Shown one piece after another: positions 1 through 64,000 of a stretch of 64,000 nucleotides of DNA. The notes under the pieces were generated by a model. It saw only the letters and a list, made by a program, of their open reading frames with translations. It ran no database searches and was not told the DNA's origin. The stretch is from Arthrobacter sp. AQ5-05 (lineage in GTDB: Bacteria > Actinomycetota > Actinomycetes > Actinomycetales > Micrococcaceae): the NCBI RefSeq assembly GCF_003287975.1, contig NZ_QMKQ01000018.1:1-64000 (forward strand), read 5' to 3'. Made by a program: the position numbers and the translations under genes. Numbering within the stretch: position 1 is the first letter of the stretch; the number at the start of each line of letters is the position of its first letter.

Positions 1-2
1 TC

Positions 3-104
3 ATCACCCGGGTGGCCTTCGGATTCAAAGCACCCGAAGCCCTCATCGGCCTGGCGATGCTCAGCCTCGGAGGCCGGAAACCGGTACTCCCGGGACGGGG
101 ATGA
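3..104 (+). CDS. ISL3-family transposase, C-terminal end (runs off the left edge)
   Basis: The last 33 codons of a transposase enter from the left edge and end at TGA 102-104. The residues ITRVAFGFKAPEALIGLAML followed by SLGGRKPVLPGR match the conserved C-terminus of actinobacterial ISL3 transposases (RAYGFHSPEALIALAMLSLGG type). The catalytic part lies outside the window, so intactness cannot be judged. The terminal inverted repeat follows 23 bp after the stop. Confidence 0.7.
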   Translation: MTRVAFGFKAPEALIGLAMLSLGGRKPVLPGRG

Positions 105-127
105 CCCACGGAAGAGTCAGTAGAGCC

Positions 128-1285
128 ACGATTCTTCGTTACTTTGCGCAGCTGGAAATTCAGTGACTCAATGGCGTTCGTCGTGTAAATCACCTTTCTC
201 AAGGCCGGCGGAAACGCCAAGAACGGCGTAAAACGCTCCCACGCGCTCTCCCACGTCTTTACCGCGGCCGGATACTTGGTGCCCCACTCGCCGTCCTTGA
301 ACCCCTTCAAAGCAGCGCTAGCGGCTTCCTGGTTCGGTGCCGTGTAGATGTTGCGCAGTTCCGCGGCGACCTTCTTGCGGTCCGCGTAGGAAACAAAGCG
401 CATGGAGGAACGGATCAGGTGCACCACGCAGGTCTGCACCGTGGCGTAGGGCCACGTGGCGCCGATGGCCTCGGGGAATCCGGTGAGCCCGTCGCAGCAC
501 ACGATCAGCACGTCCTGCACCCCGCGGTTGGCCAGCTCCGAGCAGACCTGGGCCCAGAACTTCGCGCCCTCGGCCGCGGCGATCCAGATCCCCAGCACGT
601 GCTTGATCCCGTCCATGTCCACGCCGACGGCGATATGCGCTGCCTTGTTTTTCACATGCGCACCGTCGCGGATCTTGATGACGATCGCATCCAGATACAT
701 GATCGGGTAGATCGGATCCAGCGGGCGGTTCTGCCAGGCGATGACCTCGTCGAGGATCTCGTCGGTGATCTTCGAGATCGTCTCGCGCGAAAGCTCGGTG
801 CCGATCGTGGTGGCCAGGTGGTGCTCGATGTCGCGCACCGTCATGCCCCCGGCGTAGAGGCTCACGATCATGTCGGCCAGCTGCCCGGTATGCCGCGAGC
901 CCTTGGGAACCAGTCGCGGGACGAAGGTCCCGGCCCGGTCCCGCGGCACCGCCAGGTCGATGTCCCCGGCGCTGGTGGACACCGTCTTGGGGTAGGAGCC
1001 GTTGCGCGAGTTCGGCACTGCGCGGCCGGCGTACTCGTGCTTCTCGTAGCCCAGGTGCTCGGTCAGCTCGGTCTTCAGTCCCCGCTCCAGCCCGGCGCGG
1101 ATCAGGTGCTGGATGAAGCCGTCCTTGCCATCGAGTTCGATCTCGCCCCGGTCGATCTGCCCCATCAACTCGTCGAAGGCGCCCGAGGCCTTCAGCGCTT
1201 CCATGTTCCCCACGGCGGCCATCCGCTCTGCCGCCGCGGAGGCGTCCACTTTCACTGCCAAATCCTTGTTTCCACTCACGGTCAC
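128..1285 (-). pseudogene. IS256-family transposase, 3' end cut off by an ISL3 insertion
   Basis: Minus-strand reading from GTG 1285 (AGGAGA 5 bp upstream) gives a mutator-type (IS256) transposase: catalytic Asp in YLDAIVIKIRDG, second Asp in VCCDGLTGFPEAIG, the Cys-His motif CVVHLIRSSMRFVSY, and Glu in YTTNAIESLN. After KVTKNRG the normal C-terminus is replaced at position 127 by the inverted repeat of the left-edge ISL3 element; the frame then runs on open through foreign sequence to the window edge. About 20-30 C-terminal residues of the family length are therefore lost. Probably inactive unless trans-complemented. Most open frames on the opposite strand here are shadows of this gene. Confidence 0.85.
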
Positions 1286-1361
1286 AATTGTCTCCTGAAT
1301 CAGATGGTGACTAGGTCACTTACACACTCCATCTGACACGCTCCAGGGGCTTGCCACGACT

Positions 1362-1643
1362 TTGCGGAAGCCCTGCCGAGGGCCCAAACAAGTCCAAGAC
1401 CTGCTCAACAAATACGCTGATTGCCCGATCCCGGAGGTCAAGCGGCTTTGCAAGACCCTGAAGAAATGGCAGAAGGAAATTTGCGCCTACTTCGCCACCA
1501 AGGGCGCCTCCAACGGACCCACCGAGGCCATCAACGGTGTCATCGAAACCACGCGGAGGGTTGCCCGGGGATTCCGGAATTTCGAGAACTATCGCATCCG
1601 CTCCCTGCTCTCCGCCGGCGGCCACCGGCACTACCGGGCTTAG
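1362..1643 (+). pseudogene. ISL3-family transposase remnant (C-terminal part)
   Basis: Ninety-three codons reading PEVKRLCKTLKKWQKEI, then FATKGASNGPTEAINGVIE, TTRRVARGFRNFENYRIRSL and LSAGGHRHYRA form the C-terminal segment of the DDE_Tnp_ISL3 domain; the Glu of TEAIN is the last catalytic residue. The N-terminal three quarters are missing, and the neighbouring IS256 element begins about 20 bp upstream of the recognisable frame. The sequence after the stop ends in GTAGAGCC at 1675, the same terminal motif as the ISL3 element at the left edge. Confidence 0.75.
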
Positions 1644-1675
1644 GACGTCCTCACCACGCTAGAATCCGTAGAGCC

Positions 1676-2058
1676 GCTTAACTGGAAAAATTTCACACGC
1701 GGTTAGTGGAAAAGTTTCAACGGCTTGCGCCAAAGCTGGCGTACGTTACGTTCCGTGCGAGACCATTGGCGATATCCGAAGTTTTCTGATCTGCTGCATG
1801 GATTAGGCTATTTATCTTCCAGCATTAAGAACTCACGTAGATTACACTAATGGGCTATCCATCCGAATCGATTCACTCGCAAGCTGCATTCCGTCCACAG
1901 AGTGTTAATATGGTCCCCTAGAGGTTGGTAACGGCTATCCAAAACAGAGATCAATCAAAACACTTTCAATTCTTGTCTGTTGATGCTGGCTGCCGATCGC
2001 GGATGGGTCATTCAATTGGGATCTCCATTTCCTTGAATGTTTCCGATTAGCTGATTGT
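1676..2058. other. Intergenic stretch with a TGGAAAA(a/g)TTTCA direct repeat
   Basis: No coding region is supported here. Around 1680-1725 two direct repeats, ACTGGAAAAATTTCACACG and AGTGGAAAAGTTTCAACGG, follow one another; such short repeats are common at ends of IS21-type elements, so this may be a leftover IS terminus. The remaining sequence is more A+T-rich than its surroundings and contains no recognised signal. Confidence 0.4.
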
Positions 2059-3216
2059 TTAGAGAGATCTCTGGCGCTTGCCCCACAAGCGCCAGCCGCC
2101 GATCACCAGGTTCGTCAACGCATCGATGCCCCAGAACGCGGCAATAAGCGCCACCGCCCAGAACGGCAGCCACGGCTGCTGCCAGTCGGTGAGCATCGCC
2201 AGCGCCAGGGCCACCAGGGCCTCTATGACACCCCAGATCACCTGGGTGCGCGGGCGCCAGGAGAGCACGTTGAAGAACTTGCGGATGCCGGTGGCCTCGC
2301 GTGCGTCGGCGCTCATGCCGCTGGCAATCGTGCCGCCCAGGGACTTGGGCTCCACCAGCAGTGCGGTTTCCGGCAGCGTGCCTGCCTCGACGTAGTCGGC
2401 CAGGGATGGATCACGACCAAAGATTTCCAGTACGGTGCGCAGCTTGTCCACCGACCCGCTGCCGCCCAGGGCCTCGTTGAGCCGGGCGATCACGTCCTCG
2501 CCGATGCCGTATTCGGTCAGCTCGGCAATGGATTCCAGGTCCGGTGCCAGCCATTCGCGGGACAGGAAGTCGGCGACCTCGGCGGCAGGTGTTCCGGGCG
2601 CGGTGGCAAGCACCGGGGCTGCTGCCACCGACCAGCCGTGGCCGAAGCCCGGGTAGCCGTGGAGCTTGCGATTTTGGCCCTCGAACCAGAAGACCATGGA
2701 AAAGCGCGGGCCCAGCCTCGAAAGCATGATGGCGGGGAAGGTGGCTTTCGAAAGCATGATCTCGGGCATGTAGCCCTCGTGCACCGCCACGTCGCCGGAA
2801 GCGGTGGAAAAGTGTTGCCAGGCGGTCTTGGTCGCCCCGGCAAAGAGCGCGACCTCCGAGCCCTTGAAGGTGCCCAGCAGCACCGAACGCCCTCCGGTGG
2901 GGTATTCGAGCGCCGCGTCGTCGATGGGTTCGCCGCTTTCGGCATCCACCCCGTCGAAGTCGGCCCAACGGGCCCCGGTCCCCCGCTTCAGGGCAATGGC
3001 AAATCCCTCGATCTGCTGCCCGAAGCTGGTGTTGCCGTCCGCATCGGCCATAACGATGAACCCCTCGGCGTTCACCGCCAGGACCATCTCGATCACGCAG
3101 AGCTCACCCCAGGAGACCGGCTCGGCCAGCAGCGCAATGGACTGCCTGGCGCGCAGCGTCTCGGAGATCCGCCGGTGTGCATCGCTCCCGCTGGGCTCGT
3201 CGAAGATCAGGGCCAT
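2059..3216 (-). CDS. Hypothetical protein with two C-terminal membrane segments, downstream of ffh
   Basis: A 385-residue protein without a family I can name. It begins MALIFDEPSG and is mostly soluble, with two hydrophobic segments near the C-terminus (WGVIEALVALALAMLTDW and PFWAVALIAAFWGIDAL) followed by a basic tail, so a C-terminally anchored cytoplasmic protein is plausible. The frame is open upstream to a TTG at 3288 that overlaps the end of ffh by 23 bp; the ATG at 3216 was chosen because the extra residues are low-complexity Pro/Gly, but neither start has a strong ribosome-binding site. Same strand as ffh and about 50 bp downstream, so probably co-transcribed. Confidence 0.65.
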   Translation of the reverse strand: MALIFDEPSGSDAHRRISETLRARQSIALLAEPVSWGELCVIEMVLAVNAEGFIVMADADGNTSFGQQIEGFAIALKRGTGARWADFDGVDAESGEPIDDAALEYPTGGRSVLLGTFKGSEVALFAGATKTAWQHFSTASGDVAVHEGYMPEIMLSKATFPAIMLSRLGPRFSMVFWFEGQNRKLHGYPGFGHGWSVAAAPVLATAPGTPAAEVADFLSREWLAPDLESIAELTEYGIGEDVIARLNEALGGSGSVDKLRTVLEIFGRDPSLADYVEAGTLPETALLVEPKSLGGTIASGMSADAREATGIRKFFNVLSWRPRTQVIWGVIEALVALALAMLTDWQQPWLPFWAVALIAAFWGIDALTNLVIGGWRLWGKRQRSL

Positions 3217-3265
3217 GGAGGCGATCAGCCACTGCGGGCTCTCGCCTCCCGGCCCGGGGTGGGGG

Positions 3266-4816
<1,551 letters not shown>

Positions 4817-4931
4817 GTGCCGTGCACTTCTTTCGTTGTGGGATTCAGGCGCGGTCTAACCCGCTGGACTCAACATCCAAGATTACCAAGAAAGACTGAG
4901 CGTTTTGGGCAACACGTGGCAATGTAGAGGA

Positions 4932-6350
4932 GTGAGCATTGAAACAGGCCATCACGGCGGCACCCACGTAAGCACATTGTTGATCCTCGGAGCCTCCGGC
5001 GACCTGACCGGAAGGCTGCTGCTTCCGGGCCTGGCCCGGCTGATCGGCTCGGGCCGCGCCACCGGGCTGCACCTGGCCGGGGCCGGGGGCCCGGGCTACA
5101 GCCACGAAAAATGGGCCCAGCGCGTCACGGAAACCTGCGAGGCCGCCATGGAGCACGCCACCGAGGCCGGCCGGGCGGAACTGGCGAAGATCGCGGCGCA
5201 CACCTCCTTCACCGAGCTCGATGTCACCAAGCCCAACGAGCTGGCCAACATGGTCGAGACGCTCGATGGCCCGGTGGCCCTCTACTTCGCCCTGCCCCCG
5301 GCCGTGAGCCAGAAGGCCTGCGAGGTCCTGGAACCCGGGCAGCTGCCCGAAACCACGCTCCTGGTCATGGAAAAGCCCTTCGGCTCCAACCAGCAATCCG
5401 CCCAGGGCCTGAACCGCACGCTGATCCGCCTGGTGCCGGAGGAGAACATCCACCGGGTCGACCACTTCCTGGGCAAGGGCACGGTGTTCAACATCCTGGG
5501 CCTGCGCTTCGCCAACCGGCTGCTCGAACCCCTGTTCACCTCCGAGCACGTGGAGAAGATCGAGATCTTCTACGACGAGGAGCTCGCCCTGGAGGACCGG
5601 GCCGGGTACTACGACGGGGCCGGGGCGCTGCGCGACATGATCCAGTCGCACCTGCTCCAGATCCTGGGACTGCTGACCATGAACGCCCCTGCAACCCTGA
5701 AGGAGCGCGACGTGCGCGACCACCTGGGCTCGGTGCTGCGTGCCACGGCCCTGGCCGGGGACCCGAGGAAGTTCACCCGGCGGGCCCGATACACCGCCGG
5801 CACCTCCAAGGGACGCCCGGTGCCGGACTACGCTGCCGAGAAGGGCGTGGAGCCGGCGCTGAAGACCGAGACGCTGGCCGAGGTCACGCTGCACATCAAC
5901 AACTCGCGCTGGGCTTCGGTGCCGTTCATCCTGCGCGCCGGCAAGGCGCTGGGCACAGCCCGGAAGGAAGCGATCATCACCTTCCGCCCGGTCTCCCACC
6001 TGCCCACCGGCTTCAAGGGCACCGACAAGCCCACCAAGCTGCGCATCGGGTTCGGCCCCGACACCCTCTCGCTGGATTTGGACGTCAACGGCCCCGGGGA
6101 CCTGTACACCCTGGACCACGTGACCCTGGCGGCGGAACTGAACTCCCCGGACCTGCTCCCCTACGGCGAAGTGCTGCTCGGGGTGCTCTCCGGGGACCCG
6201 ACCCTGTCGGTGCGCGGGGACACCGCGGAGGAATGCTGGCGGATCGTGGACCCGATCCTCACCGCGTGGGCCGATGACATGGTGGACCTGGACGAGTACC
6301 CGGCCGGGGGCAACGGCCCGGCGGGCTGGGACACCAACTGCACGCTGTAG
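4932..6350 (+). CDS. zwf: Glucose-6-phosphate dehydrogenase-like protein
   Basis: Predicted to oxidise glucose 6-phosphate to 6-phosphogluconolactone with NAD(P)+, the entry step of the pentose phosphate pathway. The N-terminus carries the nucleotide-binding motif GASGDLTGRLLLPGL; the substrate motif usually RIDHYLGKE reads RVDHFLGKG here, keeping the Asp-His-Lys but with Gly for the final Glu. NNSRWASVPFILRAGKAL is the typical C-terminal domain signature. Start GTG 4932 gives 472 residues; an upstream TTG at 4905 is also in frame. The gene stands alone, divergent from ffh, without opcA, tal, tkt or gnd neighbours, so it may be a second copy of zwf. Confidence 0.88.
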   Translation: MSIETGHHGGTHVSTLLILGASGDLTGRLLLPGLARLIGSGRATGLHLAGAGGPGYSHEKWAQRVTETCEAAMEHATEAGRAELAKIAAHTSFTELDVTKPNELANMVETLDGPVALYFALPPAVSQKACEVLEPGQLPETTLLVMEKPFGSNQQSAQGLNRTLIRLVPEENIHRVDHFLGKGTVFNILGLRFANRLLEPLFTSEHVEKIEIFYDEELALEDRAGYYDGAGALRDMIQSHLLQILGLLTMNAPATLKERDVRDHLGSVLRATALAGDPRKFTRRARYTAGTSKGRPVPDYAAEKGVEPALKTETLAEVTLHINNSRWASVPFILRAGKALGTARKEAIITFRPVSHLPTGFKGTDKPTKLRIGFGPDTLSLDLDVNGPGDLYTLDHVTLAAELNSPDLLPYGEVLLGVLSGDPTLSVRGDTAEECWRIVDPILTAWADDMVDLDEYPAGGNGPAGWDTNCTL

Positions 6351-6502
6351 CCGTAGGCGCCCGCTGAGCCAGGGCAGGCCATGCAAGGAATGCCGGACTG
6401 CGGTGCCCGACCGGGCATTACGCTGATGCCACGGGTACACACCAGAAAACGTGGCATCAGCAGCACCGGGAAGCGCTGACCCTGGGCCAGCGCTCGGCCG
6501 AC

Positions 6503-6874
6503 GTGCTGCGCAACTCCATGGGCAGTTGGCCGTTCGTGGGCAGCTTCGTGTTGTTCATGCTGCTCTGGGTGGCGGCCAACAGCTTCATCCGCCCCGGCCA
6601 GGTCTGGGATCCCTACCCGTACATCCTGCTGAACCTGTTTTTGAGCATGCTGGCGGGGCTCCAGGGCGCCATCTTGCTGATCGCGGCCAAGCGCCAGTAC
6701 GCGATTGCCGCGGCCATGGCCCAGCACGACCTGGACACGGACATGGGCTCGAAGAGGGACCTGGACCTGTTGATGGAGATGAACCGGGCGCAGCTGGCCA
6801 TGATCCAGCAGCTGCGCACCGAGCTGCAGCGCCTGGGCAAGCCCGGAACCGGCCCGGACACCCCGGGCCGGTGA
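6503..6874 (+). CDS. DUF1003 membrane protein, 5' end uncertain
   Basis: Two transmembrane segments (WPFVGSFVLFMLLWVAANSF and LLNLFLSMLAGLQGAILLIA) followed by AAKRQYAIAAAMAQHD and a helical C-terminal tail are diagnostic of DUF1003 inner-membrane proteins of unknown function. Family-like residues continue in frame upstream (WHQQHREALTLGQRSADVLR, from about 6452), but no ATG, GTG or TTG occurs in that frame between the stop at 6365 and the GTG at 6503. Either the 5' end is lost or a rare start is used. The last 27 codons plus the downstream -35 region are duplicated at 10945-11058. Confidence 0.6.
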   Translation: MLRNSMGSWPFVGSFVLFMLLWVAANSFIRPGQVWDPYPYILLNLFLSMLAGLQGAILLIAAKRQYAIAAAMAQHDLDTDMGSKRDLDLLMEMNRAQLAMIQQLRTELQRLGKPGTGPDTPGR

Positions 6875-6906
6875 ACCGCCGCCATTGACTTGCCGCGCGG
6901 CACAGC
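6796..6906. repeat. Left copy of a 110-bp direct repeat (DUF1003 3' end plus promoter -35 and spacer)
   Basis: This segment matches 10945-11058 at a constant offset of 4149-4152 bp, with scattered substitutions and one 3-bp difference. It covers the last codons of the DUF1003 gene and the TTGACT plus 16-bp spacer of a promoter, and stops exactly before the -10 hexamer; in the right copy the -10 (TACTGT) and a membrane-protein gene follow. Confidence 0.85.
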
Positions 6907-7077
6907 CAGGAGGTCGCCCGATTGTGTTTTCCCGCGGGCAGCAGGCGGCAGGTCGGGCGATGGTGGGCACAGCCGATCGTGGAGTCCACGACACCTCTCG
7001 GTTGACCAGGCGTTACGCGCTGCCGTGGCCCACTTCGATCTGCCGGCGCGCCGTGCCCCCGCGCACCGGCCAACGGC
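6907..7077 (-). mobile_element. Possible IS5-family transposase scrap
   Basis: No intact gene. The minus strand contains a short stretch encoding VVDSTIGCAHHRPTC, which resembles the SVDSTI(x)RAH motif around the first catalytic Asp of IS5/IS427-group transposases and shares GTGGACTCCACGATC with the larger IS5 remnant at 10130-10897. It begins directly at the end of the left 110-bp repeat. The match is short, so the assignment is tentative. Confidence 0.35.
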
Positions 7078-8160
7078 TCAGGCCGTCAGCTCCTGCCCGG
7101 CGTCGCCGACCACTTGGACCAGGCCTCCGCGCTGGAAGCTGTTGCGCTGGCGCTGGGCACCGTTGCCGTGCCGTGCCAGGCGTTCCAGGCCCGCGTGGAC
7201 AAAAGCCGTGTCGCCGTTCAGGGACAACGCCTCGCCAATGAACTGCAGCAACGCCTCGAGCAACAGGCCGGTCCCCAGCGTCCGCCCGCTGCCGGGGTCC
7301 ACCTGGTTGCCGACCATGCCGTGCTTGGCTGCCTGCCAGAAGGCGAGGTCCAGGACCTCGGGCAACAGCGGCCCGCCCGTTGCGGGGGCACGCAGGGCCG
7401 TGTCGACCAGTGCTCGCACCAGCAGTGCCAGCAACACCGAGTCCTCGGCGCGCAGCTGCGCGTCCGCGATCCTGACCTCAACGGTCGGATACCGGCTCGA
7501 CAGGCGCGCGGCCCAGCCGATGTGGCCCTGGTCCACGACCACCTCGGAAGCCAACAGGGTGTCCAACCGGGTCCGGTACTCGTGCCCGTCGGCAAAATGC
7601 GGCTGGATGCCCTGCACCGACCACCGCCGGTAATGGATGCTGCGCCAGGAAGCGAAGCCGGTGTCGGCACCGTGCCACCACGGGGAGTTCGACCCGATCG
7701 CCAGCAGCAGCGGCAGCCAGGGCCGCAGGGCGTTCAGGGCCACGACACCGGCATCCGCATCGGGCACCGAGACGTGGACATGCAGACCCGAGACGTATTG
7801 CTCCGAGCTGATTCCGGGCAGGTACTCGTGCAGCCTGCGGTAGCGTTCCTGGTCGGCGATGACGGCCGGACCGGTGGGGACCACCGGTGCCGCTCCGAGT
7901 CCGACGGGCAGCAGGCCCAGCTCCTGGGCGGTGCGGGCCAGTTCCTTGCGGTACTCGCGCAACGAGGCAAGCGCCGCCGGTCCGTCACTGCAGATCGGCG
8001 TGGCGGTCTCCACTTGGCAGGCCAACAGCTCGGACTGGGTGGAATTCCCCCCGGCCCGGATGTCCATCAGTGCGGCGGAGGCCGCGGGATCCGGAACGCC
8101 GGGCATCCCGGTGTCCGGGTTGAGCAGGAAGAACTCTTCTTCGATGCCGAACGTGCTCAT
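7078..8160 (-). CDS. Carboxylate-amine ligase, YbdK/GCS2 family (glutamate-cysteine ligase type 2-like)
   Basis: Members of the GCS2 fold couple a carboxylate to an amine with ATP; YbdK has weak glutamate-cysteine ligase activity and the physiological substrate of most members is unknown. The 360 residues start MSTFGIEEEFFLL (the metal- and glutamate-binding GIEEEF motif), continue with LHVHVSVPD and WRSIHYRRWSVQGIQPHF, and end with the VEVRIADAQ and KHGMVGN segments typical of the family. Start ATG 8160 has GGGAGGA 5 bp upstream. It is the third gene of a minus-strand set with the CDGSH and iron-redox genes, 195 bp downstream of the CDGSH gene and separated from it by a GC-rich hairpin. Confidence 0.85.
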   Translation of the reverse strand: MSTFGIEEEFFLLNPDTGMPGVPDPAASAALMDIRAGGNSTQSELLACQVETATPICSDGPAALASLREYRKELARTAQELGLLPVGLGAAPVVPTGPAVIADQERYRRLHEYLPGISSEQYVSGLHVHVSVPDADAGVVALNALRPWLPLLLAIGSNSPWWHGADTGFASWRSIHYRRWSVQGIQPHFADGHEYRTRLDTLLASEVVVDQGHIGWAARLSSRYPTVEVRIADAQLRAEDSVLLALLVRALVDTALRAPATGGPLLPEVLDLAFWQAAKHGMVGNQVDPGSGRTLGTGLLLEALLQFIGEALSLNGDTAFVHAGLERLARHGNGAQRQRNSFQRGGLVQVVGDAGQELTA

Positions 8161-8295
8161 GGGGGTCCTCCCGGACGGTCTGTGGACGAAGCATGGTGCT
8201 GGTGGCGCGGCAGGCCAACGGCCGGCGGGACGATCGTTCGGGTCGTGGTGGCAGGGAAGGCCCGCCGGCATCCGCTCGGGGGATGCCGGGCTTGC

Positions 8296-8329
8296 GTGGT
8301 CCCGGGCGACGTGCGACGCCCGGGACCAC
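8296..8329 (-). terminator. GC-rich hairpin between the CDGSH and GCS2 genes
   Basis: GTGGTCCCGGGCG (8296-8308) is perfectly complementary to CGCCCGGGACCAC (8317-8329) around an 8-nt loop. No T-tract follows on the minus strand, so it may be an attenuator or RNA-stabilising element that sets different levels for the downstream ligase rather than a full terminator. Confidence 0.5.
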
Positions 8330-8355
8330 GGATCAACGGCCTTGGTGCCGAAGTC

Positions 8356-8529
8356 CTACTTGCTGTCGTCGGCGTCGAGGGCCGGTCCGGATTCGGTGGC
8401 TCCGCCTTCGTCGGTCCAGTCATGGCCCGGGTCGGTGGACAGTGCCGGGTCCGAGACGTGGTCCTTACGCGTGTCCCGGTCCTTGGCTTCATCCGAAACG
8501 TTGTTGGTGGGTTCCTGGTTTTCATTCAT
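8356..8529 (-). CDS. Possible internal start: separate acidic 57-residue protein
   Basis: Inside the CDGSH gene, ATG 8529 is preceded by AAGGAG (8539-8544) at 9-nt spacing. The product MNENQEPTNNVSDEAKDRD... is hydrophilic and acidic, resembles a stand-alone small protein rather than part of a CDGSH domain, and is separated from that domain by a Gln/Asn-rich linker. Whether it is made alone, as a fusion, or both cannot be decided from sequence. Confidence 0.4.
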   Translation of the reverse strand: MNENQEPTNNVSDEAKDRDTRKDHVSDPALSTDPGHDWTDEGGATESGPALDADDSK

Positions 8530-8802
8530 GGTGTCTTGCTCCTTGTTGTTGTTTTGTGAAGGATTCGGTGGAGTGCCGCCATCCCGGCCGGCGTTCTGCT
8601 GCTGGGGCTCGTCGAAGCGAAGCAGCTTGTGCGTGCCGTCGCAAAAGGGCTTGATCTTCGACCCGCCGCATCGGCACAGTGCCACGGTCCCGCGCCGCGG
8701 ATCGACCGGTTGGTTGTCTCCGTCGAGGATGTCGAAGCTGCCCCGCACGATCAGCGGTCCACGCGGACACACGGTGATGCTGGTCGGCCCGGAACCGCTC
8801 AC
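8356..8802 (-). CDS. CDGSH iron-sulfur protein with an acidic C-terminal extension
   Basis: CDGSH domains bind a redox-active [2Fe-2S] cluster through three Cys and one His. Here the motif is CRCGGSKIKPFCDGTH, giving ligands Cys43, Cys45, Cys54 and His58; the domain is complete within about the first 65 residues. The remaining 83 residues are hydrophilic and acidic (ending SGPALDADDSK) and unusual for this small family. GTG 8802 overlaps the TGA of the upstream redox-enzyme gene by 4 bp, indicating translational coupling. An in-frame ATG at 8529 with a good ribosome-binding site may express the tail separately. Confidence 0.85.
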   Translation of the reverse strand: MSGSGPTSITVCPRGPLIVRGSFDILDGDNQPVDPRRGTVALCRCGGSKIKPFCDGTHKLLRFDEPQQQNAGRDGGTPPNPSQNNNKEQDTMNENQEPTNNVSDEAKDRDTRKDHVSDPALSTDPGHDWTDEGGATESGPALDADDSK

Positions 8803-9830
8803 GATGCGCCCTGGAGTTGGGCGCGCAGGGAGCTGGTTCCCGACTGCCAGGCGTTCATCTGCCAGGTGCCGGCCAACGTGTCGAGCAGGATGACGGTCGC
8901 CGCACCGAAGAACACGTCCTGCATCATCCGGGGGTCCGCTTCGATGAGTCCGCCGGCGAGGTCCCTTCCGGCGATCTGCTCATGGACGGCATCCGCCTCC
9001 ACGTGTTCATCGAAATAGTCGGTGACGGGCGAGTCGAATCCGAGGCGCCGGAATCCGCGGGCGTACTTGGCGTTGGGCAACGACGACGTCATCTCGTAGA
9101 CCGCGAGGTGGCCGCAGGTCGCGCCGCGGTGGCGCCGGTGGAGCCCGAAGAGGGAGATGGCGTTGACCGAAGCCAGCGTGATGGCCGGGATGGCCTCGAT
9201 GTAGCTCCCGAAGTCGTGCTCGAGTCCCAAGCCCTCCATGGTCCGGGCAAACAGCTCTGCATGCGTTCGACCGGGGACCCCGCCGCCGTATTCGTCGGCC
9301 TGGATCTCCACCAGCGCCGACTTTGCCCGTCCGGTCAGCCGGGGAATCGCCCAGGTGTGCGGATCGGCCTCCTTGAGCTGGTAGATGGATTTGTGGATGA
9401 GGAATTCGCGCGCCTGTTCCAGGGTTGCCTGGCGTGCCACAAACGAGGAGACCGAGGGGCCCGTCGCCGCCCGGGTCATCTCGAATAGCGCGTCGGCAAC
9501 CGCCTGCGCGTTCGGGGCCGGGTGGGGAACTTCTCCCACGGCGTCCTTCAGGCGTTGCTCGAAGCGTTCTTCGATCCGCCTGCGCAGGGCCAGGAGCGGC
9601 GGATGCCATTCCCAGTCCTCGCGGATGGAATCGAAGCCCGAGTAGTGCAGTTCGTACAGGACAAACAGGGTCAGCTGGAGGTCCTCGTTGAACAGGATGT
9701 CGACATCGGCTCCGAAGGCCTCCTGAAGCGTTTCCCCGAGGTGGCGCAGGTCCGGGGGCAGGTCCGTGCGGATGAGTGTCGCCAACAGGGCGGAACTGAG
9801 CGGTCCACGTTCCGTGGGAAGTACTCGCAT
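8799..9830 (-). CDS. Iron-containing redox enzyme family protein (haem-oxygenase-like fold)
   Basis: A 343-residue protein of the haem-oxygenase-like diiron superfamily. Family-type segments are FLIHKSIYQLKEADPHTW, IQADEYGGGVPGRTHAELFA (Glu and His candidate metal ligands), AVYEMTSSLPNAKYARG and YFDEHVEADAVHEQIAG (a second His/Glu-rich helix). Related diiron enzymes cleave C-C or C-N bonds or oxygenate amines; the substrate here is unknown. ATG 9830 has CGGAG just upstream; ATG 9899, with AGGAGG 3 nt upstream, is an in-frame alternative adding 23 residues. It is first of a three-gene minus-strand set and overlaps the CDGSH gene by 4 bp. Confidence 0.82.
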   Translation of the reverse strand: MRVLPTERGPLSSALLATLIRTDLPPDLRHLGETLQEAFGADVDILFNEDLQLTLFVLYELHYSGFDSIREDWEWHPPLLALRRRIEERFEQRLKDAVGEVPHPAPNAQAVADALFEMTRAATGPSVSSFVARQATLEQAREFLIHKSIYQLKEADPHTWAIPRLTGRAKSALVEIQADEYGGGVPGRTHAELFARTMEGLGLEHDFGSYIEAIPAITLASVNAISLFGLHRRHRGATCGHLAVYEMTSSLPNAKYARGFRRLGFDSPVTDYFDEHVEADAVHEQIAGRDLAGGLIEADPRMMQDVFFGAATVILLDTLAGTWQMNAWQSGTSSLRAQLQGAS

Positions 9831-9937
9831 GATGCTCCGTTCGTGAATTGGTGCAGTTGGAAATCCGGCCAGGCAGCTGCGCTTGAGTTGGGCTGCCATG
9901 GTCCTCCTTGTCGTCTGCAGGGTTTCGTCCCCCACCA

Positions 9938-9966
9938 ACCGTAATTCACCGATTCCTGGCCGACAA
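9938..9966 (-). promoter_or_regulatory. Candidate promoter of the redox/CDGSH/ligase set
   Basis: On the minus strand TTGTCG and TACGGT are separated by exactly 17 bp, upstream of the first gene of the set. The leader to ATG 9830 would be about 100 nt and contains the alternative start at 9899. Confidence 0.5.
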
Positions 9967-10129
9967 GGATTTTGGCATACGTCGACAGGCGGCCTGCAGC
10001 ACCGCCGGTGGGCAAGGCCGGTTCCGGCCGGAAGGCGGACCATCCATGTCGTGAGGCACGACTTCGAGACGCACCGGGGCGTGTCCCCGATGGCGATTTT
10101 CTTGGGGGGGCGGCTCTCCGGATGGGCAC

Positions 10130-10897
10130 GGTGCGGAGGTCGACGGCTCAGCGATAGGTCGGGGCTAGCAAGGCGCACCGGGTGGCCATGCCGTGCCACT
10201 GTCTCAGGGCGTTGAAGCTGCGCCCGACTTGCTTTGCGCCGCTTGAGCCCTCCCGCCTCGCAGGCCGCAGGCCGCCCGCGGGCCGGGTTCATGCGCTTCC
10301 GGTTGGGCTTCCGGTCGTCCTTTTCGGGGATCATGCATGGGATGCCGCGGTCCCGGAGGTGTTCCCGGTTGCCCTTCGAGGAATAGGCCTTGTAGGCCAG
10401 GGTCTTCTTCGGACGGGTCCAGAGCGGCCAGGCAAGGGGGGCCTTGGCCCTCAGGGCGTCCAGGAGGTTTTCGAACATCGCGAAATCGCCGGCCTGCCCG
10501 GGCCCGATCGGCATCACCAACCGGCGCTGCTTCCCCTCCACCAGACAGTGGATCTTGGTCCCCGGCCCGCTGCGGGACGTGCCGATGGCTCGTCAGGTGG
10601 CTCGCCGAGCACCTTCTTGTCAATCGACACGCTCCCCTGTGCGGCGCGGGGGCTGGTGCGGTGCTGGCGGGCACGGTTGATCGTGGAGTCCACCGACACG
10701 CCCCGGTCGATCAGTCCGCGACTCTCGGCCTGGCCCGGCAGGACCGCCAGCACGGTGTTCCAGGAGCCGATTTTCCAGGTGGAGTCGGCGGCGTACCGGC
10801 GATGGCCCTTCCACTCGGTGCTCTTCGAACCGATGTGTTCGGGCAGGTCACTCCGGGGATTGCCGACGCGTTGGCGGGAGATGCTGCCATGAACCAC
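10130..10897 (-). pseudogene. IS5-family transposase remnant with frameshifts
   Basis: Read on the minus strand, this encodes WKGHRRYAADSTWK, then SRGLIDRGVSVDSTINRAR with the first catalytic Asp, then in another frame EGKQRRLVMPIGPGQAGD with DD-E spacing, AYSSKGNREHLRDRGIPCMI and PEKDDRKPNRKRMNPARGRP. These are sequential parts of an IS5/IS427-group transposase, but at least two frame changes are needed and the C-terminal RSFNALRQWHGMATR part is again in another frame. No inverted repeats were recognised. It ends about 50 bp before the right copy of the 110-bp direct repeat. Confidence 0.75.
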
Positions 10898-10944
10898 GAG
10901 CCGGTGGTCCTTGAACTGGTCTCTCCGCTCATGCCCGTGGAATC

Positions 10945-11058
10945 GGCCATGATCGAGGAGCGGCGCACCGAGCTGCAGCGCCTGGGCAACCCCGGAACCG
11001 GACCGGGCACCTCGGGCCGGTGAACCACCACCACCATTGACTTGCCGCGCGGCACAGC
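10945..11058. repeat. Right copy of the 110-bp direct repeat
   Basis: Matches 6796-6906. It contains a truncated DUF1003 3' end (about 27 codons, ending SGR plus stop) with no upstream part of that gene, then the TTGACT and spacer of the promoter of the first membrane paralog. Here the -10 hexamer is intact, so this copy appears to keep the original promoter-gene junction. Confidence 0.85.
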
Positions 11059-11070
11059 TACTGTGGTGCC
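11037..11070 (+). promoter_or_regulatory. Leaderless promoter of membrane paralog 1
   Basis: TTGACT (11037-11042), 16-bp spacer, TACTGT (11059-11064), then 6 bp to ATG 11071. The distance from -10 to ATG puts the transcription start at or next to the A of ATG, and there is no ribosome-binding site, so the mRNA should be leaderless. The same geometry recurs before the next three paralogs. Confidence 0.75.
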
Positions 11071-11817
11071 ATGTCGGCCACCAGCAAAACAGGCCAGTCC
11101 GAACTGGCCGTTCGCCTCCCCCGGGCCTCGGTCTTCGGGTTCCTTGTGGCCGCCGTGCTGTTCATGGCCTCGGCGGTGCTGCAGCACCTGGCTTCGATCC
11201 AACGCTGGGTGGTGCTGCGCGGGCAACGTCCCGGCAACGAGCTCACGGTCGAAGACCACCAATTGGACTACAGCTTCCCCGCAGATCCCTGGGAACCGAT
11301 CGGGACCGCGGCCCAGCTCTTCGGGGCGGCCACGCTGCTCCAGGCCGCAGGCATCCTGGCCATGGCCGTGGGAGTGCTGGCCGTGCCCCGCGCGGCACCC
11401 AACAAGGTCGGCATCATCGCCGAGCCGGTGCTCGGGGTCTTGGTTGCCGCCGCGTTCGCGGTCCTGGGCGCCCATGCCCTGGTCTCGGGGATCACCGGCG
11501 CGCCCTCCGACCTGCAGCACTCGCGGGTGTTGGCCCCGCTCATGGTCTGGTGCGGATTCGGCGGCCTGGCCGCCCTGGCGTGGCTGTGGTCCGGCATGTC
11601 GAGGGCGGCATCGCTGGCGTGCGTGTTCCTGCTGGGTTCAAACATGTTCGGTGCCGCGATCGCCAATTTCACGGTCGCTGCAATGATCGCCGGCTACGTC
11701 TCGCACGACACGACCCCCTGGCTCGAAAGCGTGGCCGCCGGCACGAGCGCCGCGGCCGCCCTGGCCATGGTCTTCGCAGCCGGCACCGTGGCGCGCCGCT
11801 ACCGGCGCGCGGGATAA
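11071..11817 (+). CDS. Membrane protein, paralog 1 of a four-gene tandem family
   Basis: A 248-residue protein with about six hydrophobic segments, of no family I can name. After the first membrane segment comes an outside loop with QRWVVLRGQ, then EDHQLDYSFPADPWEPIGTA and AQLFGAATLLQAAGILAMA. These blocks recur in the three following genes, at reduced conservation in copy 2. Short positive ends and lack of enzymatic motifs suggest a structural or sensory membrane protein. It has its own leaderless promoter, whose -35 region is duplicated upstream at 6796-6906. Confidence 0.75.
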   Translation: MSATSKTGQSELAVRLPRASVFGFLVAAVLFMASAVLQHLASIQRWVVLRGQRPGNELTVEDHQLDYSFPADPWEPIGTAAQLFGAATLLQAAGILAMAVGVLAVPRAAPNKVGIIAEPVLGVLVAAAFAVLGAHALVSGITGAPSDLQHSRVLAPLMVWCGFGGLAALAWLWSGMSRAASLACVFLLGSNMFGAAIANFTVAAMIAGYVSHDTTPWLESVAAGTSAAAALAMVFAAGTVARRYRRAG

Positions 11818-11852
11818 AACCAAGCCCACGCACCGGCGCAGCGACGCTGCCA

Positions 11853-11886
11853 TTGACTTCGGCGGTGCCCTGGCTAGGGTGGGGCC
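11853..11886 (+). promoter_or_regulatory. Leaderless promoter of membrane paralog 2
   Basis: TTGACT (11853-11858), 16-bp spacer, TAGGGT (11875-11880), 6 bp to ATG 11887. Same geometry as the other three copies; no ribosome-binding site. Confidence 0.72.
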
Positions 11887-12620
11887 ATGTCGGCCATCAA
11901 CGATTCTTCCCGGCTCACGCGGAGCGTCGGCTTCCGCACTGCTTCGTTCACGCTCCTGCTCGGAGCCGCCTTGCTGTTTCTCGCCTCGGCCGTCATCCAG
12001 CAGCGGGCCTCGATCCAGGGCTGGGAGGTCTTCAACGGCGAGCTGTCCGGCGACGGGCCGGGGGTCGACCCCCAGGATCAGTTCGCCGCCACGGCTCGGC
12101 TGTACAGTGTGGCCAACTGGCTCAAGGTGCTCGGGATGCTGGCCATGGCCGCGGGGGTGCTGGCACTGCCGCGGGGGTGCTGGCACTGCCGCGGGTGGCG
12201 CACAAACGGAAGGCAGTGGTTGCCGGTTCGGTGGCAGTGGTCCTCGTGGCCGTCTCGTTCGGAATCCACGCGATGCTCGCCGGGGACCAGGGTTCCACCG
12301 GCATCCAGACCCTCGTGATGGATCCGGCGTTGCCGGTGCGGATGATGTTTCTTCTCTCCTTGGTCGGCCTGGTGGCAGCGGCCATCTGGTGGCGGGGCAG
12401 CTCGCTTCCGGCCATGATCGGGTGCCTGTTCCTGCTCGGATCCACCGTGCTGGGCGATTTCGTGGCTTCCATCGTCATCACTCCCCTGCTCTACATGTTT
12501 GCCGGCGACGGGTTCTTCCCGGTCACCGAAATGGTGGTCATTGCAACCACCGCCGCGGCCGGCATCTCGATGCTTTTCGCAGTCGGTTCGCAGGTGCGCA
12601 GGGCAAACCGTACCGACTGA
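11887..12620 (+). pseudogene. Membrane paralog 2, frameshifted by a 20-bp tandem duplication
   Basis: The frame from ATG 11887 (MSAINDSSRL) follows the family through LKVLGMLAMAAGVLALP and is then thrown out of register by an exact duplication of 20 bp (12151-12170 repeated at 12171-12190). The family sequence resumes in the other frame with RVAHKRKAVVAGSVAVVLVA and continues to the stop at 12620. Deleting one 20-bp unit restores one open frame of 237 residues, the expected family length. As written, translation from 11887 ends at 12318. It lacks the acidic EDH box but keeps the six-segment hydrophobic pattern. Confidence 0.85.
12151..12190. repeat. Exact 20-bp tandem duplication that causes a frameshift
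   Basis: GCGGGGGTGCTGGCACTGCC occurs twice head to tail (12151-12170 and 12171-12190). Twenty is not a multiple of three, so the copy number decides whether membrane paralog 2 reads through. Confidence 0.97.
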
Positions 12621-12655
12621 GCACCGGGGCCCTTGGCCGGCTGCCCGGGCAACCA

Positions 12656-12689
12656 TTGACTCCTGCAGGCATATTGCTACGGTTGGGCC
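12656..12689 (+). promoter_or_regulatory. Leaderless promoter of membrane paralog 3
   Basis: TTGACT (12656-12661), 16-bp spacer, TACGGT (12678-12683), 6 bp to ATG 12690. Spacer and downstream TTGGGCC closely resemble copy 4. Confidence 0.75.
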
Positions 12690-13460
12690 ATGTCGGGGTT
12701 AAGCGAAACCGGTGGGCATGCCCGGGAAGTGCGCTTCCGCAAGACATCGTTCCTATTCATGCTCGCCGCCACGGTGCTGCTCCTGGTGTCCTTTACGCTG
12801 CAGCTGATCGCCTCGTTGCAGCGCTGGGTGACCTTCAGCGGCCCCCAGGGGCCGGCTGACCGCTCGGTCGAAGACCACGCCTATGACTACTTCCTGCCTT
12901 TTGAGGGCTGGGAGCCCATCGGCAACGCCGCCCAGCTCCTCGGAGCGGGTTTGCTCATCCAGGTGCTCGGCCTGCTCGCGATGGCGCTGGCGGTCATGCT
13001 GCTTCCGGCCGCGTCAACGGTGTTCGGCCGGGCCGCCACCGTTGGCATCGCCGTGGTCGAAGTCGTTTTGGTGCTCCTGGTGGCGGCCGCCTTCACGCTC
13101 CATGGCGGATTGGTCTTGGTCGCCGGGGTCAACGGGACGGCTACCGCGCTGGAGATCGGACCGGGGGTGTTCTGGTCGATGCTCTTGGTCGCGCTGACCG
13201 GGCTGGTGGCCTTGGCCCTGTTCTGGGGATACAGGTTGCCGGCGGCCGGGATTGCGTGCGTGTTCCTGATCGGGTCGACCATGGCGGGCTACCTCTTGGC
13301 CACCTACATGGTGGCACCGCTCTTCTTTGGCATGTCCCACGACACCGCCCGCTTCACCGAGACAGTGGTCGCGGCATCCACCGCCGCCGCGGCGGTCGCC
13401 GCGGCCTTCGGCGCCAGGAACTTGGTTCGCCGCAAGGCCATCGGCATCGAACCTGCGTAG
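12690..13460 (+). CDS. Membrane protein, paralog 3 of the tandem family
   Basis: A 256-residue six-segment membrane protein with the family blocks LQRWVTFSGPQGPAD, EDHAYDYFLPFEGWEPIG, NAAQLLGAGLLIQVLGLLAM and GYRLPAAGIACVFLIGSTMA. Intact frame, own leaderless promoter, and about 70 bp downstream of copy 2. Function unknown; the conserved acidic/aromatic loop after segment 1 is the best candidate for a binding site. Confidence 0.75.
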   Translation: MSGLSETGGHAREVRFRKTSFLFMLAATVLLLVSFTLQLIASLQRWVTFSGPQGPADRSVEDHAYDYFLPFEGWEPIGNAAQLLGAGLLIQVLGLLAMALAVMLLPAASTVFGRAATVGIAVVEVVLVLLVAAAFTLHGGLVLVAGVNGTATALEIGPGVFWSMLLVALTGLVALALFWGYRLPAAGIACVFLIGSTMAGYLLATYMVAPLFFGMSHDTARFTETVVAASTAAAAVAAAFGARNLVRRKAIGIEPA

Positions 13461-13529
13461 CGCCTGCCGCGACGACACCCGCACCGGCGAGCGCCTCCGG
13501 GGCTCCTGCGTGCGCTGCCCGGGCGCCCC

Positions 13530-13563
13530 TTGACTCGTGCGGGCACGTTGCTACGGTTGGGTC
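13530..13563 (+). promoter_or_regulatory. Leaderless promoter of membrane paralog 4
   Basis: TTGACT (13530-13535), 16-bp spacer, TACGGT (13552-13557), 6 bp to ATG 13564. No ribosome-binding site is present, supporting leaderless initiation. Confidence 0.75.
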
Positions 13564-14322
13564 ATGTCGGGCAGCAAGCCATCGGGAACGGGCCTCAAAG
13601 CCCTGCGTTTTCGTAGGGCCAGGATCCTGCGGCTGACCATTGCCGGTGCCCTGTTCCTGGCCTCCTGCCTCGTGCAGCTGGCCGCGGTGCTGCAACGCTG
13701 GGTGGTCCCAGCCGGCACCCGTGGACCCAGGGGCCTGTTGATCGAGAACCACCGCTACGACTACTACTTCCCCGTGGAGAGCTGGGTCCCGCTGGGCACG
13801 ACCGCGCAGCTGTTCGGTCTGGCCATGCTGCTGCAGGCGATCGGGGTCCTGGCCATGGCCGCCGGCGTCATGTTCCTGCCAGATCCAACGGTGGACCACC
13901 TCAGGATCGCCGGGATCGCCGCTGCCACATGCGAGGCACTGCTTGCCGTCCTCTTCGCGGCCTCCTTCGCCGTGATCGGGTCCCATGCGCTCATTTCCGG
14001 CCTCGCCGGAGCCGCATCCGGGATGCCGGATGCCACGGGGCTGTCCTGGGGCGTGCTCGTGGCCGGGGTGGTGTCTCCGCTGATCCTTGCCGCCCTGTGG
14101 CGCGTCAGGCTGCCGGCCGCCGGCGCCGCATGCCTGTTCCTGCTCGGCACCGGCTTCGCGGGCTACCTCGCGGCCATCTACGTGATCTCGCCCCTGATTG
14201 CGCTCAAGGCCCATGACGCCCGGTGGGCCGAGACGGTGATGGCGGTGTCGACCGCAGCCGCGGCGGTGGCCATGGCGGTGGGTGCCCTGTTCCTTGCGCG
14301 GCGCTCGTTGCCTGCCGCTTAG
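13564..14322 (+). CDS. Membrane protein, paralog 4 of the tandem family
   Basis: A 252-residue protein, start chosen at ATG 13564 because the promoter geometry and the MSG N-terminus agree with the other copies. It carries LQRWVVPAGTRGPRG, ENHRYDYYFPVESWVPLG, TTAQLFGLAMLLQAIGVLAM and VRLPAAGAACLFLLGTGFAG. Last of the tandem array; followed by about 310 bp without a gene before oleA. Confidence 0.75.
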   Translation: MSGSKPSGTGLKALRFRRARILRLTIAGALFLASCLVQLAAVLQRWVVPAGTRGPRGLLIENHRYDYYFPVESWVPLGTTAQLFGLAMLLQAIGVLAMAAGVMFLPDPTVDHLRIAGIAAATCEALLAVLFAASFAVIGSHALISGLAGAASGMPDATGLSWGVLVAGVVSPLILAALWRVRLPAAGAACLFLLGTGFAGYLAAIYVISPLIALKAHDARWAETVMAVSTAAAAVAMAVGALFLARRSLPAA

Positions 14323-14636
14323 CCGCCCGCAGTTCCTTGCGCCCTGGCCCGCTTTGCGCTTGGCTCTCAGGGAAACCGGCACCGGCCTTCCCGCGAACGA
14401 ACAGCCGATTCCAGCCCCCCGGATTCCGGCCTGATTGCGCAGGCTTCCCGGCCCCATGGAGGCCGCTTCCTTTGCGCACCGCATACAACAAAGGGCGCGC
14501 CCGTGTGTGGCGCAGGGCCCGGCAGGGAATACGGTAGGAGGAGGACAACCTTTATCGTTGGATTCCCCGATGACCCCGACGACCATTTTCTGCGCGGCCG
14601 GCACCGGCACGACAGCCCCGACACAAAGGCTAGATT
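14323..14636. other. Intergenic region between the membrane array and oleA
   Basis: No supported gene. Open frames on the minus strand are extensions of shadows. TAGATT (14631-14636) directly abuts the oleA start and is too close to act as a -10 for leaderless initiation there. The region may hold the ole promoter further upstream, but I cannot point to a convincing one. Confidence 0.4.
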
Positions 14637-15662
14637 TTGAACGGCAATGCAACGTTTAGGCACGACAACGCGGCCCTCTTGGCCGTCACCAGCGTGCAGG
14701 CCCCCAGGGTCCTGAGTTCGGCCGAATTCGACGAACGCCTGGCCCCCAGCCTCAAGCGGTTGCGCCTGTCCAAGAAACTGCTTGAACGCGTTTCCGGTGT
14801 CGTGGAACGCCGTTGGTGGTCCGAGGGCACCAGCTTCGACGACGCAGCGGTGGAGGCCGGCGGCAAGGCCATGGCCGAGGCCGGCATCGAGGCGGGCCAG
14901 ATCGGCCTGCTGATCAACACCTCGGTGACCCGGCGCAACCTGGAGCCCTCGGTGGCCTCGAAGGTGCACAACGATCTCGGCCTGCCTTCCTCGGCGATGA
15001 ACTTCGACATCACCAATGCCTGCCTGGGCTTTGTCAACGGCATGACCCTGGCCGCGAACATGATCGACTCCGGGCAGATCAAGTACGCGCTGGTGGTGGC
15101 GGGCGAGGACGCCCAGACCACCCAGGAAACCACCTTTGCCCGGCTCAACGCCGAGGATTCGACCCGCGAGGATTACCTGAACCAGTTCGCCACCCTCACC
15201 CTGGGCTCGGGTGCCGCCGCCGCGGTGATCGGCCCGGCCGACGCACATCCCGGCGCCCACCGGATCGTGGGCGGCGTCTCGCGCGCCGGGACCGAACACC
15301 ACGAACTGTGTGTGGGCGGCCTGAACGGCATGTACACCGACACCAAGGGACTGCTGGACAACGGACTGGAATTGGTGGTCAACGCCTGGGACGAGGCGCA
15401 CCAAGCGGGCTGGAACTGGCGGTCAATGGATCGCTACGTGACCCACCAGGTATCCAATTCCTACACCAACGCCATTATCAAGGCCGTGGGCCTGGTCCGG
15501 GACCGGGTGCCGATCACGTTCCCCAAGTGGGGCAATGTCGGGCCGGCCTCGCTGCCCATGACGCTTTCCCAGGAAGCCAAGACGTTGAAGCCCGGTGACC
15601 GGGTGCTGTGCATGGGTGTCGGCTCGGGCCTGAACACCGCCATGATGGAGCTTGCCTGGTGA
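14637..15662 (+). CDS. oleA: OleA, thiolase-like enzyme of olefin biosynthesis
   Basis: OleA joins two fatty acyl-CoAs head to head into a 2-alkyl-3-keto acid, the first step of long-chain olefin synthesis. The 341-residue KAS III-like protein has the catalytic triad Cys129 (ITNACLGF), His270 (YVTHQVSN) and Asn300 (KWGNVGPASL). The start is TTG 14637 with AAAGG 7 nt upstream. The following oleBC gene begins with GTGA overlapping the oleA TGA. Together with oleBC and oleD it forms a complete three-gene operon like that of Micrococcus luteus. Confidence 0.93.
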   Translation: MNGNATFRHDNAALLAVTSVQAPRVLSSAEFDERLAPSLKRLRLSKKLLERVSGVVERRWWSEGTSFDDAAVEAGGKAMAEAGIEAGQIGLLINTSVTRRNLEPSVASKVHNDLGLPSSAMNFDITNACLGFVNGMTLAANMIDSGQIKYALVVAGEDAQTTQETTFARLNAEDSTREDYLNQFATLTLGSGAAAAVIGPADAHPGAHRIVGGVSRAGTEHHELCVGGLNGMYTDTKGLLDNGLELVVNAWDEAHQAGWNWRSMDRYVTHQVSNSYTNAIIKAVGLVRDRVPITFPKWGNVGPASLPMTLSQEAKTLKPGDRVLCMGVGSGLNTAMMELAW

Positions 15663-18247
15663 CCGAGATCTTCCCCGGCGTCGATCGCAGGTACTCCCGC
15701 CGCGTCCAGGTCCCTGCCACCTCGGTCGTGGATGCACCGGGCACCAGCCACCAGTGGCACCTGCTGGACAACGACTCCGAGCTCAGGGACCAGGGCATCG
15801 AACCGGTGGGCACCCTGCTGTGCGTGCACGGCAACCCCACCTGGTCCTACCTCTGGCGCGGCCTGTTGAACCACGTCTCCGCCCACGAACTGCCCTGGCG
15901 CGTGGTGGCAGTGGACCAGCTGGACATGGGATTTTCCGCCCGCACCGGCGTGTTCCGCCGGCTCGCGGACCGGGTCAACGACCTCGACGACCTGACCACC
16001 ACGCTGGGGATCACCGGCCCGGTCACCACGGTGGGACACGACTGGGGAGGACTCATCTCCCTGGGCTGGGCCCTGGCACACCGGGAGCAGCTGGCCAACG
16101 TGGTGCTCACCAACACCGCCGTGCACCCGGCCGGCTTCGAGTTGCCCGCCGCCCTGCGCCTGGCCTCCCACCCGGCGGTGCACGGCTGGGGAACCAAAAC
16201 CACCGATGCGTTCCTGCGCACCACCCACTCGCTGGCCAACCCGGCCCTGCAGCCGGAGGTCCGCAAGGCCTTCATGGCCCCCTACGCAAACGCCAACCGG
16301 CGCACCGGGGTCGGAAACTTCGTGGCCGACATCCCCTTCGCCCAGGACCACCCCAGCCGACCCGCGCTCGAAGCAATCGCCGAGGGCATCAAATCCCTGG
16401 AGGTCCCCGCCCTGCTGCTCTGGGGCCCGAAGGACCCGGTCTTCTCCGACCGCTACCTGCGCGATCTGGTGGGCCGACTCCCCCACGCCGCGGTCCACCG
16501 CTTCGAGGGAGCCGGCCACCTGCTGCCCGAGGACCGCGACATCGCCACCCCGGTCTTTGACTGGCTCGGCCACAACACCGAATCGAAAGCCGCCCACCGC
16601 GCCGAAGCCCTGGCCGCCTACCGGCCGATGCTGGCCGAACTCGACGAGCGCACCGAGGACGACAGCACCGCGGTCGTTGACATCAACCCTCCGCGGTCCC
16701 TGTCCTGGTCGCAGCTGAGCCAACGGGTCAATGCCCTGGCCGGCGGACTGGCCGGGATCGGGGTCAAGCCCGGTGACCGGGTGAACCTGCTGGTGCCCCC
16801 GGGCATCGAGCTGACCTCGCTGATCTATGCCTGCCTGCGCCTGGGCGCAGTCATTGTCGTGGCCGATGCCGGACTGGGCACCCAGGGACTGGGACGGGCC
16901 ATCCGCGGGGCGGGACCGAGCTACCTCATTGGAATCGACCGGGCGCTGACCGGCGCCAGGTTCCTGGGCTGGCCCGGAACCCGGATCGCCGTGTCGGACA
17001 TGCCAACCGCCAAGCGCAAGCTGCTCGGCGTGGCACACACGATCCCCGAGCTGCTCGAGGCAGGAAACCTCGCAACACCAACGGTCACGGATTTCTCCCC
17101 GGCGGACCCGGACGCGGACGCCGCGGTGCTCTTCACCTCAGGCTCCACCGGGCCGGCCAAGGGCGTCGTGTACACCCACCGGCAGCTGGCAGCGATGCGG
17201 GACACCCTGCGCGAGACCTACGACCTGAAGGCGGGCTCGGCCCTGGTGGCCGGGTTCGCCCCGTTCGCGCTGCTCGGCCCGGCACTGGGTGCCACCTCGG
17301 TGACCCCGGACATGGATGTCACAGCGCCACGCACGCTCACCGCCGGCGCCCTGGCAGATGCCGCCGCGGCCGTGGATGCCACCACGGTGTTTGCCTCCCC
17401 CGCGGCCCTGGCCAATGTCCTGGAAACCCGGGATTCCTTGGACGCATCCCAGCGCCTGGTCCTGGAAGGAATCTCGCTGATGCTTTCGGCCGGGGCCCCG
17501 ATCCCCGAACCCCTGCTCGCCAAGGTCCAGGACCTGGTCCCCAATGCCCGGGTGCACACTCCCTACGGGATGACGGAGGCCCTTCCGGTCACCGACATCG
17601 ATCTGGAGTCCATCCGTGCCGCCGGATCGGGCAACGGGGTCTGCGTGGGCACCCCGGTCGCCGGGGCGCAGGTTGCCATTGCGCCCCTGGACGCGAATGG
17701 AACCGCGGGCGACACGCCGGAAACAACGCCCAACCTGACCGGTGAGATCCTGGTCCGCGCCCCGCACGTGAAGGACCGCTACGACAGGCTCTGGATCACC
17801 GAGCGCTTGAGCACCTCGATCCCCGGCTGGCACCGCACCGGGGACGTGGGGCACCTCGATGACGGCGGACGCCTCTGGGTCGAGGGACGGCTGGGCCACG
17901 TGCTCAACACCCCGACCGGGCCCAAGACCCCGGTGGCGGCAGAACAGGCCGCAGAGTCCGTGGCCGGCGCCGGACGCGCCGCGCTGGTCGGCGTGGGCCC
18001 CGCGGGGACCCAGGCCTCCGTGGTGGTCATGGAGACCGTGCCGCCGGCCCGCCGCGCGGCACCCGCACCCGAGGCACTGGCCCAGGCCGTGCGTGCCGCG
18101 GTCGCCCGCACCGGAACCAAGGTCTCCGCGGTGCTGGTGGTCCCGGAACTGCCCACCGACATCCGGCACAACTCAAAGATCGACCGGGCCGCGCTGGCAG
18201 CATGGGCCACCGGCACCTTGGCCGGTGGAAGGATCCGCAACCCATGA
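15659..18247 (+). CDS. oleBC: OleBC fusion: alpha/beta hydrolase (beta-lactone decarboxylase) plus beta-lactone synthetase
   Basis: An 862-residue fusion. Residues about 1-310 are OleB, a haloalkane-dehalogenase-like fold with VHGNPTWSYLWRG (57 on) and nucleophile Asp128 in GHDWGG, which decarboxylates the beta-lactone to the cis-alkene. Residues about 330-862 are OleC, an AMP-binding enzyme with LFTSGSTGPAKG (about 491-502), TPYGMTEALPV and the GWHRTGDVGHLDD motif; OleC closes the beta-hydroxy acid to a beta-lactone using ATP. The OleBC fusion is known from actinobacteria. GTG 15659 (GGAG 9 nt upstream) overlaps oleA by 4 bp; the end overlaps oleD by 4 bp. Confidence 0.92.
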   Translation: MTEIFPGVDRRYSRRVQVPATSVVDAPGTSHQWHLLDNDSELRDQGIEPVGTLLCVHGNPTWSYLWRGLLNHVSAHELPWRVVAVDQLDMGFSARTGVFRRLADRVNDLDDLTTTLGITGPVTTVGHDWGGLISLGWALAHREQLANVVLTNTAVHPAGFELPAALRLASHPAVHGWGTKTTDAFLRTTHSLANPALQPEVRKAFMAPYANANRRTGVGNFVADIPFAQDHPSRPALEAIAEGIKSLEVPALLLWGPKDPVFSDRYLRDLVGRLPHAAVHRFEGAGHLLPEDRDIATPVFDWLGHNTESKAAHRAEALAAYRPMLAELDERTEDDSTAVVDINPPRSLSWSQLSQRVNALAGGLAGIGVKPGDRVNLLVPPGIELTSLIYACLRLGAVIVVADAGLGTQGLGRAIRGAGPSYLIGIDRALTGARFLGWPGTRIAVSDMPTAKRKLLGVAHTIPELLEAGNLATPTVTDFSPADPDADAAVLFTSGSTGPAKGVVYTHRQLAAMRDTLRETYDLKAGSALVAGFAPFALLGPALGATSVTPDMDVTAPRTLTAGALADAAAAVDATTVFASPAALANVLETRDSLDASQRLVLEGISLMLSAGAPIPEPLLAKVQDLVPNARVHTPYGMTEALPVTDIDLESIRAAGSGNGVCVGTPVAGAQVAIAPLDANGTAGDTPETTPNLTGEILVRAPHVKDRYDRLWITERLSTSIPGWHRTGDVGHLDDGGRLWVEGRLGHVLNTPTGPKTPVAAEQAAESVAGAGRAALVGVGPAGTQASVVVMETVPPARRAAPAPEALAQAVRAAVARTGTKVSAVLVVPELPTDIRHNSKIDRAALAAWATGTLAGGRIRNP

Positions 18248-19272
18248 GCACCGAGCCGAATCCCGAGGCCCCGCGCCGCGTGCTGGTCACCGGGGCCAGC
18301 GGGCTGCTCGGCGGGGCCGTGGCAGCGCTGCTGCGGGCCAAGGGGCACCAGGTGCGCACCTTCCAGCGCCGCGCCTCAATCGCGGCCACCGACGAGGTGC
18401 TGGGCTCGCTGACCGACCCGGCCGCGGTCCGCCGTGCCGTGGACGGCATGGATGCCGTCATCCACCTGGCGGCCAAGGTCTCTTTCACCGGGTCCTGGCA
18501 CGACTTCGTGGCCACCAACATCACCGGAACCAACACCCTGCTCGAAGCGGCCAGGGACGCCGGAGCCAGGGATTTCGTGTTTGTCTCCTCCCCCTCGGTC
18601 GCCCACTTCGGCGAGCCGCTGGCCGGAGCCGGGGCCGGTGTCGCGAATCCGGACCGGGCCCGCGGGAACTACGCCCGGTCCAAGGCTGCCGCCGAGCTCA
18701 GCGCGCTCGCTCAGGACTCACCGGAATTCCGGGTCACGGCCATCCGGCCGCACGTGGTCTGGGGCCCGGGCGACACCCAGCTGGTGGAACGGGTGATCGA
18801 GCGGGCCGCCGGCGGCAGGCTTCCGCTGCTGGACCAGGGTGCCGCGCTGATCGACACCACCTACATCGACAATGCCGCCGGCGCCATCGTGCGCGGGCTC
18901 GAACGCATGGAACACGCCCACGGGCGTGCCCTCGTGGTCACCAACGGCGAACCGCGCCCCGTGGGCGAGCTGATCGCCGGGATCTGCAATGCCGGAGGCG
19001 TTCCCGCACCGCGGATGAGCGTCCCGGGCTGGCTGGCGAGAGGTGCGGGCTCGGTCATTGAGCGCTTGTGGCTCGTGGCCGGGTCGCGGAACCTGGTGCG
19101 CGACGAACCGCCCATGACCAAGTTCCTGGCCGAACAGCTCTCCACCGCGCACTGGTTCGACCAGCGCGAAACCCGCGAGGTGCTGGACTGGGAGCCCAGC
19201 GTGGGCATTGACGAGGGGCTGGATCGGCTCGCCTCCCACTATGGCGGCACCGGCCCCGGGCAGGCAAGCTAA
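18244..19272 (+). CDS. oleD: OleD, NAD(P)-dependent 2-alkyl-3-oxoalkanoate reductase
   Basis: Reduces the 2-alkyl-3-keto acid made by OleA to the beta-hydroxy acid used by OleC. The 342-residue extended SDR has the Rossmann motif VLVTGASGLLGG (13-24) and the catalytic Tyr-x3-Lys in NYARSKAAAEL. ATG 18244 overlaps the oleBC stop (ATGA). Downstream only decayed sequence follows, so this is the operon end; I did not find a clear terminator. Confidence 0.92.
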   Translation: MSTEPNPEAPRRVLVTGASGLLGGAVAALLRAKGHQVRTFQRRASIAATDEVLGSLTDPAAVRRAVDGMDAVIHLAAKVSFTGSWHDFVATNITGTNTLLEAARDAGARDFVFVSSPSVAHFGEPLAGAGAGVANPDRARGNYARSKAAAELSALAQDSPEFRVTAIRPHVVWGPGDTQLVERVIERAAGGRLPLLDQGAALIDTTYIDNAAGAIVRGLERMEHAHGRALVVTNGEPRPVGELIAGICNAGGVPAPRMSVPGWLARGAGSVIERLWLVAGSRNLVRDEPPMTKFLAEQLSTAHWFDQRETREVLDWEPSVGIDEGLDRLASHYGGTGPGQAS

Positions 19273-19329
19273 CCCGGCACAACGCCGCACCACCGGCCAT
19301 CTGGGTCTGCGCCACGGCGCTGAGGCCAT

Positions 19330-19960
19330 GGTTGCCTGGGATGCCTCTCTCCATGGAAAACACGGCAATCAAGCCGACGGGACAATTCCCCGCGCATGGC
19401 CTCCCCCGTGGTCGCGCTCCTGGCTGGCGTCGGGTTGCTCTGCGTTCCCCCACGCCCGCTGCGCGGCGTGCTGGTGGTGACCTCGGGCATTTTCCACCTG
19501 GCCACGTAAATCGACTACGAAGAGGCAATCGTTGCACTGGTCGCGACCATGTGTTTGACCACCGCGCACGGTACCTTGCGGTGGTTCCCCAGCCGTAGTA
19601 TGGCCATTTAAGCGGGGATGCTCGGACTGCGAGGCGCAGTGCCGGCGCCTGGAGTCGCGACGTTCTTGGCCTTGACGGATGACCGGCTCGGCCCACCGTG
19701 CCGAACACGAAAGGACCGGGCAATGACCGCGACCCACCGCGGCGCGACACTGGACTGATTTGTGCTGCGCGATGACAAAGACTGGTTCTTCTCCGGGCAT
19801 TCCATGGCCGCCCGCATTGTGCGCAACAGCGTCGTCCGCTTCTCCCCGGACCCCGGCGGAAGCGCAAGGACATCTGGTCCGAATTCGTGATTTTCGCCCC
19901 GTGCCAGGGCCTCTCGGCCACCGTGCAGGGTGCCGTGCCGGAGCGGCTGTCCATCATTCA
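19330..19960 (+). pseudogene. Decayed DUF2156/phosphatidylglycerol lysyltransferase-like gene (MprF C-terminal type)
   Basis: Fragments in more than one frame, broken by stops, follow the order of this family. First comes a hydrophobic segment MASPVVALLAGVGLL. Then LAT, a stop and IDYEEAIVALVATMC fit the family's Asp-Tyr-Glu-Glu membrane motif. Next are FVLRDDKDWFFSGHSMAARI and VVRFSPDPGG, matching the conserved LRDDKRWFFSG and SPDP motifs, and after a frame change KDIWSEFVIFAPCQGLSATV. Such proteins transfer amino acids to phosphatidylglycerol. At least two in-frame stops and one frameshift rule out function. Boundaries are approximate. Confidence 0.55.
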
Positions 19961-20290
19961 CCCTGAAAACCCTCGCCAAGGGCAAGGGCGGCACGGCAAC
20001 CCCACCCCAGGCTGCCTCTCGGTGGTGCCGGGATCCGCCGTGTCCCGGACCGGCGCCGGATGAAAGGCGCCGTGGAACAACCTTCCCCCGGGGTTGCCCG
20101 GAGAACGCCGAGGATCCCTGGAAACCGGTACATCACCGGCACGAAATAGACATCGGGGTGGCCCCGGCGATTCTCGGCATCATTGGACCCGATCGGGCGC
20201 ATCCTTGTAGCAGGACCACACCGGTCTGCCGTCTGGTTCCCCAACTCCACGGGGAGAAACGGCACGAAACCGAGCGATTGCGAGCACGCC

Positions 20291-21121
20291 ATGGCGCGAA
20301 CCGGCCTCCCGGAACCTCTGGGCGCCTTGGCCGTGGCCGCGTGCCTTTCCCTCGCCGTGTTGTTTGGCGCCTCGCCGACGCCGGTGCCTTCGACGCCCCC
20401 GGCGGTGGGCACCGCGAGCACCGCCGGCCACGCAGAGTTGGTGCCGCACCGCGCGGGCCCCGCGGCAACAGCCAAAACCGCGTTGCTGGTCGGCGACTCG
20501 CAATCGGCCGGAGCCGCGAACGTTCCCGGGCATCGGACGTGGACCCAAACCGCGTTGCGGGCCGCCGGATACGGCGTGCAGTTCGTGGGCGCCGGAGGGA
20601 TCGGTTTCGTCGCATCGAACGGGTCCGGATCGCCGAACTACCCCACCTCGCTCAACCAAGACCGATGGGCTCTTCCCTCCGGGGCGCCCGCATTGGTGGT
20701 CATCGAAGGCGGCGGCAACGATGCCAGGACCGGGGCCACCGATGCCCGGATCCTGCAGGGGGCCGACGCAACCGTCCAAGCACTTCACCACCGATACCCG
20801 ACATCGCGGATGCTGATGATCGGGACCCTCTCCGGGGTCCGATCACCGGCTGGCTCCCGGCGCGCGGAGGTGGATCGCCTGTTGGGGAACTACGCCCGCA
20901 CCCACCACATCGCCTTCGTGGGAGCCGGGGATTGGCTGGCACGCTACGGCCTGGTGGGCAACCTGGCCGACGACGTGCACCTGACCCAGGACGGGCACGA
21001 CTTGCTCGCCGGGGTATTGGCCACGCGCCTGGCCACGCTTCACCTGAGCCAGAAGGACACTGCCGCGACGCTGCCGGCCTCGGTGCCGGCCAGCGCCCGG
21101 GCGGTCGACTCCCAGCGCTGA
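20291..21121 (+). CDS. Secreted SGNH/GDSL-type hydrolase
   Basis: A 276-residue protein with an N-terminal hydrophobic signal segment (ALAVAACLSLAVLFGASPTP). Block I is LLVGDSQSAGAANV (nucleophile Ser in GDSQ), block III is IEGGGNDARTG, and block V is DDVHLTQDGHDLLA with the catalytic Asp and His. Such enzymes are esterases or deacetylases of cell-wall polymers or lipids. The ATG at 20291 gives a normal signal peptide; an in-frame ATG at 20183 would put 36 hydrophilic residues in front of it and is less likely. It stands between two decayed genes and close to glycopolymer genes. Confidence 0.8.
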   Translation: MARTGLPEPLGALAVAACLSLAVLFGASPTPVPSTPPAVGTASTAGHAELVPHRAGPAATAKTALLVGDSQSAGAANVPGHRTWTQTALRAAGYGVQFVGAGGIGFVASNGSGSPNYPTSLNQDRWALPSGAPALVVIEGGGNDARTGATDARILQGADATVQALHHRYPTSRMLMIGTLSGVRSPAGSRRAEVDRLLGNYARTHHIAFVGAGDWLARYGLVGNLADDVHLTQDGHDLLAGVLATRLATLHLSQKDTAATLPASVPASARAVDSQR

Positions 21122-21639
21122 TAGCGGAGCCCGGCGCAGGGGAGGGCGTCCGTTCTGCCCGTGGGAAGGGGCAGGGACGGGAAGACCGTCGGCACTGCGC
21201 CGCCGTCCGCCGGCAGGGACTCTAGAACAACCTCGCCACCATGCGGTGCATCGATCTCGGTGACACGGGCACGGCGGCCAAAGATGGTTGATCGCGCAGC
21301 AGTTCCGATTCCGGGCGGAATCGGCTGACTGCGGCGTCGAGCCCTGCTGCAACCTCGCGCACCATCGACCCTGCGGCTTCGGGTCCGGGGAGGCTTGGAA
21401 CGGCGGTTGAGGCCCGGGGGCCCACATGGTCCACGAAGACATCGAACAGGTCGTGCCTGGCGCCGAGGATTTGGCGTTCTCGGCTGCGACCTTGCCCGGA
21501 TTCACCCGAACTGAAACTGCACGAACCGGTGCTGCGGGGGCATGCTTCTTTAGGTGTGGTGCTGGCCGTCACCCGCCCGGAAATGCCCCAACCGAGGATT
21601 TCGCCGAGGCCACCGATGCTCTTGCTCCCCCTCTGGATC

Positions 21640-22030
21640 AGCATCACGAACCTTGCCAATCCACTCACACTCCTGGAGAACGCCGGACCCTGGATCTTGG
21701 GTTTCGTTGCGGTGATCGTCTTTGTCGAATCCGGTGTCCTCTTTCCCCTTTCTCACCGGGGATTCCTTGGTGTTCACCGCCGGTGTGGCCCACGAACGGC
21801 TGGGAATTCCCCCCGTTCCCTTTGATTTCGATCATTGTTGGTGCTGCGCGCTTGGGCGATCAGGTCGAGTATCGGATCGGACATCGGTACGGTGCGGCGA
21901 TGTCCAAGGAAGACTCACGGCTCCCCAGGCACCGATGCCTGCGCAACGACGGGCAGTTTCTCCAGGATGGGCATCCATTCTTGGCCAGTGCCAAGGACGA
22001 AGGGTTACGGTGGACGAAGGCAACTCCCCC
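21640..22030 (+). pseudogene. Decayed DedA-family membrane protein gene
   Basis: NPLTLLENAGPWILGFVAVI and VFVESGVLFPL in one frame, then FLTGDSLVFTAGVAHERLGI in the next, then GDQVEYRIGHRYGA in a third, reproduce in order the N-terminal half of DedA proteins, including the FVESG and GD(x)3Y motifs. At least two frameshifts interrupt it and the C-terminal half is missing. The next gene begins about 35 bp after the recognisable part. Boundaries are approximate. Confidence 0.65.
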
Positions 22031-22064
22031 GAAGCCGCTTCCCCGACCCAAGGAGAACCCGTCG

Positions 22065-23909
22065 ATGCCAACCCATGAAGCGTCAGGGTCTTCGGGCCAC
22101 GTGGTCAGCCAGCCGGCACAAACCCACCGGGCGCCAAGGGCGGCGCTCATGGTCACGTGGGCGGTCGAACTGGGTTTCGGCGGCATGACCGCCATGTGCC
22201 TCAAGCGTGCCGGGCTCTTCCACGAGGGCGGCGTTCCCAGCGCCGTGGTGACCTTTGACGCAAATCCGGAGTTCGACGCCATTCGCTCCGCGATCACCGA
22301 CAACGGGAAGCTCCACCCCGATGTCCCGCTGCTCAATCTCCACGAGTACTACGCCGAGCAATTTCCGGCCGCGGCCGGAGGCCGCGAGTTGAAGTTGCGC
22401 GGTGCCGGGATTCCCTGGACCGAAGGCTCGCGGCTCGAACGGTCGGTTGACGGGTCGCTGTTCTGCGTTGACTTCACTTTCCCCGGCAACGACAAGCTGT
22501 CCAAGCATGAATACCACCGCCGCGACGGCAGCGTGTACCTGGTGGATGCCATGATCCCTTCCCCGCACGATCCCGGCGAGGCAGTCAGGACGCTGCAGCT
22601 TCTGGCCGCCGGTGGCCGCGTCCAATACGAATTCACCAGTGCCGCGCGGCTCTATCGCCATTGGCTGACCGAATTGGTGAATCTGAGCAATGCCGATGTG
22701 ATCATTGACAGCAAGTTCTCGGCGGGATTCCTCTTCGCCTGGCAGCACCCCACCGCACTGAAGTTCGTCAACTTCCACAGCACGCATGTCGCCGCCGGGC
22801 AAGACACGCTCACCGGGAAGCTGTCGCCCGCCCACCGGAAGATCCTCGACAACCGCGAGGCCTGGGATGGCATCACCTTCCTGACCGAATCCCAGCGCAC
22901 CGCTTTTGTGCAGAGGTTCGGAGACGGTTCCAACACCGTGGTGATCAGCAACCCCGTGGACGGGCCCGCCGTGTTGCCGGCCTTCGAGGACCGGGAACCG
23001 GGCACGGTGGTGCACGTGGGCCGGTTCACCAAGGGCAAGAACATCGGGGCGGTCATTGACATCGTCAACGCCGTGGCCGCGGCGAACACCCCGGTGCGGC
23101 TGGAGCTGATCGGAGACGGAGACCAACGCCCGGTCCTTCAAGAACAGGTCAATCAGCTCGGTATCGGGCATCTGGTGAACTTCCACGGACACGTCCATGA
23201 CGTGCCCCTGTACCTGTCCAGGGCACGCGGCCTGCTTTTGTGCAGCAGGTTCGAGGGCCAGTCACTGGCGATCCTTGAAGCCCAGGCCCACGGCTGCGTA
23301 CCGGTCGCCTACGACGTGGACTTCGGTCCCCGGGACGTCATCGAAGATGGGAGCAACGGGTTCCTGATCCCCTTTGGCGACCAGGCAGCGGCAGCCACGG
23401 CCGTCGCCCGGCTCCTGGACGACGATTCAATGTGCACCGGGATGTCTGCCCGGGCGTTTGAAACGGCCAGGCAATACAGCAGCGAGAAGATCTTCACCCA
23501 ATGGAAGGAAGCCCTCGAAATGGCCCGACTGAACAAAAAGGACCGCGAGATCCTCGCGGCTGCCACGGTCCGGTTGGCCGGGCTGCGGTTCCATGCGGAC
23601 GGCGACACCGACCTTGAGGTCGCCGTCAACACCGGCACCGCGGAGGTCGGGGGCCTCACACTCGTTGTCACCGAACGGGGAACCGACGCCAGCCAGGGAA
23701 AGACATTTGAACCGTACAACGAATCGGACGGCATCTTCGGTTTCAGGATTCCCGCCTCCTTGCGCGCCCAACTTCCGGGATCCGATGCGCTGGACATCAA
23801 CGCCGTGCTTGACGTTGGCGGCCTGACACGCACCATACGCCTCGGCGCCACGCCGAAACCGGCTTCTGTGCCCTATTTCACCGCCTACGGAAACCTGAGC
23901 TTCAAATAA
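22065..23909 (+). CDS. Glycosyltransferase family 4 protein, TagE-like
   Basis: A 614-residue GT-B glycosyltransferase. The middle part has VVHVGRFTKGKNIGAVIDIV and LELIGDGDQRPVLQEQV, and the nucleotide-sugar site SRFEGQSLAILEAQAHGCVP with the GT4 Glu-x7-Glu pattern; the last 120 residues form an extra beta-rich domain. Length and layout resemble poly(glycerol-phosphate) alpha-glucosyltransferases (TagE), which decorate wall teichoic acid. ATG 22065 has AGGAG 9 nt upstream; the frame is open far upstream but through decayed dedA sequence. It precedes a TagB/F-like gene in the same direction. Confidence 0.83.
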   Translation: MPTHEASGSSGHVVSQPAQTHRAPRAALMVTWAVELGFGGMTAMCLKRAGLFHEGGVPSAVVTFDANPEFDAIRSAITDNGKLHPDVPLLNLHEYYAEQFPAAAGGRELKLRGAGIPWTEGSRLERSVDGSLFCVDFTFPGNDKLSKHEYHRRDGSVYLVDAMIPSPHDPGEAVRTLQLLAAGGRVQYEFTSAARLYRHWLTELVNLSNADVIIDSKFSAGFLFAWQHPTALKFVNFHSTHVAAGQDTLTGKLSPAHRKILDNREAWDGITFLTESQRTAFVQRFGDGSNTVVISNPVDGPAVLPAFEDREPGTVVHVGRFTKGKNIGAVIDIVNAVAAANTPVRLELIGDGDQRPVLQEQVNQLGIGHLVNFHGHVHDVPLYLSRARGLLLCSRFEGQSLAILEAQAHGCVPVAYDVDFGPRDVIEDGSNGFLIPFGDQAAAATAVARLLDDDSMCTGMSARAFETARQYSSEKIFTQWKEALEMARLNKKDREILAAATVRLAGLRFHADGDTDLEVAVNTGTAEVGGLTLVVTERGTDASQGKTFEPYNESDGIFGFRIPASLRAQLPGSDALDINAVLDVGGLTRTIRLGATPKPASVPYFTAYGNLSFK

Positions 23910-24144
23910 CGAGAGGATTCTCCGTCCTCACGCGCCAGGATCCGAGGGCCGAGACTAACAGCCCCGCACTATCAATACACCTTCCTGTGCCGGAAGATTG
24001 GTTCCATCAAGCTCGCCCTCATGAAGCACACAGGTTGCGATGCCAGCTTTGAGGGCAACGAACATATTGAGTTTCCCGTTTCTCGCCGGACGATATGCCG
24101 GCCGGAGAACGGGCATGAAATGACGGAAGCAGGTGACCGGCAAG

Positions 24145-25410
24145 ATGAAGGATTGGTTGAGCCAACAGCTCAAGGCAGCGATCAGCTCCAAACCGGGCTT
24201 CAAGACCAGAAGATGGCTTGGCCTGGGCACGGCAACCGTTGCCAATCACGAATTGGACCATATTCCGGTGGCCGGAGACGTAGTCGTCTACTTCAGCGAC
24301 GTGGTCAACAAGGCCTACCAACTTGAGCAATGGATCCCTACCTTGGAGAAGCTCCACGAGCTCCACCGCGTCGTGCTCGTCTTCCGGAAGGTGCCCACGA
24401 TGCGCCATTTCAGGAAGTTGACCGACCTCCCCAAGATCTACGTCCGCCGTTTGGACGACCTCGTGAACTTCTACGACTTCAACGATTTCAGGCTATGCCT
24501 CTACGTCAACAACGGTATGGCGAACTTCCAGTCCCTGAGCGCCTCCAGACCGGTGCACGTCCATGTCAACCATGGTGAGAGCGACAAGCTTTCCATGGTC
24601 TCGAACCAAGCGAAAGCCTACGACAAGATCTTTGTTGCCGGACCGGCCGCCGTTGAACGCCACAAGGCGGTCCTGCTGGATTTCGACCTGGACAAACTTC
24701 TCAGCGTTGGCAGGCCACAGTTGGACTCGCAATTTGAGTCCGAACTTCCCGCATTCACCGGCAAGACCGTAATGTATGCGCCCACGTGGGAAGGTGAGAA
24801 CGATGCAAACAACTACACCTCAATGGATCTCTTTGGCGAAAGCATCATCGAGGCATTGGTTGCACTCCCGGACACGCGAGTCATCTACAAGCCTCATCCA
24901 CGCATCCTGACGTCCACGACAGCCGCTGTCGCAAGTGCGCACACACGGATCAGTGAAATCCTTGAGGAACACAACGCCGCCGGCGCCCAACACGTGATTG
25001 CTGAAGCCCAGAACATCTTGGCGCTATTCGAAGACATTGAAGCTTTGGTCACCGATGTGTCGAGCGTGGGCCTGGATTTCTTGTACTTGCACCCGGAAAA
25101 GCCGCTGATTCTTACCGATCGACGAAACGACCTGGAGAAGCTGAACCGGGAAGTTCCCGTCAGCAGGGCCTGCCCGGTAATCAACGATTCAACCCAAGCT
25201 CCCTTGCTGGCCTCAATGGCCACGCATCTGAACGCGGCCCCGAGTGAGGAACGCCTCCAGATGCGCGCATTCTATTTTGGGGATCGTCAGCGAGGATCCT
25301 CAACAACGGACTTCATCGCGGCGATCGACACGCTGATCAAGGGCCGGGAACAGCAGCTGCAGTCATACGAGCAACGCGCCAGCGCCGTGGACTCCGGGGA
25401 CGACGACTGA
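24145..25410 (+). CDS. CDP-glycerol glycerophosphotransferase family protein (TagB/TagF-like)
   Basis: A 421-residue protein of the Glyphos_transf family, which moves glycerol phosphate (or another polyol phosphate) from the CDP form onto a teichoic-acid-type chain on the cytoplasmic face. Signatures are HVNHGESDKLSMVSNQAKAY with the catalytic His, VMYAPTWEGEND, VIYKPHPR and VTDVSSVGLDFLYL. It is a paralog of the gene at 47686 (shared YQLEQW, HGES(D/E)K, APTWEG blocks). ATG 24145 with AGGTGA at 8 nt was preferred over GTG 24133. A strong hairpin terminator follows at 25447. Confidence 0.82.
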   Translation: MKDWLSQQLKAAISSKPGFKTRRWLGLGTATVANHELDHIPVAGDVVVYFSDVVNKAYQLEQWIPTLEKLHELHRVVLVFRKVPTMRHFRKLTDLPKIYVRRLDDLVNFYDFNDFRLCLYVNNGMANFQSLSASRPVHVHVNHGESDKLSMVSNQAKAYDKIFVAGPAAVERHKAVLLDFDLDKLLSVGRPQLDSQFESELPAFTGKTVMYAPTWEGENDANNYTSMDLFGESIIEALVALPDTRVIYKPHPRILTSTTAAVASAHTRISEILEEHNAAGAQHVIAEAQNILALFEDIEALVTDVSSVGLDFLYLHPEKPLILTDRRNDLEKLNREVPVSRACPVINDSTQAPLLASMATHLNAAPSEERLQMRAFYFGDRQRGSSTTDFIAAIDTLIKGREQQLQSYEQRASAVDSGDDD

Positions 25411-25446
25411 CAAGCTCCATTCCGTTCAAGGAAGCAGACACGCAGT

Positions 25447-25489
25447 AATGCGGGTTGGTCCATTCATTCAGAATGGACCAACCCGCATT
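25447..25489 (+). terminator. Strong hairpin terminator between the TagB/F-like gene and glnK
   Basis: AATGCGGGTTGGTCCATTC (25447-25465) and its perfect complement (25471-25489) enclose a 5-nt loop. Placed 36 bp after the plus-strand gene and 15 bp beyond the glnK stop on the other strand, it can serve both converging transcripts. Confidence 0.85.
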
Positions 25490-25853
25490 CTCGTATTTGT
25501 CGGGCTACACCGCGGCCATGCCGCGTTCCCCGGTGCGGACCCTGATCACTTCCTCAACGTGGGTGACCCAGATCTTCCCGTCACCGGCGCTGCCGGTGTT
25601 CGCGGTGGAGATCAAGACATCCAGGATGTCGTCGCAGGAGTCCTCTTCCACCAGGATTTCGAGGCGGACCTTGGGAAGGAGATCGACCGTGTATTCGGCG
25701 CCCCGGTATGTATAGACGAGGCTTTGGGTAGCGGCTGTGGGTCGATCCGGTAACACTTGCGGGTGGATGCGGTAGCGCTTTTGGCCACGCCGGGACAGGA
25801 TGGCTTTCACCCACGACATTGGGGTCGTGGACGGTGAAAGGAAACCAACTGTC

Positions 25854-27506
25854 ATGGCTGATTACCGACACATCATGTCCCTGCTGGTGCGGGGCTATTC
25901 CTATCGGGAGGTCCAGGCATTGGCCGGATGCTCGCATCGCACGATCGCGAAGGCCCGCCAGATCCTCAACGCCGAGGGCTTCACGACCGACGAGCAGATC
26001 CAGGCGCTGACTGCCGAGGACGTGGACCGGTTGTTCACGGACGGGCGCAAGCCAACGCCCGGCGCGTTCGTCCCGATCGATATCGAGGCGGTGGTGGCGG
26101 CCCGGATCGGCCGGAAGAAGCCGCCATTGAAGGTCCTCTGGGCCCGCTACCTCGAGACCCCTGCGGACGGGTCCGCCCGGTTCTACGGGTATGACCGGTT
26201 CTGCGAGATCGTTTCCGAGCATGTCCGCGTCCATGACCTGACCAGCCCCATTACCCACGTGCCGGGACGCACGATGCAGGTCGACTGGGCCGGGACCCGG
26301 ATGCGGCTGACGGACCCGATCACCCAGGAAACGAGTAACGTCTCGGTCTTCGTGGCGTCGTTGCCGTACTCGGGCATGATCTTCGCCCACGGCTTCCTGG
26401 ACGAGAAAATGGCGGCGTGGTGCGACGCCCACCGACGGGCCTTCGAGTATTTTCAGGGTGTCAGCCAGGTCGTCGTGCCGGACAACGCCTCCACGGCATC
26501 GAACCAGATCAGCCGCTACGAAAAAGCCAGGGACGTCAACCAGTCCTACGCCGCATTCCTGGAGCATTACCGGACCGCGGCCGCCCCGACCAAGGCCGCA
26601 AGCCCGAAACAGAAGGCGAACGTGGAGGCGGGGGTGAAGGTCGTGACGAACTGGGTCATCCACTACCTGGCAGAGAGGCGCTTCGCGAGCCTGGACGAGC
26701 TGAACGAGGCCGTGGCGGAACGGGTGGAGATGATCAATGACCGCACCCCGTTCCGTGGCGAGGCCCGCTCCCGCCGGGCCTGGTTCCAGGAGGCCGAGCA
26801 GCCCGAGTTGATGGAGCTGCCCGAGCAGCGGTGGCAGCCGGTGCAGTGGCGGAAGGCGCGCGTCTCCCGTGACTGGCATGTCCAGCTCGATACGGTGAAA
26901 TATTCGGTTCCCCACCGGCATGCCGGGCAGCTCCTGGACGTGCGGATCGTCGGCGAGCAGGTCGCGATCCTGGCCGACGGCGACATCGTGGCCACCCACC
27001 CGCGCGGCACGCGGCGCCACGGTTTTGTCACCGACCCGGTCCATGCCCCCGCCGGCTACGAGGACACGTCCCTTTTATGGACCCGGGCCTACTTCCTGCG
27101 GCAGGCGGCCAAGGTCGGCCCCCACACGGTTCAAGCCTTCACCCGGCTGCTGGACCGGATGAAGATCGAGGCCCAGGGTTATCGCTCCTGCATGAACATC
27201 CTGGGCCTGGGCAAGGGCAACAACCGCAGGCTGCTGGAACAGGCCTGTGGCGAGCTGTGTGGGCAGGACGAGCGGATCCAGATCAGCTATACCGCGCTCA
27301 AGAACCGGATGGCTGCGCTGCGGGCGGCCCATGCCGAACGGCCCGCAGCCGACGGCGGGCAGCGCTCAGCGGGGATGCCAGCGGCTCCGCCACCGGGGCA
27401 CCGGGATACGAGCAAGGCCCATCTGGGCGGGATCGCGGAGTTCAGCCTCGAGGCGCTGAAGCGGCCAGCGGGGTCCGGGGACGAGAACGGAGCGGACCGT
27501 GCTTGA
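25854..27506 (+). CDS. istA: IS21-family transposase IstA
   Basis: The 550-residue DDE transposase catalyses strand transfer of the element. The N-terminal helix-turn-helix (VRGYSYREVQALAGCSHRTI) precedes an rve core with TMQVDWAGTRMRL (first Asp), VVPDNASTASN (second Asp) and KQKANVEAGVKVV (Glu). The C-terminal part has the DNA-binding KYSVPHRHAGQLLDVRI stretch. GAAAGGAAA lies about 12 nt before ATG 25854. It overlaps istB by 8 bp. Confidence 0.93.
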   Translation: MADYRHIMSLLVRGYSYREVQALAGCSHRTIAKARQILNAEGFTTDEQIQALTAEDVDRLFTDGRKPTPGAFVPIDIEAVVAARIGRKKPPLKVLWARYLETPADGSARFYGYDRFCEIVSEHVRVHDLTSPITHVPGRTMQVDWAGTRMRLTDPITQETSNVSVFVASLPYSGMIFAHGFLDEKMAAWCDAHRRAFEYFQGVSQVVVPDNASTASNQISRYEKARDVNQSYAAFLEHYRTAAAPTKAASPKQKANVEAGVKVVTNWVIHYLAERRFASLDELNEAVAERVEMINDRTPFRGEARSRRAWFQEAEQPELMELPEQRWQPVQWRKARVSRDWHVQLDTVKYSVPHRHAGQLLDVRIVGEQVAILADGDIVATHPRGTRRHGFVTDPVHAPAGYEDTSLLWTRAYFLRQAAKVGPHTVQAFTRLLDRMKIEAQGYRSCMNILGLGKGNNRRLLEQACGELCGQDERIQISYTALKNRMAALRAAHAERPAADGGQRSAGMPAAPPPGHRDTSKAHLGGIAEFSLEALKRPAGSGDENGADRA

Positions 27507-28272
27507 CCACCACCTGACCGAAGACGACATGGGCCTGTTCACGCGGCTGCGGCTGACCGCGTTCGGCCAGGCCGTCATCGACATCGCCAACGATCCGGCC
27601 TACGACGAATGGACGTTCTCCCGGAAAATCCGCCATGCCCTGGAGCAGGAAACTGCCGCCCGGTCGCAACGGCGGATGCTGAAGCTGCTCAAGGAATCGA
27701 AAACACCGAACCCGGAGGCCTGCGTGGAGGATATCCATTTCCTTCCGGACCGGAGCCTGAACCGGGAAGTCATCGCACGGCTTGCCTCCTGCCGGTGGAT
27801 CGAGAACACCACGAACCTGGTCATCCTCGGCAAATCCAGCGTCGGCAAGTCCTACCTCGCCCAGGCGTTAGTCAATGCCGCCTGCCGCCGGGACTACACC
27901 GCACGCTACTTCCGGCTCGATGACCTGGCAAACCAGCTGGCGGTCTATCACCGCTCCGACCCTCAACGGCTGGCCTTCCTGGCCGGCCTGCACGACTGCG
28001 ATGTCCTGGTCCTGGACGATCTGCTGACCACGCCGATCACCCCGGACGCGGCCAGCGAACTGCTGAACATCCTTGCCGGGAGGGAAGGCCGCGGTGCCAC
28101 GGTGGTGACCTCGCAGTTCGATCCCGAGGACTGGTACAAGTCGCTGCACGACGCGGTCGTCGCAGAATCGATCCTCAACCGCATCGTCTCGACCAGTGAG
28201 CTCATCCAGCTCGACGGACCGAACATGCGTCGTCACATCCACACCGAACAGGAAGGTGCCGTCACCTCCTAA
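27499..28272 (+). CDS. istB: IS21-family helper ATPase IstB
   Basis: A 257-residue AAA+ ATPase related to DnaC that assists IstA in target selection. Walker A is LGKSSVGKSYLAQAL, Walker B is CDVLVLDDLLTTP, and sensor-type VVTSQFDPEDWYKSL follows. GTG 27499 lies inside the last codons of istA, so translation is probably coupled. Confidence 0.93.
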   Translation: MLDHHLTEDDMGLFTRLRLTAFGQAVIDIANDPAYDEWTFSRKIRHALEQETAARSQRRMLKLLKESKTPNPEACVEDIHFLPDRSLNREVIARLASCRWIENTTNLVILGKSSVGKSYLAQALVNAACRRDYTARYFRLDDLANQLAVYHRSDPQRLAFLAGLHDCDVLVLDDLLTTPITPDAASELLNILAGREGRGATVVTSQFDPEDWYKSLHDAVVAESILNRIVSTSELIQLDGPNMRRHIHTEQEGAVTS

Positions 28273-28504
28273 ACCGAAGGCAGCGGCGGTGGACCCGGTG
28301 CTTCCGGGTCCACCCACGCTTGCTACCGGATCGACCCGCACCTGCTACCGAAAGCCTCGTCTAAACACCGGTAGACCTGCGTGTGTCCGCGCTGCCGACC
28401 GTAACCGCTGGCTTGGCTGATGGTCATGCCCTGGACTCCGTAGGACTCGAGTGCCTCCCGGATCTGGTCGGTCTTTTCGGGCCGGATGATGGCTGTCACG
28501 AGTT

Positions 28505-29836
28505 TCATGCGTTGACCTCTTCCTTGACTCGATCCGCATCCTTGTCGGCGGCGGTGGACTTCAGGTGTGCCGAGGTGGCCGGGTGCGGGACGAAAGTTCC
28601 GCCGGTACCCAGGCCTCCGAACTCGTAGCCGGTTTCGGCGTGCTGCATCAGGTCGATGCCGGCGATTTCGTGCTCGGTGGTGATGCGGAAGCCCATGGTC
28701 TTGTGAATGGCAAGGCCGATGATGGCTGTCATGATGGCGGTGAAGGACATGACCACCAGGCAGGCAACAATCTGTGCCCAGAGCTGCCCGAACCCGCCGC
28801 CGTAGAAGAGTCCGCCACCCACCCCGTCAACGGGAAGGGCAATGAATCCCAGGGCCACGGTTCCAATGATGCCGGAGACCAGGTGCACACCCACCACATC
28901 AAGTGAATCGTCGTATCCCCAGCGGTACTTCAGCCCCACGGCCAGGGCCGAGGCGACGCCGGCAACGATGCCCAATCCAAGGGCGGCAACCGGAGTGATG
29001 TTGGCGCAGGCCGGGGTGATGGCCACCAGACCGGCCACGATTCCGGAGGCCGCGCCCAAGGACGTGCTGTGGCCGTCGCGAAGGCGCTCGACAAGGATCC
29101 AGCCAAGCAATGCTGCAGCGGGGGCTGCCAGGGTGTTCACCCAGATCAGGCCTGCCTCCTCGGCGGTGCTGGCGGCGCCGCCGTTGAACCCGAACCATCC
29201 GAACCAGAGCAGGGCCGCACCGAGCATGACAAAGGGGATATTGTGGGGTCGCTGGCTCGGATCCTTCCCGAAACCGCGACGCTTGCCAAGGATTAGCGCC
29301 AAGATCAATCCGGCAACGCCGGCATTGATGTGCACCACGGTGCCTCCGGCGAAGTCAATGGCCTCGCCCACCACCGAGCCGATGGCGCCGTCTGCTCCGA
29401 GGATGCCGCCGCCCCAGACCCAGAAGGCGATCGGTGCGTAGACCACGGTCACCCAGACGGGAACAAATACCATCCAGGCGCTGAATTTTGCGCGGTCCGC
29501 CACGGCCCCGGAAATCAGTGCAACGGTGATGATCGCGAAGGTCGCTCCGTAACCGGCGGCGATGAAGCCGTCGGTGCCGAGCATGGATCCCATCCCGAAC
29601 CCGTCAGCGGGGTTTCCGAACAAGCCGCCAATGTTTGCGCCGCCGCCCGACATGGAGTTTCCCCAGAGCACCCACACCACGGTGACGAGGGCGATGGCAG
29701 AGAAACTCATCATCATCATGTTCAGTACGCTTTTGGCCCGGGTCATTCCACCGTAGAAGAATGCCAGTGCCGGGGTCATCAGCAGGACGAGCGCGGCACA
29801 CACCATCATCCACACCTGAGTCGTTGTTAGCTCCAT
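28505..29836 (-). CDS. amtB: Ammonium transporter AmtB
   Basis: An 11-helix ammonium channel (443 residues) that brings in ammonium under nitrogen limitation and is normally blocked by GlnK. Visible signatures are FFYGGMTRAKSVLNMMMMSF, the pore histidines in GGTVVHINAGVAG and DVVGVHLVSGIIG, and the cytoplasmic tail MGFRITTEHEIAGIDL. ATG 29836 has GGGAGG 7 nt upstream. The stop overlaps the glnK start. Because glnK is disrupted, AmtB here probably lacks its normal inhibitor unless another PII gene exists elsewhere. A GlnR-like box lies about 85 bp upstream. Confidence 0.96.
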   Translation of the reverse strand: MELTTTQVWMMVCAALVLLMTPALAFFYGGMTRAKSVLNMMMMSFSAIALVTVVWVLWGNSMSGGGANIGGLFGNPADGFGMGSMLGTDGFIAAGYGATFAIITVALISGAVADRAKFSAWMVFVPVWVTVVYAPIAFWVWGGGILGADGAIGSVVGEAIDFAGGTVVHINAGVAGLILALILGKRRGFGKDPSQRPHNIPFVMLGAALLWFGWFGFNGGAASTAEEAGLIWVNTLAAPAAALLGWILVERLRDGHSTSLGAASGIVAGLVAITPACANITPVAALGLGIVAGVASALAVGLKYRWGYDDSLDVVGVHLVSGIIGTVALGFIALPVDGVGGGLFYGGGFGQLWAQIVACLVVMSFTAIMTAIIGLAIHKTMGFRITTEHEIAGIDLMQHAETGYEFGGLGTGGTFVPHPATSAHLKSTAADKDADRVKEEVNA

Positions 29837-29921
29837 GTCTAACGCCTCCCTGAATCGCTCGCGAGTCTTTCTCGCCTGATTCAAGAATTCCTTGGCGGTG
29901 TTACGTGCGATTCGACCAACC

Positions 29922-29937
29922 GTTTCGGGGTGGTTAC
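29922..29937 (-). promoter_or_regulatory. GlnR-type binding site upstream of amtB
   Basis: The minus strand reads GTAAC-CACCCC-GAAAC, an exact match to the actinobacterial GlnR half-operator gTnAC-n6-GaAAC. A second, weaker GTAAC-n6-AAGGA lies downstream (29889-29904). This predicts nitrogen-regulated transcription of amtB-glnK. The consensus is established knowledge from Streptomyces and Mycobacterium; its use in this organism is inferred. Confidence 0.6.
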
Positions 29938-30006
29938 CGAATCGGCCTTGAAGTAAAAGGCTCGTGTCTTGCACATTGCGTGCTTGTTTCCGGGTCTTGG
30001 TGGCAT

Positions 30007-30043
30007 GCGAAGGGCGGCCACGCTCTGCGTGGCCGCCCTTCGC
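30007..30043 (-). terminator. Hairpin terminator of ftsY
   Basis: GCGAAGGGCGGCCACGC (30007-30023) and its perfect complement (30027-30043) surround a 3-nt loop, about 33 bp after the ftsY stop on the minus strand. There is no long T-tract, as usual in high-GC bacteria. Confidence 0.8.
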
Positions 30044-30075
30044 TCAGCTATTGGGTTCAAGTCCCAAGGTAGTAG

Positions 30076-31263
30076 CTAGTCGAGCAGTGCGTCGACAAAG
30101 GCTTCGGCATCAAACGGTGCCAGGTCGTCCGGGCCTTCGCCCAGGCCAACCAGCTTGACCGGAACACCGAGCTGCCGCTGGATCGCCACGACGATGCCAC
30201 CCTTGGCGGTGCCGTCGAGCTTGGTCAGGACGATACCGGTGACGTTGACGACCTCGGAGAAGACCTTGGCCTGGTTCAGGCCATTCTGTCCGGTCGTCGC
30301 ATCCAGGACCAAAAGGACCTCGTCAACGGTTGCCTTCTTTTCAATGACTCGCTTGATCTTGCCAAGCTCATCCATGAGGCCAACCTTGTTCTGCAGGCGG
30401 CCGGCGGTGTCGATCATGACTATGTCGACTTCCTGCTCGATGCCCGCGGTCACTGCCTCGAAGGCAACGGATGCCGGGTCGGCTCCATCGATGTCGGACT
30501 TGACGGTGGGTACACCCACGCGGTCGCCCCATGTGGCCAGTTGTTCGGCGGCAGCGGCGCGGAAGGTATCTGCCGCACCGAGGATGACGTCCTTGTTCTC
30601 GGCAACCAACACGCGGGCCATCTTGCCGATGGTGGTGGTCTTGCCGACGCCGTTGACGCCAACCACCATGATCACGTTCGGGCGATCCGCATGGCGAACC
30701 GGGATGAAGTTGCGGTCCATGGTGGGGTCGACCAGCTTGATGAGTTCCTCGCGGAGCATGTCGTGGACCCGCTGCGGGTCACGGCTACCTTCAACCTTGA
30801 CTCGTTCGCGCAAGGCGTCCACGAGCTCAAGGGTCGGTTCGGTGCCCAAATCTGCCAAGAGCAAGGTCTCTTCGATTTCGTCCCAGACGTCTTCGTCGAT
30901 CTTGTCCTGGCTCAAGAGGGCGAGCAAGCTCTTGCCCAGGACGGTGTTGGACTTGCTCAGGCGGGCGCGCAGCCGCGCCAGACGCCCCTGGACCGGTTCC
31001 GGGACATCGGTGGGGACGAGCACCTTTCCGGCGGTTTCGTCCACAATTTCGATTTCCGCGGCCTCGGCCGGGGCCGATGCCTCCGGGGCTTCGGTGGATG
31101 GTGCATCTGTGGTGAGCGTGGGCGCTGGGTCGTTGGCGTCGCGCGGACCGGTGTACGTTCCCTTGGTTGCCTTACGGCCACGCACAAGGAAGAAGGCAGC
31201 ACCAATACCAATGACGGCAACCACTGCAACGAGGACAATGATCAAGTTAAGTTGTTCTGACAC
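30076..31263 (-). CDS. ftsY: Signal recognition particle receptor FtsY
   Basis: The SRP receptor, partner of Ffh. The 395 residues start with a membrane-anchoring segment (LIIVLVAVVAVIGIGAAFFL), followed by an acidic Ala/Pro-rich linker and the NG domain with GVNGVGKTTTIGKMA, DTAGRLQNK and TKLDGTAKGG. Start GTG 31263 has AGGA 3 nt upstream. Only 36 bp separate it from the divergent MFS gene, so the two promoters must overlap. Its position between smc and amtB is the usual actinobacterial order. Confidence 0.96.
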   Translation of the reverse strand: MSEQLNLIIVLVAVVAVIGIGAAFFLVRGRKATKGTYTGPRDANDPAPTLTTDAPSTEAPEASAPAEAAEIEIVDETAGKVLVPTDVPEPVQGRLARLRARLSKSNTVLGKSLLALLSQDKIDEDVWDEIEETLLLADLGTEPTLELVDALRERVKVEGSRDPQRVHDMLREELIKLVDPTMDRNFIPVRHADRPNVIMVVGVNGVGKTTTIGKMARVLVAENKDVILGAADTFRAAAAEQLATWGDRVGVPTVKSDIDGADPASVAFEAVTAGIEQEVDIVMIDTAGRLQNKVGLMDELGKIKRVIEKKATVDEVLLVLDATTGQNGLNQAKVFSEVVNVTGIVLTKLDGTAKGGIVVAIQRQLGVPVKLVGLGEGPDDLAPFDAEAFVDALLD

Positions 31264-31299
31264 TGTCCTAGCTTCTCACAGACTAAACTTGTCTTACCT

Positions 31300-32571
31300 A
31301 TGCCTAAGAATGCTTCGACTTCCGATTTCCCAGAAAAACCGGTTAATCCGGATTTACGGAAATTGCCGTCGGTCCCCCGAGAAATCCGTGTCCTTGTCGC
31401 GGCCGCCTTTGTTGTTGCCTTGGGCTTCGGGCTCATTGCTCCGATCCTTCCCCAATTTGCGACCAGCTTTAACGTCGGTGTTGCCGCCGCCAGCGTCATT
31501 GTCAGCATCTTCGCTTTTGCCCGGCTGATCTTCGCACCCGTCAGCGGGAAGCTGACCGATCGGCTGGGGGAACCCACCGTCTATGTCACGGGTGTGTTGA
31601 TTGTCGCCGCTTCGACGATCCTGTGCGGCTTCGCGCAGACTTATACCCAACTGCTGATCTTCCGCGGATTGGGCGGACTGGGTTCAACCATGTTTACGGT
31701 CTCGGCCATGGCCCTGATTGCCCGGATGTCGCCGCGAGAGATCCGGGGCCGCATCGCCGGGTTGTATTCCGGCTCGTTCCTGCTCGGAAATGTTGCTGGT
31801 CCTGTGCTGGGCTCCTTTGCGGCCGGCATGGGTTTCCGGATTCCGTTTTTCATCTACGGCGGTGCGCTCATTGTTGCCGCAGCAATTGTGTACTTCTCAC
31901 TGTCGCATTCGCGTGGGGCCACCGAGAAAAGCGCAGCCGAAGAAGCCGTCGTTGTTGAACGAATTCCGCTGTCGGAGGCCTGGGGCGCTGCTTCCTTCAA
32001 GGCGGCGCTGGTGTCAGGGTTCACCAACGGCTGGATGGCCTTTGGCGTCCGAATGTCGTTGATCCCGCTCTTTGCCGTCGCCGCGTTTGCCTCAAAGGGA
32101 ACGTTGCTGGCTGGCCTGGCGCTGGCAATCTTTGCCGTTGGCAACGGTGCAGCGTTGACCGTCGCCGGCAGGCTCACCGACACCTACGGACGGAGGCTCC
32201 CGATTCTTGTGGGGCTGTCAATCGCGTCGCTCTCCACTGCCGCAATCGGCTGGGTGGACAATATCCCGTGGTTCATTGCCCTATCAGTCATTGGCGGCAT
32301 TGGCACCGGGCTCATGGGGCCGGCCCAACAGGCCGCCATTGCCGACGTGGTGGGACAGGGTCGAAACGGAGGGAAGGTCTTGGCCACATTCCAGATGGCC
32401 ACCGACTTTGGATCCATCATTGGCCCAATCCTTGCAGGCCTCATTGCCGACCAGGTGGGCTTCGGATGGGCCTTCACCGTCAGTGGAGCCTTGGGCTTCT
32501 TCGGTGTCGTGGCCTGGTTGCTGGTCAAGGAGAAACGTGAACCCTCCACCCATGACTCGCCGATGCCCTAG
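31300..32571 (+). CDS. Major facilitator superfamily transporter
   Basis: A 423-residue membrane protein with about 12 transmembrane segments. The loop 2-3 signature is GKLTDRLGEPTVYVTG and its second-half counterpart is GRLTDTYGRRLPILVG; a charged linker near residue 210 separates the halves. The layout fits DHA1-type drug or metabolite exporters, substrate unknown. No ribosome-binding site precedes ATG 31300, and TAAACT ends 10 nt upstream, so the mRNA may have little or no leader. It is divergent from ftsY and converges on smc with a 51-bp gap. Confidence 0.85.
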   Translation: MPKNASTSDFPEKPVNPDLRKLPSVPREIRVLVAAAFVVALGFGLIAPILPQFATSFNVGVAAASVIVSIFAFARLIFAPVSGKLTDRLGEPTVYVTGVLIVAASTILCGFAQTYTQLLIFRGLGGLGSTMFTVSAMALIARMSPREIRGRIAGLYSGSFLLGNVAGPVLGSFAAGMGFRIPFFIYGGALIVAAAIVYFSLSHSRGATEKSAAEEAVVVERIPLSEAWGAASFKAALVSGFTNGWMAFGVRMSLIPLFAVAAFASKGTLLAGLALAIFAVGNGAALTVAGRLTDTYGRRLPILVGLSIASLSTAAIGWVDNIPWFIALSVIGGIGTGLMGPAQQAAIADVVGQGRNGGKVLATFQMATDFGSIIGPILAGLIADQVGFGWAFTVSGALGFFGVVAWLLVKEKREPSTHDSPMP

Positions 32572-32622
32572 TCAATGCGCGCGTCCGCCATTGCAGGATC
32601 TCCCGGCAACGACTCGGCACCT

Positions 32623-35600
32623 CTATGCGCTTTGGGCTTCCTCGCGCTCAACGCGTTGGCTGATCACCATGGAAACCCCGTCTCCACGCATGGTCACCCC
32701 GTATAGCGCATCCGCGACTTCCATGGTGCGCTTCTGGTGGGTGATCACAATCAGCTGGCTCGACTCGCGCAGCTCTTCAAAGATCGTGATCAGCCGACCC
32801 AGGTTGGTGTCGTCCAGTGCCGCTTCCACCTCGTCCATGACGTAGAAGGGTGAAGGCCGGGCCTTGAAGATGGCTACCAGCAAGGCAACGGCCGTCAGCG
32901 ACCTTTCCCCGCCCGAGAGCAGTGACAGGCGTTTGATCTTCTTGCCTGCGGGGCGTGCCTCGACTTCGATGCCGGTGGTGAGCATGTTGTCCGGGTCGGT
33001 AAGGACAAGACGTCCGTCTCCCCCGGGAAAGAGACGGCCGAAGACGCGCTCGAATTGCGCCGCGGTGTCGTTGTAGGCCTCGGCGAAAACCCGCTCTACC
33101 CGCTCGTCAACGTCCTTGATAATGTCCAGCAGGTCCTTGCGACTGTTCTTCAAGTCCTCCAACTGGGAGGTCAGGAACTTGTGCCGTTCCTCGAGCGCGG
33201 CGAACTCTTCCAATGCCAACGGGTTTACCCGGCCCAAGGCCGAAAGGTCCCTTTCGGCCTTCTTCAGCCGTTTTTCCTGCTCGGCACGGTCAAAGGCAAT
33301 TCCCTCGGGAACCGTGTTGCCCTCGTCATCGACTTCTTGGCGAAGGGCGGCCCACTTGTCGTCTTCAGGAGGCGGCTGGGGCACCGGCAGGTGAGGCCCA
33401 AAGTTTTCAACAAGGTGCTCACTGGTGAGCCCGAGTTCTTCAATCGACCGGTTCTCGAGCGTCTCGATCCGCAGGCGCTGCTCGGCACGCGCCATTTCGT
33501 CGCGGTGCACCGAGTTGGTCAGTTCGGCCAATTCGTGGCCCAGCTTGTCCACCCGCGCGCGGACCAATGACAGTTCTGCTTCCAGTTCTTCGCGCCGCTG
33601 CTGGAGCTGCTCGCGTTCCCGGTCGGCAAGCTCGATCGACACGTCCATAAAGGAAATGACGCGCTCGACCTTGCCCGAGACCTCTCGAGCAGCCAATGCC
33701 TGGCTTCGGCGAATCTCGGCGCGGCGCTGTGCCTCGGCACGGGCCCGGCGTTCGGTCTCCGCCGCCCGCTTCAGCGACTCGACGCGGCCACGAAGTGCGT
33801 TGGCGCGTTCCTCCGCACTGCGCAGGGCCAGACGGGCGTCGAGTTCCTTCTGCCGGGCTGCGGAGGCGGCCGCAGCAAGCTCATCGCGTTGGTCCGTTTC
33901 GGGTTCGTAGTCCTCGGGCGCTTCCTGGGCCATGTCCATGCGTTCGATAAGTTCGGCGAGCTTTTCCTGCTCCACCTCGAGCTTTTCTTGCGCCACCGCG
34001 ATCTGTTGTTCGAGGCGTTCTCGCTCACCGTGGCCCTGGCGAAGCAAGGAACCTAGATGCTCCATGCGCTGGGCCACGGCCGAGATCCTGGCATCGGAAT
34101 CGTGCAGCCGGCTCAGCGCCGCATCCGCGGCCTCCTCCGCCGCCATGAGCTGGGCGGTGAGCTCCGCGGCTTCGAGGCGCATGGCTACGAGCTTCTCGTC
34201 AACCGATGACAGCTCGGCCTCGGTTTCACTGATGGCGGCGTTCTGTTCAATCAATGAGGGGGCGGCTGTCGTCCCGCCACTGGCGGTGCCCGAGGTAAGG
34301 ATGTCTCCGGCCAGTGTCACGGCCCTCAAATGTGGGTCGTTCTCCAGCAGTCTCCGGGCTTCGGATAGGTCGGCCACAACCACCGTGGCGTGAAGCAGGT
34401 GCGCAAGCGTTCCAGCCAATGCCTCGGGGGTTCCGATGACCTCAAGGACGTGCTTTCCAAGGGAAGCTGCGGCATTGGGCTGTGTTGCTGCATCCAGGTT
34501 GCCGTTGACCAAGTGCACCCGGCCGCCGTCGGTTTCCCGCAGGTCCCCAAGGATTGCCAACGCGTGGTCAAGTTCCTCCACGGCAATGGCTTCGGCAACC
34601 GGACCCAAGGCAGCGGCAACGGCAATTTCATAGCCGTTTTCAACCTCAAGGTATTGCGAAAAACGACCCAACAATCCTTCGTGCCCACCGGCTAGGATTT
34701 CTTCGGAGGCATCCTTGCGGACCGCCCCCATGCGCAGCGCCTCAAGCCTTCCTCGCAAGGCACCGAGCGTGGTTGCAAGTTCCTGCTCGGCCACCCGCTG
34801 GGCATCCATCTTGGCCACCAAGGCCTCGTGGCGGTCGGCTGCATTCTCATAGGCCGTGTCGAGGTCTTCCTCGCCGCCCTGGACGGAGGCTGCCTGTTGT
34901 TCGAGGGCGGCAAACTCGTTCGCGGTTCCCTCGCGACGCTCGGCCCATCCCGTCAGGGACTGCCTCAGGCGGCCCAGTTCCCCCTCGGTGGCTTCAGCCT
35001 TGCTGCGGGATGCACCGATCTGTCCGGCCAGCCGCGCCAATCCTTCGCGGCGGTCTGCAGCCGTGCGCAATTCGTTGGTCAGGCGCTGTTGCTCCGCGTG
35101 GGCGGCTTCCTCGGCTTCCGCTTTGGCTTCGAGTGCTTCTTCCAGCAGCTCCTGGCGCATCTCCAGGTTCTCTTCCAATTCCTCGAGTTCGTCGCCGAGG
35201 CGTTCGGCCTGCGACTCCAATCTGTCGGGATCGCGGCTTGGGTCGAATTCGGGGCCGTCGGTTCCCAGCAGGCGTGAGCGTTCGGCCGACAAGGCACCCA
35301 GGGACCTGAATCGTTCTCGGGTGGACGTCAGCCCGAACCAGAGGTCCCGGGCCTTGTTAAGTGCCGGAGTGGCATGTGCTGCGGCCACCTCCAGGCTGGT
35401 CAGTTCCGCCCTGGATTCTTCAAGTCGTCCTTGGACGACCTGCTGGGCAGCTCGCTGGGTTGCCTCGTCGGAGATGTCTTTTTCCAGGGCCGTGCGAAGC
35501 GTTACCAGGTCGTCTGCCATGAGCCGAGACTTGGCATCACGAACCTCGAATTGGACGGCCTGTGCGCGGCGGGCAATCTTGGCTTGTTTTCCCAAGGGGG

Positions 35601-36207
35601 TGAGCTGGCGGCGGATTTCACCGGTGAGGTCCTCGAGCCGGTTCAGGTTCCCCTGCATGGCATCGAGTTTGCGTACGGTCTTTTCCTTGCGTCGCCGGTG
35701 CTTGAGCACGCCGGCTGCTTCCTCGATGAATCCGCGGCGGTCCTCGGGTGTGGCATGCAGGATCCGGTCCAACTGCCCCTGGCCGACAATCACGTGCATT
35801 TCGCGGCCAAGGCCGGAATCAGACAAAAGCTCTTGGATGTCCAGCAGGCGGCAGGAATTGCCGTTGATGGCGTACTCGGAGCCGCCCGCGCGGAACAAGG
35901 TCCTGGAGATCGTGACTTCGGCGTACTCGATGGGTAGCGCGCCGTCGCTGTTGTCGATCGTCAGTGAGACGTGGGCTCGCCCCAACGGCGCCCGGCCGGA
36001 GGTCCCAGCGAAGATGACGTCTTCCATTTTGCCGCCGCGCAGCGTCTTGGCGCCCTGCTCCCCCATGACCCAGGCCAAAGCGTCCACAACGTTCGATTTG
36101 CCCGAACCGTTGGGCCCCACCACCGCGGTGACACCCGGTTCGAATTCAAAGGTCGTCGCCGAGGCGAAAGACTTGAAGCCGCGAACGGTGAGTGTTTTCA
36201 AATGCAC
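32623..36207 (-). CDS. smc: Chromosome segregation ATPase SMC
   Basis: The core of bacterial condensin, acting with ScpA/B to organise origins. Start GTG 36207 (VHLKTLTVRGFKSF, AGGACG upstream) gives 1194 residues. Walker A is VVGPNGSGKSNVVDALAW near residue 32; long coiled coils flank a hinge near residues 500-660; the C-terminal head has LSLLSGGERSLTAVALL (signature) and FYVMDEVEAALDD (Walker B). Mildly unusual is the very high Glu/Ala content of the coils, normal for high-GC species. Normal neighbours mutM and rnc lie upstream, separated by a single plus-strand gene. Confidence 0.97.
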   Translation of the reverse strand: MHLKTLTVRGFKSFASATTFEFEPGVTAVVGPNGSGKSNVVDALAWVMGEQGAKTLRGGKMEDVIFAGTSGRAPLGRAHVSLTIDNSDGALPIEYAEVTISRTLFRAGGSEYAINGNSCRLLDIQELLSDSGLGREMHVIVGQGQLDRILHATPEDRRGFIEEAAGVLKHRRRKEKTVRKLDAMQGNLNRLEDLTGEIRRQLTPLGKQAKIARRAQAVQFEVRDAKSRLMADDLVTLRTALEKDISDEATQRAAQQVVQGRLEESRAELTSLEVAAAHATPALNKARDLWFGLTSTRERFRSLGALSAERSRLLGTDGPEFDPSRDPDRLESQAERLGDELEELEENLEMRQELLEEALEAKAEAEEAAHAEQQRLTNELRTAADRREGLARLAGQIGASRSKAEATEGELGRLRQSLTGWAERREGTANEFAALEQQAASVQGGEEDLDTAYENAADRHEALVAKMDAQRVAEQELATTLGALRGRLEALRMGAVRKDASEEILAGGHEGLLGRFSQYLEVENGYEIAVAAALGPVAEAIAVEELDHALAILGDLRETDGGRVHLVNGNLDAATQPNAAASLGKHVLEVIGTPEALAGTLAHLLHATVVVADLSEARRLLENDPHLRAVTLAGDILTSGTASGGTTAAPSLIEQNAAISETEAELSSVDEKLVAMRLEAAELTAQLMAAEEAADAALSRLHDSDARISAVAQRMEHLGSLLRQGHGERERLEQQIAVAQEKLEVEQEKLAELIERMDMAQEAPEDYEPETDQRDELAAAASAARQKELDARLALRSAEERANALRGRVESLKRAAETERRARAEAQRRAEIRRSQALAAREVSGKVERVISFMDVSIELADREREQLQQRREELEAELSLVRARVDKLGHELAELTNSVHRDEMARAEQRLRIETLENRSIEELGLTSEHLVENFGPHLPVPQPPPEDDKWAALRQEVDDEGNTVPEGIAFDRAEQEKRLKKAERDLSALGRVNPLALEEFAALEERHKFLTSQLEDLKNSRKDLLDIIKDVDERVERVFAEAYNDTAAQFERVFGRLFPGGDGRLVLTDPDNMLTTGIEVEARPAGKKIKRLSLLSGGERSLTAVALLVAIFKARPSPFYVMDEVEAALDDTNLGRLITIFEELRESSQLIVITHQKRTMEVADALYGVTMRGDGVSMVISQRVEREEAQSA

Positions 36208-36343
36208 GTGGGGGCGTCCTGGGTATTTGGTGGCTAAAGTGGTCGGTGGGCTGCCTTCCATCCTATCGAGTCACCCCGACTCGATGGCGTAGGTCAAGGC
36301 CGGCATGCAGGTATTTTCATCACGAAAGCTAGGAGCAGACCCC

Positions 36344-37162
36344 TTGAAGAGCCTTTTGGCCATTGATTCATGGCCTTCGACACACGCGGCCTCCGCCGTT
36401 GTTGCCGCGGACGGAACGGTCTTGGGATCGCATGGCGATGCGGATCATCGCTATGCACTTGCCTCGGTGACCAAGTTGCTCAGTTCCTATGCGTGCTTGG
36501 TGGCATTGGAGGAGGGCGCCTTTGAGCTTGACACCCCGGCCGGCCCCGAGGGGTCCACGGTCAAGCATCTCTTGGCACACACCTCCGGCTACGACTTTGC
36601 CGAGCGCAAGGTCCGTTTCGCTCCCGGGGATCGTCGGCTCTACTCGAATGTCGGTTTTGAGGTGCTTGCAGAGACTTTGGAACAGGCCACCGAGATGAGC
36701 TTTGCGGAATACCTGGGCGAGGCGGTCCTGCAGCCCCTGGGCATGGATTCAACCACCCTGGACGGCCGCGCAGCCGCGGACGGCACCTCCACGCTGGGCG
36801 ACCTGGTCCTATTCGCCACCGAATTGCAGAGTCCCACGCTCTTGGACGTGCAAACCCACTCCCAGGCCACGCACGTGGTGTTCCCGGGTCTTCCCGGGAT
36901 TCTGCCCGGTTATGGGCGCCAAACCGACAATACCTGGGGCCTGGGTTTCGAGATACGTTCCGAGAAGTCCCCGCACTGGACCGGGCTGCTCAATTCACCT
37001 CAGACCTATGGACACTTTGGCCAGGCCGGCACATTCCTGTGGGTAGACCCGGCGTTGGACGCCGCCTGCGTGACCCTGACAGACAAGCCCTTTGGACCGT
37101 GGGCAGTGGAGGCGTGGACACCGTTCAACGACAAGGTTGTTTCCGAGATCAGGGGTCGGTAG
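36344..37162 (+). CDS. Serine hydrolase, beta-lactamase/penicillin-binding-protein family (class C type)
   Basis: A 272-residue penicillin-recognising serine hydrolase without signal peptide. Catalytic Ser41-x-x-Lys44 is in ALASVTKLLSSY, the Tyr-x-Asn motif in RRLYSNVGFEVLAE, and the third box is GHFGQAGTFLW in place of KTG. Most such cytosolic members are esterases or peptidases rather than beta-lactamases. Start TTG 36344 was chosen because AGGAG (36331-36335) lies 8 nt upstream; ATG 36305 has no such site. It sits alone on the plus strand between smc and mutM. Confidence 0.82.
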   Translation: MKSLLAIDSWPSTHAASAVVAADGTVLGSHGDADHRYALASVTKLLSSYACLVALEEGAFELDTPAGPEGSTVKHLLAHTSGYDFAERKVRFAPGDRRLYSNVGFEVLAETLEQATEMSFAEYLGEAVLQPLGMDSTTLDGRAAADGTSTLGDLVLFATELQSPTLLDVQTHSQATHVVFPGLPGILPGYGRQTDNTWGLGFEIRSEKSPHWTGLLNSPQTYGHFGQAGTFLWVDPALDAACVTLTDKPFGPWAVEAWTPFNDKVVSEIRGR

Positions 37163-37167
37163 AGGTG

Positions 37168-37201
37168 AAGCCCCGCTGGACAGATCGGGCTAGCGGGGTT
37201 T
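37168..37201 (+). terminator. Rho-independent terminator of the serine hydrolase gene
   Basis: CCCCGCT (37171-37177) pairs with AGCGGGG (37192-37198), extended by three weaker pairs and followed by TTTT. It overlaps the stop codon of the converging mutM gene. Confidence 0.65.
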
Positions 37202-38107
37202 TCGCTGGCACCGAGGGCAGCTGTAGGAAGATCGCCCCATGAACGGGTCACGACGAATCAGTGACACGAAGCCTTGTTCGGCACAACGCAGGCACTGCTT
37301 GCCTTCACGTCCGTAGGCGTTCAAGGACCTGTCAAAATATCCGGAAGCTCCGTTGACATTGACGTAGAGGGCATCGAAGCTGGTGCCGCCCGCATCCAAC
37401 GCCCGGCCCATGACGTCCACAAGCGCGGCGTGAAGCCGGGCAACGTCCGGGCGGCGGATCGTGGCCGTAGAGCGCAACCCGTGGAGATTGGCCGCCCACA
37501 GGGCCTCGTCGGCGTAGATGTTGCCCACGCCGGAGATCACTTGCTGGTCGAGGATGGCGCGCTTGAGCTGGGTGTTTTTCTTGCGCAGGGCTTCATAGAG
37601 CGTTGCGGGAGTGGACGCCGGATCCAGCACGTCCCGAGCGATGTGCGCGGCAGCCTCCGGGATCAGGGGATCCTCGGACCCGATGCCTCCCGGGAAATGG
37701 TCGCCGGTTTGTACCATGGGCGAGAGAAACATGCCGCCAAAGATTCTTTGGTCAATGAACCGCAATTGGCCGGGCTTGTTGGCCTCACTGGAAAGTTCGA
37801 GTCGCACCTTGAGGTGCTTTTCATCCGGTGCCGCGGGTTCCTCCACCAGAAGCTGTCCGCTCATGCCCAGATGCGCCACCAGTGCGCTGGGGATGGACAA
37901 GCCGTCCACCGGCATCCAGAGGAACTTGCCGCGGCGGACGGCAGCCGTAATGCTTGCGTGGGTAAGGCTCGCGGCGAAGTCTGATGGACCGTCCACGTGT
38001 CGTCGAACGGACCGCGGGTCAACAACCTGGACCGACTCGATGGTGCGGCCAACGACCCAGTCATCCAGGCCGCGCCTCACCACCTCTACTTCAGGCAGCT
38101 CTGGCAT
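37190..38107 (-). CDS. mutM: Formamidopyrimidine-DNA glycosylase MutM (Fpg)
   Basis: Removes 8-oxoguanine and formamidopyrimidines from DNA and nicks the site. Pro2 and Glu3 of [14 protein letters not shown] are the catalytic residues, Lys in RRGKFLWMP completes the active site, and the C-terminus has the zinc finger [15 protein letters not shown] ending CPRCQ, with all four Cys present. The 305-residue length is normal. It starts 3 bp after the rnc stop, so it is co-transcribed with rnc. Confidence 0.96.
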
Positions 38108-38110
38108 TGC

Positions 38111-38812
38111 TTATTTGGCCTCGGTGGAATCATCCTGAGGGCGAACCATTTTCCAGGACACTGCAGCGGATTCCTGTTCGGCTTCCTTCTTTGAAGGTCC
38201 GGTTCCCGCACCGTAGGCGGTGCCGCCGATGTGCAGCACGGCTTGGTATGTGCGCTGGTGGTCAGGGCCGGAGCCCGTGACCCGGTACTCAATGTTGCCA
38301 AGCTTTTTGGCTGCGGCGATCTCTTGGATGGCCGTCTTCCAGTCGGTGCCGGCACCTAGGACATCCACATCGTGCAGCAGCGGCAGGATCAGGCGCATGA
38401 CCATTTGCCGGGCAACTTCAATGCCGTGGTTCAGGAACGTTGCACCGATCAGGGATTCCATGGTGTCGGCAAGTATGGACGACTTGTCCTTGCCATTGGT
38501 AAGAATCTCACCTTGGCCCAGGAGGATGAACTCCCCCACGCCCAGGGAACGGGCTATGCCCGCGAGGGCACGGGTGCTAACCACTGCGGAGCGACGCTTG
38601 GCCAGATCGCCTTCGGGCAGATCCGGGTAGTTCTTGTAGAGGTGGTCGGTGACGGCATAGCCGAGGACCGAATCCCCCAGGAACTCGAGGCGTTCGTTGG
38701 TGGGAATGCCACCATGCTCGTAGGCGTAGGAACGGTGTGTGAGGGCAAGACGAAGCGTCTCGGGGTCAATATTGACCCCGAGACGCTTCAAAAGCTCTTC
38801 TATTGAAGGCAT
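38111..38812 (-). CDS. rnc: Ribonuclease III
   Basis: Cleaves double-stranded RNA in rRNA maturation and mRNA turnover. The 233 residues contain the signature NERLEFLGDSVLG, a second acidic site ADTMESLIGA, and a C-terminal dsRNA-binding domain (GSGPDHQRTYQAVLHIGG). Codons 8-20 are covered by a 38-bp perfect DNA palindrome, which would fold as a long hairpin in the mRNA. The gene lies between rpmF and mutM as usual. Confidence 0.97.
   Translation of the reverse strand: MPSIEELLKRLGVNIDPETLRLALTHRSYAYEHGGIPTNERLEFLGDSVLGYAVTDHLYKNYPDLPEGDLAKRRSAVVSTRALAGIARSLGVGEFILLGQGEILTNGKDKSSILADTMESLIGATFLNHGIEVARQMVMRLILPLLHDVDVLGAGTDWKTAIQEIAAAKKLGNIEYRVTGSGPDHQRTYQAVLHIGGTAYGAGTGPSKKEAEQESAAVSWKMVRPQDDSTEAK
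38752..38789 (-). promoter_or_regulatory. 38-bp perfect palindrome in the rnc start region, candidate RNase III self-cleavage site
   Basis: The arm GAAGCGTCTCGGGGTCAAT (38752-38770) is followed immediately by its exact reverse complement (38771-38789). In the rnc mRNA it begins about 23 nt after the A of ATG and would form a stem of 16-17 pairs with a 4-6 nt loop. Both strands encode RLGVNIDPET. RNase III autoregulation by cleavage of its own transcript is known in other bacteria; here it is inferred. Confidence 0.6.
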
Positions 38813-38821
38813 CAGACAGAC

Positions 38822-39025
38822 TTACGCGTCTGCGACCTTGCGACCCTTGTATTCAAGGAACAGCTCGGTGCCTGCGGAATCCGTGACAACCTTTGCCTGG
38901 TGCGGCAGGCTGTAGGTGACGCGGCCATTTTCCATGGTCTTCACCAGGGTAGGCGCGGTTGCCTTCCACTGGGCGCGACGGGCGCGAGTGTTTGAGCGGG
39001 ACATCTTCCTCTTCGGGACAGCCAC
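38822..39025 (-). CDS. rpmF: 50S ribosomal protein L32
   Basis: A 67-residue protein starting [20 protein letters not shown] at GTG 39025, the conserved L32 N-terminus, with AGAAGAGAAG just upstream. The C-terminal half lacks the two Cys pairs of zinc-binding L32 proteins, as common in actinobacteria. It lies 2 bp after DUF177 and 9 bp before rnc, the usual arrangement. Confidence 0.96.
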
Positions 39026-39027
39026 GG

Positions 39028-39648
39028 CTACTTCTCTTCTCTCTCGACTGAATGTGTACTCTGTGTCGCGTCCTCTGCGACGATGTCGGTCAGCCCGGCA
39101 AGCGCTGCCCAACGAGGATCCAAGACCTCATGGTGATGCTCAGGATCCTCATTCAGGCTTTTTCCACATTCGGAGCAAAGCCCTGCACAGTCTTCCCGGC
39201 ATACCGGTTGGAACGGCAGCGCGGTCACCACTGCATTCCGGAGCACAGGCTCGAGATCGATACGATCGTCTACAACCTGGTACTGGTCAAGCTCTTCTTC
39301 TTCGGTGAACTCGTGTAAGCCCTCGTAGTAGAAAAGTTCTTGAATGTCGGCATCGAAGTCATACGCGATGGCTTCCAAGCACCGGCCGCATTCACCGTCG
39401 ATTTCGACGGTGGCGATTCCGGAAACCAGAATACCCTCGTGCACGGCTTCGAATCGCAGATCGAGGTCAATTTCTGACCCTTCACGGACTCCGATGAGTG
39501 CAACACCGATTTCAGCCGGTGCGGCGACCACCTCATCAAGGGTCGTCATGTTTCCCGGGCTGCGCCCGAGATCCTTGGTTAGAAAAACCAAGGGCGAACT
39601 GCGATCGATGCCGTGTGACGACGAACGATCTGAACGCTTTTCGCTAAT
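39028..39648 (-). CDS. DUF177 (YceD) family protein, probably with an ATT start codon
   Basis: YceD-type proteins are coupled to rpmF and are linked with 23S rRNA or ribosome assembly. Conserved parts are [16 protein letters not shown], the first Cys pair in [10 protein letters not shown], and the second in [20 protein letters not shown]. The conserved N-terminus continues upstream of the first ordinary start (TTG 39591). In frame at 39648 is ATT ([16 protein letters not shown]), preceded by AGGAG at 5 nt, exactly where an ATG is expected. TTG 39591 is the conservative alternative and would drop 19 residues. Confidence 0.85.
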
Positions 39649-39734
39649 GATGACTCCTGTAGAACATAGACCGACATTACATCTTAGCCCGATCGAAGAT
39701 GAGATCCCAAACGGGGACCGCCCAAACCTTGGAA

Positions 39735-41345
39735 TCAGGCACGTTTTGCGACGATCCTCACAAGGTGGGGGTCCTCGCGTCCGAACGGGGCAAGCCCTTC
39801 GCCCGCTTCGCAGTGGAGAATGGTCATCCCATGCGCCTCCAGGGACGCGGCAGTTTCAGTCGCAGCAATAAATCGCCGATAGGATCGAAAAAGTGCCTTC
39901 TTTCGCTCCTCATCCTGATCCGTCCGATGTTCGAATGCGACGTAATCGCCAGGCTTGGTTGAAGCTGCGAGTTCAGAAAAGAGAACTTCCCCTTCTGCCG
40001 AAGTGAGTCCACTAAGAATGAAACGATGATAATAGAGCACGACACCAGATGCTTCGTCCCGGTGTTCATTTGCAAGGTTCTGGATTGTTCCCGGCTCCAG
40101 GACGTCATCTTCCTCGATATAGATCCCGGGGACTGTACGGGTATGCCTTCGCGCCGCCTGTGCAGCATAGCGACTCCGATCGACACCTACCACTACGGGA
40201 GCCAGGTTTTGCAACGTGGCCAAATCGCGCCCGTTGCCGCAACCAATGTCCAGAACCAATCCTGTTTGTGGCACTAGTTCAGATTCAACCAGCCACCGGG
40301 CGAACGAAGATGGTGCATCCTCCACCGGACGTGAGTAGAAGTCATCCATGGCAATTCGTGATCGTCGAGCATAGGAAAGCAAGGCTTGAGCGTCTCGACG
40401 GCGTCGCCGCTCCGACCATTTGAAGTTCGGATCCGGAATACCCCAATCCTCGCCGTAAACATGGCCCACAACATCCTTGGGGCTTGCAGGAATGCCGACA
40501 TTAAATCCGCTAAGTAGGCCGCTTCCAACAGGTTCGAAGTTCGCAAGTGGTACAGGGTCAACGCCAACCGTCCCAAACGGAAACCCGATATGTCCGTCTG
40601 CCTTTATGAATAGATGTGCGATATCAACCATGACTTTGGAACCCGTAGATTCCCTCACCGAAATGCATGAGGCCTTTGGAGTCACTTGATAGCCAGCAGC
40701 GATAAGGGCCTCACCAAGCGCTGCAAATTCGTCAGCCACGTCTTCCGGGGAGCCCTCCTTGCTGACATATGCACAGTCCATATCCTTATCGTGAGGAATG
40801 AACCCGTTGTTTCTTACATATCCGAGCAACGTGCCGCTGTATATGAAAGATTTGGAACCTGTCACTGACCTGATGACGCGATCTACTGCTTGATAGAGCG
40901 AGAGCACACCGTCTTGCCAAGTCAGATCTAAGTCCTTGGGCAAATGCGTTATCTTGCCATTGGCGTCAAACCCCTGGCCCGAATCGAAGCGTCTACGGAG
41001 CGCTACCAGGTCCTCCTTGCCATCTTTGGCTGGATGGCTAAATCGTTTGCCATTTGGCATCGTCAAGCAGTGCCCCGAGTACCTTACAGATATCAGATCG
41101 GATCGCTTAGCAAAACGCCAAACATCGTAGACACCTATCTTGAAAGATCCCCAGCCATGACGATCCGAAATTACGGGAGACTTAAGGACGAGCGTTTCGT
41201 TGATGAAAAGCTCAACATGTACAGCTCGCTCCGAGTTCTGGGGGAACCTTACCCGCCCGTCAATTCCCTGCTTCTCATAGTTTTCTACAAACCCGAGCTT
41301 CCTTGCCCCGTGGGCCCTAGAGAGAGACCTCAATAAACTACGCAT
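39735..41345 (-). CDS. LicD-like phosphotransferase fused to a SAM-dependent methyltransferase
   Basis: A 536-residue two-domain protein. Residues about 165-300 are LicD-like: FIYSGTLLGYVRNNGFIPHD followed by KDMD gives the nucleotidyltransferase-fold metal site (Asp186, Asp188, Asp190), and LicD proteins attach phosphocholine or similar phospho-groups to glycopolymers. Residues about 345-536 are a class I methyltransferase with SAM motif VLDIGCGNGRDLATL (364 on). Residues 1-140 form an extra beta-rich domain. The fusion suggests that one protein adds and methylates a phospho-substituent. ATG 41345 has AAAGGAG upstream. First of the low-GC glycopolymer genes next to DUF177. Confidence 0.8.
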   Translation of the reverse strand: MRSLLRSLSRAHGARKLGFVENYEKQGIDGRVRFPQNSERAVHVELFINETLVLKSPVISDRHGWGSFKIGVYDVWRFAKRSDLISVRYSGHCLTMPNGKRFSHPAKDGKEDLVALRRRFDSGQGFDANGKITHLPKDLDLTWQDGVLSLYQAVDRVIRSVTGSKSFIYSGTLLGYVRNNGFIPHDKDMDCAYVSKEGSPEDVADEFAALGEALIAAGYQVTPKASCISVRESTGSKVMVDIAHLFIKADGHIGFPFGTVGVDPVPLANFEPVGSGLLSGFNVGIPASPKDVVGHVYGEDWGIPDPNFKWSERRRRRDAQALLSYARRSRIAMDDFYSRPVEDAPSSFARWLVESELVPQTGLVLDIGCGNGRDLATLQNLAPVVVGVDRSRYAAQAARRHTRTVPGIYIEEDDVLEPGTIQNLANEHRDEASGVVLYYHRFILSGLTSAEGEVLFSELAASTKPGDYVAFEHRTDQDEERKKALFRSYRRFIAATETAASLEAHGMTILHCEAGEGLAPFGREDPHLVRIVAKRA

Positions 41346-41413
41346 TTAACACTCCTTTACATACACGCATTAGGGAATTTCGGGCGTTTCGTGACGCAAA
41401 CAGCCCCACACAC

Positions 41414-43087
41414 CTAATTTTCAAAGCTGGACTTCACTGGAAAGTAGTTTTCCAAGAAGTTGGTGACTTCGTCATCAGGGATGGGAGTAGCCCCGTCAAC
41501 GGGCGCATCGTTAATGCAAAAAGTGTCTCGATGACGTAGGCGGAGCGTGTTTTGCATGGTTCCCCTGTACTGGTCATCAAGAATATTGATGTAGTTGTAA
41601 CGCAAATTGGTCGGTACGGCCTTACCAACTATCTGAGCGTAATAGTGATGCAGCTGGTCAGCGACAATGTCCTGGTGGTGGCGAAAACGACTGGACCAAG
41701 TTTGTTCATAAGCCTCAGCATATTTGGATTCCATCTCGAAGTGAACGCTGCGCAGCTGGGGATGCGGCGTATGCTTAATCGCCCGTGAGATCGTCACACC
41801 AAAGTCTCTCTCAAGCAGCGCGCGCATGTTGCGAGTTAGATTCAGATGCGGTTCGTCATGCGCTGTTGGAGATCCGAAGGGACGGCGATTCCTCGATGGA
41901 GAAACCTTCGCAATGCCGCTTGGCAAGAAGAATCGATCCTTCGCCAAAGGCCTACCAAAAAACACATCATCATTTATGTAGACATAGTGTTCACTAAGCC
42001 CCTGAATATGATGAAGTCTCGAAATAATCGAATTACTATTAAATGTGGGTAGGTAGCTAGCATCCGGATAGATGTCCCGATGATCAACGAGCTTGATTTT
42101 CGGGTGATCCGTGTTTAGCCATTCGGGTACCTGACCAGCCGTGACAATGAAAATATTCCTAAACCACGGCGCATACATCTCGAGTGAACGTAAGGAGTAC
42201 TTGAGCTCGTCACGGGACCGAAAGCGCGCGATGTGGTTGGCCTCGCCATGGTATTCCACACCCGCGATCTCCGATTCCGTCCGATGCTTGGATTTAATCC
42301 AGTCGGGATCTTCACCATCAACCCAAGTGTAGACGGCGTCCACCGGGAAAATCACATCATCAAGCATTCTCTTTTTCAAAACGCTGGGAACTCTGGCGCT
42401 TGAGATTGAAGGGTCGTCTTCAACGAGCAAAAAATCTTCTCTAGAAATCACTCTCGATGCGCGGTTCTCTCGTGGCGCAGTCACCTGTTCTTCATCGCCA
42501 AACCGCCAAAATTCGATCTGGCACGCCGTTGCAATCCCGTATTCAAGCGTAGAATCGACAACTGCTCGCGGCGCCAAAACGTTGATCACGTCGGCACTCT
42601 TCAAGTCCATGCTCTTGGATATTGTGGAAACGTGCCGAAGTACGATGGGAGCCTCGATGCCACTCGCATATACCGGCGCTTCAGAATCGAGAGATGACAA
42701 AGCTTGGAGAATCGTGTCACGAGACTCCACGTCCACGCCTATAACGGCGTGCCGGGACGGAGTGTTCTCAACCAGCCACCACGAAACACCCGACTTATCA
42801 AGCACATCGGTGACCATACGACAATTTGCCTCAAGGGCTTGCGCGAAAGTCATTTGTTGTACGACGGACCAAGAAACTCCGTGTTTGTATACCGTGTTTC
42901 CCCGGGCATCCCTCAGCCCGAAGTTGACAATTCGCTGTGACGCTCGCGCTTGAAGACGGTCAACCGTCTTCTCGGCTCTGAGCCCCCTTGCCCGCAGCGC
43001 TCGATATACTTCCGGCCCCAGGCAGCGTTCAATTATGCTTTTCGCTTCCAGTCGACGCATCACCGAACGAATTGAGAACTTGGTCAT
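41414..43087 (-). CDS. Stealth family sugar-phosphate transferase (first copy)
   Basis: Stealth proteins transfer hexose-1-phosphate and build phosphodiester-linked capsules or wall polymers. In 557 residues the conserved regions are CR1 VDAVYTWVDGEDPDW (249-263), CR2 from RSRDELKYSLRSLEMYAPWF through VTAGQVPEWL and YVYINDDVFFGRPL (to about 380), CR3 HTPHPQLRSVHFEM and CR4 CINDAP. The N-terminal 240 residues are variable. AAAGGG lies 6 nt before ATG 43087. The region is visibly A+T-richer than the flanking housekeeping genes. Confidence 0.87.
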   Translation of the reverse strand: MTKFSIRSVMRRLEAKSIIERCLGPEVYRALRARGLRAEKTVDRLQARASQRIVNFGLRDARGNTVYKHGVSWSVVQQMTFAQALEANCRMVTDVLDKSGVSWWLVENTPSRHAVIGVDVESRDTILQALSSLDSEAPVYASGIEAPIVLRHVSTISKSMDLKSADVINVLAPRAVVDSTLEYGIATACQIEFWRFGDEEQVTAPRENRASRVISREDFLLVEDDPSISSARVPSVLKKRMLDDVIFPVDAVYTWVDGEDPDWIKSKHRTESEIAGVEYHGEANHIARFRSRDELKYSLRSLEMYAPWFRNIFIVTAGQVPEWLNTDHPKIKLVDHRDIYPDASYLPTFNSNSIISRLHHIQGLSEHYVYINDDVFFGRPLAKDRFFLPSGIAKVSPSRNRRPFGSPTAHDEPHLNLTRNMRALLERDFGVTISRAIKHTPHPQLRSVHFEMESKYAEAYEQTWSSRFRHHQDIVADQLHHYYAQIVGKAVPTNLRYNYINILDDQYRGTMQNTLRLRHRDTFCINDAPVDGATPIPDDEVTNFLENYFPVKSSFEN

Positions 43088-43138
43088 TTATATCCCTTTA
43101 TTTATAAATCAAGGATTGTCTGGATAAATCCCGCAAAC

Positions 43139-45850
43139 CTACTGAATAATTTCCTTCGGCTTGGCGGGCCGGATCAGTTTCGTCATTTCCCGGTAAACTC
43201 GCTCCGAGTTCCCAGCATCGAGGAACTTGAACGTCGATTCCGTGCGTGCAGCGTACTTGGGGTCTCGAGACTCAGTGACGGACGCAATGGTCGCCTGAAC
43301 AGCTATTTCTGCATCCGTGGTCACCGGGCCGAAACCATCATCGTGAAAATCAAAATATCCAACGTCATACGTATGGGATCCAGATTTGATGGCTTCTTGA
43401 TCGAATTGGAAGTAGACGACCGGTACACCACTGTAGGCTGCTTCAAAAGCTGTCGATGAATAGTCGGTTACCAGCACCGCGCTTTCCTGAACAAATTCGG
43501 CAAAAGGCTTTTGATCCCAGTCGAGGACCGCAACTTCCGGGCTCAGATCCATTTCAGCGACATATTCTGCCAGTGATGGATGTGGAAGCAATCCGATGTG
43601 GAAGCCATTGCTTCTCGCGAATTGTGTCAACTGTGGATTAGTTAGAAACGCCCCCCACGAGAGCGCATAATCAGACTCGGCAAACCCTTCAATGCGGCCA
43701 CGGCGTCCCAGCGCATCTGACGGGCCAACGAGGCTTTGCCTCCATGTTGGCGAGACCAATATCCACTTCTTATCCGGGGCATGCGATCGACTAACGAGTG
43801 CATCGTGCCGAGGGAAGCCGGTGAGTTTAACTTCCTTGGTTGAAAAACGGTAGGCCGTATCGTTCCCAACAATTGATTCATACTCAGGGACCGTGCTGGT
43901 TACAAGCAAGTCTATGCGTTTGCCATTGAACCAGTAAGAGAGATCGTGGTCCGTGACCCCATGTTGAAGAAACACAAACTTCCAGCCGGCCTTTGCTGCC
44001 AGCTTCCCCGTCAGCGGATCGGTAACGAATTTGTCAAGGTGCGAAGATGCGTAGATCTTTGCGTTAATTAGGGCAAGCTTGTGATCTTCGGATCCGTGTT
44101 CAAGAAGTTTGAAACCTTCCTGGGAGAGTCGCCCCCAATCAGGCGATTGCCTCTCCAGCACAAACCAGGCATTAACGCGCGGGTGCTTTGTGGATATGTG
44201 ACGGTATAGGTGTTCGGCATTGTCGTTTGCGCGATATATGCGATCCATAAAAATCCACGAATTAAGGTACTTCGCTTTGACCTTCGGGCTGTCAGCCAAT
44301 CGGAGGATCCTTGATTGTACATTCGATTTCTTGATCCATGCATCCTGCAACTGCTTACGAAAGCCAACCCCAATTCGCTGCGCTTTCTTTAATGCACGAA
44401 CCGGCAAGAATTTGGATCGCTTGACCTTTGGCTTAGATGCTTCCTTCGTTAGATCCACACCGGCCAAGGCCTTGCTGACCGTGTACGGCCTGAGACTGTA
44501 GTGCTGACGGGGTGGTCGCCCGATGATCAGCTGTTTCTGAGCCCCATCGAGAGCGATCTCAAAAGTACCGTTGGCCGGAATCCAAATGTATCGATGGCAG
44601 AAGAGTGTCTTACCCAAGAACGTCATCGTTCTCGTCTTAGCGTGACGTGGAGTTACACTCTTACCCTTATAAGTAATCGTTTCTTCGGGCAAAGATCCGG
44701 AATAGACATAGTGCAGGAGGGTCATCTGCTGATCGGTATCCAGCTTTTCTACATAGACTTCACCGGGTCTATGATCAGGCTGCTTATAGCCAAGAATCAA
44801 TGCGTTTCGCAGATCGTCGTCGGTTGCCATAACTTCAAAAGAATGCACGGCAATTTCGGAAATGCCGTCCATGACTTGCCCAACGAGCCTATGGAACTCT
44901 TCTAGAACATTGGCATCCATACTTCGAGAGGGGGCTCCCACCCGGCGATCGCCGCGGTAATACCAGAGCAGGTCGTAAATCAACATCAACTGCAACCACA
45001 GGGGGATATCGCCGCTGGTTGCCTTGGCACGAGCCAAGAGATCAAGGTGACCATGCGTAAGCACCGCACCGTATTTCTCTGCCTTGAAAGCCGAGATTTG
45101 AACCGACGAGTTCCCAGCAGCACGGCGACGGTAGAAATAGTCGCTGCTGGCAACAATTCCGATGACAGGTTCTGCTTGTTGAAGTAAGTAGGACGCCACG
45201 AAATGAGCGTCCTCAAAGCTGAATGTGAGCTCTTCCTGAAACTCATGGCCCAGTCGCTTCAGCTCGCTACTTCGGACAACAGCGGTAGCACCACTCATAT
45301 GGAAAAAGCTCGGGGATCGTTCCAAACTCACGAAACGGTCCCCATCGCGAAATCGGCCGTTTAGCGGATGTGATGCCGAAATCTTACCGCTGGCTTCGTC
45401 AAACCCAACTACACGCGTCGCATACATCGACGCGGTGTCATTGATGTCCGAATCCATGAATGCCGTCAGGTTCTCAAAATAGTCGTCGGCCAAGTAGTCG
45501 TCAGGGTCACAGAAAGTGACCCATTCACCCTTGGCTATCTTTATTCCTACATTTCGCGCCGAGGCTTGGCCGCCATTCACCTTTGTGAGGATCGAGTGCG
45601 CGAGCGATGTACGTTCAGCCCATTCGCGAATCTTTTGCTCGGAGGAGTCTGTCGAGCCGTCCAGCACCAAAATTACTTCGATCGTGTTCGGTGAAGCCTG
45701 CCGATCCAAAGAATCCAGGTAGTCGGCTATGTAGTCTTCGACATTATAGACGGCAGTTACTACGGAAACTTTGGGTGATGATTCTTCACCAACGATTCGT
45801 GAATTGTTTGACACAGACGGGTTGACCTTCTCTACTGATGCAGCATACAC
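43139..45850 (-). CDS. Bifunctional GT2 glycosyltransferase / CDP-glycerol glycerophosphotransferase (TagF-type)
   Basis: A 903-residue fusion. Residues about 25-330 are a GT-A family 2 transferase (VSVVTAVYNVEDYIADYLDS, then FCDPDDYLADDYFENL with the DxD-type metal site). Residues about 530-890 are a teichoic-acid polymerase domain with FLQHGVTDHDLSYWFNG (catalytic His), LTGFPRHDALVS, ILVSPTWRQSL, LLPHPSL and VTDYSSTAFEAAYSGVPVVY. The middle links both. Such fusions build repeating glycosyl-polyol-phosphate polymers. The start is GTG 45850, with TACAAT 8 nt upstream and no ribosome-binding site, so it is probably leaderless; GTG 45814 is an alternative. Confidence 0.85.
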   Translation of the reverse strand: MYAASVEKVNPSVSNNSRIVGEESSPKVSVVTAVYNVEDYIADYLDSLDRQASPNTIEVILVLDGSTDSSEQKIREWAERTSLAHSILTKVNGGQASARNVGIKIAKGEWVTFCDPDDYLADDYFENLTAFMDSDINDTASMYATRVVGFDEASGKISASHPLNGRFRDGDRFVSLERSPSFFHMSGATAVVRSSELKRLGHEFQEELTFSFEDAHFVASYLLQQAEPVIGIVASSDYFYRRRAAGNSSVQISAFKAEKYGAVLTHGHLDLLARAKATSGDIPLWLQLMLIYDLLWYYRGDRRVGAPSRSMDANVLEEFHRLVGQVMDGISEIAVHSFEVMATDDDLRNALILGYKQPDHRPGEVYVEKLDTDQQMTLLHYVYSGSLPEETITYKGKSVTPRHAKTRTMTFLGKTLFCHRYIWIPANGTFEIALDGAQKQLIIGRPPRQHYSLRPYTVSKALAGVDLTKEASKPKVKRSKFLPVRALKKAQRIGVGFRKQLQDAWIKKSNVQSRILRLADSPKVKAKYLNSWIFMDRIYRANDNAEHLYRHISTKHPRVNAWFVLERQSPDWGRLSQEGFKLLEHGSEDHKLALINAKIYASSHLDKFVTDPLTGKLAAKAGWKFVFLQHGVTDHDLSYWFNGKRIDLLVTSTVPEYESIVGNDTAYRFSTKEVKLTGFPRHDALVSRSHAPDKKWILVSPTWRQSLVGPSDALGRRGRIEGFAESDYALSWGAFLTNPQLTQFARSNGFHIGLLPHPSLAEYVAEMDLSPEVAVLDWDQKPFAEFVQESAVLVTDYSSTAFEAAYSGVPVVYFQFDQEAIKSGSHTYDVGYFDFHDDGFGPVTTDAEIAVQATIASVTESRDPKYAARTESTFKFLDAGNSERVYREMTKLIRPAKPKEIIQ

Positions 45851-45858
45851 AGTAGTCC

Positions 45859-45864
45859 ATTGTA
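45859..45864 (-). promoter_or_regulatory. -10 hexamer TACAAT for leaderless transcription of the TagF fusion gene
   Basis: On the minus strand TACAAT lies 8 nt before GTG 45850. A recognisable -35 is absent. Confidence 0.45.
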
Positions 45865-46082
45865 GTGGTCATGGTCGCCGCTTATGGCATTCTCAGACCT
45901 TTGGCACGACCTAAGTTGAAAATCTTGTTCACGCTTGGCTAATAAACTGGCGTCTGCAATCGACGCCCAAGATCTAGCAAGCTCTTCCAACGTCAGCCAA
46001 ACTCCTTGCGCGTCTCGTGCCGTACCCACTTCGATGGTTCAGCCCGGCATCGAAGAGTTCAGCATCGGCTAAAGCACCATCG

Positions 46083-46133
46083 AATGATATGGACAGCATC
46101 GCGGACGCTGGCCACGGTGCAGTCCATATCATT
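46083..46133 (-). terminator. Hairpin downstream of the second Stealth gene
   Basis: AATGATATGGAC (46083-46094) and GTCCATATCATT (46122-46133) are perfect inverted repeats with 27 bp between them, 15 bp after the stop of the minus-strand Stealth gene. A terminator is likely. The rest of 45865-46148 holds no supported gene. Confidence 0.55.
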
Positions 46134-46148
46134 TCCTAGAGTCTCACA

Positions 46149-47555
46149 TCAGTCGTTGGGCGCGGTACCTTCTTGATGACCACCCAAACGCTCAAACGAA
46201 GATGGCCAAGGAAACATCCGTTGGAGGGTCTCGTGAATTACTGAGTTGCGCCTGATCCTTTCCCGGTGACCGACGCTGACCTCGTTGAGACAAAATACTT
46301 GCGGACGTTTCCAAAGGAACAACCTCGCAAGTTTCATGTGCACCTGATCCGAGGCAATGTCGATGTATCGGTAATCGATTTCACCGGGAAACGCTGCGCC
46401 CATAGCGCAACCATAGTAATGCGCGAGGGCGGAGGGAATTGAAAGATCTGTCGCACTTCTAAATTTGGCAAAAGCCGTCTTCCTGGTTTCAACAGGATGC
46501 GATTCGGAAATAGTGGCCAAGGTGCTCTTGAGCTGGGCATGTGCCACGTGTTTGAACTTGTGCGCCGTCGCCTTTCCGAAAGTGGTCTCAAGAAGTCGAC
46601 TGTTGTTCTGCGCTGCCACGTTTACCGGAAGATTCTCGGTTTCCTCGAGGTCAAAGCGGCTCTCTGACAGCGCGAACTTTGGGTAGCCGGTAGGTGTAAA
46701 GAAAACTTGCTGTCCCAACAGTCGACCGAAAAAAACGTCGTCATTGACATAGAGGAACCTTTCCGACAGATTCGGGATCCGATGTAACTGGGACTCGATG
46801 GCGTGGGAATTAAACGTCGGTAATGCGGAACGGTCCTCAAAAATATCTTTATGATCGACCAAAGATATCTTTGGGCTGCTCCCATTCATCCATTCGGGAC
46901 GTTGACCGGCCGTGACCACATAGATGTGGTTGACCCACGGTATAAACGATTCTACGGATCGAAGCGAGTATCGGAGCTCGTCGTGTGAAATGTAACGCGC
47001 TTGGTCATTGGCAGTTGGCAAAAGTACGCCGTCAAATTCAGTTTCGGCTTTGCGTCGTCTCTCCTGCCATTCTTCGTCGGCGCCGTTCACCCATGTATAG
47101 ACCAAATCGATGGGTTCGGGTACCTCGAGCATGGACTTCCTAGCAGGTGCCGTGCCGCCAGGGGTCGCCAGTAGACGTACCCCGATCGCTTCTACAAGGT
47201 CACGGCGGCGACCAACCTGGGACTTGGTCGCGCATTTCCAACCCTCGACGGCTGAAGGGTCCAGAGAGTCCCTGGCAATCGGAACGAGGACAAAGCCCTG
47301 AGATTTCAACTCCCCACAAACTTGCTGCATGTCGCTTGGGCTTACGTAGGCGCGAGCTTCACCGTCTGCCCATAGGACACGGTGGGATTGACTAAGCGAA
47401 CTATTCTCGAAAGCCTTTGCCTGCAGAACTCTGAGGTCGGCTATCGATGCGGTCGAAACCGGAGTCTTGTTGTCGATGAGTTTAATGGCCTGTCGCCAAC
47501 AGCCCGCTGGAACCGCAGCTCCAACGTGACTCTTCCAACGGGACAAGAAACTCAT
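46149..47555 (-). CDS. Stealth family sugar-phosphate transferase (second copy)
   Basis: A 468-residue relative of the gene at 41414. CR1 is IDLVYTWVNGADEEW, CR2 includes SHDELRYSLRSVESFIPWVN, VTAGQRPEWMNG and FLYVNDDVFFGRLL, CR3 is HVAHAQLKSTLATI, and CR4 is CLNEVSVG. ATG 47555 with AAGGATG 6 nt upstream was chosen over the upstream GTG at 47591. Two Stealth genes in one locus suggest two phosphodiester linkages, or alternation of two sugars, in the polymer. Confidence 0.85.
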   Translation of the reverse strand: MSFLSRWKSHVGAAVPAGCWRQAIKLIDNKTPVSTASIADLRVLQAKAFENSSLSQSHRVLWADGEARAYVSPSDMQQVCGELKSQGFVLVPIARDSLDPSAVEGWKCATKSQVGRRRDLVEAIGVRLLATPGGTAPARKSMLEVPEPIDLVYTWVNGADEEWQERRRKAETEFDGVLLPTANDQARYISHDELRYSLRSVESFIPWVNHIYVVTAGQRPEWMNGSSPKISLVDHKDIFEDRSALPTFNSHAIESQLHRIPNLSERFLYVNDDVFFGRLLGQQVFFTPTGYPKFALSESRFDLEETENLPVNVAAQNNSRLLETTFGKATAHKFKHVAHAQLKSTLATISESHPVETRKTAFAKFRSATDLSIPSALAHYYGCAMGAAFPGEIDYRYIDIASDQVHMKLARLFLWKRPQVFCLNEVSVGHRERIRRNSVIHETLQRMFPWPSSFERLGGHQEGTAPND

Positions 47556-47685
47556 ATGCACATCCTTCAAGATATTGCTCTCGACTCGCACGTCTACGGC
47601 AGAGACCTTAACAGTCTATTCAGTTTTCTTTGAAACGAACGACACCTGATACCTAGTCCTAAAAGTACGGACATAGTATGGTGCC

Positions 47686-48912
47686 GTGACTATATTCGAT
47701 CTCCTGAAACGGCAGTCCCACCTCTTGCCCGCGAGAATCCACGCCGTGGCAGTGGAGAAAAAGGTCAGCCGGACACTTAGCAATACCACTCCTGCGCCTA
47801 CAGCTGTGGTGGAATTCGCCGTTTTTTTCGCCGATGGACCTAGCCAAAGCTATCAGCTGGAACAATGGGTCGCACCGTTTGAAGCCCTTCAAAAGCGTGG
47901 CTACGGCGTGTGCCTGCTAGTCATGAATGCGCTTACCGCCCGCAAATTGAACCGGCAGACCAACCTTCCGATACTTTTAACTCGTTCCATGGAACAAATT
48001 GAAACCGCGTTAGCTTCTTGGAACACCCTGGGCATCTTTTACGTCAACAATTCGCAGGCAAACTTCACGATGTTGCGATTCAACGGTCCCGCGCATATAC
48101 ACCTGAGCCATGGCGAGAGCGAAAAGTCATCGATGGTCTCTAACCAACTAAAGGCTTACGACTTTGCATTCATCGCTGGGCTAGCTGCGAGGCGTCGCAT
48201 TATGGCGAATGTCGCACGTATCGATCCGGCAAAGTTAATTGAAATAGGCCGGCCGCAACTCGACGTTCAATTTGCAAGGCCCGCAGCACTGCGCACCAAC
48301 CCACGCATCAGAGTCCTGTATGCCCCTACATGGGAGGGAGATGGACAAAATATGGCCTACAGCTCAATTGTTTCAATTGGTGCCAAGTTGGTCACAGCCT
48401 TGCTAAGCGACGAGCGCTTCACTGTTGTGTTCCGCCCGCATCCCAAGACCGGAAGCAGTTCGGTGGAAGCACGCCACGAATTGGGCCGCATTCGTAAAGC
48501 CATTACTACCGCGATCCATAGGACGCCCGATGCTGGTCATTTCGTCGATAGGGCAGTCGATTCTTCGCTTAGCATCTACGACGCGGATATCGTGCTATGC
48601 GATATTTCGGCTATGGCGATGGACAGCGTGGGTCTAAACAAGCCGCTGATGCTCCTCTATACTTTCCCGACAACGATGACAGACGACCTTGCCATTCGGC
48701 AGTCAGTGTCTACACAGGACGCGAGCAGAATGCTGGCCGAGGAAAACGGAAATCCACTGCTGAGTATCATCGCCACCTTGAGCAAGTCCGAACCGCCGCA
48801 ACAGCAACAAGCTCTGCGCGACGTGATATTCGGTGATCCTGCGTTGGGCAGCGCCACAGAACGGTTTATCGACGCAACACTAACTGTCACGAGTGCCGCT
48901 GATAGGCCGTAG
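47686..48912 (+). CDS. TagB/TagF-like glycerophosphotransferase, on the opposite strand to its locus
   Basis: A 408-residue Glyphos_transf protein, paralog of the gene at 24145: YQLEQWVAPFEALQKR, HLSHGESEKSSMVSNQLKAY with the catalytic His, VLYAPTWEGDGQ, VVFRPHPKTG and ALCDISAM-like ILCDISAMAMDSVG (read VLCDISAMAMDSVG). It is the only plus-strand gene in the glycopolymer locus. TAGTAT (47674-47679) lies 6 nt before GTG 47686 without a ribosome-binding site, the same spacing as the leaderless membrane paralogs. Its 3' end carries an imperfect 28-bp tandem repeat covering the stop codon. Confidence 0.8.
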   Translation: MTIFDLLKRQSHLLPARIHAVAVEKKVSRTLSNTTPAPTAVVEFAVFFADGPSQSYQLEQWVAPFEALQKRGYGVCLLVMNALTARKLNRQTNLPILLTRSMEQIETALASWNTLGIFYVNNSQANFTMLRFNGPAHIHLSHGESEKSSMVSNQLKAYDFAFIAGLAARRRIMANVARIDPAKLIEIGRPQLDVQFARPAALRTNPRIRVLYAPTWEGDGQNMAYSSIVSIGAKLVTALLSDERFTVVFRPHPKTGSSSVEARHELGRIRKAITTAIHRTPDAGHFVDRAVDSSLSIYDADIVLCDISAMAMDSVGLNKPLMLLYTFPTTMTDDLAIRQSVSTQDASRMLAEENGNPLLSIIATLSKSEPPQQQQALRDVIFGDPALGSATERFIDATLTVTSAADRP

Positions 48913-48940
48913 CTGTCACCAGTGCCACTGATGGGCCGTA
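48884..48940. repeat. Imperfect 28-bp tandem repeat across the end of the TagB/F-like gene
   Basis: CTGTCACGAGTGCCGCTGAT-type sequence at 48884-48911 recurs at 48913-48940 with three substitutions. The stop codon of the gene (48910-48912) lies at the junction, so the gene end was duplicated. Confidence 0.8.
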
Positions 48941-49083
48941 TGCAGCTTTCGGAACCCAGGTCCAGTTCAACCTGCGACGTTGGGTTTGCATAGCACCGTC
49001 TCGTAGCGCCATCGTTGACATAGCTATTCGAGCTTCTTCACGGACTTTTGTCCCGCTTCCGGCGCCCATTTGACTTCGGAGCC

Positions 49084-51150
49084 CTACTCGGCAATCGATT
49101 GCAGCGCCTCGTTGAGGTCCGTTTCCAGATAAGGAACGAGCGTCTCTGCGTACGTCGCTGTAATGTGCGATGCATCGAAGTAAACTACCACCCCGCCGAT
49201 AACAGCAGGGCAGACTCCCTCTTGGCAGAAATACCGCGTGGGATCGATGACCGCCACATTCGGGTGCCTGGTTCGATCTGCGGCATCCACCAACGGATCC
49301 ATCCACTCCCATTCTTTGACGCTACCGGAACACTCAGCATTGGCGTTCATCGCCGTCGCAACACAATCCGGAATGTTCTTGAGCGTAGCGCCCGGGAACG
49401 GAGTGTCACGAATAATCAGGATCGGAGTATTGGATGCGCTCCATCGTTTCAAGTAAGTTTCATAGCCTAGTCGAGCCGGGACTTCCGTCGCACCGAGGGA
49501 ATGGCCCACGATTGGGACCGACTGCCGTTCGGAGGTAACAATGAGATCGAACTGGCCGTGGCTGGTCTGATCCAGAACCCATCGACCATAATCGGCGCAT
49601 CCTTGCGACTTGGTTTCGGCATCAAACTTCAAACGGCCATCTGTTGGGTTACATCGGGACGCCAAGAAGGTAGTGATGGTCCAATCTCTATCCTTAGCCA
49701 TTTTGTCGAGTGCGGGCAGCCAATGGCCCGCGTGCGAGTTGCCGACGAGTGCGACCTTGGTCTTGCCGGTTCCATACGTGCATTTTGGCTTTTTTTCAAA
49801 CGGTTCGTTAGACCAACAGCCGTCGGCATAGGCGTCAGACTTGTCAACCTTTGCCAAGGCCGGAGACAGGATCAGTTCCTTGTCCGCTTCGTATTGGCAA
49901 TCGCCACTCTGATCCGCAAGCGCTGCCGCCCCGAAGCAGGGAACTCCCCCGTTAAGCGCGGCCTCAAGGGAAACGGATGCGTTCTCCTCCCGTTTCTGGG
50001 CTTCGCCCGCGACACCAGCGGCGACCAGCGCGACGGAGGCCGTGGCAACCACCAGGAACCTCAGGGGCGTCACCAGTGTCGAGACATCAAGCGTCTTGCG
50101 GAATGCATCCTCGACATACTTCTTGGTGAGCATCGACAGAAGGATGGTTGCGAGGGCCACGGCCACCAGGTCCAAAGCACCCAAGGTGTCTGATAAGAAC
50201 GGTAGCAAGACAATGATCGGCCAGTGCCAGAGGTAGATCGAGTAGGAGTGGTCACCGATAAATCGGAACGGCCAGGAAGCGAGAAATACGGTTGGTGAGA
50301 AGCGAGAGGTCGCCGCAACCCAGATCACCAGTGCCGTCCCCACAACCGGCAGGGCAGCCTGGTAGCCGGGGAAAGGAGTGGCCGAATCGTAGGCGATACC
50401 GGAGCCAATGATCCCGGCAAGGCCGACCCAGGCTATCGCAGCACCGGCCAGCGAGGAACTGAAACGCTGCCGCGGGGCGGGGACCAGTGCCACCATGGCG
50501 CCCAGGGCTAGTTCCCAGGCCCGGGTGAAGGTGGAGAAGTAGGCAACCCCAGGATCAACGGAGGTCAGGTAGATCGAATAGGCGCAGGATAACGCGACAA
50601 TCAGCGAAACGCCGATAAGCACGCATCTCTTGGGTATGAGCTTCTTCCGGACCGCAAACCACCAGAGGGCGGCGATGCAGAGGGGCCAGACGAGGTAGAA
50701 CTGTTCCTCGACCGCCAGTGACCAATAGTGCTGAACGGCCGTGGGCGCGTTGTCCTCGGCCAAATAGTCCACGCTGGTGGCCAACAGGAACCAGTTCTGC
50801 GAGTAGAAGGCAGAGGCGATCGCCTGGAACGTGTTGTCCCGCCAAAACGATTCCGGCGTTAGGAGCCGAACCGCGATGACGGTAGTGAACAGGACCAGCA
50901 TTGATGCTGGAATGAGCCGCTTGATGCGGCGCAGCCAGAAGGTCCCGAACTCCTTGGGGCTGCTGGGCGGATGCTTGATCAGGTGGGAGGTGATCAGGTA
51001 GCCGGAGATCACGAAGAATACGTCTACACCAACGAAGCCGCCGGTGATGCTTTGCGGCAGCAGGTGGTAGATGACAACAAGTCCAACGGCGATGGCGCGT
51101 AGGCCTTGGATGTCGAGCCTGAATTGTGTTCGCGTATTCGTGTTGCTCAT
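49084..51150 (-). CDS. Acyltransferase 3 / SGNH fusion (OafA-like O-acetyltransferase)
   Basis: A 688-residue polymer O-acyltransferase. Residues 1-370 are a membrane acyltransferase-3 domain of about ten segments (FRLDIQGLRAIAVGLVVIYH with the catalytic His, GGFVGVDVFFVISGYLIT, RRIKRLIPAS, HYWSLAVEEQFYLVWP). One more segment (FLVVATASVALVAAGVAG) leads to an extracytoplasmic SGNH domain with VALVGNSHAGHW (Ser) and FDASHITATYAE (Asp, His). Such fusions acetylate wall or exported polysaccharides. A short ATG start at 51150 precedes SNTNTRTQFRLD. Confidence 0.9.
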   Translation of the reverse strand: MSNTNTRTQFRLDIQGLRAIAVGLVVIYHLLPQSITGGFVGVDVFFVISGYLITSHLIKHPPSSPKEFGTFWLRRIKRLIPASMLVLFTTVIAVRLLTPESFWRDNTFQAIASAFYSQNWFLLATSVDYLAEDNAPTAVQHYWSLAVEEQFYLVWPLCIAALWWFAVRKKLIPKRCVLIGVSLIVALSCAYSIYLTSVDPGVAYFSTFTRAWELALGAMVALVPAPRQRFSSSLAGAAIAWVGLAGIIGSGIAYDSATPFPGYQAALPVVGTALVIWVAATSRFSPTVFLASWPFRFIGDHSYSIYLWHWPIIVLLPFLSDTLGALDLVAVALATILLSMLTKKYVEDAFRKTLDVSTLVTPLRFLVVATASVALVAAGVAGEAQKREENASVSLEAALNGGVPCFGAAALADQSGDCQYEADKELILSPALAKVDKSDAYADGCWSNEPFEKKPKCTYGTGKTKVALVGNSHAGHWLPALDKMAKDRDWTITTFLASRCNPTDGRLKFDAETKSQGCADYGRWVLDQTSHGQFDLIVTSERQSVPIVGHSLGATEVPARLGYETYLKRWSASNTPILIIRDTPFPGATLKNIPDCVATAMNANAECSGSVKEWEWMDPLVDAADRTRHPNVAVIDPTRYFCQEGVCPAVIGGVVVYFDASHITATYAETLVPYLETDLNEALQSIAE

Positions 51151-51454
51151 GATCTCTCGTTGCCTAATTTTGATTCCTTGGTCTATTGCGCGGCCATGAC
51201 CGTGGTTCTTGGGGTGGACGGCTCATTCGCCGCTCGTCGAATCTGCGCTTCATCGAGCCCGGGTCTCGGGATCACTTGGTCTAGCTTCCGAAGGGACACT
51301 GTGCGCTGTCCCGACGGTGCCGGGATTCCGGGTAGCAGCCATGCGGATTGCCAGTGACCACCCCCGGAGATCGGCGGCAGGTACGGGATGGCGGACCAGC
51401 ACCGGTGGGACGACATCCCTGATAATGGCCAAATGTCCGGAGGACAGAGACTCC
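51151..51454. other. Intergenic region between tagD and the acyltransferase gene
   Basis: No supported gene on either strand; open frames here have no family character and poor codon use. It should contain the acyltransferase promoter on the minus strand, but no clear hexamers were recognised, nor a terminator for tagD. Confidence 0.4.
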
Positions 51455-51916
51455 CTAGCTGAGCTCCTTGACGATCTGGCTCAGACTATCGAGGGTGTCC
51501 TTCAGCTTGGCGACGTGACGCTCGTCGAACGCACTCAACACTCGCTTCAGTTCGGTCGTGGAGATCCCCGAGGTGCGTGGAAGGTACACAACCTCGACCT
51601 TGTCGCCGAGGTCGTCAAACTTACCCTTCCAATCCTCTCCGATGCCGAAGACATCGACACCGTACTTGGCAATGTCCAGACGCTTCTGATCCCAGTTGTC
51701 TTCCGGAATGGCTTCGTCCACGTACTTGATCGCCCGGACGATCTCGATGCGTTGCTCGAAGGGAACGATGGGCTTCTTGCCCTTGATGGCATTGAATCCG
51801 TCGGTGGACACACCGACAATCAAACGGTCGCCTTTTTCCTTTAGGCGCTTGAGGATGTTCAAGTGACCAACGTGGAAAAGATCGAACGTGCCGTAGGTCA
51901 GAACTGTTTTTGCCAT
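51455..51916 (-). CDS. tagD: Glycerol-3-phosphate cytidylyltransferase (TagD-like)
   Basis: Makes CDP-glycerol (or a related CDP-polyol) from CTP, the donor for TagB/TagF enzymes in this locus. The nucleotidyltransferase motif is LTYGTFDLFHVGHLNILKRL (HxGH), followed by KPIVPFEQRIEIVRAIKYVD, IGEDWKGKFDDL and the RTSGISTTELK signature. With ATG 51916 (GGAG 7 nt upstream) it has 153 residues, slightly longer than Bacillus TagD because of a C-terminal helix. The frame is open further upstream, but through the end of the preceding gene. Confidence 0.92.
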   Translation of the reverse strand: MAKTVLTYGTFDLFHVGHLNILKRLKEKGDRLIVGVSTDGFNAIKGKKPIVPFEQRIEIVRAIKYVDEAIPEDNWDQKRLDIAKYGVDVFGIGEDWKGKFDDLGDKVEVVYLPRTSGISTTELKRVLSAFDERHVAKLKDTLDSLSQIVKELS

Positions 51917-51969
51917 GTTCAACTCCATTTGCTGATTTGCTGCGCTCTGGGACGCAGAGATCGAAGGTC

Positions 51970-52863
51970 TTAGATTACGGGTGGTCTGCCGGCCAACAGC
52001 ATTCGGAGGTGGGTCGACCATTTGAGTTTGCGCCGCGGTGTTGAGTACCAGGGACTTTCCCTCCAGCCCCCCATCCATCCGCTGAAGTACTGTCGCACTG
52101 CTCCGCGATCCTTGCGCAACCGTGCACTCTCAATCAGGGCCCAGCTGCCAACGTAGATCCAGCTAAATGGCCAGTGTAGGTTACGCTTGGCCAGCCACAC
52201 ACGGTTTCTTGCGTTGAGGCGGTAGAACTCCTCGTGTCGACGTTGGTCTACGACGGGGTGGCCGATTCTCATGTCACCGGCGTACCAAACGTGATGACCA
52301 GTGTCCCAGACCCGCCACGCGAGTTCGATTCCCTCGTGGGCGTACCAGAAACCACCGGCCCATCCTCCGGTTTCGTCGAAAATGAACCTAGGCATCATCA
52401 GACAGGTTTCACCCACGTGAAAGACGCGGCTGGATTCCTCCGCCGTGCGTTTGTTCAAACGAGGGATCCAACGTGTCGGATCGTCATCACGTTCGGGGTC
52501 GGTGATCCGTGGCTGGAGCAGCCCCATCTTTGGGTGCAGCTTGAACCGCGTGACGGCTTCTTCGAGAAAGTCCCCATCCAAAAACCATGAGTCGTCATCC
52601 AGGAAGCACAAATACTCCCCCGTCACCAGCGGTACCCCTGCATTGCGGCCTGCCGGGATGCCCAGATTGTCCTCCAGATAATGGGCTCGCACGCCAGAGG
52701 GCAGGCCGATCGGATCCCAGCCATTGCCCACCACCACAACGTCAAGTTTGACGTTGCGCTGGGCAAGGAGGCTCCGGAGGGCGCGGTCCAATTCCGTGGG
52801 TCTGTCGCCCATGGTCAGCACCACGACACCGACCGAAGGAAAATCATCTGCTGGGCTCGTCAT
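51970..52863 (-). CDS. GT2 glycosyltransferase
   Basis: A 297-residue GT-A family 2 enzyme: VGVVVLTMGDRPTELDRALR, NLGIPAGRNAGVPLVTGEYL and CFLDDDSWFLDGDFLEEA carry the nucleotide and DxD metal sites, and GWAGGFWYAHEGIELAWRVW is the acceptor-side ED(E)-type motif. It probably adds a sugar to the exported polymer. Starts 5 bp after the CDP-alcohol phosphotransferase gene in a tightly packed minus-strand operon. Confidence 0.85.
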   Translation of the reverse strand: MTSPADDFPSVGVVVLTMGDRPTELDRALRSLLAQRNVKLDVVVVGNGWDPIGLPSGVRAHYLEDNLGIPAGRNAGVPLVTGEYLCFLDDDSWFLDGDFLEEAVTRFKLHPKMGLLQPRITDPERDDDPTRWIPRLNKRTAEESSRVFHVGETCLMMPRFIFDETGGWAGGFWYAHEGIELAWRVWDTGHHVWYAGDMRIGHPVVDQRRHEEFYRLNARNRVWLAKRNLHWPFSWIYVGSWALIESARLRKDRGAVRQYFSGWMGGWRESPWYSTPRRKLKWSTHLRMLLAGRPPVI

Positions 52864-52867
52864 GGGT

Positions 52868-53692
52868 TCACCGCAACCGAGATGAGGCCATGGTCGCCAC
52901 GAAGTGACCGATATTCACAAGGACAACGGCAGGCAATAGGATCCAAAGCATCCACTTTTCGGCTACGCCGGGAACACCCACGATGGCCGAAACAATGGAC
53001 AGCGCCAGGATGAGTAAGCTGAGTTCCACTGCATGAAGCATCTTGTGGAAGGGCAGGAAGCGGGCAGCAGAACGTAGTTTCCCCACTAGGCTGGTCTGCG
53101 ACACGGCACGTGCCTCCGCCGTGTCTGGTAGCTTGCCAAGACCTGCCATGCTTCGTGCCGCATGGACCATGAGGCTCTGGGAGCGGTTGAGCACCAGGAG
53201 CACCGAGAGAACCGCCGCGATAAAGAGCGTCGGCCATGCCTGTGCCGCATCGGCACCCTGGGTCTGCAGTTCAAGGAATACCCGGTAGCCCAAAGCGATG
53301 GGAATCAGTGCCTCGGTGGTGTGGTGACCCACCATGTCGATGAAGATGCCGCGCGGCGACTGCGTGCCTCGCCAGCGGGCTACTTCCCCATCGCTGCAGT
53401 CGAAGTAGAGCTGCACCTGCGACAGGACCACCGCCAACAGCGGCCCCCATACACCGGGGACCAGTAGTGCTGCCGACATGAGCCAACCCGCCAGGATCAT
53501 GAGCCCCGTAACACCGTTGGCGCTGATGCGGGTACGCACCAGCGCTGCGGTCAAATAGATTGAGATGTGTCGAAGGTAGAGTTCTGCGGTCCAATGCTCT
53601 GCGTTGCGCCGAGCTCGGACTTCCGGGGGCTGGCACACCGCGCGCAGCTGTTCGAGCGTCGGATTGCGTGGTCGAATAGTTTCATTGTTCAT
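52868..53692 (-). CDS. CDP-alcohol phosphatidyltransferase family membrane protein
   Basis: A 274-residue membrane protein with about six segments. The family motif D-x2-DG-x2-AR-x8-G-x3-D-x3-D appears as DCSDGEVARWRGTQSPRG then IFIDMVGHH: the first three Asp are present, but the last position is His. The neighbouring TagD-type gene makes a CDP-polyol that could be its donor. Start ATG 53692 overlaps the stop of the upstream GT2 gene (ATGA). A role in transferring a polyol or sugar phosphate in polymer assembly is inferred. Confidence 0.82.
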   Translation of the reverse strand: MNNETIRPRNPTLEQLRAVCQPPEVRARRNAEHWTAELYLRHISIYLTAALVRTRISANGVTGLMILAGWLMSAALLVPGVWGPLLAVVLSQVQLYFDCSDGEVARWRGTQSPRGIFIDMVGHHTTEALIPIALGYRVFLELQTQGADAAQAWPTLFIAAVLSVLLVLNRSQSLMVHAARSMAGLGKLPDTAEARAVSQTSLVGKLRSAARFLPFHKMLHAVELSLLILALSIVSAIVGVPGVAEKWMLWILLPAVVLVNIGHFVATMASSRLR

Positions 53693-54735
53693 GAACGCAC
53701 CCGCCCCCTGTCCAAGGTACCTTGAGCGCCACGAACACGACCCTTCACGAAGCCAACGGCCCAAGGGAAATGAATGGTCGGGAAAACACCTAGCATTAAA
53801 AGCTTTTCTTTCAGGGTTGTTCGCTTGCCGGTCAGCGTCGCAAATACCACTAGACCGGCGTAGGCCACCGGTGCGAGCTTCAACAAGTTGAGGACCACCC
53901 TTACGGTGTTGGGGGCATCGGTTGTCAGCCACGGGTCAATCAACCAGGCAACGGCTCCCAGGGTGGTTCCGACAACCATTAACGGCGGCAGGTCATGGCG
54001 GATCGATTTTCCGGCCGGGTAACGACGTGACAGTTCGCCCCGCCAGACACCCGAGGCATAAGACTGCGCTGCCAGAGCCTTGTACTTGTCGCGAGGGTAG
54101 TATGCGGTCTCAAGTTCTGGATCAAACCACACCTTGAATCCGGCTTGGCGAATACGCAGGCATAGTTCCCAATCTTGGGCACGGTGCAGCGATTCGTCGT
54201 AGTAGCCGACTTCGTCAAAGACCTCGCGGCGAAAAATACCCAGGTAGGCAGATTCCGAGGGTCCCTCCGGGGCACCGCTGTGATAGGCCGCTCCGCCAAG
54301 ACCCCACGGGGAGTGATAAGCGGCCGCCACCGCGCGCTGAAGCGGATTCTTCCCCTGCGCATCCATGAGTCCGCCGACGTCGTGTGCATCCACCCGGAAC
54401 ATTGTCTCGACACCGCGGGCCGTGTAGTTGGGCGCAAGTTCGCTGTGCGCATCTACGCGCACCACGATCGGGTATTGCGAGGCTTTGATCGCCAGATTCA
54501 GGCCTATCGGAGTGCGCCCCTGCGGGTTATGGACCAGCTTGACCCTGGAATCCTCGGCTGCCAACGCCGCGGCGACTTCGTCAGTGAAATCGGTGCTGGG
54601 GCCAAGCGCCAGTACGATTTCCTTGTCGCCGGCGTAGTCCTGGCCAAGCACGCTGGCGACGGCATCTCGCAGGTACCCGGCTTCATTGAGCACCGGCATC
54701 ACGTACGAAACGCCTAGGTTGATTGTCTTCGTCAC
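53689..54735 (-). CDS. GT2 glycosyltransferase with C-terminal membrane segments
   Basis: A 348-residue family 2 enzyme resembling exopolysaccharide glucuronyl- or glucosyltransferases. GT-A motifs are VSYVMPVLNEAGYLRDAVAS, the metal site VVRVDAHSELAP, and HRAQDWELCLRIRQAGFKVW. Two hydrophobic segments follow residue 265 (VGTTLGAVAWLIDPWL, LLKLAPVAYAGLVVFATL). GTG 54735 overlaps the tagH stop, so translation is coupled to the exporter genes. Confidence 0.87.
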   Translation of the reverse strand: MTKTINLGVSYVMPVLNEAGYLRDAVASVLGQDYAGDKEIVLALGPSTDFTDEVAAALAAEDSRVKLVHNPQGRTPIGLNLAIKASQYPIVVRVDAHSELAPNYTARGVETMFRVDAHDVGGLMDAQGKNPLQRAVAAAYHSPWGLGGAAYHSGAPEGPSESAYLGIFRREVFDEVGYYDESLHRAQDWELCLRIRQAGFKVWFDPELETAYYPRDKYKALAAQSYASGVWRGELSRRYPAGKSIRHDLPPLMVVGTTLGAVAWLIDPWLTTDAPNTVRVVLNLLKLAPVAYAGLVVFATLTGKRTTLKEKLLMLGVFPTIHFPWAVGFVKGRVRGAQGTLDRGRVRS

Positions 54736-55595
54736 TTCTTTTTGCCCTTATAGGCGTTGACGACGGTCTTGGCATCCCCGTCCATCATCAGTACGCCCTT
54801 CTCGATCCAGATCGCCCTGTTGCAGGTGTCCAGGATCGAGTTCATGGAGTGCGAAACCAGGAAGATGGTGCCGGCGTTTTCCCGGATTTCACGGATCTTG
54901 GCCTCGCTTCGCTTACGGAAGCGGGCATCGCCCACGGCAAGCGCCTCATCTACGATGAGGATGTCGTGCTGCTTCGAAGCAGCGATCGCAAATTTCAGGC
55001 GCGCGGACATTCCGGAACTGTAGGTACGCATCGGCAGGTCAATGAATTCCTCAAGTTCTGCGAACTTGATGATGTCGTCGCGCATCTGGTTGATTTCCTG
55101 GCGGTTATAGCCGAGCGCCAGACCGCCAAGCATGATGTTCTTGTCACCGGACAAATCGGCAATCAGTGCAGCGCCAACACCAAGCATGTTCGGACGCGAA
55201 GATGCATAGACAGATCCGGCCGCCGGCGTAGTCAGCCCAGTGATCGTTCGCATGAGGGTAGATTTCCCTGAACCGTTCGAGCCAATGATCCCGATGGATT
55301 CGTTCTCGTAGGCAACGAAGGAAACACCTTTCACCGCATGCACTTCACGGATTCCTCGAGCCGATGCTTGCAGCAAACGTTTGGCTCCGGCGGATCCGGC
55401 GGCTTTCCCGCTCGCGTATACCTGGTACTTGACGTGGAGGTCATCAACGATGACAACCGGTGTACGGGATTCATCGATCTTGATGGTCGATGCCGCCGGG
55501 GCGTCGTGGGGTTCCAGATCGTAGACAGGTTTCGGTTCGAATTTGCCGTGTAGACGGGGGTTGATCAGATCATCGAAGTTAGTCAACTCGACCAT
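54732..55595 (-). CDS. tagH: Polysaccharide/teichoic acid ABC exporter, ATP-binding subunit
   Basis: The 287-residue ATPase drives export of the undecaprenyl-linked polymer with the TagG-type permease. Walker A is IGIIGSNGSGKSTLMRTI, the ABC signature is MRTYSSGMSARLKFAIA, Walker B is DILIVDEALAVGDARF, and the H-loop is VSHSMNSI. Residues 1-70 are an extension seen in TagH-type exporters. ATG 55595 (GAGGAG 4 nt upstream) lies 17 bp inside the end of the permease gene. Confidence 0.92.
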   Translation of the reverse strand: MVELTNFDDLINPRLHGKFEPKPVYDLEPHDAPAASTIKIDESRTPVVIVDDLHVKYQVYASGKAAGSAGAKRLLQASARGIREVHAVKGVSFVAYENESIGIIGSNGSGKSTLMRTITGLTTPAAGSVYASSRPNMLGVGAALIADLSGDKNIMLGGLALGYNRQEINQMRDDIIKFAELEEFIDLPMRTYSSGMSARLKFAIAASKQHDILIVDEALAVGDARFRKRSEAKIREIRENAGTIFLVSHSMNSILDTCNRAIWIEKGVLMMDGDAKTVVNAYKGKKK

Positions 55596-56427
55596 AACGC
55601 TCCTCGGCTGCCCAGAAGTAGATGGTGCCACCAACGAGGGCGACCACGGCCCAGACTGCCATGACAATCCAATAGAACGAGGGGTACTCCACACCGTTCA
55701 TAATGGACCCGCGGGCAACCTGAAGGGCCTGGTAGATCGGATGGAAATCAAACAAACGCACGAGAAAAGGGAATGCATTCAGGACCCTCTCGACGGGGAA
55801 GAGCACGCCGGAGGTGAAGAAAAGTATCCGCGTAATCAACGGGAGAATCTGCGTGAAGTCACGAATGTGCACAGTCAACCGGGCGCAGATCAAGGCCATG
55901 CCAGTGTTGAACATGGTGAACAGTACCAACACTGGAACGATCATCAGCCAGCTCCAGCGTGGATATGTTCCCAAGATCATGCAGTACACGTACATGACTA
56001 CAACCATGGGGACCAGTGTCAAGAATTGCTGGATTACCGCGGAAATCACTAGTGTGATGCGCGGGAAGGCCAGCGATTGCACCAGTGCCGCATTCCCGGT
56101 AATTGCTTTTGCCCCGGTGGTTACGGATCCCGCAAAGAACTCAAAGAGGAATACGCCAATGACGACGTAAACGGGGAAGTCATGGCCTCGGCTACCACCC
56201 TGCAGGATTCCGAATATAAACCCATACATCAGGGCGTTCATGGTTGGCTTGATGACTACCCACAACATGCCGAGGCGGTTGCGTTGGTTCGAAGACTGCA
56301 GTCTGCTTTTGGCCAACTCGTACGCGAAATCGCGCCTGCCCCAGGCTTGCTTCAGATAGCTCACCAGTCCTGGGCGAGCACCAACCCTGTGCAGGCCGTA
56401 CTTCGCCGCATATTCGGCAGCTGTCAT
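55579..56427 (-). CDS. tagG: Polysaccharide/teichoic acid ABC exporter, permease subunit
   Basis: A 282-residue ABC-2 membrane protein with six segments. FAYELAKSRLQSSNQRNRLG is the conserved amphipathic entry helix, and the second half has FTSGVLFPVERVLNAFPFLV and FHPIYQALQVARG, both typical of TagG/RfbA exporters. ATG 56427 (MTAAEYAAKYGLHRVG) was chosen because homologs start in this region; GTG 56451 is an in-frame alternative. Pairs with tagH. Confidence 0.9.
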   Translation of the reverse strand: MTAAEYAAKYGLHRVGARPGLVSYLKQAWGRRDFAYELAKSRLQSSNQRNRLGMLWVVIKPTMNALMYGFIFGILQGGSRGHDFPVYVVIGVFLFEFFAGSVTTGAKAITGNAALVQSLAFPRITLVISAVIQQFLTLVPMVVVMYVYCMILGTYPRWSWLMIVPVLVLFTMFNTGMALICARLTVHIRDFTQILPLITRILFFTSGVLFPVERVLNAFPFLVRLFDFHPIYQALQVARGSIMNGVEYPSFYWIVMAVWAVVALVGGTIYFWAAEERYGRVD

Positions 56428-56561
56428 AATTCTCGATACCTCGTTGATCACGGTTGTCTCGTCGGCTATGGCCGACGAACCTATTGAAGTCTAGTAGATG
56501 CGCGTACTGAAGGCCGATTGGCATCGTCCCATTTCACGATGTGTGATCTATGCATCACTTC

Positions 56562-57617
56562 TCAATGCGTTAAGTTTGCGCTGTCCAAGTAGGCCCGAAG
56601 GGTGTCGGTGCGAAGCGCCTTGCCGATCTCCACGATTGCCTTTTCGTCACGAAGCTCAATCGATTCCCCGCCAGGCGACGTACTGCTTCCGGCAGTTGGC
56701 AGGGTGAACATTTCGATGCCAGAAGCTCGCAGGCCTTTCAGCTGAAGCCCCAATCCAGCGGCTGTTGCCGCATCAAAACCATCATCCAGCGAAAGATACG
56801 GGGAAATCTTGTCGATGACCTCATAGACTGTAGCTGGATTGGTCAAGGTGTCTTTGGACAGCAGTCCATTCATGACAGCCTTGATGAATTTCTGCTGGTT
56901 CTTCACGCGTTGGTAGTCGCCGTCGACGAACGGCTTTCGTTCACGGACGAACCTCAGGGCCTGGTTGCCTTTAAGAACAACATCACCCACAGGGTAAAAA
57001 TACTTTTTGTTATCCGTCGAATAGAACTCAATGTCGTTGCGAACGGTGACTCCGCCGAGTGCAGTTGTGAGTTCCTTGAAACCATCGAAGTCAATCATGG
57101 CCACATGGTCGATCTTGGTATCCAGCATGCCTTCGATCGTTTGAACGACCAGAGGCACACCGCCCAGCGCCATTGATGCATTGATTTTTTGGCGCCCATA
57201 TCCAGGAATGTCAGTGTAGAGATCACGCACGATCGACATTACGTATACGCCTTTGCGATCCTCTGGGATGTGCATCAGCATCATCGAGTCGGATCGCTGA
57301 TCCGTGCCCCCGCCCTGCAGCAAGTCCGACGTCTCCGAGCCGTCTGCACCGTGGTCGACGCCCAACAACAGGAAATTCAAGGAACCGTCCTCGGGGTTCT
57401 TGACCGGGCGCAATTCCTCGTCGGGGAAAGCCTCTGCAATTACCTGCGTCTTGTTGTCAAACGTCTGGGCAAGACTACCGAGGTAGGTACTGGCCACAAC
57501 TGCCGCCACGACCACCACGGCAATCGCGCTCAGAAGCACAACCAGGCCAGTGCGTTTCTTTCGACGGGCCAGCCGCCGCGGTAGGTAACCGCCTTCAAAT
57601 TCTCTATTGTCAGTCAA
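56562..57617 (-). CDS. LytR-CpsA-Psr (LCP) family glycopolymer ligase
   Basis: LCP enzymes transfer undecaprenyl-linked wall polymers to peptidoglycan outside the cell. The 351-residue protein has one N-terminal membrane anchor (TGLVVLLSAIAVVVVAAVVA) and an LCP domain with RSDSMMLMHIPEDRKGVYVM, SIVRDLYTDIPGYGRQKINA (Arg and Lys contacting the pyrophosphate), and ALRFVRERKPFVDGDYQRVK. Start TTG 57617 has GGAG 7 nt upstream. First gene of the tagGH/GT2 operon, and the expected final step of this locus. Confidence 0.92.
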   Translation of the reverse strand: MTDNREFEGGYLPRRLARRKKRTGLVVLLSAIAVVVVAAVVASTYLGSLAQTFDNKTQVIAEAFPDEELRPVKNPEDGSLNFLLLGVDHGADGSETSDLLQGGGTDQRSDSMMLMHIPEDRKGVYVMSIVRDLYTDIPGYGRQKINASMALGGVPLVVQTIEGMLDTKIDHVAMIDFDGFKELTTALGGVTVRNDIEFYSTDNKKYFYPVGDVVLKGNQALRFVRERKPFVDGDYQRVKNQQKFIKAVMNGLLSKDTLTNPATVYEVIDKISPYLSLDDGFDAATAAGLGLQLKGLRASGIEMFTLPTAGSSTSPGGESIELRDEKAIVEIGKALRTDTLRAYLDSANLTH

Positions 57618-57698
57618 TCAACGTCTCCATCAGACCAGAACGAGAAGCCTTGGACGACTCGAGGCAATGTTTCGGTCGACAACTTTCGCACAAACAAA

Positions 57699-57743
57699 GC
57701 AAGGCTAACCAACACCCCTGTGAGGATGCTGGGTTAGCCTTGC
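57699..57743 (-). terminator. Hairpin terminator of galU
   Basis: GCAAGGCTAACC (57699-57710) pairs with GGTTAGCCTTGC (57732-57743) around a 21-nt loop, 15 bp after the galU stop on the minus strand. A run of A/T (TTTGTTTG on the minus strand) follows. Confidence 0.75.
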
Positions 57744-57757
57744 CAACAAGAAGAATC

Positions 57758-58654
57758 CTAGCGCCCGGTGACGAATTCCTTGAGCCATGGAAGTAGTTCC
57801 GGGCCGATGTCCGACCGCTCAGTTGCCAAGGAAATTACTGCCTGAAGGTAACTCAGCTTGTCGCCGGTGTCGTATCGGCGACCCCGGAAGACCACCGCGT
57901 GAACGCCACTGCCCGGGCCCTCTGCCACGGCCAAGGTCTCCAGAGCGTCGGTCAACTGTATCTCGTCACCGCGTCCAGGCTTCGTCTCTTCGAGTACCTC
58001 GAAGACACGCGGGTGAAGCACGTAACGCCCGATGACCGCGAGGTTTGACGGGGCATCCTCAACTGCGGGCTTTTCCACCAACCCGTTGACCTTGACGTAA
58101 TCTTCGCCGTTTACGGCCGAAACATCAGCACACCCGTAAGCGCTAATCTGTGCTGGATCCACTTCCATCAGCGCGATAACCGAACCACCGGTCTTCTCTT
58201 GCACGTCGATCATGATCGAGAGAAGATCGTCCCGTTCGTCGATGAGGTCATCACCGAGCAAGACAGCGAAGGCTTCTTCTCCGACATGCTGTTTGGCGCA
58301 GAGCACGGCGTGTCCGAGACCCTTCGGGTCACGTTGTCGGATGTAGTGGATATCTCCCAGAGCCGTGGCGCCCTGCACCAGCTGCAATTTCTCGGTGTCG
58401 CCCTTGGCCTCGAGGGTTGCTTCGAGGGAAGGGACCCGGTCAAAGTGATCTTCCAGCGCGCGCTTGTTTCGCCCAGTGATCATCAGTACATCGGTGAGTC
58501 CGGCCTTCGACGCCTCGGCCACGACATATTGGATGGCTGGCTGGTCAACGACGGGCAGCATTTCCTTGGGCATGGCCTTGGTCGCTGGCAAAAAACGCGT
58601 CCCCAACCCTGCCGCAGGGATAACGGCCTTAATTACACGCCTACTTTGAGTCAT
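57758..58654 (-). CDS. galU: UTP-glucose-1-phosphate uridylyltransferase GalU
   Basis: Makes UDP-glucose, a donor for the glycosyltransferases of this locus. The 298 residues begin with the pyrophosphorylase motif VIPAAGLGTRFLPATKAMPK, then EMLPVVDQPAIQYVVAEASK, AVLLGDDLIDERDDLL and GLVEKPAVEDAPSNLAVIGR. Start ATG 58654. It lies directly upstream of the LCP gene but is separated by its own terminator. Confidence 0.94.
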   Translation of the reverse strand: MTQSRRVIKAVIPAAGLGTRFLPATKAMPKEMLPVVDQPAIQYVVAEASKAGLTDVLMITGRNKRALEDHFDRVPSLEATLEAKGDTEKLQLVQGATALGDIHYIRQRDPKGLGHAVLCAKQHVGEEAFAVLLGDDLIDERDDLLSIMIDVQEKTGGSVIALMEVDPAQISAYGCADVSAVNGEDYVKVNGLVEKPAVEDAPSNLAVIGRYVLHPRVFEVLEETKPGRGDEIQLTDALETLAVAEGPGSGVHAVVFRGRRYDTGDKLSYLQAVISLATERSDIGPELLPWLKEFVTGR

Positions 58655-58703
58655 GCCTTCGACTTTACGTCATCCAATGCATAAACATCGAACCCATTTG
58701 GGC

Positions 58704-59180
58704 CTATTTTGAGCTACTTCGAAGTCTCTTGAGGACGGTTCGCGGCAAGTAATCATCCACGTCGCCACCGAGGGATTCAACTTCTTTCAACAAGGAAGAT
58801 GACAGATGCGTATAGCGGTTGTCGGCGGCCAAGAAAACCGTTTCCACACCAGTCAGGTGGCGGTTCATAACTGCCATGGGGGTCTCATACTGGTAGTCAA
58901 CGGTGGATCGAAGGCCCTTGACGATCGCGTCGGCCCCGTGCAGCTTGCAAAAATCGGCGAGCAGTCCATCACCCATTGGCTCAACGCTCACGCCACGCAG
59001 ACCCCCAATCGTTTCCCGAACCATTTTGAGGCGTTCTTCGGGTGCGAAACGATACTTCTTGGCATAGTTGGTTGACACAGCCACGATAACCTCGTCAAAG
59101 AGGTTGCTGGCACGGGCAATGATCTCAACATGACCATTGTGGATGGGGTCAAATGACCCGGGGCAGACGGCTCGACGCAT
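58704..59180 (-). CDS. coaD: Phosphopantetheine adenylyltransferase CoaD
   Basis: Forms dephospho-CoA from 4'-phosphopantetheine and ATP. The HxGH motif is in AVCPGSFDPIHNGHVEIIAR, and the end motif is NRYTHLSSSLLKEVESLGGD. ATG 59180 (MRRAVCPG) gives 158 residues, the normal length; TTG 59189 is an in-frame alternative. In related genomes coaD is followed by DUF177 and rpmF; here 19 kb of glycopolymer genes separates them. Confidence 0.94.
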   Translation of the reverse strand: MRRAVCPGSFDPIHNGHVEIIARASNLFDEVIVAVSTNYAKKYRFAPEERLKMVRETIGGLRGVSVEPMGDGLLADFCKLHGADAIVKGLRSTVDYQYETPMAVMNRHLTGVETVFLAADNRYTHLSSSLLKEVESLGGDVDDYLPRTVLKRLRSSSK

Positions 59181-59289
59181 ACCTTGCAATCTATCAACTC
59201 GGCTATATGCTCAGTTGCTTCCAATGCTTTGATGACACAACGTGTCGTTTCCCGGTGGGTTGCCCACGGAGCCGCTCGATGAAGGGATA

Positions 59290-60510
59290 ATGAGAGCCAT
59301 GCCCTCATTCGAATTTCCTTGGCAGCGCATGGCTGCAGGCGCCAACCTACTATCTCCCAACGGCGACCTTGGAGTCACCATCTTCGAGGAGATCACCACC
59401 CTCGCTGCGAAGCACGAGGCCATCAACCTGGGACAAGGCTTCCCCGACACCGACGGGCCTAGAGTCTTCAAGGCCAAAGCTGCACACGGTATTTCAGGGC
59501 ACCTTAACCAATATGCCCCGGGTTCCGGAATACTCCCCCTCCGCATGGCTATCGCAGATCACCAGAAACGGTTCTACGGGTTGGACGTCAACCCGGAGAA
59601 CGAAGTGGTCGTCACCACGGGCGCAACCGAAGCGATCGCTGCTGCCGTTCTTGCCTTCGTGAAGCCCGGAGACGAGGTCATCACCTTCGAGCCGTACTAC
59701 GACTCATATGGTGCAACCATCGGCTTGGCTGGCGGAGTCCACAAGACGGTCGCGCTGCACGCGCCGGATTTCCAGCCAGACCTCACGGAACTCGGCAAAG
59801 CGTTCACCTCGCGCACACGGATGGTGGTGTTGAACAACCCGCATAATCCCACCGGTGCCGCCTTTGGCCGGGAGCTGCTCGCCGAGATCGTTGCATTGGC
59901 CAAACAGCACGATTGCCTCATCGTCTCGGATGAAGTCTACGAGCATCTCACTTTTGGTTTTTCCCATATCCCTATCGCCACCCTTCCTGGGGCTTGGGAT
60001 CGCACCATCACCATTTCATCGGCGGGCAAGACCTTTTCCTTTACCGGTTGGAAGGTCGGCTGGGCCACCGGACCTGCCGATCTTGTTGCGGCCGTACGAA
60101 CGGTCAAGCAGTTCCTGAGCTATTCCTCCGGCACGGCATTCCAACCGGCGGTTGCCGAGGCGCTGGCTAGCGAGACCAACTTCTTTACGGATTTCGCCCA
60201 TGATCTTGGTCAGCGCAGCGAGATACTGGCCAAGGGCCTTGAATCGGCTGGAATGACGGTTTACCGTCCGAAAGGAACCTACTTCATCGTCGCCGACGTG
60301 GCACCCCTCGGTTTTGACAACGCGTTGGAGCTGGCGCGTCAAATGCCCGAAACGATCGGCGTCGCAAGCATCCCGCTGTCCGTCTTCTGCCATGAAGAAG
60401 GCGCGGAGCGCACACGCACTCTGATGCGTTTTGCCTTCTGCAAGAAGCCTGAGCTTCTCAACGAGGCGTCCCGAAGGCTGTCCCTGCTCGCGGCAAAGCT
60501 GGGTGGCTGA
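59290..60510 (+). CDS. Class I/II PLP-dependent aminotransferase (DapC/methionine aminotransferase-like)
   Basis: A 406-residue fold-type I aminotransferase. Motifs are INLGQGFPDTDGP, NQYAPGSGILPLR, VVTTGATEAIAAAV, VVLNNPHNPTGAAF, VSDEVYEHLTFGF, and the PLP lysine in SSAGKTFSFTGWKVGW, with the final Arg in LMRFAFCKK. This fits N-succinyldiaminopimelate, methionine or kynurenine-type aminotransferases; the substrate is not decided. ATG 59290 has GAAGGG 4 nt upstream; ATG 59299 is possible. It is divergent from coaD. Confidence 0.87.
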   Translation: MRAMPSFEFPWQRMAAGANLLSPNGDLGVTIFEEITTLAAKHEAINLGQGFPDTDGPRVFKAKAAHGISGHLNQYAPGSGILPLRMAIADHQKRFYGLDVNPENEVVVTTGATEAIAAAVLAFVKPGDEVITFEPYYDSYGATIGLAGGVHKTVALHAPDFQPDLTELGKAFTSRTRMVVLNNPHNPTGAAFGRELLAEIVALAKQHDCLIVSDEVYEHLTFGFSHIPIATLPGAWDRTITISSAGKTFSFTGWKVGWATGPADLVAAVRTVKQFLSYSSGTAFQPAVAEALASETNFFTDFAHDLGQRSEILAKGLESAGMTVYRPKGTYFIVADVAPLGFDNALELARQMPETIGVASIPLSVFCHEEGAERTRTLMRFAFCKKPELLNEASRRLSLLAAKLGG

Positions 60511-60512
60511 AC

Positions 60513-61292
60513 GTGGTGCAACGTGCCAGCCGCTGGCTCAGCAACCTCGGGGCCCACGCCACCTTGGAGGAGGACGCCTTCGTTACCGGAGCATGGGTCC
60601 TTGCCCTGGGCGGCGCGGAACAATCCCACGTAAACGTAGACCACCCCGAGCAGATCTTCTACGAGTACCTTCGACGACTGGCCAACCATGTGGACGAGCA
60701 GGCCGCGCCCGGAGCCCCCTTGCGGGTTCTCCATCTCGGGGCCGGCGCATTGACCTTGGCACGCTACATCGAGAAGAAGCGCCCCGGAAGCCAGCAGGTA
60801 GCCGTAGACCTCGAACGAGAACTACTCGACTTTGTCCTGGAGGCTCTCCCCATGGACGACCCCAAAAACCTGAAGACCATTATTGGGGACGCGCGGCGGG
60901 TACTGACCGAGGAACTGGCCGCTGAGAAATTCGACATCATCGTCCTGGATATCTTCAGCGGTTCCGGGGCACCGCATCATTTGACCTCTCCCGGTTTCTA
61001 TTCCGAGATGAACGCGTTGCTGCGGCCCGGCGGGATCGTGCTGGTGAACGTGGGCGACGATCCGCCATTTTCCTTTGCCGACTCCCAGATTCAGGCCATG
61101 TCACATGTCTTTCAAACCCTCATCGCCAGCGCCCCGACCGAGATCTTTTCCCGGAAGTACCCGGGAAACATGATTCTGGCCGGCACCCAATCAAAGATCG
61201 ACATGGCCATGGTGGATCGGTTGCGGGCCGCAGGCCCGCACCCGGGAACGGTGCTATTCGGCAGCGATCTGGACGGGTTCGGCAAACCATAA
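60513..61292 (+). CDS. Spermidine synthase-like SAM-binding protein
   Basis: A 259-residue protein with the spermine/spermidine synthase Rossmann fold: LRVLHLGAGALTLARYI (SAM-type motif), VAVDLERELLDFVLEAL, IIGDARRVLTEELA and FDIIVLDIFSGSGAP in place of the usual DxxDP motif. Such proteins in actinobacteria often have no proven polyamine role. GTG 60513 follows the aminotransferase stop by 2 bp, so the two are co-transcribed. The 3' end overlaps rsmD on the opposite strand by 39 bp. Confidence 0.82.
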   Translation: MVQRASRWLSNLGAHATLEEDAFVTGAWVLALGGAEQSHVNVDHPEQIFYEYLRRLANHVDEQAAPGAPLRVLHLGAGALTLARYIEKKRPGSQQVAVDLERELLDFVLEALPMDDPKNLKTIIGDARRVLTEELAAEKFDIIVLDIFSGSGAPHHLTSPGFYSEMNALLRPGGIVLVNVGDDPPFSFADSQIQAMSHVFQTLIASAPTEIFSRKYPGNMILAGTQSKIDMAMVDRLRAAGPHPGTVLFGSDLDGFGKP

Positions 61293-61853
61293 CCGCGTCT
61301 CGCCGTATTTCTTATCGGCGAACTTCTCCAGGCCGGCGGGCCAGGTGGGCTCGGCGGATCGGGCTGAGCGTTCGACCACCACCGTTGCCCCGACATCGAG
61401 CACCAGCGAAACCTTTTCCAGGGTCTTGGCGAGCTCGTCGTTTGTCAGCGGGTAGGGCGGATCCATGAACACCAAGTCCCAGGTCTTTCCTGCGCTGCCG
61501 CCGGGAACCGGGGCAAAGGAATCAAGGACCGAATCCACCGAGCCGCGACGAACGCTGACCAGGTCATTGCGCAGGGCCTTGTTGACGAGGCCGGCGTTGG
61601 CCTGGCATACGGCCACGGCCTTGGGCGCAAGCTCCACGAGCAATACGGAACGCGCCCCGCGGCTAGCTGCCTCGACGCCGAGCGACCCGGCACCCGCGTA
61701 CAGGTCAAGGACCCTGGCGTTGGTCAGCACGTCATAGCTCTCGAGCCTGGAAAACAACGCTTCCTTGACGCGGTCGGTGGTGGGCCGGGTGGAGTCACCC
61801 GGCACGCTCTTCAGTGGTGTGCCTCCGGCGGCGCCGGCCACGATACGACTCAT
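61254..61853 (-). CDS. rsmD: 16S rRNA (guanine966-N2)-methyltransferase RsmD
   Basis: Methylates G966 of 16S rRNA. In 199 residues it has RIVAGAAGGTPLKSVPGD, the SAM motif VLDLYAGAGSLGVEAASRGA and the catalytic MDPPYPL motif. It starts 7 bp after recG and is probably co-transcribed with it. The end overlaps the converging spermidine-synthase-like gene by 39 bp. Confidence 0.95.
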   Translation of the reverse strand: MSRIVAGAAGGTPLKSVPGDSTRPTTDRVKEALFSRLESYDVLTNARVLDLYAGAGSLGVEAASRGARSVLLVELAPKAVAVCQANAGLVNKALRNDLVSVRRGSVDSVLDSFAPVPGGSAGKTWDLVFMDPPYPLTNDELAKTLEKVSLVLDVGATVVVERSARSAEPTWPAGLEKFADKKYGETRLWFAEPVQIAAE

Positions 61854-61860
61854 GGTGGAT

Positions 61861-64000
61861 CTATCCCCTTTCCAGGAATGCTTGCATGTCTTCGTCTACC
61901 CATTCCTCGACTGCGGCCTGCAGCCCGGGGTAGGAGCCGAGCCCGCCACCGCCGTCCACGATGGCCTCGGCGGCATCCCGGGCCCGGGCAATGAGCTTGG
62001 CGTCTTTCATGACGCGCAGGACCTTGAGCGTGGACCGGGAGCCGGACTGGCTCGCCCCCAGGATGTCGCCTTCACGGCGTTCGTTCAGGTCCGACTCTGC
62101 CAGGAGGAATCCATCAGTGGTGGATTCAACCGCCCGCAACCGCACCACCGAGGGATGCTCGGCGTCCAGCCACGTGGTCATCAGGCAGGTGCCGGGCAGG
62201 CCACCTCGTCCGATGCGTCCACGCAATTGGTGCAATTGCGAAATCCCGAAATTCTCCGCATCGATGATCACCATGAGTGTGGCGTTGTGCACGTCCACCC
62301 CGACTTCGATCACCGTGGTCGAGACGAGAATGGAGGCGCGGCCGCTGTCGAAGGCATTCATGGCTTCGGCTTTTTCGTCGCTGGCCATGCGCCCGTGAAG
62401 GGCGCGGATTTCCGTGTTCGCAAAGATGGGCATGGTGGTCAGTATGTCCAGCATCTTCTCGACGGTCATCGATGCCGGCTTCGTGCTGGCATCCGAGCTC
62501 GCGTCGTTGGCGCCAGGTTCCACAGGCATCGGCAGGAAGTCGTCCTCGACGGCCTTCTCGCTGATGCGCGGGCACACCACATATACCTGGTGGCCCTTGG
62601 CCGTTTCCTCTGCGATGCGGGCAAAAAGCCGTTCCTGCATCCGTGGAACTTGGAGTGGAACCAGATGCGTTGCAATGGGTGCTCTGCCGGGTGGCAGGGT
62701 TTTCATCAGGCTGACTTCAAGGTCGCCAAAGACGGTCATGGCCACGGTACGCGGGATCGGGGTCGCTGTCATGACCAGCATGTGGGGCGGCGTATCCGCC
62801 TTTGACCGCAAGACGTCACGTTGCTCGACACCAAAGCGGTGTTGCTCGTCAACAACCACCAGGCCAAGGTCCACGAAACCAACCGTGTCCGAGAGCAGTG
62901 CGTGTGTGCCCACCAGTATCCCGGTCTCCCCCGAAGCGGCACCGAGCAGCACGCGCTTGCGTTCTGCGGTCCCGGCCGATCCGGTGAGCACGTCCACACG
63001 GGTAGCGCGGGGATCCGATCCAAGTTCGCCTCCAGCGCCCAGGGATCCAAGCAATTTCCTGATCGATTGGTAGTGCTGTTGTGCGAGCACTTCGGTGGGT
63101 GCAAGCAAGGCGGTTTGCCCGCCGGAGTCAATGACCTGCAGCATCGCACGCAGCGCCACCAGGGTCTTGCCCGAGCCGACCTCCCCCTGCAAGAGACGAT
63201 TCATGGGGTGGCCGCGTACGAGATCGTCCGCGATTTCCATGCCGGCCAACACCTGGCCGTCTGTGAGGGTAAAGGGAAGAGAGTTGTCGAAGGCTTCCAG
63301 CAGGCCTGCCGGGGCTCCGTGACGTGCAATTGCCGGCTGTTGCATCCGGTGGGCGCGGCGTTGGGCCAGCGCGAGCTGGAGCAAGAAGGCTTCCTCGAAG
63401 GCAAAGCGTTTTCTGGCCGCATAACCTTGGGCAACGGTCTGTGGTCTGTGGATGTTTTCAAAGGCCGTGGCCCTGCCCGGGATTCGTTGGGTTTCCAGGA
63501 CCTGTTCCGGAATGAATTCCTCGAAAATCTCCGGTCGGACGCGGGAAAGCACGAGCTCCATGGTCTCCCGGATCTTCTTGTTCGGGAACTTGGCGGTGGC
63601 CGGGTAAATGGGAATGGGCCGTGGATCGGCTTCTTCGGCCGTGTCGAGCAAGGAGTATTCGGGGTGGGTCAGTTCCAAGTGGTTGCGGTAGATGGTCACC
63701 TTGCCGCTGAACATGGCGGTCGAGCCGACCTGCAGGTCACGCTTGGCTTCGTAGCCGTTGAAAAAGGTCATCCGCAAGATCGATTGTTCGGGTCCCAGAG
63801 CGTCGCTGACGACAACTTCGAGCAGAAATCCGGATCGCGAGTGCATGCGCCGCTGGTTCACCGATTTCACTTCGGCAACGATCGTGACGTCCTCCCCGAC
63901 GGGAAGTTCCGAAATTTTGGATAGCTCACCGATCTCCATGTAACGCCGGGGGAAATGTCCCAGCAGCTGACCGACCGTGGTGTATCCGAACGCGGTTTCC
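61861..64000 (-). CDS. recG: ATP-dependent DNA helicase RecG (5' end beyond the window)
   Basis: Branch-migrates stalled forks and Holliday junctions. About 713 residues are visible, entering from the right edge with ETAFGYTTVGQLLGHFPRRY, the RecG wedge-domain start; the ATG at 63939 is therefore internal. The OB-fold wedge is followed by the helicase core: LLQGEVGSGKTLVALRAML (Walker A), LLAPTEVLAQQHY, VVDEQHRFGVEQRD (DEQH box), MTATPIPRTVAMT, and ILVSTTVIEVGVDVHNATLM with QLHQLRGRIGRGG. No frameshift seen. Only some tens of N-terminal residues are missing. Confidence 0.95.
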   Translation of the reverse strand, partial: ETAFGYTTVGQLLGHFPRRYMEIGELSKISELPVGEDVTIVAEVKSVNQRRMHSRSGFLLEVVVSDALGPEQSILRMTFFNGYEAKRDLQVGSTAMFSGKVTIYRNHLELTHPEYSLLDTAEEADPRPIPIYPATAKFPNKKIRETMELVLSRVRPEIFEEFIPEQVLETQRIPGRATAFENIHRPQTVAQGYAARKRFAFEEAFLLQLALAQRRAHRMQQPAIARHGAPAGLLEAFDNSLPFTLTDGQVLAGMEIADDLVRGHPMNRLLQGEVGSGKTLVALRAMLQVIDSGGQTALLAPTEVLAQQHYQSIRKLLGSLGAGGELGSDPRATRVDVLTGSAGTAERKRVLLGAASGETGILVGTHALLSDTVGFVDLGLVVVDEQHRFGVEQRDVLRSKADTPPHMLVMTATPIPRTVAMTVFGDLEVSLMKTLPPGRAPIATHLVPLQVPRMQERLFARIAEETAKGHQVYVVCPRISEKAVEDDFLPMPVEPGANDASSDASTKPASMTVEKMLDILTTMPIFANTEIRALHGRMASDEKAEAMNAFDSGRASILVSTTVIEVGVDVHNATLMVIIDAENFGISQLHQLRGRIGRGGLPGTCLMTTWLDAEHPSVVRLRAVESTTDGFLLAESDLNERREGDILGASQSGSRSTLKVLRVMKDAKLIARARDAAEAIVDGGGGLGSYPGLQAAVEEWVDEDMQAFLERG

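Follow-up and report, generated by a model that had tools for sequence, protein, structure and literature searches.

We analysed a window of 64,000 bp (the whole stretch of DNA considered here) within contig C18 (88,252 bases) of the Arthrobacter sp. AQ5-05 genome, a 4.65-Mb draft of 116 contigs with an estimated completeness of 100%. The amtB gene (28505-29836, minus strand) encodes 443 residues matching PF00909 with 374 bits, and its stop codon overlaps the start of glnK by four bases (ATGA), as it does in all 12 same-genus genomes parsed (own genome included; G005 and G012 left out). A predicted GlnR-like box, GTAAC-N6-GAAAC (29922-29937, minus strand; consensus from the excerpted text of PMC10704036), precedes amtB and occurs nowhere else in the window, where 0.01 occurrences are expected. 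Across the same 12 genomes the box is exact in nine and carries a GAAAT variant in three, and its distance to the amtB start is 85-86 bases in every case. By sequence match, amtB thus has the upstream box of a GlnR-regulon member, and both gene and box are intact, as the original prediction had it.

Upstream of amtB lies ftsY (30076-31263, minus strand; TIGR00064, 348.7 bits), and on the other side of glnK a convergent glycerophosphotransferase-like gene (24133-25410, plus strand; PF04464, 36.3 bits). In the own genus this convergent gene, and not ffh, is the one found behind glnK; it also stands beside the uninterrupted glnK site in three relatives (G010, G006 and G003). A 19-pair hairpin (25447-25489; z -10.4) behind both glnK and the convergent gene is likely the original terminator. 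Note that the scan returned three terminator-like sites, no more than expected by chance (2.7), and that no structured RNA reached the Rfam gathering scores. Elsewhere in the window, positions 48884-48940 hold two copies of a 29-bp unit that are 89% alike.

The glnK gene itself is split by an IS21-family insertion element of 2659 bp (25709-28367, plus strand) with TGT...ACA ends, whose tips read TGTATAGACGAGG...CCTCGTCTAAACA. The 6-bp target duplication CCGGTA is exact at both element edges (left copy 25703-25708, right copy 28368-28373), and family models, ends and duplication all agree on a clean insertion. Read along the strand of glnK, the duplicated sequence is TACCGG, codons 46-47 (Tyr-Arg), and glnK is cut after codon 47, leaving a 5' part with codons 1-47 (28368-28508, minus strand) and a 3' part with codons 46-112 and the stop (25505-25708, minus strand). 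Both parts match the Pfam P-II model on their own (55.5 and 50.7 bits, cut-off 25). Removing the element and one copy of the repeat restores the 112-residue frame, and the joined halves give a P-II domain of the usual length, about 112 residues, with Tyr51 in the T-loop. In its present state, glnK has no uninterrupted frame: the reading frame of the 5' part stops after 61 residues (28323-28508, minus strand), 47 from GlnK and 14 encoded by the element, and the gene would no longer code for a working PII. The break, the duplication and the restorable frame were thus all correctly read in the original prediction.

That prediction also stressed that the element sits exactly in the T-loop codons. 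The position is right, but it is not unusual: with the T-loop taken as residues 37-55, 19 of the 112 codons belong to it, and a random insertion would land there with a chance of 17%. A preference of the element for the T-loop was rejected on this count and on the duplications of seven related insertions, which have no visible common sequence. Moreover, since a break anywhere in the first ~100 codons ruins the protein, the T-loop position adds no meaning of its own. An insertion sequence splitting a gene is an ordinary kind of event; this case is informative.

The element carries all the marks of the IS21 family. Its istA gene (25800-27506, plus strand) encodes a 568-residue transposase that matches NF033546 with 221.7 bits (cut-off 160) and PF22483 with 79.8 bits, the rve model staying just below its cut-off (29.8 against 32.6 bits). 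IstA residues D162, D228 and E276 are invariant in the seven IstA proteins aligned and, by motif and by a spacing like that of D124, D187 and E233 in the IS21 transposase (excerpted text of PMC11208146), probably form the DDE catalytic triad. Downstream, istB (27499-28272, plus strand) begins with a GTG that overlaps the end of istA by eight bases and encodes a 257-residue AAA+ helper ATPase (PF01695, 154.8 bits, cut-off 24.1); against the stricter NCBI helper model NF038214 it scores 179.6 bits, under the cut-off of 200. IstB also matches the PADLOC model DrmD (79.6 bits), a match that we take as shared AAA+ ancestry, rejecting a defence-system reading; through this model, IstB-like ATPases are likely to be miscalled as defence genes. 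The terminal inverted repeats span 68 bases and are 81% alike between the ends. Within each end, 22-bp direct repeats begin at bases 19 and 41, forming a left pair (25727-25770, plus strand; element bases 19-62) and a right pair (28306-28349, minus strand; bases 19-62 from the right tip). This is the layout of two direct repeats per terminal inverted repeat described for IS21 ends (excerpted text of PMC10122671), and the istA-istB order, DDE triad, AAA+ helper and CA-3' ends are likewise those of IS21 and IS5376. The duplication is 6 bp here and 5-8 bp in relatives, compared with 5 bp in the cited IS21 work. A strong hairpin lies 3' of istB, inside the right end (28282-28320; z -4.0 on the plus and -2.9 on the minus strand); it could halt or delay transcription of either strand and may shape the amtB message.

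We then compared the element with its relatives. Among 395 genomes sampled from the family, the closest full-length copies are 77-80% alike (G305, G014, G009 and G012), followed by one at 70% (G347), and plasmid relatives from Rhodococcus, Dietzia and Nocardia reach at best about 70%; at 77-80% for its nearest full-length copies, this is a distinct element. No second copy was found in the own genome, where the element is single-copy in the assembly; the search for its source thus found no donor in the own genome, the sampled family or the plasmids. In eight related full-length insertions, whose duplications were read by eye, seven show 5-8 bp duplications at the same TGT/ACA ends and one (L152) shows none. 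The intact genes of the element, and the fact that G305, G014 and G012 each carry a pair of copies, suggest active transposition. Separately, paired matches to the element ends lie about 0.5 kb apart in G252 (C1:3566316-3566832) and about 1.5 kb apart in G086 (C85:29665-31145); they enclose little or no transposase match and are possible short non-autonomous relatives.

A perfect 6-bp duplication at TGT/ACA ends that related elements share is hard to square with an assembly or population artefact, in which most cells would carry an intact glnK or the element would have been misjoined. The assembly being a draft of 116 contigs speaks for such an artefact; however, no intact glnK allele lies on any other contig, and a single-copy element offers no repeat to misjoin. 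We consider this explanation very unlikely. Still less credible, to the point of being almost negligible, is a split PII in which the 61-residue N-terminal stub would assemble with the product of a putative 116-residue ORF (25505-25855, minus strand), which starts at an ATG within the element and reads in frame into the C-terminal half of GlnK. That frame and the fact that a cut in the T-loop is tolerable in principle favour it, but no promoter-like site was found in the scan (sigma-70 type only), inspection by eye shows no ribosome-binding site ahead of the ATG at 25855, and the insertion is so young that the intact codons are no evidence for selection acting on the two fragments.

The age of the insertion can be bounded from the glnK halves. 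Joined GlnK is identical over 112 of 112 residues to the intact GlnK of two same-genus genomes (G006 and G010) and over 111 of 112 to that of a third (G003), and the joined flanks form a single unbroken alignment with the empty sites of all three, over 3317 bases at 95.6% in G010 (L087), at 93.9% in G006 (L089) and at 92.8% in G003 (L088). Compared with G010, glnK differs by seven synonymous and no nonsynonymous changes, and amtB by 47 synonymous and one nonsynonymous. Under neutral evolution of glnK after the split, this branch should have gained 12-19 nonsynonymous changes, against none observed (P0 below 1e-5). The unchanged halves thus place the insertion late, after the split from the nearest sampled relatives, and suggest that it occurred roughly in the last 15-26% of the branch, an approximate limit for which the two branches are taken to evolve at the same rate. 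A recent event, as proposed originally from the exact duplication, is supported on the evolutionary scale. Note that the corresponding stretch of another same-genus genome (G008) is identical letter for letter to that of Paeniglutamicibacter terrestris ANT13_2 (L003; Micrococcaceae, order Micrococcales).

Could another gene make up for the broken one? When the six first-look candidates were all scored, the only P-II model matches in the genome were the two glnK halves. The original prediction had named a second intact PII gene as what would overturn it; none was found in the 116-contig draft, a gene in an assembly gap remaining conceivable. The genome holds a single Amt gene, the amtB before glnK, and rescue by another PII or Amt gene was therefore rejected. 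As for the stub, it corresponds to the part before the T-loop tip and lacks the second half of the fold, and we infer that it gives no working PII. GlnK acts on AmtB almost only through its T-loop, the tip of which enters the pore exit (excerpted text of PMC4285133); by analogy, AmtB of this strain would be left without its GlnK plug. The proposal that ammonium uptake lost its normal brake is therefore kept in a weaker form than it was put, as its basis is work on E. coli and mycobacteria and as Amt without PII is fairly common in the family (see below). GlnK may also have other partners, in which case its loss may act mainly on something other than AmtB.

Tyr51 had been presented as the modified site of PII signalling, and this part did not hold. 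The best match to the UTase/GlnD model in the own genome scores 33.6 bits, in the HD region of a 481-residue frame, the others being weak and partial, and no GlnD was detected at E 1e-25 in any of the 395 family genomes, which sample the family evenly, with positive controls in E. coli, Caulobacter and C. glutamicum. Weak partial matches to the GlnD model occur in each of 59 relatives, which a stricter threshold separates: strong GlnD (E 1e-40 or better) is present in 15 of 22 genomes from other families of the order and in none of 37 from this family. In those other families, PII and GlnD occur together (15/22) or are both missing (7/22), whereas 28 of the 37 family genomes without strong GlnD have a PII match. 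GlnE turned up once, with both of its matches in a single frame. Tyr51 is nonetheless kept in 13 of 13 named Micrococcaceae GlnK loci, as it is in 51 of 55 other named loci. Speaking against our reading, nine of these 55 are also without an adjacent GlnD, although some of the nine are short. Because GlnD was found neither in the own genome nor in the 395 of the family, Tyr51 is probably not modified in this organism, unless by another enzyme. In E. coli, the GlnK variant Tyr51Ala remains able to bind AmtB and to dissociate from it (excerpted text of PMC4274968), so that AmtB control without modification is known there.

The locus may be set against the amtB-glnK-glnD operon of Streptomyces, Corynebacterium and Mycobacterium, with its adenylylated PII. 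It shares with that operon the upstream GlnR-like box and the order amtB then a GlnB/GlnK-type PII with Tyr51; it differs in that glnD is absent here and in the 395 family genomes, and in that glnK is now broken. In a review, glnD is described as ubiquitous in actinobacteria. Saccharopolyspora erythraea is noted to be without it (excerpted text of PMC10704036), so that the absence of GlnD as such was already known. Our search of open-licence PubMed Central found no literature on a missing GlnD in Micrococcaceae or on an insertion sequence in glnK.

We then examined how often Amt is found without PII. A PII match is present in 310 of the 395 family genomes and an Amt match in 366; Amt without PII was seen in 56 of the 366, and PII without Amt in none of the 310 (the two sets were compared from hand-read lists, whose sizes agree with the tallies). 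At least seven of the 56 have only weak Amt matches of about 1e-19 to 1e-22 (G035, G107, G126, G142, G170, G184 and G195), and some of the 56 are incomplete. In one genus (g23), the PII-less genomes mostly have one Amt and the others two, a pattern that resembles loss of the entire pair. Not all of the 56 are thus the same event. Overall, judged by these matches, Amt without PII is not rare in the family and the loss of PII is not singular. In one further genome (G023, C10:313355-314124), two adjoining Amt pieces below cut-off resemble a broken Amt, next to other, whole Amt genes.

In all 13 named Micrococcaceae GlnK loci, amtB and glnK are accompanied by an ftsY within the locus; in one of the loci, from Sinomonas atrocyanea (L056), amtB-glnK-amtB-glnK stands between ftsY and an ffh-like gene. 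Only six loci that are Amt-positive and PII-negative or PII-weak were fetched, two of them (G051 and G056) from other families, and ftsY lies beside amtB in five (not in G056). In three (G017, G028 and G051), no GlnK match follows amtB and the next gene, at 97-155 bases, is ffh-like, an identity checked in G028 only (TIGR00959, 580 bits); in G017 and G028 the space after amtB is too short for glnK. In G018, by contrast, some 1.6 kb of other sequence intervenes before the next gene, and a weak PII match of 27 bits was found in another place; in G026 a second FtsY-like match was not seen. In the named loci, 12 of 80 have no GlnK match in the DNA examined, and nine of these 12 carry names that we take to be of Microbacteriaceae. 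Compared with our locus, G017 and G028, which belong to the same family, have likewise kept AmtB beside ftsY and lost GlnK; in those two genomes no remnant of glnK can be recognised, whereas here the gene is freshly split. The window may therefore show the first step that could lead to GlnK-less ftsY-amtB loci, although that it will do so is conjecture.

The recurrence of a kept amtB with a missing glnK in other genera would also fit a loss favoured by selection, whether in laboratory culture or in a habitat poor in nitrogen, with the unbraked AmtB or relief of another GlnK target aiding growth. In Streptomyces hygroscopicus, PII inactivation leads to more ascomycin via relieved acyl-CoA carboxylases (excerpted text of PMC8187598). 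However, a single insertion is no test of selection, and a neutral or slightly harmful loss would look alike. Mycobacterium smegmatis without PII, a laboratory strain that has lost its sole PII gene with amt intact, as here, survives and shows normal growth when ammonium is low, but its growth on nitrate and nitrite is impaired (excerpted text of PMC11001197); our case differs in being natural or undocumented, caused by an insertion sequence, and in a family without GlnD. We regard a selected loss as unlikely, though less so than an artefact.

We thus consider it highly probable that a late IS21-family insertion abolished the sole PII gene and left AmtB without its GlnK plug, a loss that was tolerated, giving a natural GlnK-null, AmtB-positive state. 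The complete element transposed into codons 46-47 of glnK, duplicating six bases, and the unchanged halves show that it did so late, after the split from the nearest sampled relatives. The amtB-glnK message would then code for intact AmtB and the 61-residue stub, with no working PII; AmtB would no longer be plugged by the GlnK T-loop when ammonium is plentiful, while amtB transcription would still respond to nitrogen through the upstream GlnR-like box. The loss was probably tolerated, as GlnK in Micrococcaceae would work without GlnD and be a dispensable add-on to AmtB. A wider reading, on which we are evenly divided, is that Micrococcaceae uncoupled PII from its modifying enzyme while keeping Tyr51, that GlnK became a dispensable attachment of AmtB that was shed repeatedly, and that this insertion is one such loss in progress.

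The setting, with a sole PII gene, a GlnD-less family and near-identical intact relatives, makes a useful natural experiment: an AmtB-positive, PII-less strain stands beside near-identical PII-bearing relatives, so that no engineered strain is needed to test the brake on ammonium uptake. A family with Tyr51 but no GlnD lets one ask what role Tyr51 has when it is unmodified, and the insertion seems to record a gene loss that has also taken place in related bacteria.
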